Source: Flavobacteriales bacterium | Lineage (GTDB): Bacteria; Bacteroidota; Bacteroidia; Flavobacteriales_C; GCA-002722245 | Assembly: GCA_002722245.1 (NCBI GenBank) | Contig: PBLA01000005.1 | Location: 1 to 38,798 of the forward strand | Direction of reading: 5' to 3' | Length of the DNA: 38,798 nucleotides | Shown here: one piece after another, positions 1-38,798 of the stretch | Position numbering within the stretch: position 1 is the first letter of the stretch | Layout: the number at the start of each line of letters is the position of its first letter | Translations under genes and position numbers: made by a program | The notes under the pieces: generated by a model | The model's database searches: none | What the model was told of the DNA's origin: nothing | The model's input: the letters and a program-made list of their open reading frames with translations, nothing else

Positions 1-3000
1 TTCTACTCTACAACAGGAGGAGCGCCCTGGGTATCGATTGGGAGCTCAAATAGTGAAACATACGATCCAGGTACTTTAACAGCAGACAGATGGTATAAGA
101 GAGCAGTTACATCTTGTGGAGAAACAAAAGAGACAAGTGCAGTAAAAGTCACAGTAAATCCAAGTGTAGATGCAGGAGCAATTGGTAGTTCTCAAACAGT
201 TTGTTCTGGTGAGAACCTAGCGTCCCTTTCGAGTATTATTGATGCTAGTGGAGGTGATGGATCATATGTTTATGAATGGTTTTGGTCCGCTAGTGGTATA
301 GCGCCATGGGTTTCGGTAAGTAGCTCTAACAGTGCCACGTATGATCGCCCCTCTGGTTTATTTACGGATCGATGGTATAAGCGTGTAGTAAGTTCTTGTG
401 GGCAAATAGAGGAAACAAGTACGATAAAAATAACGGTTTCAGAATTACCTACTGTTAGTGCTGTTTTGAGCAGTGAAAGGTGTGGGTCCGGAACACTTAG
501 TTTACAAGCTTTTTCAAGTTCAGATTCCATCGAGTGGTTTTCATCTTCTTTGGGTGGCAGTAGTATAGGATTTGGTAGTCCATGGTTGACTCCCATTTTA
601 TCATCTGATTCTATTTTTTATGCAGAAGCGGTGAATTCTGATGGTTGTAGATCAGATATAAGGACTGCTGTTTTGGCTGAAATTCATTCATTACCAGAAG
701 TTAATTTAGGAAACGATACGAGTATTTGTACAAATATGAATATTACGTTTGATGCACTCGTTGGTTCAAGTTGGTTGTGGAGCAACGGGGAGAATTCAAG
801 ATCTATAAATGTAGATAGTGCTGCTACTTATGATGTAGTTGTGACAAGTTCCGAGGGATGTATTGGGTATGATACAATTATTTTAAGTTTAGATTCTTTA
901 CCGATTATAAATTTAGGGCGCGACACATCAATTTGTTCTGTATCAAATATTGTTTTGGATGCAGGCGCTTCAAAGGGTGATGATTTTCTATGGGTTCCTA
1001 GTAACGAGATAAGTTCATCAATTACGGTTAATTCAGTAAATGAATATAGTGTGAGTGTTACCGACGGAGAAGGGTGTATTGGTAAGGATACAATTGTTGT
1101 TGGAATTAATAATAATCCATCAGTTGATTTGGGTATTGACCGCACCATTTGTTTTAAAGATTCCGTTACATTTGATGCTGGTCCAGGGTTTGATTATTTG
1201 TGGTCGACAGGTGAAAAAAATCAAACTATTACCGTAGGTTCATCTACTAATTATAGTGTTATTATTACAGATTCATTTGCGTGTTCAGACACCGATAGTG
1301 TTAATTTATACATTGATAGCTTGCCTGTAGTTGAACTCGGTAATGATACTTCAATTTGTGCAGATCAAACCATTACTTTTGATGCAGGTGGTCCAGGGTA
1401 TAATTATAAATGGCTACCTAACAATGAATCTTCTAGAACAATTTCTGGTGTTAATATTGCTGATCGTTATAGTGTTGAAATTACGGATGGGAATGGTTGT
1501 AAAGGTTTCGATACAATTCATTTATCGATTGATACATTGCCATTTATTGATTTGGGTCCTGATTCCTCCCTGTGTGATGGTGATTCTATGGTATTAAACG
1601 CGGGAAGTCCCTATGAATATATATGGAGTCCGATGTCAACTACTAGTCAGTATGTAACTATCAAGGAAGCGGGAAGTTATACTGTTTCGATAACAGATAG
1701 TAATGGTTGTGTTAATACAGATGATATTTCAGTAGCGCTTGATACAATTCCTGTCATTGATTTAGGAAACGATACAAGTATTTGCCAGTTTGAAACTATT
1801 ATGTTGGGTGTTCCAGGTATTGAGGGAACTATGCAATGGAATACATTGGATACAGGAGCACTGATCTTAGCATCAATACCGGGTGAATATTCAGTGACAA
1901 TAACGGATGCTAATGGATGTGTGGGATATGATACGCTTAAATTGGATCTAGATACATTACCAGTTATCGATCTTGGTCCTGATACAAGTATTTGTTTTGG
2001 AGATTCACTATTTATCGTTGCTCAAAAAGGGGTGAGTTGGATATGGAATACAGGTGCAGTAACACGAGACTTAACTGTAACTAGTGCTAATAATTATCGT
2101 GTGATTGTGACAGATAGTAATGGATGTAAAGGTCAAGATGAACTCGATTTAACTGTTAATGAATTGCCCCTAGTTGATTTGGGAAATGATACAAGTATTT
2201 GTGCGGATAGTTCATTAATTATTTATGCAGGAAATGTTGGTTCGGAAATAGTTTGGAATACACTTGATACTGGTGGTGTTTTATTGGTTCAGAATCCTAA
2301 CGTATATAGTGTTGCTGTAACTGATACAAATGGATGTATAAATTATGATACACTTTTAGTTGAACAAGATTCTCTTCCTATTGTTTTTCTAGGTAATGAT
2401 ACGTCGATTTGTGCGGACTCAACATTATCAATCAATGCTAATCAACCTTTAGCAGCGAGTTATCTTTGGAATACAGGGCAGAATTCATCCTCTATTATAG
2501 TAGATTCTAGTGGCAATTATCGCGTTGCGGTTACAACCACTAAGGGATGTGTTGGGTATGGTGAATTAAATCTTTCTATTAACAATTTACCGCTGCCAGA
2601 TCTTGGTGTTGATATGAATTTATGTCAAGGTGATTCCATCATTTTTAGGAATACGTTGAGTGATGTTGATGTCTCTTGGCTCCCAAATTATTCTTCGGTT
2701 GATTCAATCATTGTATTCGTATCAGGATCTTATGTTATTGCGGTAACAGATAGCAATAATTGTGTGGGGTATGATACGGCTCTAGTTACAGTTCATGCTC
2801 TACCAGATGTTGATTTAGGATTGGATAGGCAATTTTGCGAAGGGGAGGAAAGAGTCATTAATGCTGGAAATGATGGAGAAATCTATATTTGGAATACTGG
2901 AGATTCTGTTGCGCAAATTAATGTGGTTGAGTCTGGAGAATACTATGTTCAAGTATACAATAGTGAAAATTGTAGCCGGTCTGATACAATAGTCGTGGTT

Positions 3001-4191
3001 GTTGATACTGTTCCTGAAGTGAATTTAGGTGTGGATACCTCTATTTGTAATAATGAATCGCTTGAATTAATTGCGAACAATAGTGGAGCGAATTACATAT
3101 GGTCCACAGGAGAGACGAGTTCATCTATTTCAGTAAGCCAAGCTTCACTTTATTGGGTGTCGGTAACAAATTCATTTAATTGTTCCAATTCTGATTCTAT
3201 CGTACTCCAAGTTAATCCATTGCCAAATGTTCATTTAGGCATAGATCAATCTGTTTGTGACTATTTGCCAATCAGCTTAGGAGTTGTGGAAAAAAATGCA
3301 CTTTCCTATATATGGAATACAGGAGAAATCACCGATTCAATTCAAACTAATATTCCAGGGGAATATTACATTAGTGTCATTGACACCAATAATTGTTTCA
3401 ATTCCGATACGATTCAATTAAGTGAAGGACTAGATTTAGATGTGGTAATGTCTGCAGACTCAGTGATTTGTATAGGCGATGAAACAACAGTTACTATAAC
3501 AAGTGTTGCTAATGAGACAGGAATACTCACGTATGATTGGAGTACAGGTGATTATAGTGATGAAATACTTGTTGGAGTCGGTGGTGAATATTCAGTTTTA
3601 ATCATTGATGAAAAAGGGTGTTGGGGAATAGATACCATAACTATTCGTGAGCAATTTCCACCCTCAATAGAACTTGTAGCGGATAGTTTATGGATGTGTA
3701 GTATGGAAGAGGCAAAAGAAACAGTTAACATTAGTGCTATGCATTCAGGTTCTTACGTAGAGTGGGATGATGGTTCTATTGGAGAATCTTATGTAACCGA
3801 AGAATCAGGTCTGTTTCAAGCAAAAGTAGTTGATAGTTTTGGTTGTTCAGCCGAAGACACAATTACGATTCATGAGTATTGTAGATTGGTAGATTTAACA
3901 TTACCAAATATTTTCACCCCAGATGGAGATGGAATTAATGATGATTTTATTCCTTTTGAATTGGAATGGGAGGATTTGGATTATATGATGGCAAATCTAA
4001 CTTATATCAAATTTAGAGTATATAATAGGTGGGGTAAAATGGTGTTTTTTTCATCGGGGGTAGTTCCACGGTGGGATGGATTTAATACTAAGGGTGCAAA
4101 GTCACCTCATGGGACCTATTTTTGGATTGTTGAATATGGAGATATTCATGACAGATCCTTCCAAAATAATGGGTTTGTTCGATTAAATTAA
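1..4191 (+). CDS. Giant secreted Ig-like repeat adhesin with T9SS type B sorting domain (5' end outside window)
   Basis: The frame is open from base 1 to the stop at 4189-4191, giving 1396 residues with no start, so the gene begins upstream; the TTG at 466 is internal. Visible modules in order: about two SprB-like repeats (residues 1-150, with W..S and YxPGxLTxDRWYKR patterns); one Ig-like unit of the CHU_C-associated kind (about 150-230, ending in NSDGC); thirteen roughly 70-residue units (231-1143) carrying LGNDTSIC near the start and a conserved Cys near the end; two degenerate units; and a C-terminal module starting LPNIFTPDGDGINDDF (1301-1396). That last module is the gliding-motility/T9SS type B sorting domain, which in known proteins directs export across the outer membrane and cell-surface attachment. 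The paired cysteines probably form a disulfide in each repeat. A role in adhesion or gliding is inferred from the family; the ligand is unknown. A hairpin terminator follows. Confidence 0.9.
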   Translation, partial: FYSTTGGAPWVSIGSSNSETYDPGTLTADRWYKRAVTSCGETKETSAVKVTVNPSVDAGAIGSSQTVCSGENLASLSSIIDASGGDGSYVYEWFWSASGIAPWVSVSSSNSATYDRPSGLFTDRWYKRVVSSCGQIEETSTIKITVSELPTVSAVLSSERCGSGTLSLQAFSSSDSIEWFSSSLGGSSIGFGSPWLTPILSSDSIFYAEAVNSDGCRSDIRTAVLAEIHSLPEVNLGNDTSICTNMNITFDALVGSSWLWSNGENSRSINVDSAATYDVVVTSSEGCIGYDTIILSLDSLPIINLGRDTSICSVSNIVLDAGASKGDDFLWVPSNEISSSITVNSVNEYSVSVTDGEGCIGKDTIVVGINNNPSVDLGIDRTICFKDSVTFDAGPGFDYLWSTGEKNQTITVGSSTNYSVIITDSFACSDTDSVNLYIDSLPVVELGNDTSICADQTITFDAGGPGYNYKWLPNNESSRTISGVNIADRYSVEITDGNGCKGFDTIHLSIDTLPFIDLGPDSSLCDGDSMVLNAGSPYEYIWSPMSTTSQYVTIKEAGSYTVSITDSNGCVNTDDISVALDTIPVIDLGNDTSICQFETIMLGVPGIEGTMQWNTLDTGALILASIPGEYSVTITDANGCVGYDTLKLDLDTLPVIDLGPDTSICFGDSLFIVAQKGVSWIWNTGAVTRDLTVTSANNYRVIVTDSNGCKGQDELDLTVNELPLVDLGNDTSICADSSLIIYAGNVGSEIVWNTLDTGGVLLVQNPNVYSVAVTDTNGCINYDTLLVEQDSLPIVFLGNDTSICADSTLSINANQPLAASYLWNTGQNSSSIIVDSSGNYRVAVTTTKGCVGYGELNLSINNLPLPDLGVDMNLCQGDSIIFRNTLSDVDVSWLPNYSSVDSIIVFVSGSYVIAVTDSNNCVGYDTALVTVHALPDVDLGLDRQFCEGEERVINAGNDGEIYIWNTGDSVAQINVVESGEYYVQVYNSENCSRSDTIVVVVDTVPEVNLGVDTSICNNESLELIANNSGANYIWSTGETSSSISVSQASLYWVSVTNSFNCSNSDSIVLQVNPLPNVHLGIDQSVCDYLPISLGVVEKNALSYIWNTGEITDSIQTNIPGEYYISVIDTNNCFNSDTIQLSEGLDLDVVMSADSVICIGDETTVTITSVANETGILTYDWSTGDYSDEILVGVGGEYSVLIIDEKGCWGIDTITIREQFPPSIELVADSLWMCSMEEAKETVNISAMHSGSYVEWDDGSIGESYVTEESGLFQAKVVDSFGCSAEDTITIHEYCRLVDLTLPNIFTPDGDGINDDFIPFELEWEDLDYMMANLTYIKFRVYNRWGKMVFFSSGVVPRWDGFNTKGAKSPHGTYFWIVEYGDIHDRSFQNNGFVRLN
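691..3429 (+). repeat. Thirteen tandem ~210-bp coding repeats in the adhesin
   Basis: Units begin near 691, 898, 1112, 1321, 1537, 1747, 1957, 2164, 2374, 2587, 2800, 3010 and 3220, so the period is 204-216 bases, or 68-72 residues. Each unit opens with a [LIV]PxxxLGxDxxIC-like motif, continues with a Y/W-x-W(N/S)TG strand and closes with a YxVxVTDxxGC strand. The DNA copies are clearly diverged even where the protein motif is kept, so this looks like an old array rather than a recent expansion. Confidence 0.85.
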
Positions 4192-4221
4192 ATTTCGTTC
4201 TTTCTGTATATAAGTCAAGTT

Positions 4222-4258
4222 GAAAGTCATTCTCTACCCAGAGGATGGCTTTCCTTTT
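4222..4258 (+). terminator. Hairpin terminator after the adhesin gene
   Basis: A 14-base arm (4222-4235) pairs with 4240-4253 across a four-base loop, with two G-U pairs and no mismatch. A T-rich tract follows. It lies about 30 bases after the adhesin stop and before hisH, so it should separate the two transcripts. Confidence 0.75.
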
Positions 4259-4340
4259 CCACTTTTTCCTATGCGAACAAGATGATAATTGCACTGAATT
4301 CTCCTTTTTTTTAACGAACTTTAGGTCTTAATTTTTTTTA

Positions 4341-4922
4341 ATGAGAATAGCGCTTATTGATTATGGTGCAGGCAACGTTCAGTCTGTTAAATATGCTATA
4401 AAGAGGTTGGGGTTTGAACCTATTCTTACCAAAGATCATGATGTGATTCGCGATGCGGATAAAGTCATATTTCCTGGCGTTGGAGCTGCTAAATCGGCCA
4501 TGGAACAATTAATAGATTCTGGATTGGATAAATTAATTCCTTCACTTAAACAACCTGTTTTAGGTATTTGTGTAGGTATGCAGCTGATGTGTAACTATTC
4601 TGAAGAGGGCGATGTTGAATGTTTAGGAATTATTGATGCTGAGGTGAAAAAATTTAGAGAGGGACTTAAAATACCCCACATGGGTTGGAATAATATTTCA
4701 GATTTTAAGTCTAAAATTTTTGATGGTTTATTGGAGGGTGAACAATTTTATTTTGTTCATAGTTTCTATGTTCCTGAAAATAAATATTCTGTGGCTTTAA
4801 CGAATTATGGAATTCGATTTAGTGCAGCCATTCAAAAAGATAATTTTTATGCTGTTCAGTTTCACACTGAAAAAAGTGGTGATGCTGGAGAGCAAATTTT
4901 AAAGCAGTTTTTAGAGTTATGA
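4341..4922 (+). CDS. hisH: Imidazole glycerol phosphate synthase, glutaminase subunit HisH
   Basis: HisH releases ammonia from glutamine and passes it to HisF, which uses it to make imidazole glycerol phosphate and AICAR in histidine biosynthesis. The 193-residue length is normal for this class I glutamine amidotransferase. The triad is visible: Cys77 in LGICVGMQ, and His175 and Glu177 in VQFHTEKS; the N-terminus (IALIDYGAGN) is typical. It starts at an ATG preceded by TAATTTTT (4329-4336), one base off the Bacteroidota -7 box and very close to the start. Its last four bases overlap hisA (ATGA), so translation is probably coupled. The upstream his genes usually found beside it are not in the window. 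Confidence 0.97.
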   Translation: MRIALIDYGAGNVQSVKYAIKRLGFEPILTKDHDVIRDADKVIFPGVGAAKSAMEQLIDSGLDKLIPSLKQPVLGICVGMQLMCNYSEEGDVECLGIIDAEVKKFREGLKIPHMGWNNISDFKSKIFDGLLEGEQFYFVHSFYVPENKYSVALTNYGIRFSAAIQKDNFYAVQFHTEKSGDAGEQILKQFLEL

Positions 4923-5638
4923 TAATTGTTCCAGCTATTGACCTTATTGAAGGGAAAGCCGTTAGATTAACTAAAGGCGATTACAATCAAAAAAAAGTGT
5001 ATCACGAGCATCCACTTGATGCTGCGAAAGAGTTTGAATCTGCTGGGTTTACCCATTTACACTTGGTAGATTTAGATGGTGCAAAAAGTGGGCATATTAT
5101 AAATCACGAAGTGCTTCGGGAAATTACTTCTAATACGTCATTAGTTGTTGATTTCGGAGGGGGAGTAAAAACAAATGAAGACATTAAATTGGCATTTGAA
5201 TGCGGTGCTTCCCAAGTTACAGGAGGAAGTATAGCTGTAAAAAATAGATCCTTATTTGAGGGCTGGCTTGAAAAGTATGGAGATAAGATTATTTTGGGTG
5301 CGGATGTGAAGGACAAGATGATTGCTGTTAATGGTTGGCTAGAAACCTCTAATTTAGAATTGTTTTCTTTCTTAGAAGATTATCATTCCAAAGGAGCTAA
5401 ATACGTTATTTGTACTGATATTGCGAAGGACGGTTTACTTGCTGGTAGCTCAAACGAATTATACGCCGAGATTATGAAGGAATTTCCTCAGCTAAAATTA
5501 ATTGCTTCTGGAGGAGTAACTACAGAAGATGATTTAAAAGCTCTGGAAGATATTGATTTATATGGAGCAATTGTTGGAAAAGCGATATACGAGGGGAAGT
5601 TAGAATTAGAAACATTAATGAAGTATCATAAGGTATAG
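4919..5638 (+). CDS. hisA: ProFAR isomerase HisA
   Basis: HisA isomerises N'-[(5'-phosphoribosyl)formimino]-AICAR ribonucleotide to its ribulosyl form (PRFAR), the substrate of HisF-HisH. The protein is a 239-residue (beta/alpha)8 barrel. Asp8 in VPAIDLIEGKAVRL and Asp129 in LGADVKD occupy the catalytic positions, and phosphate-binding loops are visible (VDFGGGVKT, ASGGVTTEDDL). The ATG overlaps the hisH stop by four bases and hisF starts three bases after its stop, so the three genes form one tightly packed transcript. Confidence 0.97.
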   Translation: MIIVPAIDLIEGKAVRLTKGDYNQKKVYHEHPLDAAKEFESAGFTHLHLVDLDGAKSGHIINHEVLREITSNTSLVVDFGGGVKTNEDIKLAFECGASQVTGGSIAVKNRSLFEGWLEKYGDKIILGADVKDKMIAVNGWLETSNLELFSFLEDYHSKGAKYVICTDIAKDGLLAGSSNELYAEIMKEFPQLKLIASGGVTTEDDLKALEDIDLYGAIVGKAIYEGKLELETLMKYHKV

Positions 5639-5641
5639 CTT

Positions 5642-6397
5642 ATGTTATCAAAAAGAATTATTCCATGTCTTGACATAAAAGATGGAAGGACTGTAAAAGG
5701 TGTAAATTTTGTTGGATTAAGGGACGCAGGTGACCCTGTTGATTTAGCTGAAATCTATTCTAAAGAAGGTGCGGATGAACTAGTTTTTTTGGATATTACA
5801 GCTACGCATGAAAAACGTAAGACACTTTTAGATTTAGTAGCAAGGGTTGCAGAGCGAATTAATATCCCTTTTACAGTTGGGGGAGGAATATCAGAATTGT
5901 CAGATGCTCGTGCCCTACTTAAGGCAGGAGCAGATAAAATTAGTATCAATTCTGCCGCAGTGAAACGTCCTGAATTGATTAACGAACTTAGTACAGCATT
6001 TGGCGCTCAGTTTGTTGTGGTTGCTATTGATGCAAAATATACTGAACAGGGATGGAAAGTTTATCTAAGGGGAGGTAGAGATCGAACGGAAATTGATTTG
6101 TTTGACTGGGCTAAGGAGTGTCAAGACCGAGGTGCTGGTGAAATATTGTTTACCTCTATGGATCATGACGGAACCAAGTCTGGTTTTGCCAATAAAGAAC
6201 TTGCTCACTTGTCTTCAATGTTAACTATTCCAATTATTGCATCGGGAGGTGCTGGAAATATGGTACACTTTAAAGATGTTTTTCAACAAGGTAAATCTGA
6301 TGCGGCGTTAGCGGCGAGTATTTTTCACTTTAAAGAAATTTCGATTCCTGATTTGAAAAAATATCTTAACGATGAAAATATTCCAATAAGGCTTTAA
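5642..6397 (+). CDS. hisF: Imidazole glycerol phosphate synthase, cyclase subunit HisF
   Basis: HisF is the cyclase half of the HisH-HisF complex and converts PRFAR plus ammonia into imidazole glycerol phosphate and AICAR. It has 251 residues, the usual size. Key motifs are [15 protein letters not shown] with catalytic Asp11, VVAIDAK with the second catalytic Asp129, and the phosphate-binding loops FTVGGGI and IASGGAG. hisI or hisIE, which commonly follows hisF in Bacteroidota, is absent; the next gene is an M1 peptidase. Confidence 0.97.
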
Positions 6398-6425
6398 ATA
6401 AGGTTTGATTTTCTATCATTGCAGA

Positions 6426-8099
6426 ATGAAAAAATTTTTGTTGTTGATCGGTTTTGTACTTCACTTTTGTGTTTATGGAGGAAGCCTAACAACAAGTAAA
6501 GATTCTATTAGAGGTGCATTACGACCCGAAAGAAATTGCTTTGATGTAACGTTTTATGATTTATCTGTCAATATTGATCCCGATCAAAAGCGAATTAGTG
6601 GAAAAAATGACATTTATTTTACCGCATTATCAGAAGCAAAAACTATTCAAATTGATTTGTTTAGACAGTATCAAGTTGCCACCATTCAATTATTCGCTCC
6701 TATTGATAGTACAGGAATTGAAGAATTGATATCGGCATCCTATCGTAAGGTTGAAGACGCCTTATTTATAACATTCAGTGAGGCTATTTACCCGGGGAAA
6801 CAGTATAAATTACGAATATCTTATTTTGGAAAACCGAATGTGGCAAAAAAAGCGCCTTGGGATGGTGGTTTTGTGTGGCAAAAAGATTCGTTAAATCGAC
6901 ACTTTTGTGGTGTGGCTTGCGAAGGATGGGGAGCGAGCAGTTGGTGGCCTTGTAAGGATCATTTGTCTGATGAGCCCGATTCGATGATGATGACATATAC
7001 AGTGCCTAGCGGTTATGACTGTATTGCTAATGGTCAGTTACAAAAACATTATACAAAAACAGAAATAGGCGGTAATTATAAAACTTCCGAGGTGTTTGAA
7101 TGGAAAGTAACTTACCCGATTAATACGTATAATGTCACTTTTTATTTGGGAAAGTTTAAAAAAGTATTTGATTGGTACGTGTCAAATGGCGATTCTTTGT
7201 CCACAGAATTTTATGCCTTAGACTATAACTATGATAAAGCAAAAAAACATTTTGAACAGGTACATCCAATGCTTGAGATATATGAACGTCTTTTTGGTAA
7301 ATTTCCTTTTTGGAATGATGGTTTCAAGTTAGTAGAGGCACCCTACCTTGGAATGGAGCATCAGTCCGCTATTGCATATGGGAATAAATATAAAAAAGGG
7401 TATTTAGGCTACCATCCAAAAGGAATGGATTTTGATTACATTATTATCCATGAAACAGGTCATGAATATTGGGGGAATAGTGTGAGTATGAATGATTTAG
7501 CAGATATGTGGATTCATGAAGGGTTCTGTACATATACAGAAGTGCTGTATGCTGAAAAAATGTACGGTGAGCCTGCTATGATTGATTATCTTAGATCACA
7601 ACGTCGATTTAAAAATGATCAACCGATCATTGGGGAATATGAGATTAATCAAGAAGGGAGTACCGATATGTATCACAAGGGATCATGGATGTTACATACA
7701 ATCCGAAATTTTGTCAATAATGATTCCATCTGGTTTAAAACAATAAGAACATTTTATACCGATTTTGAACGAAAAAATACATCAACCGATGAAGTGTTAA
7801 GTTGGTTTGGAGATAATTTAGGAGAAGAGGTGAAAGAATTATTTATTCGTTACCTATACAAAGCAGATATACCTATTTTGCACTTTCAAAAAAAGCGGTT
7901 TTTGTGGAAGAAAAGTTTGTTAATCAAATGGAAATCAGAATCTAGTGATTTTTTTCTCCCGATCCAGATCAATGAAAAAAAGGTAACTCCTTCCAATACA
8001 TGGGAAAAAATAAGAGTAAAAAACTTTAAACAATTAAGGAAGCAACTCGATTGGACTTATGCTTTGTATGATATTGAAGAGCTTGGGACGAATAAATGA
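6426..8099 (+). CDS. Secreted M1-family zinc metallopeptidase
   Basis: This 557-residue protein begins with a signal peptide (MKKFLLLIGFVLHFCVYGGS) and should act in the envelope or outside the cell. The gluzincin site is intact: HETGH at 342-346 and the third zinc ligand Glu365 in WIHEGF, 18 residues later. LGMEHQSA takes the place of the classic GAMEN exopeptidase motif, keeping its Glu, and DMYHKG supplies the likely transition-state Tyr. It has the N-terminal beta domain and catalytic domain but is too short for the large C-terminal domain of PepN-type enzymes. A TTG 21 bases upstream is in frame, but the ATG at 6426 places the signal peptide correctly. It lies 28 bases after hisF. The substrate is unknown; aminopeptidase activity is inferred. 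Confidence 0.9.
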   Translation: MKKFLLLIGFVLHFCVYGGSLTTSKDSIRGALRPERNCFDVTFYDLSVNIDPDQKRISGKNDIYFTALSEAKTIQIDLFRQYQVATIQLFAPIDSTGIEELISASYRKVEDALFITFSEAIYPGKQYKLRISYFGKPNVAKKAPWDGGFVWQKDSLNRHFCGVACEGWGASSWWPCKDHLSDEPDSMMMTYTVPSGYDCIANGQLQKHYTKTEIGGNYKTSEVFEWKVTYPINTYNVTFYLGKFKKVFDWYVSNGDSLSTEFYALDYNYDKAKKHFEQVHPMLEIYERLFGKFPFWNDGFKLVEAPYLGMEHQSAIAYGNKYKKGYLGYHPKGMDFDYIIIHETGHEYWGNSVSMNDLADMWIHEGFCTYTEVLYAEKMYGEPAMIDYLRSQRRFKNDQPIIGEYEINQEGSTDMYHKGSWMLHTIRNFVNNDSIWFKTIRTFYTDFERKNTSTDEVLSWFGDNLGEEVKELFIRYLYKADIPILHFQKKRFLWKKSLLIKWKSESSDFFLPIQINEKKVTPSNTWEKIRVKNFKQLRKQLDWTYALYDIEELGTNK

Positions 8100-8106
8100 T
8101 ATCGTT

Positions 8107-8114
8107 TATCTTTG
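8107..8114 (+). promoter_or_regulatory. Bacteroidota -7 box for the 8144 gene
   Basis: TATCTTTG matches TANNTTTG, 29 bases before the ATG; no clear -33 TTG is seen. The leader holds two exact copies of ATTAACCA (8121-8128 and 8129-8136). Confidence 0.55.
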
Positions 8115-8143
8115 CGTCCAATTAACCAATTAACCAACTAACG

Positions 8144-8698
8144 ATGAAAAAAATATATACCCTTCTGTTATTGATAGTTTCACTTATTAGCGTAGCGCAA
8201 GAACAAAAAAAAGACCCATTAATTGTGAATGTGGAAGGAGTGTATGGTTTAGGCGGTATATATGATGACGCGCTACAGTCTGGAGGAGTTGGATTAGGAA
8301 TAGGAGCATGGCTTCCATTTAAAGACGGATTTATAGATTTGGGCTTGGATATTACTTCATCTTCCTCAAGAAATAATGGGGAGTTACAATTGCTGTTTGT
8401 GAAGCCTTTCAGTTTGATGAAGGACTCTACGATGGAGCTAAAAGGATATGCAGGTGTTGGTGTTGTGATCGGGCGAATCTTTAATAATAAAGACCATTTT
8501 GGCCCGGGAGTGGATGATTATAATGATGGAGGTCTTATTGGTAATTTAGGTTTAGAGCTAAAGCCTATAAATGCTAATTATGCTTTTTATTTGGATGCGA
8601 AAACAGGAATTGTAAGTGTTCCTCAATGGGCTCAGAGTATTACAACCCCTTTTAAAATTTCATTGGGTTATCGATTTCTTTTAGAATATTCTAAATAA
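8144..8698 (+). CDS. Small predicted outer-membrane beta-barrel protein
   Basis: This 184-residue protein has a signal peptide ending near ISVAQ|EQKKD. The mature part is rich in glycine and alternating hydrophobic strands (GVGLGIGAWLPF, GYAGVGVVIGRIF, LIGNLGLELKPI) and ends in ISLGYRFLLEYSK, an aromatic-rich C-terminal strand as in small outer-membrane barrels. I do not recognise a named family. It has its own -7 box and lies between the M1 peptidase and the L33 operon. Localisation is inferred from sequence character; the function is unknown. Confidence 0.8.
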   Translation: MKKIYTLLLLIVSLISVAQEQKKDPLIVNVEGVYGLGGIYDDALQSGGVGLGIGAWLPFKDGFIDLGLDITSSSSRNNGELQLLFVKPFSLMKDSTMELKGYAGVGVVIGRIFNNKDHFGPGVDDYNDGGLIGNLGLELKPINANYAFYLDAKTGIVSVPQWAQSITTPFKISLGYRFLLEYSK

Positions 8699-8704
8699 GG
8701 GTTG

Positions 8705-8732
8705 TTGATAAAGAAAAAAAGATGTAATTTTG
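8705..8732 (+). promoter_or_regulatory. Promoter of the rpmG-DUF4295 operon
   Basis: A TTG at 8705-8707 and TAATTTTG at 8725-8732 are separated by 17 bases, a good match to the Bacteroidota TTG-N17-TANNTTTG promoter. The predicted start of transcription is about 25 bases before the rpmG ATG. Confidence 0.75.
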
Positions 8733-8761
8733 CCTTCCGCAATTTTTAAGTTGAAAATAAA

Positions 8762-8944
8762 ATGGCTAAAAAAGGAGATAGAGTACAGGTGATTATGGAG
8801 TGCACAGAGCACAAAGAATCTGGTCAACCAGGTACTTCAAGATACATTACGACAAAGAACAGAAAGAATACTCCGGAGAGATTAGAGTTGAAAAAATTCA
8901 ACCCAATCTTGAAGAAAATGACAGTTCATAAAGAAATTAAATAA
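8762..8944 (+). CDS. rpmG: 50S ribosomal protein L33
   Basis: This 60-residue basic protein matches Bacteroidota L33 along its length ([43 protein letters not shown] at the end). It is a small protein of the large ribosomal subunit near the E site. The four-cysteine zinc ribbon of some L33 forms is missing, with only one Cys, so this is the zinc-free type. In many Bacteroidota rpmB (L28) directly precedes it; here a promoter does. DUF4295 follows after eight bases. Confidence 0.96.
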
Positions 8945-8952
8945 ATTAAGAC

Positions 8953-9102
8953 ATGGCTAAGAAAACGGTAGCAACTTTACAAAAAGGTGGTAAGACTTAT
9001 ACTAAAGTGATTAAAACGGTTAAGTCAGAGAAGACAGGTGCATATATCTTTAAAGAAGAAATGGTACCTAACGAGCAAGTTAAAGATTTCCTTAGTAAAT
9101 AA
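8953..9102 (+). CDS. DUF4295 small basic protein
   Basis: This 49-residue lysine-rich protein (MAKKTVATLQKGGKTYTKV at the start, KDFLSK at the end) corresponds to the DUF4295 family, which is found beside L33 in Bacteroidota. Its size, charge and constant place next to rpmG suggest a ribosome-associated protein, but the function is not established. It starts eight bases after rpmG and is followed by a hairpin terminator, so the two genes form a closed operon. Confidence 0.9.
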   Translation: MAKKTVATLQKGGKTYTKVIKTVKSEKTGAYIFKEEMVPNEQVKDFLSK

Positions 9103-9125
9103 GGAATTAATAATAAAACATATCT

Positions 9126-9154
9126 AAAGCTTTCACAAATAGTGAAAGCTTTTT
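9126..9154 (+). terminator. Terminator of the rpmG-DUF4295 operon
   Basis: Perfect 11-bp inverted repeat (AAAGCTTTCAC at 9126-9136 with GTGAAAGCTTT at 9142-9152), five-base loop, and a T run at 9150-9154. It ends 25 bases before the ftsY start. Confidence 0.9.
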
Positions 9155-9178
9155 GTGTATATATACTTTTATATAGTT

Positions 9179-10129
9179 ATGGGATTATTCGGTTTATTTT
9201 CAAAAGAGAAAAAAGAAAAACTCGATAGTGGTCTTTCTAAAACCAAGGACAGTATATTTTCAAAATTAGCGAAGACCGTTGTTGGAAAAAGTAAGGTAGA
9301 TGATGAGGTGTTAGATAATTTGGAAGAAGTATTAATTACTTCCGATGTTGGGGTAGAAACCACCTTAAAAATTATTGAACGAATAGAGGATAGGGTAGCA
9401 AAAGACAAATATCTTGGGACAGATCAGCTAAATACGATTTTAAGAGATGAGATTGCCGCATTACTGGAGGAGAATAATTCAGCCGATAATGTTGGATATG
9501 CATTACCTAATGACAAGAAGCCTTATGTTATGATGATCGTAGGGGTGAATGGTGTAGGAAAAACAACTACAATTGGAAAGTTAGCCCATCAGTTTAAATC
9601 GGCTGGTAAAGAGGTTGTACTAGGAGCTTCAGATACATTTAGAGCAGCAGCTGTTGATCAGTTGAAAATCTGGGCAAAAAGGGTTGATGTCCCTATTGTT
9701 GAGCAAGGAATGAATGCCGATCCAGCATCGGTAGCATATGATACATTACAATCGGCGAAATCGAAGGAAGCCGATATTGTATTAATTGATACAGCAGGAA
9801 GGTTACACAATAAAGCCCATTTGATGGATGAACTTTCCAAAATAAAGCGTGTTATGGACAAAGTTGTTCCCGGTGCTCCTCATGAAGTACTTCTCGTACT
9901 GGATGGCTCTACAGGTCAAAATGCATTTGAGCAGGCTAAACAGTTTACCAAGGCAACCGAAATAACGTCCATGGCATTAACTAAATTGGATGGTTCGGCA
10001 AAAGGAGGTGTTGTTATTGGTATATCCGAACAATTTAAAATCCCAGTGCGTTTCATCGGTGTGGGTGAAGGAATGGAAGACTTACAAGTTTTTGATCGTA
10101 GAGAGTTTGTTGATTCTTTATTTAATTGA
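9179..10129 (+). CDS. ftsY: Signal recognition particle receptor FtsY
   Basis: FtsY is the membrane-associated GTPase that docks the signal recognition particle (Ffh plus RNA) to the translocon. Of 316 residues, the first 100 or so form the N domain and the rest the SRP-type G domain: GVNGVGKTT at 122-130 (P loop), ASDTFRAAA, DTAGRLHNK (switch region) and TKLDGSAKGG near the end. The long acidic A domain of enterobacterial FtsY is missing, leaving only a short amphipathic, lysine-rich start (MGLFGLFSKEKKEK) that could bind membrane. The ATG at 9179 is preferred over the upstream GTG at 9155. rimO follows after 15 bases. Its partner Ffh is encoded at 30857. Confidence 0.97.
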   Translation: MGLFGLFSKEKKEKLDSGLSKTKDSIFSKLAKTVVGKSKVDDEVLDNLEEVLITSDVGVETTLKIIERIEDRVAKDKYLGTDQLNTILRDEIAALLEENNSADNVGYALPNDKKPYVMMIVGVNGVGKTTTIGKLAHQFKSAGKEVVLGASDTFRAAAVDQLKIWAKRVDVPIVEQGMNADPASVAYDTLQSAKSKEADIVLIDTAGRLHNKAHLMDELSKIKRVMDKVVPGAPHEVLLVLDGSTGQNAFEQAKQFTKATEITSMALTKLDGSAKGGVVIGISEQFKIPVRFIGVGEGMEDLQVFDRREFVDSLFN

Positions 10130-10144
10130 TTAGCATCTGAATGT

Positions 10145-11458
10145 ATGAAAACAAAAACAATCAAGAAAAATAAAGTCAATGTGATTACACTAGGATGCTC
10201 TAAAAACATTTTTGATTCGGAGGTGTTAATGGGGCAATTAAAAGCGAATAATATTGACGTAGAACACGATTCTGATTCATTGGAGGCACAAACTGTAATT
10301 ATTAATACGTGTGGGTTCATTGAAAATGCGAAACAAGAATCGATCGATACAATTTTAAGTGCAGTTGATGCAAAAGAGCAAGGTTTGATTGAAAAAGTAT
10401 ACGTCACTGGTTGTTTAAGTGAGCGTTATAAAGATGATTTAGAGAAAGAGATTTCTGATGTTGATCAATACTTTGGAACAAGAGACTTAGGTCAATTATT
10501 AAAAACATTAAAAGCTGATTACAAACATGAGTTAGTTGGCGAAAGATTGTTAACAACTCCAAACCACTCAGCGTACTTTAAAATTGCTGAAGGATGTGAT
10601 CGACCATGTTCGTTTTGCGCCATTCCTTTGATGCGAGGAAAGCATAAAAGTACACCAATAGAGGAGTTGGTAAAAAGTGCAAAAAGCCTAGCTGCAAAAG
10701 GGACAAAGGAATTGTTGATGATTGCTCAGGATCTTACTTATTATGGTCTTGATTTATATAAAGAGAGAAAATTAGCAGACTTATTGCGCCAATTGTCGGA
10801 TGTTGAAGGGATTGACTGGATGAAGTTACATTATGCATTTCCAACTGGTTTTCCAATGAATGTGTTAGATGTAATGAATGAGCGCGATAACATTTGTAAT
10901 TATTTGGATATGCCACTTCAGCATATATCAGATAATGTATTGAAAAGTATGCGTAGAGGTACAACAATGGCCAAAACCAATGCGCTAATTGATCAAATAA
11001 GAAGTAAAGTTCCAGATATCGCATTAAGGACTACATTGATTGTTGGTTACCCTGGGGAGACAGATAAAGACTTTCAGCAATTATACGATTGGGTTGAGGA
11101 GACAAAATTCGAAAGAATGGGAGCTTTCACATATTCTCACGAAGAAAATACACATGCCTTTAGTTTAGAGGATGATGTACCTGAAGAAATTAAACTTCAA
11201 AGAGTTCAAGCACTAATGGATCTTCAAGCAGGTATTTCAATGCAATCTAATGAGGCTAAAGTTGGAAACACCTACAAGGTGCTTTTTGATCGAATTGAAG
11301 GTGATTATTTGATTGGTAGAACAGAGTACGATTCTCCTGAGGTAGATAATGAAGTGCTCGTTAAAAAGGCTGATGGTTACACTCGAATAGGAGATTTTGC
11401 CAATGTTAAAATCACAGAGGCTGATGCGTTTGACTTATACGGGGATTTAGTTCGATAA
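10145..11458 (+). CDS. rimO: Ribosomal protein S12 methylthiotransferase RimO
   Basis: RimO is a radical-SAM enzyme with two iron-sulfur clusters that adds a methylthio group to a conserved aspartate of ribosomal protein S12. The 437 residues hold the N-terminal cluster domain with Cys18 (LGCSKN), Cys56 (NTCGF) and Cys90 (TGCLSER), the radical-SAM CxxxCxxC at Cys151, Cys155 and Cys158 (CDRPCSFC), and a C-terminal TRAM domain (about 370-437). AIPLMRGKHKSTP and DLTYYGLDLY are characteristic of RimO rather than MiaB. It follows ftsY after 15 bases, and its stop shares one base with the start of the alkB-like gene (TAATG), suggesting coupled translation. Confidence 0.96.
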   Translation: MKTKTIKKNKVNVITLGCSKNIFDSEVLMGQLKANNIDVEHDSDSLEAQTVIINTCGFIENAKQESIDTILSAVDAKEQGLIEKVYVTGCLSERYKDDLEKEISDVDQYFGTRDLGQLLKTLKADYKHELVGERLLTTPNHSAYFKIAEGCDRPCSFCAIPLMRGKHKSTPIEELVKSAKSLAAKGTKELLMIAQDLTYYGLDLYKERKLADLLRQLSDVEGIDWMKLHYAFPTGFPMNVLDVMNERDNICNYLDMPLQHISDNVLKSMRRGTTMAKTNALIDQIRSKVPDIALRTTLIVGYPGETDKDFQQLYDWVEETKFERMGAFTYSHEENTHAFSLEDDVPEEIKLQRVQALMDLQAGISMQSNEAKVGNTYKVLFDRIEGDYLIGRTEYDSPEVDNEVLVKKADGYTRIGDFANVKITEADAFDLYGDLVR

Positions 11459-12063
11459 TGCTATTTCCAATTGATGAAAATAGAAACTTGCTTCCTAGAG
11501 ATGGGGAGCTTTTTTATTTTCAAAACTTCCTAACTCAATTTGAATCGTCAGAGTATATCCATAAACTGATAGAGGAACTTGATTTTAAAAACGATGAAAC
11601 AGTGGTTTTTGGTAAACATCGTGTGATGAATCGATTAACTGCTTGGGTTGGAGATAGGCCTTTTATTTATGGTTATTCTCAAATAAAACGGAAGGCTCAA
11701 CCTTGGAGTGAATCAATCCTGTTTTTAAAGTCTCTTGTGGAAGCAAGGACGAAAAGTAAATTCAATTCTTGCCTATTAAACTATTACCCTAGTGGTGAGG
11801 ACGGAATGGGATGGCATGCGGATGACGAGAGGGAGTTAGGCAAGAATCCTGTTATTGCATCCATAAGTCTAGGTGCTGAACGTAAGTTTAGTTTTAAACA
11901 TATTGAATCAAAGGAAAAGTTAGATTTAAAGTTAAAAAATGGTAGTTTACTTCTCATGTCAGGTGAAATTCAACATTACTGGAAACATACTTTGCCTAAA
12001 TCAAAAAAAGTCCACGAACCCCGATTAAACCTTACGTTTCGTGAAATTATTACTCAACCTTGA
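11458..12063 (+). CDS. AlkB-family 2-oxoglutarate/Fe(II) dioxygenase
   Basis: The 201-residue protein belongs to the AlkB family, close in form to the ALKBH2/3 type, which repairs alkylated bases by oxidative demethylation. The iron site is intact: His120 and Asp122 in GWHADDE, and His177 in HYWKHTLP. Arg189 and Arg195 in RLNLTFR fit the 2-oxoglutarate-binding pattern. MNRLTAWVGD and LLNYYPSGEDGMGWH are family signatures. It overlaps rimO by one base. Whether the target is DNA or RNA cannot be told from sequence. Confidence 0.93.
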   Translation: MLFPIDENRNLLPRDGELFYFQNFLTQFESSEYIHKLIEELDFKNDETVVFGKHRVMNRLTAWVGDRPFIYGYSQIKRKAQPWSESILFLKSLVEARTKSKFNSCLLNYYPSGEDGMGWHADDERELGKNPVIASISLGAERKFSFKHIESKEKLDLKLKNGSLLLMSGEIQHYWKHTLPKSKKVHEPRLNLTFREIITQP

Positions 12064-12146
12064 AGACTTGATCAAGCGTTAAAATGAGTATTAATAGAAA
12101 TGATGCTAAACGATAATTAAGAAAGGAATAATACTTAAATTTAAAT

Positions 12147-12437
12147 ATGGCGAATTTTAAAGATGTTATTGCGAGTTGTGAATATGTATTAGTTGATTTT
12201 TATGCAACTTGGTGTGGACCATGTCAGACCTTAGCTCCAATTTTAGAGGAATTAAAATCGGATGAAGGGGGAAAATTAAGAATTGTAAAAGTTGATGTAG
12301 ATAAAAATCAGCAACTTGCCACTCAAATGGGAGTAAGGGGAGTGCCGAGTTTGTTTTTTTATAAAAATGGACAGCTAATCAAAAATGTCTCAGGTGTATT
12401 AGCTAAACATGAAATCAAGAGAATTTTTGGATTTTAG
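12147..12437 (+). CDS. Thioredoxin-family protein
   Basis: A 96-residue single-domain thioredoxin without signal peptide, so cytoplasmic. The active site is WCGPC (Cys23, Cys26) and the cis-proline loop is GVPS (Pro67). It should reduce protein disulfides with electrons from thioredoxin reductase, which is not in the window. It is slightly short for TrxA (about 105 residues), with a trimmed N-terminus and C-terminus, so it may be a secondary thioredoxin. It lies 83 bases after the alkB-like gene and converges on the large minus-strand cargo gene. Confidence 0.92.
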   Translation: MANFKDVIASCEYVLVDFYATWCGPCQTLAPILEELKSDEGGKLRIVKVDVDKNQQLATQMGVRGVPSLFFYKNGQLIKNVSGVLAKHEIKRIFGF

Positions 12438-12479
12438 TCATTGTAGTTTTTGAGGCCTAAAATTAATGTAAGTTATTCA

Positions 12480-15400
12480 TTACCTTTTATATTCCTCATA
12501 CACCCACTCACCAATTTCATTCAATAATTCGATGAAATATATTCCTCGCTTTAGATGAGCAGCATTGGTATTATTATGGAGAACAAGTTGCCCGTTAAGA
12601 TCGTACACATTTAATGTTCCTACTGGAAAATCGGTGACTCTAATTTGATCTCCAGCAAACCAAGCTTTCGGCTCCCTATAAACATCCATGACTAAAATTG
12701 TATCCAGGTGATGACGAATTGATGGATGTTCAATTTCAATGAGCTCGAAATACATTAGTTTATTCGGAGCTGAAGGCCACAAAAAACTATAATGATCTTT
12801 ACCCTCTGCCTCCACAGTTGTGAGTGAATCAAATAGAATCCCATCTGTTGAATAATTAATTTGGTAAGCTTTTGTTTGTATTTCAGTGTAAATTTCCCAA
12901 TCCAATTGAATATTATCATCCAATCGCTTTCCTTTAAATGCAACAAGTTCTACCGCCAGTGGAGTAATTTGATTACTTCCTAAAGTCCATTTTGAAAACT
13001 GCCTTATTCCAGAACATTGAAAAGATTGATTATTGTCATTTAGTGATCCCCCCACAGAAAACCAGTTTTCTCCCTTGTCCGTTGATTTATACATGATTAA
13101 TTCACTTAAATTATTTTCATTTAATTCACTTTTCCAAAAATGAAATTCAAGCGTAACGTCTAAATCATAATTTATTTCAGGCTCAATATTGTATACTCTA
13201 TTAATACCTTCTTTACCCATTAAATTATATGCCTTAAACTCTCGTTCTATGCGTGTGTTTCCCATTGGAGTTTTACTTTGAATAGATAAGCCTAGGCCAC
13301 CGATATTTGAATAACTTCCGCCAATTATTGTTTTAAATAGACGTATTTTTCCAGTTCCAATGAGTGGTGATAATGCAGTTTCATTACTGATGTATCCTAC
13401 ATGTTTTAGTTCAATGATGTTATTTACCTCCAATGTTCCACTTAATAAAAAAAGCGTATCATTTAGTACTGATTTGCAATTAATCCTTAATGTATCTTCA
13501 TTCTTTTGAATAGTTGTTTTATGAAACTGGATGATACCCTCACCATGAATGGATTGGGCGTTTAAAGTATCCGTAAAGTGAATGAGGCCCTTTTTTGCGA
13601 TTAAATTTCCATTGCATCTAATATTTCCCTCTATGTAAATTTCTTCGTCGTAATTTAAAAGGAACGTTCCAGTAGGGGCAATCGTTATATGGCAAAAATA
13701 TTTATCTTGATATTTTGACTTAAATGTTACTGAATCTTCAATAATTAGGTGGTTTATTCGTGATTGCTCACTGGAAAATTCAAGGGTTCCTTTTTTTACT
13801 TTTGCTTCATTGGTAACAATCAACTCTCCTATATTGGCTTTTGTATGTGCAATGCCATTTTTATCAATGACTAAATTAAAATACTTCATTATTTTAATTC
13901 GTTGTTTCCTCGTTCCGTCGTAAACAAAAAGTGAGGTCCCTTCACGTACTTTTCCGGTTGAATTCCCATCACCAGCCAACAAAAAATGTCCGCTTGTTAA
14001 TACTAGTTGACCCGGACCATCCCAATCACCATTCACATCTACTGTTTTATCGTCTATTATTAATTGTAATGAGGATTCTGCTAAGTTTAATCTTCCATTA
14101 ATAATCAGAGAATCGCCAGAAATTTCTTTTCTACACGAGTCAACTGCGCCATCATCAAGAATGAGATTTCCATAATGAGGAGAAGATGAGATGGTTTGAT
14201 TTTTTTTCGATGCATAAATTACCGTTGAGGAATCATGTAAAATAAGTGTTGAAAAAAAAGAGGGGAAGATGATGTTTTTTTCGCTGTAATTGTGTCCTAA
14301 GGTTAAACGAGAAAGAGAGTCAATTGTAAAAGTTCCAGCTGGACTTCCTATAATTTGAAAGGAATCACACTGTAGATGTGCAGAAGGATAAATGTGGAGG
14401 TTTTCATTTACTTGTATATTCCGTGTTAATATTTTCTTTCCCGAGTTTTGAAATACAAGATTCTCTGCTTCTTGAACACAAAAAGGGATGTTTTGATTTC
14501 CCTTTTTGTTGAAGATGACTGTGTTGTTTTTAGCGCTTAAATCCCAATAGCCATTGATGTTTTGTGTGTCTGCCTGAATCAATAGTATTCCATTTTTATC
14601 ATTCGTGAGTGTGTCAACGCGCAGTTCTTTTGAAATGGATAATATCCCCTTGTTTTTAAGGTTTTTCCCCTTAACTCGTGGGATATAAATTGTGTCTTTT
14701 CCGTCGAGTGTAAATGAGTCATTGGAAAAGTAAAAATCACAAGCAGTTCCCATACATCCTTTAAAAATACCATTGTTTTGGATTCCAGCATTGATTGAAA
14801 TATCTGCAGTTGATTGGTTAATGAATGAACCAGATTCATAAATGGTTAGTTGGTTAAATGTTGGATCTGCTAAATGAGATCGGATTATAAGTTTTCCATT
14901 AATATGCACTGTGTCCTTGAATAATGGGGAGTGTCCACCAATTTGAATTTCTCCACTTAAACCAATAGTACATTGATTAACAACAGCATCCCCTAATTTC
15001 AATTGGCCTGAAATGACATCGAGATGGTTAATCATATGATGAGTATGAAACTTTGACGCGTCTTTTCCTGAATTTAAGTAAACCAAGTGATTATAATTGA
15101 TTGGATTTATGGATTGTTGAATGGCTCCGTTGTACACCACTGTAGGGTTTCCTCTCAAATCACCACTAAAATGTCCTGACACAAATAAAGAATCATGTTG
15201 AAGCATGGAAATATGATAGCCAGATCCAATAAAAAAATGTCCAAATTGCGGATGATTATTTAGAGATAGGTTCGTATTAACTATACACGTTGTTGAGTCT
15301 TCAAAATAAACATCGTTAACTAAAATCGTTTTTTGAATGGTAAGTTGTGAAGTGCCATAACCTTTAAGGGAATGAATAGTGATGGGTTCATGAATAGTAT

Positions 15401-16235
15401 AGTTTCCATTTCCATACAATTGAATATCATAAGCTTTGTGCTTTACTAACGGAGGAATCGATTGATTTCCTGTTCTATTTAATATGAGTGTATTTTTAGG
15501 ATAGGTTACATCCAAGGAGTCGATTCCAAATTTACTATTGGTCATCCTAAGAGTAAGTAGTCCATGGTTTTTTAATATGCCATTACCCGTTATTGACGCA
15601 GAAATTGTTAATGTATCGTGGTTGAGTAGTTCATCCTTGATTTCCATTGCATATACATTTAGTCGTCCCCTAATTTCTGTCTTTTTACGAAAGCTGATTT
15701 TACCATTAAAAAACAAGAATGTTCCTCTGTTCACTAAAGGACCTTTGAGTTCAATGTGTTCACTAGACGGATTGAATACGGAACCCAAATTAATGAATTG
15801 ACCAAAGGTTTTCAATCCACTTTTATTCGTAAACTTTAGAGTATCCTCAATAATTATTTGTTTCGCGCTCAGATGACATTTGTCTATTATGGAATTTCCT
15901 TGAATAGTGATGGTGTCAATACTCATTGTACCAAGTGATCTCCCCGAGATTAATCCGTTTTTAAAGTGTGCGCGTGATACATTCAAATTGTTTGAAGAAG
16001 AGTTAAAAAATAATACACCTTCGTTTATCAATACGGAACATACGGCATTAGATGAATTGATAAAAATAGTATCTCCTACGTTAATTTTAACAGTGTCAAT
16101 TTCAAGTGGCGATTGATTGTTTTTCCATGTACTGAATGCAGTCCAATTACCACTTTTCTTACTCTCAATAATACGTGCGATTGATTTTTCTGAGAGCAAA
16201 AAAGTCAAAAAGATTAAACAAAATAATTTGAACAT
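12480..16235 (-). CDS. Large secreted T9SS type A cargo protein, beta-helix-like
   Basis: This 1251-residue protein starts with a signal peptide (MFKLFCLIFLTFLLSEKSIA). A SGNWTAFSTWKNNQSP-like entry motif follows, as in many Bacteroidota surface proteins. Most of the length consists of short hydrophobic/polar strands with repeated motifs such as NxGxLxI, GNGxL.NHGLL and LNRTGNQSIPP (again near the middle as FNKKGNQNIPF), suggesting a right-handed beta-helix stalk. Near the C-terminus comes VELVAFKGKRLDDNIQLDW, then a sorting module ending LNVYDLNGQLV...RGIYFIELLNE, typical of the T9SS type A domain. It should be exported through T9SS and anchored or released. It has only three or four cysteines, unlike the Cys-paired adhesin at the start of the window. 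The function is unknown; adhesion is plausible. Confidence 0.88.
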   Translation of the reverse strand: MFKLFCLIFLTFLLSEKSIARIIESKKSGNWTAFSTWKNNQSPLEIDTVKINVGDTIFINSSNAVCSVLINEGVLFFNSSSNNLNVSRAHFKNGLISGRSLGTMSIDTITIQGNSIIDKCHLSAKQIIIEDTLKFTNKSGLKTFGQFINLGSVFNPSSEHIELKGPLVNRGTFLFFNGKISFRKKTEIRGRLNVYAMEIKDELLNHDTLTISASITGNGILKNHGLLTLRMTNSKFGIDSLDVTYPKNTLILNRTGNQSIPPLVKHKAYDIQLYGNGNYTIHEPITIHSLKGYGTSQLTIQKTILVNDVYFEDSTTCIVNTNLSLNNHPQFGHFFIGSGYHISMLQHDSLFVSGHFSGDLRGNPTVVYNGAIQQSINPINYNHLVYLNSGKDASKFHTHHMINHLDVISGQLKLGDAVVNQCTIGLSGEIQIGGHSPLFKDTVHINGKLIIRSHLADPTFNQLTIYESGSFINQSTADISINAGIQNNGIFKGCMGTACDFYFSNDSFTLDGKDTIYIPRVKGKNLKNKGILSISKELRVDTLTNDKNGILLIQADTQNINGYWDLSAKNNTVIFNKKGNQNIPFCVQEAENLVFQNSGKKILTRNIQVNENLHIYPSAHLQCDSFQIIGSPAGTFTIDSLSRLTLGHNYSEKNIIFPSFFSTLILHDSSTVIYASKKNQTISSSPHYGNLILDDGAVDSCRKEISGDSLIINGRLNLAESSLQLIIDDKTVDVNGDWDGPGQLVLTSGHFLLAGDGNSTGKVREGTSLFVYDGTRKQRIKIMKYFNLVIDKNGIAHTKANIGELIVTNEAKVKKGTLEFSSEQSRINHLIIEDSVTFKSKYQDKYFCHITIAPTGTFLLNYDEEIYIEGNIRCNGNLIAKKGLIHFTDTLNAQSIHGEGIIQFHKTTIQKNEDTLRINCKSVLNDTLFLLSGTLEVNNIIELKHVGYISNETALSPLIGTGKIRLFKTIIGGSYSNIGGLGLSIQSKTPMGNTRIEREFKAYNLMGKEGINRVYNIEPEINYDLDVTLEFHFWKSELNENNLSELIMYKSTDKGENWFSVGGSLNDNNQSFQCSGIRQFSKWTLGSNQITPLAVELVAFKGKRLDDNIQLDWEIYTEIQTKAYQINYSTDGILFDSLTTVEAEGKDHYSFLWPSAPNKLMYFELIEIEHPSIRHHLDTILVMDVYREPKAWFAGDQIRVTDFPVGTLNVYDLNGQLVLHNNTNAAHLKRGIYFIELLNEIGEWVYEEYKR

Positions 16236-16290
16236 GATTATTTAATTTACATGCTAAATTATTTTGTTTTAATATTGGTTGTTTAATTAT

Positions 16291-16298
16291 TACTTTTG
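16291..16298 (+). promoter_or_regulatory. -7 box upstream of the LytTR regulator
   Basis: TACTTTTG fits TANNTTTG, 62 bases before the ATG. The -33 element is unclear. No mirror-image box for the divergent minus-strand gene is seen in 16236-16360. Confidence 0.5.
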
Positions 16299-16360
16299 AA
16301 TTTCTACAATTGTTGTTTATTCAATAGTTGAGATTAAAAATAAAAAAAACAAGATAAAAA

Positions 16361-17095
16361 ATGAAGGCGGTTGTAGTAGATGATATTGCTAAATTTAGAG
16401 ATAATTTAATACAAGATTTAAATGATTATTGTCCTGAGGTAGAGATCGTAGGGACTGCTGATGGTGTTGTTTCTGCTGCAAAAGAAATAAAAAGTAAAAA
16501 GCCTGATGTTGTTTTTTTAGATATTCAAATTAATCAAGGAACTGCATTTGATTTATTAGAGATTTTAGGTAAAGTTGATTTTAAAATTATTTTTACAACG
16601 GCCTCTGATGAATATGCAATCAAAGCATTTAAATTGTCTGCAGTTGATTATTTGCTTAAACCGATTGATATCGATGAATTAAAAACAGCGGTTAATAAAG
16701 TAAATATTGATTTAAAAGATGATTATGAATTGCTTAAATCAAATATCAATGAGGAGAATAAGTCACACAAAAGATTGGCTCTTCATTCTCAGGATAAAAT
16801 TGAAATTGTAGAAATTGGAAATATTATTCGTTGTGAATCGAACGTTAATTATACTCAATTCTTTTTTACAAATGGGTCCAAAATGCTGGTTACTAAAACA
16901 TTGAAAGAATTTGATAAAATGCTCTCTGAATTTGGTTTTTACCGTGTGCACCAAAGTCATTTAGTGAATATTGATCATCTTAAAGAGTATATTAAAATTG
17001 ATGGAGGGTACCTTAAAATGCAAGATGGCGCCTCAGTTCCAATATCTACGCGTAAAAGGTCAGCAGTATTGAGTTTATTGAAAGGGGTTGTTTAA
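16361..17095 (+). CDS. LytTR-family response regulator
   Basis: The 244-residue protein has an N-terminal receiver domain (1-120) with Asp7/Asp8, phospho-acceptor Asp54 in VFLDIQ, Thr80 and Lys100 in YLLKPID. A C-terminal LytTR DNA-binding domain (about 140-244) follows, containing IIRCESNVNYTQFFF, LKEFDKML and FYRVHQSHLVNIDHL. It should bind direct-repeat sites and regulate transcription once phosphorylated, usually by a membrane sensor kinase of the LytS/YpdA type; no such kinase is in the window. Its stop overlaps the convergent batE stop by four bases. The divergent T9SS cargo gene is a possible but unproven target. Confidence 0.93.
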   Translation: MKAVVVDDIAKFRDNLIQDLNDYCPEVEIVGTADGVVSAAKEIKSKKPDVVFLDIQINQGTAFDLLEILGKVDFKIIFTTASDEYAIKAFKLSAVDYLLKPIDIDELKTAVNKVNIDLKDDYELLKSNINEENKSHKRLALHSQDKIEIVEIGNIIRCESNVNYTQFFFTNGSKMLVTKTLKEFDKMLSEFGFYRVHQSHLVNIDHLKEYIKIDGGYLKMQDGASVPISTRKRSAVLSLLKGVV

Positions 17096-17832
17096 ATTTC
17101 TCCTAAACTAGATGCTTCAACCCAACCCACTTCATTATTGGGAGCTTTAATATTAAACCATTCACCCGATTCTGATAAAATGTCTAATTTGGTTCCTTCG
17201 TGGATTTCAAAAAGTAATGTAGATGAAGGGTTTGGTTCACTAAAGATATTCGCAGAGGTACTTAATGTAATCCCTGCTCTGTAAGCCTCAACTGCTAATT
17301 TTTGTTGCCACGCTATAAGCGTGAATATAACACCTGTTAAAGCGAGTAGTCGCGCGTATTTGATATGCTTTTTAATTGTTGTCTTTTTTCCAAATATAAA
17401 AAGAGCCGCACCTAATAGTATACATATTGAGGCAATGATTGACACTATATTATGACTTATGCCATTATTTATACTTCTTAAAATTTTTGATAGAGAAACT
17501 TCAGGAACAGGCTCAAATTGATCGGTAATTTTTGCTTGAGCTAGTTTTAAATTAAATTTCGCATTTTCATGGCTTGAATTTGACTTTATTGCTTTTTCAA
17601 AGTTTAAAATGCTTAATCCAATTTGTCCATTTCTGAAGTAGGCATTTCCAAGATTATAATTTAAATCAGGAGAGCTTAAACCTTTTGAAATCACTATTTC
17701 ATATTGCGCTATTGCTTTTGAGAATTCATTGTTGTCATAGTTTACTTTTGCGGAATCTAAAAGAGGCTCGTTTGCAAAAGCAAATGTGGTAATCATGAAA
17801 AAATATGTTAGTATGTTTAATGATAATTTCAT
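17092..17832 (-). CDS. batE: BatE: TPR and SH3-domain membrane protein
   Basis: The last gene of the Bat operon encodes 246 residues: a signal peptide (to about ATFAFA), TPR repeats (about 25-105; SPDLNYNLGNAYFRNGQIG is a clear TPR helix pair), two membrane segments (about 127-148 and 160-180) and a C-terminal bacterial SH3-like domain (about 195-246; ANIFSEPNPSS, WFNIKAPNNEVGWVEASSL). Bat proteins were named for Bacteroides aerotolerance and are thought to form an envelope complex with the upstream vWA proteins; the molecular role is not settled. The ATG overlaps the batD stop by four bases. Confidence 0.9.
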   Translation of the reverse strand: MKLSLNILTYFFMITTFAFANEPLLDSAKVNYDNNEFSKAIAQYEIVISKGLSSPDLNYNLGNAYFRNGQIGLSILNFEKAIKSNSSHENAKFNLKLAQAKITDQFEPVPEVSLSKILRSINNGISHNIVSIIASICILLGAALFIFGKKTTIKKHIKYARLLALTGVIFTLIAWQQKLAVEAYRAGITLSTSANIFSEPNPSSTLLFEIHEGTKLDILSESGEWFNIKAPNNEVGWVEASSLGEI

Positions 17833-19586
17833 CTTTTCAATTGCGTTTCGAGTTCGTGAATAATACGTTCTGCTTCTGCATACATCTCCTTGGGAGATAG
17901 AACGATAGGAGAGAATCGGGCCATCTTACAATCATTAGAGACTTTAATGGTTTGATTAATTAAATGCTCCTCTACCATTTGATTTTTAAGATGCGTAATT
18001 ATTGTCTCTTTTTTTAATTGAGATCGATCGATCATTAGTTTACCCAACAAATAGGAGTTAATAGCTTCATCAACAAGCGCATAAAATTTACTCTTATCTC
18101 CTGCGATCTCCTTTTCTGCATTCTTTAAGTACTTTTTCGCTACTTTTTTGGCTTTAGATTTATTATTGGATTTTATTTGATCTTTAGACAGTATTCTTTT
18201 TCGAAATCCAAAGACACCAACTCCAAAGCCAAGCACACTAAAAATGATGAGCATTAAATGAGCGAATGAACCTGTGAATGAAGATCTTTGATCATTGGAT
18301 AAATTTTCAATTTTATTAAGGTATCGAATATCACTTCCTTGCAATTCTACTTTTTTTCCTCCTCCGGAGGAAATATAGGGTTGGATATCTCCTTTCCCAG
18401 CACCGGTGACTTTAATGTTAATTGGAGTTGTTTTGATATCATAATATTTTTTCTTTTTTGGATTAAAAGCCCAAAGCGTAATTGGCGGTATTTTGAATTC
18501 TCCTGGTTGTCTTGGGATTGCTACAAATTCAAAGGTTTTACTACCGTTAATCCCGTTTAAATTTGTTTTAATATTATCCTTCACGGTTGCCGGTAGAGTT
18601 TCGAAAGCACTCGGGAAGTTTATCGTAAGATCATTAAGTGTATTGAGATTTCCTGAGCCGGAAATAGTAATTCGTATCGTAACGGCATCATTTACATTTA
18701 ACTCTTTCTTGTCACATGTTGATTTGGCCTTAAAATTACCCACAATAACAGGTTGGGTGATACCAGACTCCGCAATAGGCAATGGCTTCACATCAACAGT
18801 AAGCCTATTTGATGTGATTTCCTGGGTTTCTGTTTGTGTAAAAAAGCCTCTGCCTGTTGTCAAATACATATCTCCTTTCACCGCTGGTAGTGTCGTTTTT
18901 CCCGTTTTAATGGGGGTGAGAATAAAAGAAAAGTCTTTGTTGGTGAGGTATTTTTTTCCGTTTATTGTGCGAATTTTATTTTTTGTTTCAGATGGAATAG
19001 TTTTTACAATAAAGCCGTCAAATTTTGGCAATTCTTTCATTCGAAACCCTTTTGTTTGAAAGGCAGAATACCAATGAAGATCAATTCTAAACGGCTCACC
19101 TATATAAACTGAACTTTTAGTTGATTTTAATTTTAAAATTAAGTCTCCATTTATGCCAGAATCCTTTTTTTGTTTAATTATTTGTACCGTTTTATCCTGA
19201 CAAGGATATTCCTTTCCATTAAGAATGAATTGGATTCCAGGAATTTTAAACACCCCTATTTTCTTTGATTTTAGATAGTAGGTTATTGTCACTTCTTGGG
19301 ATATGGAGCCATTTATAATTGAGGTAGAATTACCACTATTTTGTCCCAAAACCTCTAACTCTCCAAAATTATTTCCGGAAATTTGATAATTTCCTTGGAG
19401 GCGTTGACCTACTGATTTCAATATGTATTGTACCGTAAATTGTTCTCCAACTTCAAATTCAGTTCCTTCAACTTGCGTAATTCCTTGTATACCTTCTCCC
19501 GCAAAAACAGTATTGAAAGATGTAAGAAGAACTATTAAAATTATAAAGTTCCACGTTAGTTTAATTCTGTGTAAACGATAATTCAT
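17829..19586 (-). CDS. batD: BatD family protein
   Basis: This 585-residue envelope protein has a signal peptide (TSFNTVFAG), then the long BatD region of several Ig-like beta domains. Examples are EGTEFEVGEQFTVQYIL, the SVYIGEPFRIDLHWYS repeat and the KELNVNDAVTIRITISGSGN repeat, all of which share a 'surface protein with strand pairs' pattern. One membrane segment (about 440-462) and a cytoplasmic helical tail (about 475-585) follow. BatD is thought to present a periplasmic face to the BatA/BatB vWA domains. It starts one base into the batC stop (TAATG) and ends in an ATGA overlap with batE, so translation is probably coupled through the block. Confidence 0.92.
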   Translation of the reverse strand: MNYRLHRIKLTWNFIILIVLLTSFNTVFAGEGIQGITQVEGTEFEVGEQFTVQYILKSVGQRLQGNYQISGNNFGELEVLGQNSGNSTSIINGSISQEVTITYYLKSKKIGVFKIPGIQFILNGKEYPCQDKTVQIIKQKKDSGINGDLILKLKSTKSSVYIGEPFRIDLHWYSAFQTKGFRMKELPKFDGFIVKTIPSETKNKIRTINGKKYLTNKDFSFILTPIKTGKTTLPAVKGDMYLTTGRGFFTQTETQEITSNRLTVDVKPLPIAESGITQPVIVGNFKAKSTCDKKELNVNDAVTIRITISGSGNLNTLNDLTINFPSAFETLPATVKDNIKTNLNGINGSKTFEFVAIPRQPGEFKIPPITLWAFNPKKKKYYDIKTTPINIKVTGAGKGDIQPYISSGGGKKVELQGSDIRYLNKIENLSNDQRSSFTGSFAHLMLIIFSVLGFGVGVFGFRKRILSKDQIKSNNKSKAKKVAKKYLKNAEKEIAGDKSKFYALVDEAINSYLLGKLMIDRSQLKKETIITHLKNQMVEEHLINQTIKVSNDCKMARFSPIVLSPKEMYAEAERIIHELETQLKR

Positions 19587-20488
19587 TACCAGTCTTTTTC
19601 TATTTTTTTTCGCGGTTTCTTTTCCATTTGAGATCGTATCATTTTCTCTCTAACCGCACTCTCATTATTTTCTAATTCTTTAAGTAACTGTTGGGCCTGA
19701 GCTTTTGAAATCGCCTTTATTTTTTTTGGTTCTTGTACTTGCTGATCACCTTTTTCTTGTCCCTTTTTTTCAGATCTTTCCTTTTGATCTCGGCCTTCTT
19801 TTTCTTCAGGTTTTCCATCTTGCTGATCCTCCTTAGCGTCTTTAGTTTGCCCGTTTTCCTCTTTCTTTCCCTCTTCTTGTTCGTTTTTGTCTCCGTTATT
19901 GTTCGAATTATCTCCTTTTTTGTCGTTCTTTTCTTTTTTTTGATCCTCGTTTGGATTTTTATTATCCTTTGAGTTTTGACTGTTTTTATTGTCTTTGTTT
20001 TGTTGGTTTTTATCATTTTTCTGATCGTTTTTTTGATCAGATTTGTTTTGCTTGTTTTTGTTCATCATGCGTTTTGCATACGCCAAATTATATCGAGAAT
20101 CTTCATCTGCTGGATTGTTTCTAAGCGCATTTTTGAAAGCTTCAATGGCTTCTTCAGCGCGTTGATTTTTTAGGTAAGCATTTCCCAAATTGTGATATGC
20201 TTTTGCTTTTTGATGTTTTGCCTTTAATTGGGGTATTAAATTTTCATAATCAGTAATCGCACCTACATAATCCTGTTGATTATATTTTGAATTCGCGAGG
20301 TTGTATTGTGCTTCGATGGATTCCGGATTAATAGCTAGTGCCTTAAGAAACATTGAATCAGCCATTAAATAATCCGCTTCATTAAAGTTTGCGTTTCCTT
20401 CACGAATAAACGATCGTTCCTCTTGAGCCTTTACTCCTAAAGAAATATACATCAAAAGCACTATGAATATTAGTTGTTTTTGAACCAC
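19586..20488 (-). CDS. batC: BatC: TPR protein with charged low-complexity tail
   Basis: I place the start at the GTG at 20486-20488, giving about 300 residues that begin directly with a signal peptide (QKQLIFIVLLMYISLGVKAQ). The ATG at 20554 would add 22 residues of poor signal-peptide character and overlap batB by 85 bases. Three TPR repeats follow (NANFNEADYLMADSMF, IEAQYNLANSKYNQQDY, KAYHNLGNAYLKNQRAEEA). Then comes a run of about 100 residues made almost only of K, N, D, Q, E and G, and a conserved tail ending in KKIEKDW with IKAISKAQAQQLLKELE before it. TPRs imply protein binding within the Bat complex. The low-complexity tract is probably unstructured. Confidence 0.87.
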   Translation of the reverse strand: MVQKQLIFIVLLMYISLGVKAQEERSFIREGNANFNEADYLMADSMFLKALAINPESIEAQYNLANSKYNQQDYVGAITDYENLIPQLKAKHQKAKAYHNLGNAYLKNQRAEEAIEAFKNALRNNPADEDSRYNLAYAKRMMNKNKQNKSDQKNDQKNDKNQQNKDNKNSQNSKDNKNPNEDQKKEKNDKKGDNSNNNGDKNEQEEGKKEENGQTKDAKEDQQDGKPEEKEGRDQKERSEKKGQEKGDQQVQEPKKIKAISKAQAQQLLKELENNESAVREKMIRSQMEKKPRKKIEKDW

Positions 20489-21537
20489 GTTCCTTTTCTT
20501 TTTAAAATCAATAAATCCATTACAATGAACATTATTCCTATTGCTAAAAACCATTGAAAACGGCTACTGTACGAGGTGTATTGCTTTGCTTCATATTCCG
20601 TTTTTTCAATTTCACCAATTTTAGTAAGCATAGATTGAAGACCTAGGTTTTGGTTTGAGCCACGAACGTATGTTCCTCCTCCTGCCTCTGCTAAAGCGAC
20701 AAGCGATGGTTCATTAAGTCTGGTAATTATTGTACTCGCATTTCTGTCTTTCTTAACGCCTATTCTTCGTCCATTTTTATTAAAATCTGGTATTGTGGAA
20801 CCTTTAGAACTTCCAAGTCCAATGGTAAAAACTTTGATGTCTTTTTCCTGAAGTTGTTCTGCGATTTCTATTGCTCGTCCATCATGCTCTTCTCCGTCTG
20901 TAATAACAACAATTGCCTTATTGGTTGGAGAAGATGAAGGAAGCGATTTGTTCGCTAACTCAAGCGCTCGTGCAATATTTGTTCCAGGTACTGGAATAAT
21001 TCCGGTATGAATTCCCTGAATAAAAAGTTCAGCTGCAGAGTGATCGTTGGTTAGAGGTAACTGAAGAAAGGCATCTCCAGCAAACACAATAACACCAATT
21101 CGATCAGATCCTAAACTATTTATAATTTTGTTAATGGAAAGCTTTGCTCTTGTTAGTCGATTTGGTTTTAAATCTTCTGCCAACATACTTTTTGATACAT
21201 CTAAGCAGAGCATTAAATCTATTCCAGCTCGTTGAACCTCTTCTTTTTTATCTCCAAATTGTAAATTTGCTCCTGAAAGAATAATACATGCAAAGCCTGT
21301 TGTCCATGCCATAAATCGGAGAATCGATCTATTTTTTGATAGATTGGGAAATAAATTATTCAGCGTAGTTTCTGATTTAAATTGATTCAGTTGTTTTTTT
21401 TGTAACCAACGATTAATGCAGTAAAGCGCTATTATCGCTGCAGATAAAAGAAAGAACCAAAGCACCCAGTTGTTTTGCCAACGCGCAAAGTCACGATCAG
21501 TAAATAGGTACGAAGATATGGCTTTCATCCAGTTCAT
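20470..21537 (-). CDS. batB: BatB: von Willebrand factor A membrane protein
   Basis: The 355-residue protein has membrane segments at about 25-40 and 73-92, a vWA domain (about 100-310) and a C-terminal membrane segment (about 328-346). The metal-ion-dependent adhesion site is present: DVSKS at 113-117, a Thr in the LPLTNDH loop, and TDGEEHDG. vWA domains with an intact metal site bind partner proteins; in this family the partners are thought to be the MoxR ATPase and other Bat proteins. It starts immediately upstream of, and abuts, the batA stop (no gap), and its own end overlaps batC by 19 bases. Confidence 0.94.
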   Translation of the reverse strand: MNWMKAISSYLFTDRDFARWQNNWVLWFFLLSAAIIALYCINRWLQKKQLNQFKSETTLNNLFPNLSKNRSILRFMAWTTGFACIILSGANLQFGDKKEEVQRAGIDLMLCLDVSKSMLAEDLKPNRLTRAKLSINKIINSLGSDRIGVIVFAGDAFLQLPLTNDHSAAELFIQGIHTGIIPVPGTNIARALELANKSLPSSSPTNKAIVVITDGEEHDGRAIEIAEQLQEKDIKVFTIGLGSSKGSTIPDFNKNGRRIGVKKDRNASTIITRLNEPSLVALAEAGGGTYVRGSNQNLGLQSMLTKIGEIEKTEYEAKQYTSYSSRFQWFLAIGIMFIVMDLLILKRKGTWFKNN

Positions 21538-22518
21538 TTAATCGATCGTTTTAAATACGGTGAGTTCCAAAGATTTCCCCAACCCTAAAAGGATTAGACC
21601 CACCAATACATAGGGTAGGAATAGCTCTGTTTTTTTGTAGTATTTTAAGCTCGCTAACTCAGTTTTTTCTAATTGGTCGATTTCCTCATAAATATTTTTA
21701 AGCGCATTCGGAGATTCAGCTCTGTAGTATCTTCCTCCTGTTATTTTTGCTATTGCTTCAAGTGACTCAGTATCAATTTTTGATTCGATTTGTTGGTTAT
21801 ATGTTCGTCCAAAGAAATCTTTTTGTTGTATGGTAAATTTCTTTTTTCCTATCCCAATTGTGTAAACTTTTATATCATACGTGTTGGCTAATTCCGCTGC
21901 TGTTTTAGGGGATATTTCCCCTGCATTATTCTCACCATCGGTCAGTAAAACAATTACTTTACTTTTGGCCTCACTATCTTTTAGTCTTTGAACGGCTGTT
22001 GCTAATCCAGATCCAATTGCTGTACCATCCTCTAATATTCCCATCCGAATGTCTTGAAAAAGTTCGGTGATCCTATTGTGGTCAATGGTTAAAGGACATT
22101 GAGTAAAACTTTCGGCAGCAAAAACTACCAGACCAAATCGATCATTAGGTCTAGATTGAATGAATTCTGTAGCGATTTTTTTTGATGCATCAAATCTGCT
22201 TGGTTTAAAATCAGGCATCTTCATGGAGGATGAAATATCCATAGAAATGATCATATCGATCCCCTGGGTTTTAGTTTCCTCCCAGCTTTTCGAATCTTGA
22301 GGGCGAGCTAAAGCTACAATAAAGGCGATTAATCCAATTTGTAAACACAGGAAAGGTATGTGTTTTAAATACACAAGGGAAGATGTCTTTCCAAAACCTT
22401 CAGATGAACTGAATTTAAAATCTACATTATCATATACTTCCTTGAAGTAATATAATACAATAAGGATAGGTATGAGTAAAAATGCCCAGAACCATTCAGG
22501 ATTAGCAAAGCTTTCCAT
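21538..22518 (-). CDS. batA: BatA: von Willebrand factor A membrane protein
   Basis: The ATG at 22516-22518 gives MESFANPEWFWAFLLIPI, matching the usual BatA N-terminus. A TTG at 22575 would add 19 residues and overlap the upstream gene by eight bases, so I prefer the ATG (326 residues). A membrane segment at about 10-25, another at 54-71, a vWA domain (about 88-290) with metal site DISSS, QCPLTIDH and TDGENNAG, and a C-terminal membrane segment (about 301-320) are visible. It is paralogous to BatB next door; the pair is standard in the Bat operon. Confidence 0.93.
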   Translation of the reverse strand: MESFANPEWFWAFLLIPILIVLYYFKEVYDNVDFKFSSSEGFGKTSSLVYLKHIPFLCLQIGLIAFIVALARPQDSKSWEETKTQGIDMIISMDISSSMKMPDFKPSRFDASKKIATEFIQSRPNDRFGLVVFAAESFTQCPLTIDHNRITELFQDIRMGILEDGTAIGSGLATAVQRLKDSEAKSKVIVLLTDGENNAGEISPKTAAELANTYDIKVYTIGIGKKKFTIQQKDFFGRTYNQQIESKIDTESLEAIAKITGGRYYRAESPNALKNIYEEIDQLEKTELASLKYYKKTELFLPYVLVGLILLGLGKSLELTVFKTID

Positions 22519-22567
22519 AGAAAATAGTTTGCTGAAAGCCGCTTTAGAGAATTCTATGAAGTTTCCT

Positions 22568-23440
22568 TTATCCAATTTCTTCTTGGTGTGATTCTAAAAT
22601 TTCTTTTAAAGCATTTATTGCGCGTTCATGTTGAGAAAAAACGCCCTTTTGTTTGGCAAATTTCACCATATCGGAGAAGTTTAAAATATGACTAACTTCA
22701 TCTCTAAATTTTCTATCGAGTCCCAATGAGTTCAATTGAGTTGTAATATTTCCCGTAGTTTCTTCAAGTGCTTTTATTTTATGCTTGAATTCAAGAAAGC
22801 TTCTAAGGATTAGTGATAGTTCACTTTGAAATTCTTTTTCTTGACCGGTTTCCCATATCTTACTTTCCGCAAGAGCATGATATCTTTCCCAAAGAACTTC
22901 CATTAAAGGACGTGCGGGAATAATTGCTTCGGTTTTACGATTTCTTTTTTTAAGTTGATAAAAAGTGATTGCTGAGGCTCCTCCAATTACAATTAGGATA
23001 ATTAAAACGGTGAAAATTAGTTTTTTACTTTCTGCAAATATCCAAGGGGTATTCATTTGCTTTTTGATTGGCTTAATGTCTTCTTGAGGATTAACAGGAA
23101 CGGAATTAAAGCGAATTAAAGAGGGCGCTGTTTGAGTATTCCCTGAAATAATTGGAGGAATAACAAAATAACCGGAGTCCCAGGCTGTAATGTATATTGA
23201 TTGTTCATATTTTCCTGGAGCAATTGTATCTATGTTCGAGCATTCTATAATCTCTAAATCTTTGCTTAAAGTGTCCTTAATCATTGGCCAGCTAAAATCC
23301 TCTTTCCCTTCATATGAAAGTTTAAATTTTGCCTGTTGACCAATAAGGTATGATGTGGAATCAGTTTTAAAGTCAAACGTTTCAGCATGAGCTATATGAA
23401 CCAAAAGGAATAATATGACTGCAATTTTCAACTTAATCAT
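22568..23440 (-). CDS. Bat-operon single-pass membrane protein
   Basis: The 290-residue protein has a signal peptide (LVHIAHAE), a periplasmic beta domain (about 20-120; TSYLIGQQAKFKLSYEG resembles the BatD Ig-like units), one membrane segment (about 143-163) and a cytoplasmic helical domain (about 180-290). This last part recalls the DUF4381-like proteins that occupy the same place between a DUF58 gene and the vWA genes in other bacteria. It lies four bases into the end of the DUF58 gene (ATGA) and ends 50 bases before the batA ATG. The role is inferred from context only: a membrane partner of MoxR, DUF58 and vWA proteins. Confidence 0.8.
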   Translation of the reverse strand: MIKLKIAVILFLLVHIAHAETFDFKTDSTSYLIGQQAKFKLSYEGKEDFSWPMIKDTLSKDLEIIECSNIDTIAPGKYEQSIYITAWDSGYFVIPPIISGNTQTAPSLIRFNSVPVNPQEDIKPIKKQMNTPWIFAESKKLIFTVLIILIVIGGASAITFYQLKKRNRKTEAIIPARPLMEVLWERYHALAESKIWETGQEKEFQSELSLILRSFLEFKHKIKALEETTGNITTQLNSLGLDRKFRDEVSHILNFSDMVKFAKQKGVFSQHERAINALKEILESHQEEIG

Positions 23441-24309
23441 TTACCTTCTCTTCGTTTAAACACTCTCATTAATGGGATAGTGTAACTTTCATTTGTATTT
23501 AGAATGACTTGATCTATTCCCGTTTTTTTACAACAGTCATCAAATTCCGAAGTCATTTTTTTCCACCAATTGGCATAACTTTTTCGCGTATTTTTCGAAT
23601 TTGTATTCACCCAGCTTCTTTGTCCTGTTTCGGGATTAAATAGTTTAGCTAAACCTATTTTAGGAAGTTCAATTTCTAAGGGATCAAAACATTTTATAGC
23701 GATTAAGTCGTGTTTTGATTTTGCCATTTTTAATGAATTAAAATATCCAGTAGTTATAAAATCACTGATTAGGAATGTTGTGCTTCTTTTTTTAACCGCA
23801 TGGGTTAATTGCACTAATCCAACGTTTAAATCTGTTCCTTTGCTTAATGGTTTAAATTCTAATAAATCACGAATGATTCGAAGGATATGGTTTTTTCCCT
23901 TTCGTGGTGGTATAAATTTTTCCACTTGATCGGAACAAAAGATTACACCAACTTTATCATTGTTTGTGATGGCAGAAAACGCTAGTACAGCAGCTACTTC
24001 TGTAATGTATTCTCGTTTTGTTTGATGAGTTGTTCCAAATGATTCTGAAGCCGAAACATCAATAACAAGCATGACGGTTTGTTCTCGTTCTTCTTCGAAT
24101 GTTTTTACAAAGGGCTCATTAAAACGAGCAGTAACGTTCCAATCAATCGTCCTAGTTTCGTCTCCAAAATTATATTCTCGCACCTCTGAAAAAGTCATTC
24201 CTCGACCTTTAAACGCACTAGAGTAGTGGCCAGAGAAAAGTTGTTTAGACATTCCTCTCGCTTTGATTTCTATTTTGCGTATTTTACTTAGTAATTCGCT
24301 GGAATCCAA
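23437..24309 (-). CDS. DUF58 protein of the Bat operon
   Basis: The 290-residue cytoplasmic protein matches the DUF58 family: SAFKGRGMTFSEVREYNFGDETRTIDWNVTAR is spread over about 29-61, and a vWA-like domain follows (VMLVIDVSAS, about 81-90). The start is a TTG at 24307-24309: it gives ELLSKIRKIEIKARG at the position where DUF58 proteins normally begin, an in-frame stop lies one codon upstream, and the first ATG (residue 20) would remove conserved sequence. DUF58 proteins accompany MoxR ATPases and are presumed partners. It lies 19 bases after moxR and overlaps the next gene by four bases. Confidence 0.92.
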   Translation of the reverse strand: MDSSELLSKIRKIEIKARGMSKQLFSGHYSSAFKGRGMTFSEVREYNFGDETRTIDWNVTARFNEPFVKTFEEEREQTVMLVIDVSASESFGTTHQTKREYITEVAAVLAFSAITNNDKVGVIFCSDQVEKFIPPRKGKNHILRIIRDLLEFKPLSKGTDLNVGLVQLTHAVKKRSTTFLISDFITTGYFNSLKMAKSKHDLIAIKCFDPLEIELPKIGLAKLFNPETGQRSWVNTNSKNTRKSYANWWKKMTSEFDDCCKKTGIDQVILNTNESYTIPLMRVFKRREGK

Positions 24310-24328
24310 AGCTTAAAAAATTACTGAT

Positions 24329-25324
24329 TTAGGGTACTTGAACTTTGTCGATTATTTCTTTTATTATTTGATCCGAATTAATTTCTTGTGCTTCTGCCTC
24401 ATAAGTTAATCCGATGCGATGTCGTAAAACATCTGCTGCAACAGAGCGAATATCTTCAGGAATAACATATCCTCTTCGATTCATGAACGCAATTGCTTTT
24501 CCTGCCTTTGCTAATGCAATTGTTGCTCTAGGAGAACCTCCAAAGGTGATTAAATTTTTATGTTCAGGAAAAGGTTCACGAGTAGCGAACACTAAATCAA
24601 CAATATATTGCTCAATTTTTTCGTCCACATACACCTCTTTTACTAAATTCCGTGCTTCTAAAATTTTCTCTGTGGTTAAAATTGTATTTGCAACAGGGAA
24701 TTCCTTTAACAGGTTTGCTCTCATAATTTTTTGTTCATCACGCTTATTGGGATAATCAAGTTTGACTTTTAACATAAAACGATCAACTTGGGCTTCAGGA
24801 AGTGGATATGTCCCCTCTTGCTCAATAGGGTTTTGTGTAGCTAGTACTAAAAACGGTTTAGGAAGTGGATAGGTCTCTCCACCTATTGTTACTTGTTTTT
24901 CTTGCATAGCCTCAAGTAGAGCACTTTGAACTTTTGCTGGAGATCGATTAATTTCATCGGCTAACACAAAATTTGCAAATATAGGTCCCTTCTTTACTAC
25001 AAATTCTTCTTTCCGTTGATTGTAAATAAGTGTACCAATGACATCTGCAGGTAATAAATCAGGTGTAAATTGAACACGATTAAATTTTGCATTTATAATT
25101 TCGCCCAGTGTATTGATCGCAAGAGTTTTTGCTAATCCTGGTAGACCTTCCAACAGAATGTGACCGTCGGATAGCAAACCAATTAAAAGTGCATCGGTCA
25201 TTTGAGGTTGTCCAACAATTACTTTGGACATTTCAACCTTAATGAGTTCAATGAATGCACTCTCTTTTTCAATTTTTTCGTTAAGTTCAGCAATATTGTA
25301 TTCAGAAGAAGTTATTTGTTCCAT
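24329..25324 (-). CDS. MoxR-family AAA+ ATPase
   Basis: The first gene of the Bat operon encodes a 331-residue AAA+ ATPase. Walker A is GLPGLAKT at 60-67, Walker B and sensor context are VLADEINRSPAKVQSALLEAMQE, and FLVLATQNPIEQEGTYPLPEAQ is diagnostic of MoxR; the C-terminal lid contains GGSPRATIALAKAGKA. MoxR proteins are thought to remodel or activate proteins through vWA partners, here DUF58, BatA and BatB. A -7 box lies 20 bases before the ATG, and this is the only good promoter I see for the eight-gene block. Confidence 0.95.
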   Translation of the reverse strand: MEQITSSEYNIAELNEKIEKESAFIELIKVEMSKVIVGQPQMTDALLIGLLSDGHILLEGLPGLAKTLAINTLGEIINAKFNRVQFTPDLLPADVIGTLIYNQRKEEFVVKKGPIFANFVLADEINRSPAKVQSALLEAMQEKQVTIGGETYPLPKPFLVLATQNPIEQEGTYPLPEAQVDRFMLKVKLDYPNKRDEQKIMRANLLKEFPVANTILTTEKILEARNLVKEVYVDEKIEQYIVDLVFATREPFPEHKNLITFGGSPRATIALAKAGKAIAFMNRRGYVIPEDIRSVAADVLRHRIGLTYEAEAQEINSDQIIKEIIDKVQVP

Positions 25325-25343
25325 ATTTGAATAAAATGAACCT

Positions 25344-25351
25344 CAAATTTA
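25344..25351 (-). promoter_or_regulatory. -7 box of the moxR/Bat operon
   Basis: On the minus strand the site reads TAAATTTG, a full match to TANNTTTG, 20 bases before the moxR ATG. No convincing -33 TTG is seen. Confidence 0.5.
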
Positions 25352-25742
25352 ATAAAGCTCTTTCATATTTAAGATTTTCTAAAGGCGTTAAAATTTGTTA
25401 ACAAATTATTTTTTCCAGTTTTTTTTAAGATTGAGGTCAAAATTAAGGTTTAGCGGAATAGAAACTTTTTTAAGAAAGATTTCTTGTCATTTTTAAAACG
25501 TCAATATCTATTTTTGTATTAAAACCTCAAATTGTTGAAAATTGGCTCGATTTGTGTTTTTGTAAGCGAATTGTTGAGCTTAAATAGGCGTGAACAAATT
25601 TTAAAATATAACTTTTTGAGTGATAAGTGCTTTTTTGAAATATTATTTTTTAAGGAGGCAACTGTGCGTTTTTTAATACGACTTTTATGCGCACGAATAA
25701 ATGTGAAATTATTTAAAACCCGAAAAATTAACTTACCAAATT
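25352..25742. other. AT-rich intergenic region between moxR and the small protein gene
   Basis: This is the longest gap in the window. It holds a plus-strand -7-like box (25509-25516), a Shine-Dalgarno-like AAGGAGG at 25652-25658 and a short inverted repeat (GTGCG at 25664-25668 with CGCAC at 25690-25694). An open frame runs through 25532-25846 but has no ATG and an unconvincing protein. The stretch may be a long 5' leader for the gene at 25743; I see no recognised riboswitch or RNA gene. Confidence 0.4.
25509..25516 (+). promoter_or_regulatory. Possible -7 box for the small protein gene
   Basis: TATTTTTG fits TANNTTTG; the nearest TTG upstream is 22 bases away, which is long. If used, it would give a leader of about 220 bases before the ATG at 25743. 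Confidence 0.3.
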
Positions 25743-25910
25743 ATGGAAACTGTAATGACCACCGAAGAGTACAATCAAACCATTCAAGAGCTTGTTCAAA
25801 TAATGAATGTTCCTACTGTAAACGAAGAAAAGAGAGGAGAGCTTGAAGAAATACTGGATAAAATTGATTCCTATAACGGAATGGAATTTCTTAAAATAAA
25901 ATCAAAGTAG
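25743..25910 (+). CDS. Unrecognised 55-residue acidic protein
   Basis: The ORF starts METVMTTEEYNQTIQELVQ and ends FLKIKSK. It is acidic in the middle, predicted to be two helices, and lacks a signal peptide, so it should be cytoplasmic. The pattern TEEYNQTIQELVQIM, a short linker, then ELEEILDKIDSYNGMEF resembles the N-terminal helical segment found before the helix-turn-helix in some HigA/Xre-type antitoxins, but the DNA-binding domain is missing because the gene stops at that point. No toxin gene is adjacent. A strong terminator begins 14 bases after the stop, which supports it as a real monocistronic transcript. ATG at 25755 is an alternative start. The function is unknown. Confidence 0.6.
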   Translation: METVMTTEEYNQTIQELVQIMNVPTVNEEKRGELEEILDKIDSYNGMEFLKIKSK

Positions 25911-25923
25911 TTAAAATAAAATT

Positions 25924-25964
25924 GCACAAAAAAAGGGACTTGTTTCAAGTCCCTTTTTTTGTGC
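25924..25964. terminator. Perfect 19-bp bidirectional terminator
   Basis: GCAC, seven A and GGGACTTG (25924-25942) pair exactly with CAAGTCCC, seven T and GTGC (25946-25964) across a TTT loop. The core GGGACTTG/CAAGTCCC flanked by A and T runs acts in either direction. It closes the small gene on the left and insulates the LRR gene on the right. Confidence 0.92.
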
Positions 25965-26022
25965 GATTTTTTAAAATGGTGTTACTTTTTTGTGAAAATG
26001 AATTATAGTTGAAAGTTTGTTT

Positions 26023-28719
26023 ATGATACGGTTTAGATTTTTAATAATCCAGTTTTTTATTTTTTTATCACTTAGTGTTTTTTCGCAAATTGATTACTTG
26101 AATTTTATTGAGAAATCTGATTTGAATAAAGAGTCGATTAAGGTTCTGAATTTGATGGGCTTATTGGATGTTGTAATACCAAATGAAATATCATATTTAG
26201 AGAATCTTGAAGAGTTAAACTTGTCTGGCACAAATTTAATTACACTTCCTAATTCTCTAATAAAATGTAAGAATTTAAAGCGAGTTGATTTAAGTTATAA
26301 TCCAAATATTGACATTAATCAGGTTTGCAGTGTTTTAAGAGGAATGGACATTAATTGGCTTTCTTTAGAGGGGTGTCAGTTGCCTTTTATTCCATATCAA
26401 GTTTCAGAAATACAGAGTTTAAAATATTTAAACGTGTCTAATAATTTAATTTATGAATTTCCTGATAATTTCGGTAAACTAGTTAATTTACTTGAATTGG
26501 ATATAGCAATGAATCAAATTGATTCAGTTAGTTTTGGACTTAATACCTTACCAAGGTTAAAGACTATTGATTTCTCCTTTAATACAAAAATTGTAATTGA
26601 TCATTTAATTTCTTCAGGGCTTGATTTTCCTGCCTTGGAAGAGATTAAGCTGCGAGGAGTTAGAAATTTCCCTGCTACATTAAATTTGCGAGATGGAAAA
26701 CTAAAGAAATTAGATTTATCTAATACGACTTTTAAGGATTTAAATCAGCTTACAACAGATTCTTTTAAAGTAGATTATGTAATTGCGAAGAACTGTAAAA
26801 AATTAGATTATAACCTAGCTTGTAAAACTCTACAGAAAAGCGGTGTTAAAAAGCTTGAAATTGCGGATGGAAAAATGGAAAATATTCCTTTAGGTATTAG
26901 AAGGATGAAAGCTTTAGAGGAGCTAGTTATTCAAGATGCTAAGATTAATTATGTTCCATCTTTAAATAATCATAAAAACCTTCGTAGTATTTTGGTTGAA
27001 AGTGGAGACTTAAATACAATTTTCAGTAGTGTGTCTAGACTTAAAAACTTGGAATATTTAAACATAAAAGAAACCGGAATTAATAATGCAGAAGTGGAAA
27101 AATTAGTAAGTCATTTTCCTCATGCTGAAATTGTTTATAATCGTCAAAAACAAGGGGTGCCATTTAAGTTTCCTGACTATCTAAAAGATATAAGTTATCA
27201 TGTGCCATTTAATTCATTACTAAAAGCATTTGAGGTTTTCAGCTTTTCGGGAGGAAATCGAGCAGAGGTGATATTAGAGTCGGGGACAGTAATTAAAATC
27301 AACCCTAACTCATTAGTAACCTCTGATGGAAAAGTATTCAGAGGTGATATTAATTTAAAAATTAAGGAATATAAAAATTCCCTTGATATTTATTTATCGG
27401 GTTTGCCAATGATTTATGATTCCGCAGCTGTGTATGGTTTTGAATCTGTAGGAATGTTTCAAATTGAAGCAACTACAAAAGAAGGAGAGAAATTGCAATT
27501 AGCAAAGGATAGGTCTATTGTTATTAATACAGATTTACCTGATGATAATGCTGGTTTTCAATCTTATTCGCTTCAAAATGGTAATTGGGTTAATAATGGA
27601 ACAACACCTAATTACCAACCAATTTTAGAGGTGATTCCTTATAACCAATATGCTTTAAATAAGTCCTTTAATTTAGGAGTTTTGGAAAAGCCAGAACTTA
27701 AACATGCAGATTTTGGGCTTGTGTTTTGGAAATCTAAAGACATAAATAGTTTCCAACTTCAGTTTTTAGGAACTGGATTTAAAAAAATAAAATATAAATC
27801 AATAGGATATGATGAAATATCAATAAATGAATTAGCCGTTTTTTCAAATGACAAATGGATTATTGTTGATAAAGATGCGGAAGAAAAAATCAAGTTGTTA
27901 AAATCAAACAAAACATTTTTAAGAAAAGATGTTTTTACTCCTTTTTCTTCTGATAATCCAAAGATTTTGTTTCAAGAGATTCAAGAAGTAAAACTTGAAC
28001 CACAGTATGAAAAAGATAATTTCTTACTTACCGTTATTACTGCTTCTTCCACTGTGCAGTTTGAAATTATTCAGGATTTCTCTAGAATGGGTCCTAAGTC
28101 AAGTAAACGAAGATTACAATCCTCTTGGAAAAAATATGAAAAAGTTTTGAGAAAAAATGAAATTCATAATAGTAATGTAAGACAGGCATATGAAGATGAT
28201 ATGAATAGTTTTCAAGCAGTTCAAGCACGACAATATGAAGACTCTATATTTATGGCTAATGATCCTATTGGATTTGCTGAACAGCAAAAGGCAAAACAAG
28301 AATATAAAGACTTAAAAAGTAGCCTATTTCAAGATGTTGTAAACAGCGGAGAATTTGAAATAACCGGAATGGGAATTTGTAACATTGATAGGATTATGTC
28401 CGATTTAATAGCAAATGGAAAAGAATATAGGTTTGAGTCCTATAATGATGAAGGGGATTCTATTGAACTTGATCATATTTCAATTTTATCATCTGCTTAT
28501 CAATCGGCAATGAAATATGTGGGTAATAAAGTGATGATAAATAAAAGTGCCCAAGCTCTAGCAATAGCAAAGACGAAAAGTGGAAATCTTGCGTTTATCT
28601 CAAAATCTGATTTTATGAAAGCTCTTTCAAGTGAAAAGGAGACTAAAAAGTTTAAATTCCGTGTAGTTAATCCTAAAGAAATAGATAGGGATGAATTGGC
28701 TAAAATGATAGCAATTTAA
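26023..28719 (+). CDS. Secreted leucine-rich-repeat protein with ZU5-like domain
   Basis: The ATG at 26023 gives an 898-residue protein with a signal peptide (FFIFLSLSVFSQ); a TTG six bases upstream is in frame but unneeded. Residues about 35-375 form leucine-rich repeats (LEELNLSGTNLITLPNSL, LKYLNVSNNLIYEFPDNF). A beta domain at about 405-540 has EVILESGTVIKINPNSLV, LKIKEYKNSLDIYLSGLPM and FESVGMFQIEA, a pattern seen in several Bacteroidota surface proteins and resembling ZU5. A charged helical stretch (about 690-770) and a C-terminal region that I do not recognise follow. No T9SS sorting domain is visible, so it is probably periplasmic or outer-membrane associated by other means. Its stop shares a base with the next gene (TAATG). 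The function is unknown. Confidence 0.85.
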   Translation: MIRFRFLIIQFFIFLSLSVFSQIDYLNFIEKSDLNKESIKVLNLMGLLDVVIPNEISYLENLEELNLSGTNLITLPNSLIKCKNLKRVDLSYNPNIDINQVCSVLRGMDINWLSLEGCQLPFIPYQVSEIQSLKYLNVSNNLIYEFPDNFGKLVNLLELDIAMNQIDSVSFGLNTLPRLKTIDFSFNTKIVIDHLISSGLDFPALEEIKLRGVRNFPATLNLRDGKLKKLDLSNTTFKDLNQLTTDSFKVDYVIAKNCKKLDYNLACKTLQKSGVKKLEIADGKMENIPLGIRRMKALEELVIQDAKINYVPSLNNHKNLRSILVESGDLNTIFSSVSRLKNLEYLNIKETGINNAEVEKLVSHFPHAEIVYNRQKQGVPFKFPDYLKDISYHVPFNSLLKAFEVFSFSGGNRAEVILESGTVIKINPNSLVTSDGKVFRGDINLKIKEYKNSLDIYLSGLPMIYDSAAVYGFESVGMFQIEATTKEGEKLQLAKDRSIVINTDLPDDNAGFQSYSLQNGNWVNNGTTPNYQPILEVIPYNQYALNKSFNLGVLEKPELKHADFGLVFWKSKDINSFQLQFLGTGFKKIKYKSIGYDEISINELAVFSNDKWIIVDKDAEEKIKLLKSNKTFLRKDVFTPFSSDNPKILFQEIQEVKLEPQYEKDNFLLTVITASSTVQFEIIQDFSRMGPKSSKRRLQSSWKKYEKVLRKNEIHNSNVRQAYEDDMNSFQAVQARQYEDSIFMANDPIGFAEQQKAKQEYKDLKSSLFQDVVNSGEFEITGMGICNIDRIMSDLIANGKEYRFESYNDEGDSIELDHISILSSAYQSAMKYVGNKVMINKSAQALAIAKTKSGNLAFISKSDFMKALSSEKETKKFKFRVVNPKEIDRDELAKMIAI

Positions 28720-29381
28720 TGAGAAAATTTCAGTTTTTATTACCAATAATTCTTGCATTTTCATTTACAAGTTCTCCCTCAAAAAAAATGAGGTGGGAAT
28801 TTAAAAGTCAGTTAGCAGACCCTGTAAATATTGATACAAAGTTATTGAAAGAAGCGGTTATTGAATATGTCAATTTCAGAAGACAAAAAACAAGAAAAAA
28901 CCAAATTCAATCGAATTTATATTTAGATAGTATTATTGGTCAATTTAATACTAAATATAAAAACAAGGATTTATATAAAAAAAGAAAAAAGGTAAGACAA
29001 AATTTTTATTCGAAAGCTTGGGATTTAGGATATACAAATTCTTGGTTTAAGATTATGTATTCTGAAAGTTCAACATTATTGGTTAGTGGGAAATCTATTT
29101 ATTTTAATTCTGAACTAAATGGCTTTTGTTGGGGGACAAAAAAGTCTTTAAGAGATACGAATATTAAGCCAATATTAGTTCCTAAATTAACTTACAGACA
29201 ATTAGCAAAAAGATTAGTTAGTCGGTCTTTACCTGGTTCGAATAGAAGATGGATAAATACTTCGGGAGTAGATAAAATTGGAATACAAGTGAATGTTAAT
29301 GAAAAAGGTTTTCCTTATAAATTGCCAAGTATAGAATTAATTTTCATAGTGTCTGGAAATGTTATGCCAACTAAATTATAA
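28719..29381 (+). CDS. Unrecognised secreted protein coupled to the LRR gene
   Basis: This 220-residue basic protein has a signal peptide (LLPIILAFSFTSS). A helix-rich, lysine/arginine-rich first half (VIEYVNFRRQKTRKNQIQ and KKRKKVRQNFYSKAWDLGY) is followed by a strand-rich second half with WFKIMYSESSTLLVSG and ELNGFCWGTKKSL. It has a single Cys after the signal peptide. I recognise no family; the first part vaguely recalls CAP/SCP-like secreted proteins but the diagnostic His/Glu residues are not evident. The start codon overlaps the LRR stop by one base, so it is likely co-translated and may act with it. Confidence 0.75.
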   Translation: MRKFQFLLPIILAFSFTSSPSKKMRWEFKSQLADPVNIDTKLLKEAVIEYVNFRRQKTRKNQIQSNLYLDSIIGQFNTKYKNKDLYKKRKKVRQNFYSKAWDLGYTNSWFKIMYSESSTLLVSGKSIYFNSELNGFCWGTKKSLRDTNIKPILVPKLTYRQLAKRLVSRSLPGSNRRWINTSGVDKIGIQVNVNEKGFPYKLPSIELIFIVSGNVMPTKL

Positions 29382-29478
29382 TTTTCAATAATTACATATG
29401 ATTTCTTTGAAAGTCAACTTTTTAGGCAATAAATTAAAAGCGAATAAAATGGATTAAGCATTGGATGTTAATTCTTTG

Positions 29479-29486
29479 TAATTTTG
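29479..29486 (+). promoter_or_regulatory. -7 box of miaE
   Basis: TAATTTTG is a full match; a TTG lies 15 bases upstream (29461-29463). The expected leader is only about 10 bases. Confidence 0.6.
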
Positions 29487-29501
29487 TGTAAAATCTTGAA
29501 T

Positions 29502-30083
29502 ATGCTTGGTTTAAAACTTCCCACTGATCCTCGTTGGGTAAATATTGTTGAAAAGAATATCAGTGATATTTTAACAGATCATGCTTATTGCGAGCAAAAA
29601 GCTGCATCCTATGCGATTTCCCTCATTACAAAATATCCTGATATCCCTGAAATTGTAGAACAAATGACAGCTCTTGCGCAAGAGGAATTAGAGCATTTTC
29701 AAATGGTTCATGCCATTATCATAAAAAGAGGTCTTTGTTTAGGAAGAGAATCAAAAGATCCCTATGTGCATGATCTGATGAAGTTTATAAAGCGCGGAGG
29801 AAATGATGCGATGGTTTTAGTAGATCGATTGCTAATTGCAGCAATGATTGAAGCACGAAGTTGTGAGCGTTTTAGGGTGTTATCTGAAAATATAAACGAC
29901 AAGGAACTTGCCTCTTTTTATCGAGATTTAATGGCTAGTGAGGCAAAACATTACACCCTTTTTTTAAAATTGGCCCGAAAGTATGGAAAAGGAGTAGATG
30001 TTGAAAAAAGGTGGAAAGAGTTTTTAGCCAAAGAGGCTGAAATCATGAAAGAATATGGGAAAAAGGTGACTGTTCATGGATGA
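29502..30083 (+). CDS. miaE: tRNA-(ms2io6A37) hydroxylase MiaE
   Basis: MiaE hydroxylates the isopentenyl group of ms2i6A at position 37 of tRNAs that read codons starting with U, using a diiron centre. The 193-residue helical protein keeps the ligand set: Glu31 (HAYCEQKAA), Glu62 and His65 (EELEH), Glu117 (MIEARSCERF), and Glu147 and His150 (SEAKHY). The real start is the ATG at 29502 (MLGLKLPTDPRWV); the TTG at 29484 lies inside the promoter box. MiaA and MiaB, which make its substrate, are not in the window. It converges on the DUF2459 gene with a two-base gap. Confidence 0.93.
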   Translation: MLGLKLPTDPRWVNIVEKNISDILTDHAYCEQKAASYAISLITKYPDIPEIVEQMTALAQEELEHFQMVHAIIIKRGLCLGRESKDPYVHDLMKFIKRGGNDAMVLVDRLLIAAMIEARSCERFRVLSENINDKELASFYRDLMASEAKHYTLFLKLARKYGKGVDVEKRWKEFLAKEAEIMKEYGKKVTVHG

Positions 30084-30085
30084 TA

Positions 30086-30742
30086 TCAATGCTTACTTAA
30101 TATGGTGAAAGCAAAAGGTGTCCATAGGCATGCTTTTATTTTACTTTTTTTCAAAACAGAATTTGCCCAAGTATTACATGTGTTAAATAGAGAATATTTT
30201 CCTTTCGCATTATAGAAAGAATCGTTTTCTCCATAAAATGCGTGGGGTATTTTTATGGGTTTCTTCTCACTAAATTGGTTTTTAATTTCATAAGAAAGAA
30301 GTTTATATTGTGCTTCGGAAATCATGATTTTCTTGCATCGTTTTCCTTCTACAATGTTTTCAAGAAAACTAACATGCATGGCTGTTTTGTTTAGTCCAGA
30401 TATAGCCTTTAACGCCACAGATAGTTTTAAGTCTTTCCATGCGGGTGTCTCCAAATAAAACCCTTTATCTCCCCATCCGAATGAAATCCATTTTTTTTGT
30501 GTTTTAGGGGTGTGTATATCGGAAGGATTAATAAAAGTTGTCCAATCTTCTTGTTTATTTTTTACAGGAACAACAATGTCTAAATGTGCACCATTTGAAA
30601 CGATATAAATGCTTATTCCATTAGGCGTTTGTTCAAATTCAGGATTTATCGTTATGTTACTCACGATAAATGTAAAGACAAAATAAGTGCATATAAATGC
30701 GCAAATTACTTCTATAATGTACCATAAAAAAATGAGCTTCAT
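30086..30742 (-). CDS. DUF2459 (TIGR02117-type) membrane-anchored protein
   Basis: The 218-residue protein begins with one membrane segment (about 5-27). The rest matches the DUF2459 family: IYIVSNGAHLDIVVPV, SFGWGDKGFYLETPAWKDL, a TAMHVSFLE strand, FYNAKGKYSLFNTCNTWAN and CLWTPFAFTIL. A conserved His in NGAH and Cys in TCNTW, both kept here, could form a thiol-dependent site. The family function is not established, so I name only the family. It is probably an inner-membrane protein facing the periplasm. It lies alone between miaE and ffh. Confidence 0.88.
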   Translation of the reverse strand: MKLIFLWYIIEVICAFICTYFVFTFIVSNITINPEFEQTPNGISIYIVSNGAHLDIVVPVKNKQEDWTTFINPSDIHTPKTQKKWISFGWGDKGFYLETPAWKDLKLSVALKAISGLNKTAMHVSFLENIVEGKRCKKIMISEAQYKLLSYEIKNQFSEKKPIKIPHAFYGENDSFYNAKGKYSLFNTCNTWANSVLKKSKIKACLWTPFAFTILSKH

Positions 30743-30830
30743 TTTAATAAGATAAGCAATATCGGGTATAATTCCTTGAAATTGATGCCAATCAGGTTAG
30801 TTTGGAGTGAATAATCTAATAGGAAATTAT

Positions 30831-30838
30831 TACTTTTG
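30831..30838 (+). promoter_or_regulatory. -7 box of ffh
   Basis: TACTTTTG is a full match to TANNTTTG, 19 bases before the ffh ATG. No good -33 TTG at the usual distance. Confidence 0.5.
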
Positions 30839-30856
30839 TCCTTCAATTTTAAGTAT

Positions 30857-32197
30857 ATGTTTGGAAGTCTTCAGGATAAGTTAGATCGGGCGTTTAAAGT
30901 GCTCAAAGGACATGGTCAAATTTCTGAAATAAACGTTGCCGAAACAACGAAGGAAATTAGACGCGCATTACTTGATGCGGATGTTAGTTTTAAGGTTGCT
31001 AAAGAATTTACTAACAGAGTAAAAGAGAAGGCGATAGGTCAAAATGTTTTAACAACGCTTCAGCCGGGACAGGTCCTTACTAAAATTGTTCATGATGAAT
31101 TAGTGGAATTAATGGGAGGAGAGGAAAGTGATCTCTCTATTTCTGGAAATCCTGCTGTTATTTTAATTGCTGGACTTCAGGGTTCAGGAAAAACAACGTT
31201 TACCGGTAAGTTAGCGAATTATTTAAAAACGAAAAAAGGTAAGAAACCATTGTTGGTTGGAGGGGATGTTTATCGTCCAGCAGCTATGGATCAGTTGGAG
31301 GTGTTAGGTGGTCAGGTTGATGCTGATGTATATCTTGAACGAGAAAATAAAAATCCGGTTGAAATTGCAGAAAATGCCATTAAATATGCTCGTCAAAATG
31401 GTTTTAATGTTGTCATTGTTGATACAGCGGGTCGATTAGCTGTTGACCAAGAGATGATGGATGAAATTGGTAGGGTAAAGGATGCTGTAAAGCCTCAGGA
31501 AATTTTATTCGTAGTTGACTCAATGACGGGTCAGGATGCTGTAAATACAGCTAAAGCGTTTAATGATAAATTAGACTTTAACGGTGTTGTTTTAACAAAA
31601 TTAGATGGTGATACTAGAGGTGGTGCAGCTTTGTCAATACGCGAGGTTGTTACCAAACCTATAAAGTTTGTTGGTACAGGTGAAAAAATGGATGCATTGG
31701 ATGTGTTCTATCCTTCAAGAATGGCCGATAGAATTTTAGGCATGGGAGATGTCGTTTCACTTGTGGAAAGAGCAGAGGCTCAGTTTGATGAGGAGCAAGC
31801 GAAGAAATTACAAAAGAAAATTGCCAAGAATCAGTTTGATTTCAATGATTTTTATGAGCAAATTCAGCAAATCAAAAAAATGGGGAATCTGAAAGATTTG
31901 GTTGGAATGATTCCAGGAATTGGTAAAATGATGAAAGATGTAGATATTGATGATAACGCGTTTAAAGGTATTGAGGCAATTATTCATTCAATGACTCCAT
32001 ATGAACGTAAAAATCCAAAATCAATTAGTGGTTCCAGAAGAAGAAGAATTGCGAGAGGTTCTGGAAATGAGGTAACGGAAGTAAATAAACTTATCAAACA
32101 GTTTGAAGAGACTTCAAAAGTGATGAAAATGATGAGTAATAAGAGCAATATGGCTAAAATGATGAAAAACTTCCCCGGTTTAGGTGGTAAAATGTAA
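30857..32197 (+). CDS. ffh: Signal recognition particle protein Ffh
   Basis: Ffh (SRP54) binds signal sequences emerging from the ribosome, together with SRP RNA, and hands the complex to FtsY. The 446-residue protein has the N domain, the G domain with GLQGSGKTT at 106-114, DTAGRLAVDQ and TKLDGDTRGG, and a C-terminal methionine-rich M domain (about 310-446) with the RNA-binding stretch SGSRRRRIARGSG. The ATG at 30857 gives the standard N-terminus MFGSLQDKLDRAF; a TTG at 30836 lies inside the promoter box. The SRP RNA gene is not in the window. folD follows after 79 bases. Confidence 0.97.
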   Translation: MFGSLQDKLDRAFKVLKGHGQISEINVAETTKEIRRALLDADVSFKVAKEFTNRVKEKAIGQNVLTTLQPGQVLTKIVHDELVELMGGEESDLSISGNPAVILIAGLQGSGKTTFTGKLANYLKTKKGKKPLLVGGDVYRPAAMDQLEVLGGQVDADVYLERENKNPVEIAENAIKYARQNGFNVVIVDTAGRLAVDQEMMDEIGRVKDAVKPQEILFVVDSMTGQDAVNTAKAFNDKLDFNGVVLTKLDGDTRGGAALSIREVVTKPIKFVGTGEKMDALDVFYPSRMADRILGMGDVVSLVERAEAQFDEEQAKKLQKKIAKNQFDFNDFYEQIQQIKKMGNLKDLVGMIPGIGKMMKDVDIDDNAFKGIEAIIHSMTPYERKNPKSISGSRRRRIARGSGNEVTEVNKLIKQFEETSKVMKMMSNKSNMAKMMKNFPGLGGKM

Positions 32198-32276
32198 ATC
32201 AAAAAAGGTTTTTTAGGCATAAAGAGTTGCTTATTGATTCTTTAAATGCAATTGTTTTATTGAAATATACGTACAA

Positions 32277-33158
32277 ATGATTTTAATTGATGGTAAAAAG
32301 ACCTCTGCAGAGGTTAAAGCAGATATCAAACAAGAAGTAGAAGCTTTTAAGGCGAAAGGAGGAAAAACTCCTCATTTGGCGGCTATTTTAGTAGGGAATG
32401 ATGGTGCAAGTGAAACATATGTTGCATCCAAAGTTCGTTCATGTAATGAGGTTGGATTTGATTCCACGTTGGAGCGAATGGGAAAAGAAACAACTGAAGA
32501 GGAGCTTTTAGCTAAGATTGATGAATTCAATAAAAATAAAGATATTGATGGATTTATTGTTCAATTACCATTGCCAAGTCATATCAATGAGCAAAAGGTA
32601 ACTACCGCTATTCTTCCAGAAAAAGATGTAGATGGCTTTCATCCTGTTAATGTAGGTAGAATGGCCTTGGGACAGCCAGCTTATATTTCAGCTACGCCCT
32701 ATGGAATTATTCAAATGTTAGAAAAATATGACATTGATACAACAGGAAAACACTGTGTAGTTATTGGTCGTTCAAATATTGTTGGTTCACCCATGAGTAT
32801 TTTAATGGCAAAAAATTCTAAATATGCAAATTGCACGGTAACCTTAACACACTCTAGAACAAAAAACTTACAAGAATATACGAAATCAGCAGATATTGTG
32901 ATTGTGGCTTTAGGAAAACCAGGATTTTTAACTGGTGAAATGATTAAAGAAGGTGCAACAGTTGTTGATGTTGGGATTACTAGGGTTCCAGACGAAAGTA
33001 AGAAAAGTGGATTTAGAATTCAAGGAGATGCCGACTTTGAATCTTGTGCAGAAAAAGCGTCTTACATTACGCCTGTACCGGGTGGAGTTGGATTGATGAC
33101 AGTGGCCTCATTAATGAAAAATACATTGGCAGCTGCGAAAAAAGAGATATACGCTTAA
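32277..33158 (+). CDS. folD: Methylenetetrahydrofolate dehydrogenase/cyclohydrolase FolD
   Basis: FolD oxidises 5,10-methylene-tetrahydrofolate to the methenyl form and hydrolyses that to 10-formyl-tetrahydrofolate, supplying one-carbon units for purines and formyl-Met. The 293-residue protein has Tyr48 and the catalytic Lys52 in SETYVASK, the VQLPLP segment, [10 protein letters not shown] of the cofactor-binding domain and the PGGVGLMT signature. ffh lies upstream and clpS downstream. The 79-base gap to ffh shows no clear terminator, so read-through from ffh is possible. Confidence 0.97.
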
Positions 33159-33229
33159 AAAGATTTTCTTATAATTAATGTTTATTTCATCGTTGTGCTT
33201 GAAGAGTGGATTTTCAAAAGAATAATTGA

Positions 33230-33237
33230 TAATTTTG
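33230..33237 (+). promoter_or_regulatory. -7 box of clpS, adjoining the start codon
   Basis: TAATTTTG is a full match and ends only four bases before the ATG at 33242. Transcription would begin at or within a base or two of the start codon, so the mRNA may be leaderless. Confidence 0.55.
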
Positions 33238-33241
33238 CAGT

Positions 33242-33529
33242 ATGATTCAGTACGAAGAATTAACAGAAACTCAAGAAATTGTTTTAACTCAAGAAAAGGT
33301 TGTTGAGCCATATGATTTAATCATCTATAATGATGATGTAAATACTTTTGAGTTTGTTATTGAATCGCTCATTGAAATATGTAAACATAACTCCATTCAA
33401 GCAGAGCAGTGTACATGGATTATTCATCATAATGGAAAATGTGCGGTTAAACGTGGTGGTGTAGAAAAGTTAAAACCTATGGCAGAGGCTTTTTTAAATC
33501 GTGGGATAAGTGCAAAAATTGAGGCTTAA
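33242..33529 (+). CDS. clpS: ATP-dependent Clp protease adaptor ClpS
   Basis: ClpS delivers substrates with destabilising N-terminal residues (N-degrons) to the Clp protease. The 95-residue protein has a flexible start followed by the ClpS fold: DLIIYNDDVNTFEFVIESL, the CTWIIHHNGKC segment and VKRGGVEKLKPMAEAF. NDDVNTFEFV matches the adaptor pocket region, with the usual Asn-Asp pair. The gene has its own promoter box almost touching the ATG. Its stop overlaps the convergent Nudix gene by four bases. Confidence 0.95.
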   Translation: MIQYEELTETQEIVLTQEKVVEPYDLIIYNDDVNTFEFVIESLIEICKHNSIQAEQCTWIIHHNGKCAVKRGGVEKLKPMAEAFLNRGISAKIEA

Positions 33530-34152
33530 TGTTCTCCTGAAATATAATGCTTTATTTCATTAAGAATCATCGCGGTTGCTCCCCAAACTACCTTTGAGTT
33601 TAAATCAAAATAAGGTGTATTTAGTACACCTCCATTATCCAAATTAATTTCTTTCTTTTTTAGATTATTGTCCAGGAGTAAATCATCAACTGAAACCTCT
33701 ATGATTTCATCTACTTCTCGATCATCTGGATTAAAATCAGGACGGGTTTGACTTATGCCAACGATAGGCGTTACCATGAAATTACTTGGAGGAATATATA
33801 ATGGCGTAAGTTCTCCCACTATATCTACCTTATTTTGATTGATATTGGTTTCTTCTTCCGCCTCTCTTAACGCCGTTTTTCTAATGCTCCTATCATTTTG
33901 TTCCCGTTTTCCCCCAGGTAATGCGATTTGACCACTATGATTTCCTTTATATTTTGGTCGTTGAATCAATATGAAATATGCGTTATTTTGGTAAGGATAA
34001 AATAATAAAAGGACGGCCGCAGGATGAGGTGATTTTGGAATGTATTTTTTGTCAATGGCTCTGTAAGGGGCAACCTCTATATGAGCTTTTTGACCATCTA
34101 ACTTACTTGGGGTGAATTCAGAAAGTTTTGTGATTAAGGTTTGAAAAATCAT
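33526..34152 (-). CDS. Nudix hydrolase, CoA pyrophosphatase type
   Basis: The ATG at 34150-34152 gives 208 residues; a TTG at 34182 would extend into the upstream gene. HSGQIALPGGKREQNDRSI at 72-90 and TALREAEEET at 93-102 form the family pattern of CoA-cleaving Nudix proteins (NudL-like), which split coenzyme A or related nucleotides to 4'-phosphopantetheine and 3',5'-ADP. REAEEE supplies the metal-binding carboxylates. The substrate is inferred from the motif. It begins one base after the stop of the upstream beta-barrel gene, so the two are probably co-transcribed. Confidence 0.88.
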   Translation of the reverse strand: MIFQTLITKLSEFTPSKLDGQKAHIEVAPYRAIDKKYIPKSPHPAAVLLLFYPYQNNAYFILIQRPKYKGNHSGQIALPGGKREQNDRSIRKTALREAEEETNINQNKVDIVGELTPLYIPPSNFMVTPIVGISQTRPDFNPDDREVDEIIEVSVDDLLLDNNLKKKEINLDNGGVLNTPYFDLNSKVVWGATAMILNEIKHYISGEH

Positions 34153-34153
34153 G

Positions 34154-34828
34154 TTACTTTTTAAATCGCAATCGGTAACCAAATCGCATTATAACGTCTA
34201 AACTACCAAATTTTAAATCGTTCCAATACCCTTCACCTTTTGGTTGTGAAATAGTATTGATTTTGTAAGCTGTTGTATTAATATTGTAACGAGTATACAC
34301 CAAAGAAATATCAAAAAACCAAGGGAAGACATCATCGTATTCATTCCCAAGTTGATATCGAATTCCTCCACCAAAAGACCAATTATAGCCCTCTCCAATT
34401 ACTTCGTTTAAATCTCCTGCAATCCATTGTTTTTTATGCAAGTAACTATATCCTCCATTCACTTGAAAATAACCATTCATTCTATAATAATTATTTAAGC
34501 TGTATTGAAAATTCAGATTAGAATTTTGTAAGTTTCCAGCAAATTGATTTCTGGTAGAATCATATCCCTCAAAACTATAAGGTGACTTATCATTAAATAA
34601 TAGAGGTGACCATTCAAGTCCAATTTCAATTTGTTTATTTATTCCAATGTTTAGATTAATAGGTACTTCTAAAGGAGCTGCAAGTTCAAATTGGTAATTT
34701 TCAAAAAACTTATTTTTACCAGCCCCTATTGAAAGAGTAATGTCTTTACCGAGTAACGCTTCATCATTTGTTTGAGCATTCAAATGAGAATACATGAAAA
34801 TAGTTATGATTAAAAGGAATATTCTCAC
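34154..34828 (-). CDS. Predicted outer-membrane beta-barrel protein
   Basis: The 224-residue protein has a signal peptide (IFLLIITIFMYSHLNAQ) and then many alternating, aromatic-rich strands (YFQVNGGYSYLHKKQW, YNWSFGGGIRYQLG, FFDISLVYTRYNI) ending in VIMRFGYRLRFKK, the shape of a small outer-membrane barrel. The start is a GTG at 34826-34828, as no ATG fits the signal peptide. I recognise no named family. The Nudix gene follows after one base. The function is unknown. Confidence 0.8.
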   Translation of the reverse strand: MRIFLLIITIFMYSHLNAQTNDEALLGKDITLSIGAGKNKFFENYQFELAAPLEVPINLNIGINKQIEIGLEWSPLLFNDKSPYSFEGYDSTRNQFAGNLQNSNLNFQYSLNNYYRMNGYFQVNGGYSYLHKKQWIAGDLNEVIGEGYNWSFGGGIRYQLGNEYDDVFPWFFDISLVYTRYNINTTAYKINTISQPKGEGYWNDLKFGSLDVIMRFGYRLRFKK

Positions 34829-34980
34829 TGTTCTAAATATATGATGATCATTTTAAACAAGTTATTATTATGTATATTCTCTTGTTACGTGTTAACGATA
34901 TACAAGTATAAAAGATAACCATTTAATAGGTTACATTTCATAAAGATGCATTTAATGAATTGTATAGTGTAAAAGACGAC

Positions 34981-36207
34981 TTATTTGCTGGAGGTTAACC
35001 CCTTTTCTGCAAGATCTCTCCAGAAATCGGGATAGGATTTGGCAACCACATTAGGTTCCTCTATTTCAATTTCGTCAATCTTTAGGCAAAGCGGAGCAAT
35101 ACTCATTGCTACTCTATGGTCATCATAGGTTTCAATCGAACCGTCGAAGGCTTTTAGTCTTCCTTGATTGACTTGTATTTCATCGTTAGGTAGAATATCT
35201 ATTGATGCTCCGAGTTTTTCCAATTCTTTTTTTATTGCTGCAATTCGATCTGTTTCCTTTATTCTCAAGCTTTCTAGCCCTTTAAAATGTCCTTTGATAT
35301 TAAGTCCAGAAAGAGTTGCGGCAAGTGTTTGCGCAACATCAGGACAGTCAGAGAAATCATAATTAAAGTGTTTAACCGATGGTTGGTTGAGTTTTTTCAA
35401 TGTGACTTGATTACCATTAAACACGGACTCAACTCCAAAAGAGTGATACATTTCAACGATTGCAGAATCTCCTTGTAAGCTGATCTCTTTTAACCCTTTT
35501 AAGGTGATTCTTGCTTCTTCAGCTAAAGCGGCAATTTGATACCAGTAAGATGCCGCGCTCCAATCTGCTTCTACAGTAAATTCTTTCCCTTTATATTTCC
35601 CCTCTTCAATTTGAATGATATTTTTTTCAAACGTGTATTTTGCCCCAAATTCAGCAATAAGAGCGAGTGTCATTTTTAAATAGGGAATAGAGGCTATTTT
35701 ACCTGTTAATTCCATCTCTAAACCACCTGGTAAGGTTGGGGCGATCATGATTAATGCTGATAAGTATTGTGAACTGATGGAACCGTCGATACAAATTTTA
35801 CCTCCTTTTAAGTTTCCACCTTCTATTTTCATAGGAGGACACCCTTCTTTTTCTAGGTATTCAATTTTTGCACCTAATTCCTTTAATGCATCCACCAAAA
35901 CAGCAATTGGCCTGTTTTTCATTCGCTCACTTCCCGTTAGAATCCAAGATCCTGGTGTATTTGCATAATATGCTGTTAAAAAACGCATGGTCGTTCCCGC
36001 AGGGCCAACATCTTTAATCGTTCCTTTGTCTGCTAAAAGATTAACCATAGTTTCCGTGTCCTTAGCAGCGGCTAAATTATGAATTGGGAAATAGTCCTCG
36101 CATAAGGCTCGTATAATAAGCACACGATTACTTTCGCTTTTACTAGCTGTTAAATTAACTTCTCCATTAATTGTTTTTGTTTCAGCTTTGATCGTTAATT
36201 TCTCCAT
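34981..36207 (-). CDS. aroA: EPSP synthase (3-phosphoshikimate 1-carboxyvinyltransferase)
   Basis: AroA joins phosphoenolpyruvate to shikimate 3-phosphate, the sixth step of the shikimate pathway. The 408-residue protein has the two-domain inverse alpha-beta barrel: LTASKSESNR at the start (Lys23), DVGPAGTTMRFLTAYY for the substrate loop, SSQYLSALI, a catalytic Asp in DCPDVAQTLAA, LRIKETDRIAA and DDHRVAMSIAPL. At 408 residues it is slightly shorter than the 427-residue E. coli enzyme. The stop is followed by about 150 bases without a gene. Its ATG shares one base with the aroB stop. Confidence 0.96.
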   Translation of the reverse strand: MEKLTIKAETKTINGEVNLTASKSESNRVLIIRALCEDYFPIHNLAAAKDTETMVNLLADKGTIKDVGPAGTTMRFLTAYYANTPGSWILTGSERMKNRPIAVLVDALKELGAKIEYLEKEGCPPMKIEGGNLKGGKICIDGSISSQYLSALIMIAPTLPGGLEMELTGKIASIPYLKMTLALIAEFGAKYTFEKNIIQIEEGKYKGKEFTVEADWSAASYWYQIAALAEEARITLKGLKEISLQGDSAIVEMYHSFGVESVFNGNQVTLKKLNQPSVKHFNYDFSDCPDVAQTLAATLSGLNIKGHFKGLESLRIKETDRIAAIKKELEKLGASIDILPNDEIQVNQGRLKAFDGSIETYDDHRVAMSIAPLCLKIDEIEIEEPNVVAKSYPDFWRDLAEKGLTSSK

Positions 36208-37280
36208 TAAGCAAACGTTTTATTGTAATATTCTAAAGCGAGAAGTAAATCTTTTTTGGTCACAAAAACATCCCATTTACATTCTCCAATTTTTGAGAGC
36301 AAAGAGCATGAAATTTTCCCCCCAGAATTCTTTTTATCATGGATCATTAATTCACAATACAATTCAAAATTTTCTCTCGGAAGAGGATTTAAATTGTAAA
36401 CAGACTTTAAAACTTGAACAATTTCATTAAGTGAATCATCACTTAATCCAGTTTTTTCCTTTGAAAGATAACCTTCTGCTATCATTCCCATTGCGATAGC
36501 TTCTCCATGAAGAAAAAAATTAGGGTCATTTTCTAGGTGCCATGTTTCGATTGCATGACCGATAGTATGTCCGTAGTTCAATATTTTTCTTAACCCTTTT
36601 TCAAGCGGGTCTTCTAAAACAACTTTATTCTTTATTTGTACTGAGTGTTCAATAATTTTTCCCCAATCATAATCTCCGGAAACGTCAATTTTTTTAACCT
36701 CTTCCCAATAGTTCGCATCTTGAATAAGTGCATGTTTTATAACCTCTGAAAAACCACTTTTTAATTGTCGGAATTCTAAGGTTTGTAAGAATGGTGGGAA
36801 AATCACAACCATTTGAGGGAAGTTAAACACACCAATTTGATTTTTTAACCCGCCTAAGTCAATCCCTAATTTACCACCTACACTTGCATCAACCTGCGAT
36901 AAAAGGGTAGTGGCAATATTTAAGAAATCAATCCCCCTTTTGTAGGTAGAGGCAATAAAACCTCCCATGTCGCTAATTACTCCTCCACCAAGATTTATAA
37001 CCAAAGCTTTTCTATCTGCATGAGCTTCACTCATAGTAAACCAAACTTGTGTTACTACTTCTATCGTTTTATTTTCCTCTCCAGATTCGGTTTGAATAAT
37101 TTCGGCTTCAGATAAACAATCGATATTGGTTAAAAGAGCTGGCAAACAATGCTCAAATGTGTTTTCATCAACAAGAATGAAATACTTGGAATATGATTTT
37201 TTCGTTAAAAAGTCATTAAGGTGAGATAGTGAATCATCTCCAATAACAACTGAATAACCTTGTGACTTAACTTCTTGCAA
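36207..37280 (-). CDS. aroB: 3-dehydroquinate synthase
   Basis: AroB converts DAHP to 3-dehydroquinate, the second step of the shikimate pathway, with NAD+ and a divalent metal. The 357 residues include NLGGGVISDMGGF (nucleotide-binding), the SQVDASVGGKLGIDL and KNQIGVF segments, LNYGHTIGHAIE and HGEAIAMGM (metal ligands). The likely start is a TTG at 37278-37280: no ATG or GTG fits, and a stop lies five codons upstream. A -7 box precedes it by about 25 bases. Its stop overlaps the aroA start by one base (TAATG), so the two are one operon. Confidence 0.95.
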   Translation of the reverse strand: MQEVKSQGYSVVIGDDSLSHLNDFLTKKSYSKYFILVDENTFEHCLPALLTNIDCLSEAEIIQTESGEENKTIEVVTQVWFTMSEAHADRKALVINLGGGVISDMGGFIASTYKRGIDFLNIATTLLSQVDASVGGKLGIDLGGLKNQIGVFNFPQMVVIFPPFLQTLEFRQLKSGFSEVIKHALIQDANYWEEVKKIDVSGDYDWGKIIEHSVQIKNKVVLEDPLEKGLRKILNYGHTIGHAIETWHLENDPNFFLHGEAIAMGMIAEGYLSKEKTGLSDDSLNEIVQVLKSVYNLNPLPRENFELYCELMIHDKKNSGGKISCSLLSKIGECKWDVFVTKKDLLLALEYYNKTFA

Positions 37281-37304
37281 TTGATTAATGCTTTAAATAA
37301 GGTT

Positions 37305-37312
37305 CAAAATTA
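37305..37312 (-). promoter_or_regulatory. -7 box of the aroB-aroA operon
   Basis: On the minus strand the site reads TAATTTTG, a full match to TANNTTTG, 24 bases before the TTG start of aroB. The -33 element is unclear. Confidence 0.5.
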
Positions 37313-37428
37313 CTAATAATTGAGGAGGTGGGGTACAAGGAATCTGATATTTTAAATAGTGAGATTACTAAATATTCAGAAAATAATGTAACGTTATTTA
37401 AAAAGTGAATTAAAAGAAAAAAGTAGAT

Positions 37429-38355
37429 ATGAGAGGAATTACTATACTGTTTGGCATTTTAATCATTTTAACTTTTGGAATTCATTTTTCTTGGACATCT
37501 GCTCAAGTGAATTTGAATCAGTTAAAACAACTAAATAGCGGATCGGAACCCCCTAATTATGCAAATATGATTAAGCCCTCTTGGGTGAAATATCCCTGGA
37601 ATCCTAAAGAGACATATGGATTACTGGTAAATAGACATCCTATACCAAAAGGGTTTGCCCTTACAGCAATCGAACAAGGGAGTTTTGGTGAGTGGCTTCG
37701 GGCCTTGCCTTTAGCTAAAAAAGGAACACCAATAAAATTATACAATGGCAAGAAAAAAATAGTTCAGCAATTAAATGCTGGTGTAGTAGCTATTGATGTA
37801 GGTGAAACCGATTTGCAACAATGCGCTGACGCTGTGATGCGATTGAGGGCAGAATATTTATATTCTAAGAGCGAGTTTAACAATATTCACTTTAATTATA
37901 CATCAGGATTTAAAGCTGAATATTCAAAATGGAGGCAGGGATACAAAATAGGTGTTAGAGGAAATAAGGCCTACTATTATAAAAAACCATTAAGTTCAGA
38001 CAAAACCTATCAAGGTTTTCGAAAATACTTATGGAATGTATACAATTATGCGGGGACCTACAGTTTAAACAAGGAATTAAAAAAACAATCAACAAAAAAC
38101 ATAAAAGAAGGAGATGTATTAATTATTGGTGGTTTTCCTGGACATGTAGTAATGGTTGCAGCTGTAGCTGAAAATGCTTCAAAAGAAAAAGCTGTTTTAT
38201 TAATCCAAAGCTACATGCCCGCACAAAATATACATATCGTCAAAAAGCAACTCACCCGAGGGGAAGGAGTTTGGTTCAAGGTTTCCGATTTAGAGAAGAA
38301 AGGGTGGAAAACTTGGGAGTTTGATTATACAAAAGACCACCTTAAAACATGGTAG
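37429..38355 (+). CDS. DUF4846 secreted protein
   Basis: The 308-residue protein has a signal peptide or N-terminal anchor (ILFGILIILTFGIHFSWTSA). The body matches DUF4846: SFGEWLRALPLAKKGTP, YNGKKKIVQQLNAGVVAIDVG, DLQQCADAVMRLRAEYLY, YAGTYSLNKEL, GDVLIIGGFPGHVVMV and LLIQSYMPAQNIH. Cys132 (QQCAD) and His239 (PGH) are conserved-looking and could be a catalytic pair, but no activity is established for the family. It is probably periplasmic or surface-exposed. It lies between the divergent aroB and ychF, with no clear operon partner. Confidence 0.88.
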   Translation: MRGITILFGILIILTFGIHFSWTSAQVNLNQLKQLNSGSEPPNYANMIKPSWVKYPWNPKETYGLLVNRHPIPKGFALTAIEQGSFGEWLRALPLAKKGTPIKLYNGKKKIVQQLNAGVVAIDVGETDLQQCADAVMRLRAEYLYSKSEFNNIHFNYTSGFKAEYSKWRQGYKIGVRGNKAYYYKKPLSSDKTYQGFRKYLWNVYNYAGTYSLNKELKKQSTKNIKEGDVLIIGGFPGHVVMVAAVAENASKEKAVLLIQSYMPAQNIHIVKKQLTRGEGVWFKVSDLEKKGWKTWEFDYTKDHLKTW

Positions 38356-38393
38356 CTTGAAAAGGTTTGAACACGTTATTGAGTCTTTCTCTT

Positions 38394-38421
38394 TTTGTTA
38401 TCTTTGTCACAAATATCTTTG
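38394..38421 (+). promoter_or_regulatory. Promoter of ychF with tandem -7 boxes
   Basis: TATCTTTG occurs at 38399-38406 and again at 38414-38421. A TTTG at 38394-38397 lies 16 bases before the second box. The second box ends four bases before the ychF ATG, so a leaderless transcript is likely; the first would give a short leader. Confidence 0.65.
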
Positions 38422-38425
38422 AATT

Positions 38426-38798
38426 ATGGCCTTAAAGTGTGGTATTGTTGGGTTGCCAAATGTTGGGAAATCAACCTTGTTTAATTGTTTGTCCAGCGCA
38501 AAAGCTCAGTCAGCAAACTTCCCATTTTGTACTATTGAACCGAACGTGGGTACGATTAACGTACCGGATACAAGACTTGAAAAATTAGAGGAGCTAGTTA
38601 ATCCTCAAAAGGTCGTTCCAAATACTATGGAAATTGTGGATATTGCTGGATTAGTGAAGGGAGCTAGTGAAGGGGAAGGTTTGGGGAATCAGTTCTTAGG
38701 AAATATTCGAGAAACCGATGCGATTCTGCACGTAGTTCGATGTTTTGATGATGGAAATATTGTTCATGTTGATGGTTCTGTTGACCCTGTAAGAGACA
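38426..38798 (+). CDS. ychF: Ribosome-associated ATPase YchF/OLA1 (3' end outside window)
   Basis: The first 124 codons are in the window, so the C-terminal half, including the TGS domain, is missing. [20 protein letters not shown] gives the P loop (GLPNVGKS at 9-16), [12 protein letters not shown] the switch I region, and [20 protein letters not shown] (72-91) the DxxG switch II motif. YchF is an Obg-related P-loop protein that prefers ATP, binds ribosomes and is linked to stress responses; the family's exact role is still debated. The ATG lies four bases after a -7 box. Confidence 0.96.

Follow-up and report, generated by a model that had tools for sequence, protein, structure and literature searches.

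Two overlapping genes, A and B, in a 38,798-nucleotide stretch of DNA from a Flavobacteriales bacterium (contig PBLA01000005.1; this whole stretch is referred to as the window) encode an exported-looking leucine-rich repeat (LRR) protein and what is best called, on the evidence of a structural model, a divergent CAP-fold protein. B is small and resembles a pared-down member of the CAP family, to which plant PR-1 and the venom allergens of insects belong. The genes are adjacent, overlap, and are inherited and duplicated as a pair. Since A and B are adjacent in every close match that we checked, they probably make up one envelope recognition unit, and we consider it somewhat probable that they are two subunits of a single extracytoplasmic recognition or assembly complex in which B would be non-catalytic. 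Both folds are already known, and it is the fixed combination of an LRR gene with a CAP-like gene that is apparently new: no LRR–CAP pair in Bacteroidota was found among the matches listed from the open-licence literature. The 'cap domain' mentioned in PMC5496941 is part of an LRR protein and is not CAP.

The features of the pair are collected in Table 1. The original prediction, of an 898-residue LRR protein whose stop codon shares a base with the next start codon, proved correct on both counts, since Pfam LRR_14 (E 1.1e-11) and LRR_4 (1.4e-11) match A above their cut-offs and base 28719 is common to the two codons. When read by eye, the N-termini of A and B both resemble cleavable signal peptides, and Q22 of A is invariant across eight aligned A proteins. 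An in-frame TTG at 26017 is a possible alternative start of A. In agreement with the earlier statement that no T9SS sorting domain is visible, no C-terminal sorting model (TIGR04183 or like) was found among the matches of A or B at E ≤ 0.1. Upstream of the pair, on the opposite strand, lie genes for a MoxR-type ATPase, a DUF58 protein and von Willebrand/Bat-type proteins, and the gene downstream is MiaE-like (its score of 120 bits falls short of the NCBIfam cut-off, 320).

Table 1. Features of the A–B gene pair in the window; all domain borders in A and B were set by hand.
Feature	Position	Strand	Basis
Gene A, exported-looking LRR protein, 898 aa (ATG at 26023, stop at 28717–28719)	26023..28719	+	ORF reading of the window
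Probable signal peptide of A, residues 1–22 (...VFSQ)	26023..26088	+	Sequence reading by eye
Leucine-rich repeat region of A, residues about 24–380	26092..27162	+	Pfam LRR_14, LRR_4 and LRR_8; PDB LRR chains
'ZU5-like' domain of A, residues about 385–545, motif SGxPMxYDS...GMF	27175..27657	+	Unnamed Bacteroidota domain
Middle domain of A, charged helical end, residues about 556–735	27688..28227	+	Proposed B-binding part
C-terminal domain of A, residues about 740–898	28240..28716	+	Recognised among A homologues
TAATG, stop TAA of A and start ATG of B	28717..28721	+	
Gene B, exported-looking divergent CAP-fold protein, 220 aa, zero histidines (ATG at 28719, stop to 29381)	28719..29381	+	ORF reading of the window
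CAP-fold domain of B, residues about 36–215	28824..29363	+	AlphaFold model, VIA-align

A search of 60 relatives with B returned A homologues adjoining the matches and also showed that the window's own genome has a second pair, paralogous to the first; a single-sequence search with B across genome contigs found no relative. An HMM built from eight B proteins was searched against 395 genomes of the class; matches at E ≤ 0.001 came from 29 of them, and 19 places in 15 genomes were strong (E < 1e-20). At every one of these 19 places, the window included, a gene for A lies directly upstream of B on the same strand. All ten sampled genomes of the window's family contain at least one strong place, and four genomes (G000, G002, G004 and G006) carry two copies of the pair each. 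The weak places numbered 16 (E 2e-8 to 9e-4), and no A gene was found beside B in the five neighbourhoods read (G225, G103, G267, G244 and G243). In the reverse direction, the best 16 places found with an HMM of the middle domain of A (E ≤ 1.6e-9) all adjoin a B place; weaker places were mixed, one of them (G306) having B and eight others having no strong B beside them, and two genomes that carry the pair (G327 and G194) are absent from this listing. In a second sample, of 395 genomes from the phylum, B matched strongly in the window's own genome only, and seven other genomes had matches at E 4.6e-13 or weaker; the other pair-bearing genomes of the class presumably lay outside that sample.

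The recurrence of the pair as a unit exceeds chance. The proposal of coupled genes forming a two-component unit is borne out in that the order A–B is kept in all 19 strong cases, and the absence or unlinking of B in relatives, which the original prediction had named as evidence against it, was looked for and not seen. Moreover, the main clades of the A and B trees agree across 18 pairs, with deep branches that differ and have low support. The distances of A and B in the same pairs are correlated with r = 0.91, and none of 5000 label permutations was as high, figures that include the shared history of the species. The junction between the genes is an overlap or a 1-base gap in 18 of 18 scorable pairs (the window and 17 others), counted with longest-ORF starts, so that B may in fact begin further downstream in five of the pairs. 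For one further pair, G363, the start of B is ambiguous, and it was omitted from the trees and from the junction count for that reason.

Shared regulation, and not binding, can also cause conserved adjacency. A and B might then be co-regulated genes for separately acting proteins, A being an LRR adhesin or scaffold and B a CAP-like carrier of small molecules or lipids in the envelope. Adjacency alone is no proof of contact, and CAP proteins are said to bind sterols and related hydrophobic compounds (PMC11784157). However, the pair is split at none of the 19 strong B places, the order is constant and the junction is tight, and we regard separate action as unlikely. The gene overlap probably couples the translation of A and B.

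With regard to selection, dS was unsaturated in only two of eight dN/dS comparisons, those of G001:C56 with G004:C75, which gave values of 0.08 for A and 0.13 for B and indicate purifying selection on both genes. The window and G002:C3 are saturated, with pN of 0.20–0.21 and pS of 0.71–0.76 (0.20 and 0.71 for A). One copy of the pair occupies an identical site in all five sampled genomes of the genus, with what looks, from sequence, like a radical-SAM gene on one side and a gene set of the cytochrome-oxidase type on the other. The site seen in the window bears the pair in G004 only, among nine relatives. In G002, the interval from MoxR to MiaE holds two other genes and the pair is located elsewhere; no MiaE match was found in the incomplete genomes G001 and G003.

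B had been described as a protein of no known family, a description that did not survive sibling Pfam matches, profile comparison and structure modelling. The window B itself matches no Pfam or NCBIfam model at E ≤ 0.1. The Pfam CAP model (PF00188), which is independent of the B sequences, matches four of 14 Bs of the family above its cut-off (G000:C24, G005:C42, G001:C56 and G004:C75), G001:C56 having passed with its neighbours in the frame; in an earlier sibling set, one of seven passed. Profiles of 9, 14 or 18 Bs compared by hhalign with 18 CAPs, short proteins chosen from 30 loci found by Pfam, gave Prob values of 82.8, 63.9 and 81.7, and four controls with the 9-sequence B profile were all ≤ 0.7. 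A first comparison with only eight CAPs had been weaker (Prob 65.3 and 7.2). As a single sequence B found nothing significant in the PDB, and the best match of its 9-sequence profile was BB0689 (E 0.034).

The AlphaFold model of the window B, made from 10 sequences, had a pLDDT of 72.6 and a pTM of 0.69. Foldseek returned no match to this model at E ≤ 0.001, and its E-values were weak: the best was the Tetrahymena axonemal protein 8th8_P (1.3e-3), and ranks 2–17 were CAP proteins, from 1.3e-2 (BB0689) onwards. VIA-align superposed the model on SAV1118 (4h0a; Z 15.5, rmsd 2.0, 124 residues), BB0689 of Borrelia (4d53; Z 13.2, rmsd 2.9, 130 residues) and 4ifa (Z 13.0, rmsd 3.3, 128 residues), the first two being the nearest solved members of the CAP superfamily (CRISP, antigen 5, PR-1). 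Of the 41 rows with Z ≥ 7.7, we take 39 to be CAP proteins by title or general knowledge; the two others belong to the Tetrahymena complex, and the row after the 41 falls to Z 5.5. As judged from AlphaFold and VIA-align, the modelled B has the alpha-beta-alpha fold of CAP proteins. Pfam CAP genes also occur elsewhere in the genomes that carry the pair, whereas B accompanies an LRR gene in each of the strong cases.

The canonical CAP cavity contains a histidine-glutamate arrangement with two histidines. Since the window B has no histidine, such a cavity is excluded there, and for this reason we class the protein as a divergent CAP fold and not as a canonical CAP. The 17 other Bs have two to seven histidines each, so being histidine-free is a property of the window B. 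When 18 Bs are aligned with one true CAP, N52 and R55, both in the first helix, are invariant in all 19 sequences and no histidine is 90% conserved. Where true CAPs have the histidine of their C-terminal (G)HR motif, the profile alignment places an Asn of the window B, whose middle part is also divergent. These observations bear on a further possibility, that B is an active CAP hydrolase or metal-binding enzyme whose active site arose anew, and that A positions it on its substrate. Such activity would suit the fold of the model and the histidines of the sibling Bs, but it is very improbable given that the two cavity histidines cannot exist in the window B, that the motif histidine is replaced and that none is 90% conserved across the alignment. 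As far as residues can tell, B is probably a binding module rather than an enzyme, and in the complex that we favour it would serve as a binding or structural module.

The LRR region relates A to many solved LRR proteins in the PDB, as seen in the best 60 of 171 matches. It is shared with LIC11098 of Leptospira (4u08; E 5.6e-28), a secreted bacterial LRR protein; A differs from proteins of this type in its additional middle and C-terminal domains and in its coupled CAP-like partner. An identity as XopAC, XopL or XopAE was rejected, the NCBIfam matches being far under their cut-offs and due to the LRRs only. In a sister genus (five of five genomes), short forms of A, 540–593 residues in length, are without the ZU5-like domain and the C-terminal part and retain the LRRs, the middle domain and the partner B; the A of G277 has no ZU5-like match either. 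The middle domain, or the LRRs, is therefore a candidate site for B, and the middle domain seems the likeliest because no other part outside the LRRs is retained in the short forms. The A of G194, however, has no recognisable middle domain at E ≤ 1e-3 though B is present, which weakens this assignment. The ZU5-like and C-terminal domains of A are best explained as optional additions common to a wider Bacteroidota envelope family.

The label 'ZU5-like', given to A in the original prediction, fared less well. Pfam ZU5 (PF00791) does not match A at E ≤ 0.1, and of 25 members of the domain family seen in A none matched it at E ≤ 10, subject to HMMER's filters; a PDB profile search with the domain gave no ZU5 chain among four matches at E ≤ 10. 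A Pfam ZU5 search of the genome was also without a match; since the control genomes had none either, this is no evidence of absence. 'ZU5' remains an impression because none of the 25 members matches and because the AlphaFold model of the non-LRR part of A, with a pLDDT of 36.9, is too low for use. PIDD carries LRRs, and an HFS-type motif marks autoprocessing ZU5. According to PMC3482391, PIDD has two ZU5 domains, and CxH is an autoprocessing ZU5 motif. A resembles PIDD in having, after its LRRs, a domain in which a reader may see a likeness to ZU5, and differs in that this domain is unmatched by sequence, in that neither HF[S/T] nor CxH is present in A, and in looking exported.

The same source describes ZU5 as a processing domain of polymorphic toxins (PMC3482391), which would accommodate a reading of A and B as a toxin–immunity pair. 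This reading was rejected as barely credible: Pfam ZU5 is unmatched and both motifs are missing, no toxin domain occurs among the Pfam and NCBIfam matches, B itself looks exported, and one copy keeps a constant site in all five genomes sampled from the genus, unlike variable toxin loci.

Whatever its name, the domain is common in the class, and the non-LRR part of A matches 32 of the 60 relatives. At 12 loci that we read, what precedes it is an OmpA domain, a start resembling that of a lipoprotein or a transmembrane one, or LRRs (once, L106), and the B gene is found at none of the 12, unlike the case of A. A sigma-70-type gene lies directly upstream of the ZU5-like gene at four of these loci (L097, L098, L102 and L105), with Sigma70 region 2 above cut-off in all four and region 4 in three. 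What emerges is a widespread, unnamed Bacteroidota domain, seen again on an OmpA protein and next to genes for ECF-type sigma factors. From this arrangement it might be supposed that A feeds envelope signalling, A–B presenting a ligand to a ZU5-like protein encoded beside an ECF-type sigma factor. We judge this quite unlikely, since no sigma gene was recognised by eye beside the pair in the neighbourhoods read, and the short forms of A keep B in spite of lacking the ZU5-like domain.

Returning to the two-subunit explanation, we envisage that A and B are both exported by Sec and that B binds A, most likely at its middle domain. The complex would sit in the periplasm or at the cell surface, where the LRR face of A could meet a ligand of the envelope or from outside, with B in a supporting or capping role. 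A more far-reaching version, which we put forward only tentatively and as rather doubtful, is that of a new recognition system of the bacterial envelope, built on a secreted LRR receptor. A degenerate CAP protein of the PR-1 kind, free of histidine in the window, would be an obligate subunit of this receptor and dock on its middle domain; the pair would duplicate as a unit within Bacteroidia and, in one family, have a core function in the envelope. Eukaryotes rely heavily on both LRR receptors and PR-1/CAP proteins for recognition and defence, and here one of each makes up a fixed bacterial gene pair. To our knowledge, the roles of bacterial CAP proteins are little understood; if A and B bind, these proteins would gain a definite partner, along with a non-catalytic role that can be tested. 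Finally, the C-terminal domain of A carries the motif MGICNIDR, which by eye resembles the FGIYNCDR-type ending found in other members of the family, and outside the A homologues this domain has one HMM match, L096 (E 5.2e-5).

Proteins that carry the ZU5-like domain of the LRR protein, a Bacteroidota domain marked by the motif SGIPMxYDSAG...AGMFE, possibly belong to one family whose members regulate sigma factors or serve as sensors in the envelope. A sigma-70-type gene was located directly 5′ of the domain-encoding gene in four of the 12 loci read (L097, L098, L102 and L105), and the domain also occurred on one OmpA protein and one LRR protein (loci L101 and L106). Pfam and NCBIfam gave no name for the domain in the members scanned.

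In all five sampled genomes of the genus (loci L044, L045, L080, L082 and L083), one gene pair for the LRR protein and its CAP-fold partner is followed, just 3′ and on the same strand, by a gene set that we take to be of the cytochrome-oxidase type. Since the pair lies just upstream in the same orientation, it may be co-transcribed with this set.

The MiaE-like gene was present in 7/9 relatives, and the MoxR gene is close to it in two relatives' genomes (G004 and G002). The hairpin between the MoxR and LRR protein genes looks like an intrinsic terminator.

Additional features in the window
Feature	Position	Strand	Basis
Small ORF (about 55 aa), between MoxR and LRR protein genes	25744-25911		By eye
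Hairpin and T run, 3′ of small ORF	near 25930-25962		By eye
MiaE-like gene	29484-30083		NCBIfam NF047790, 120 bits vs cut-off 320
1251-residue protein	12480-16235	−	T9SS sorting domain, sub-threshold (16 bits vs cut-off 23)
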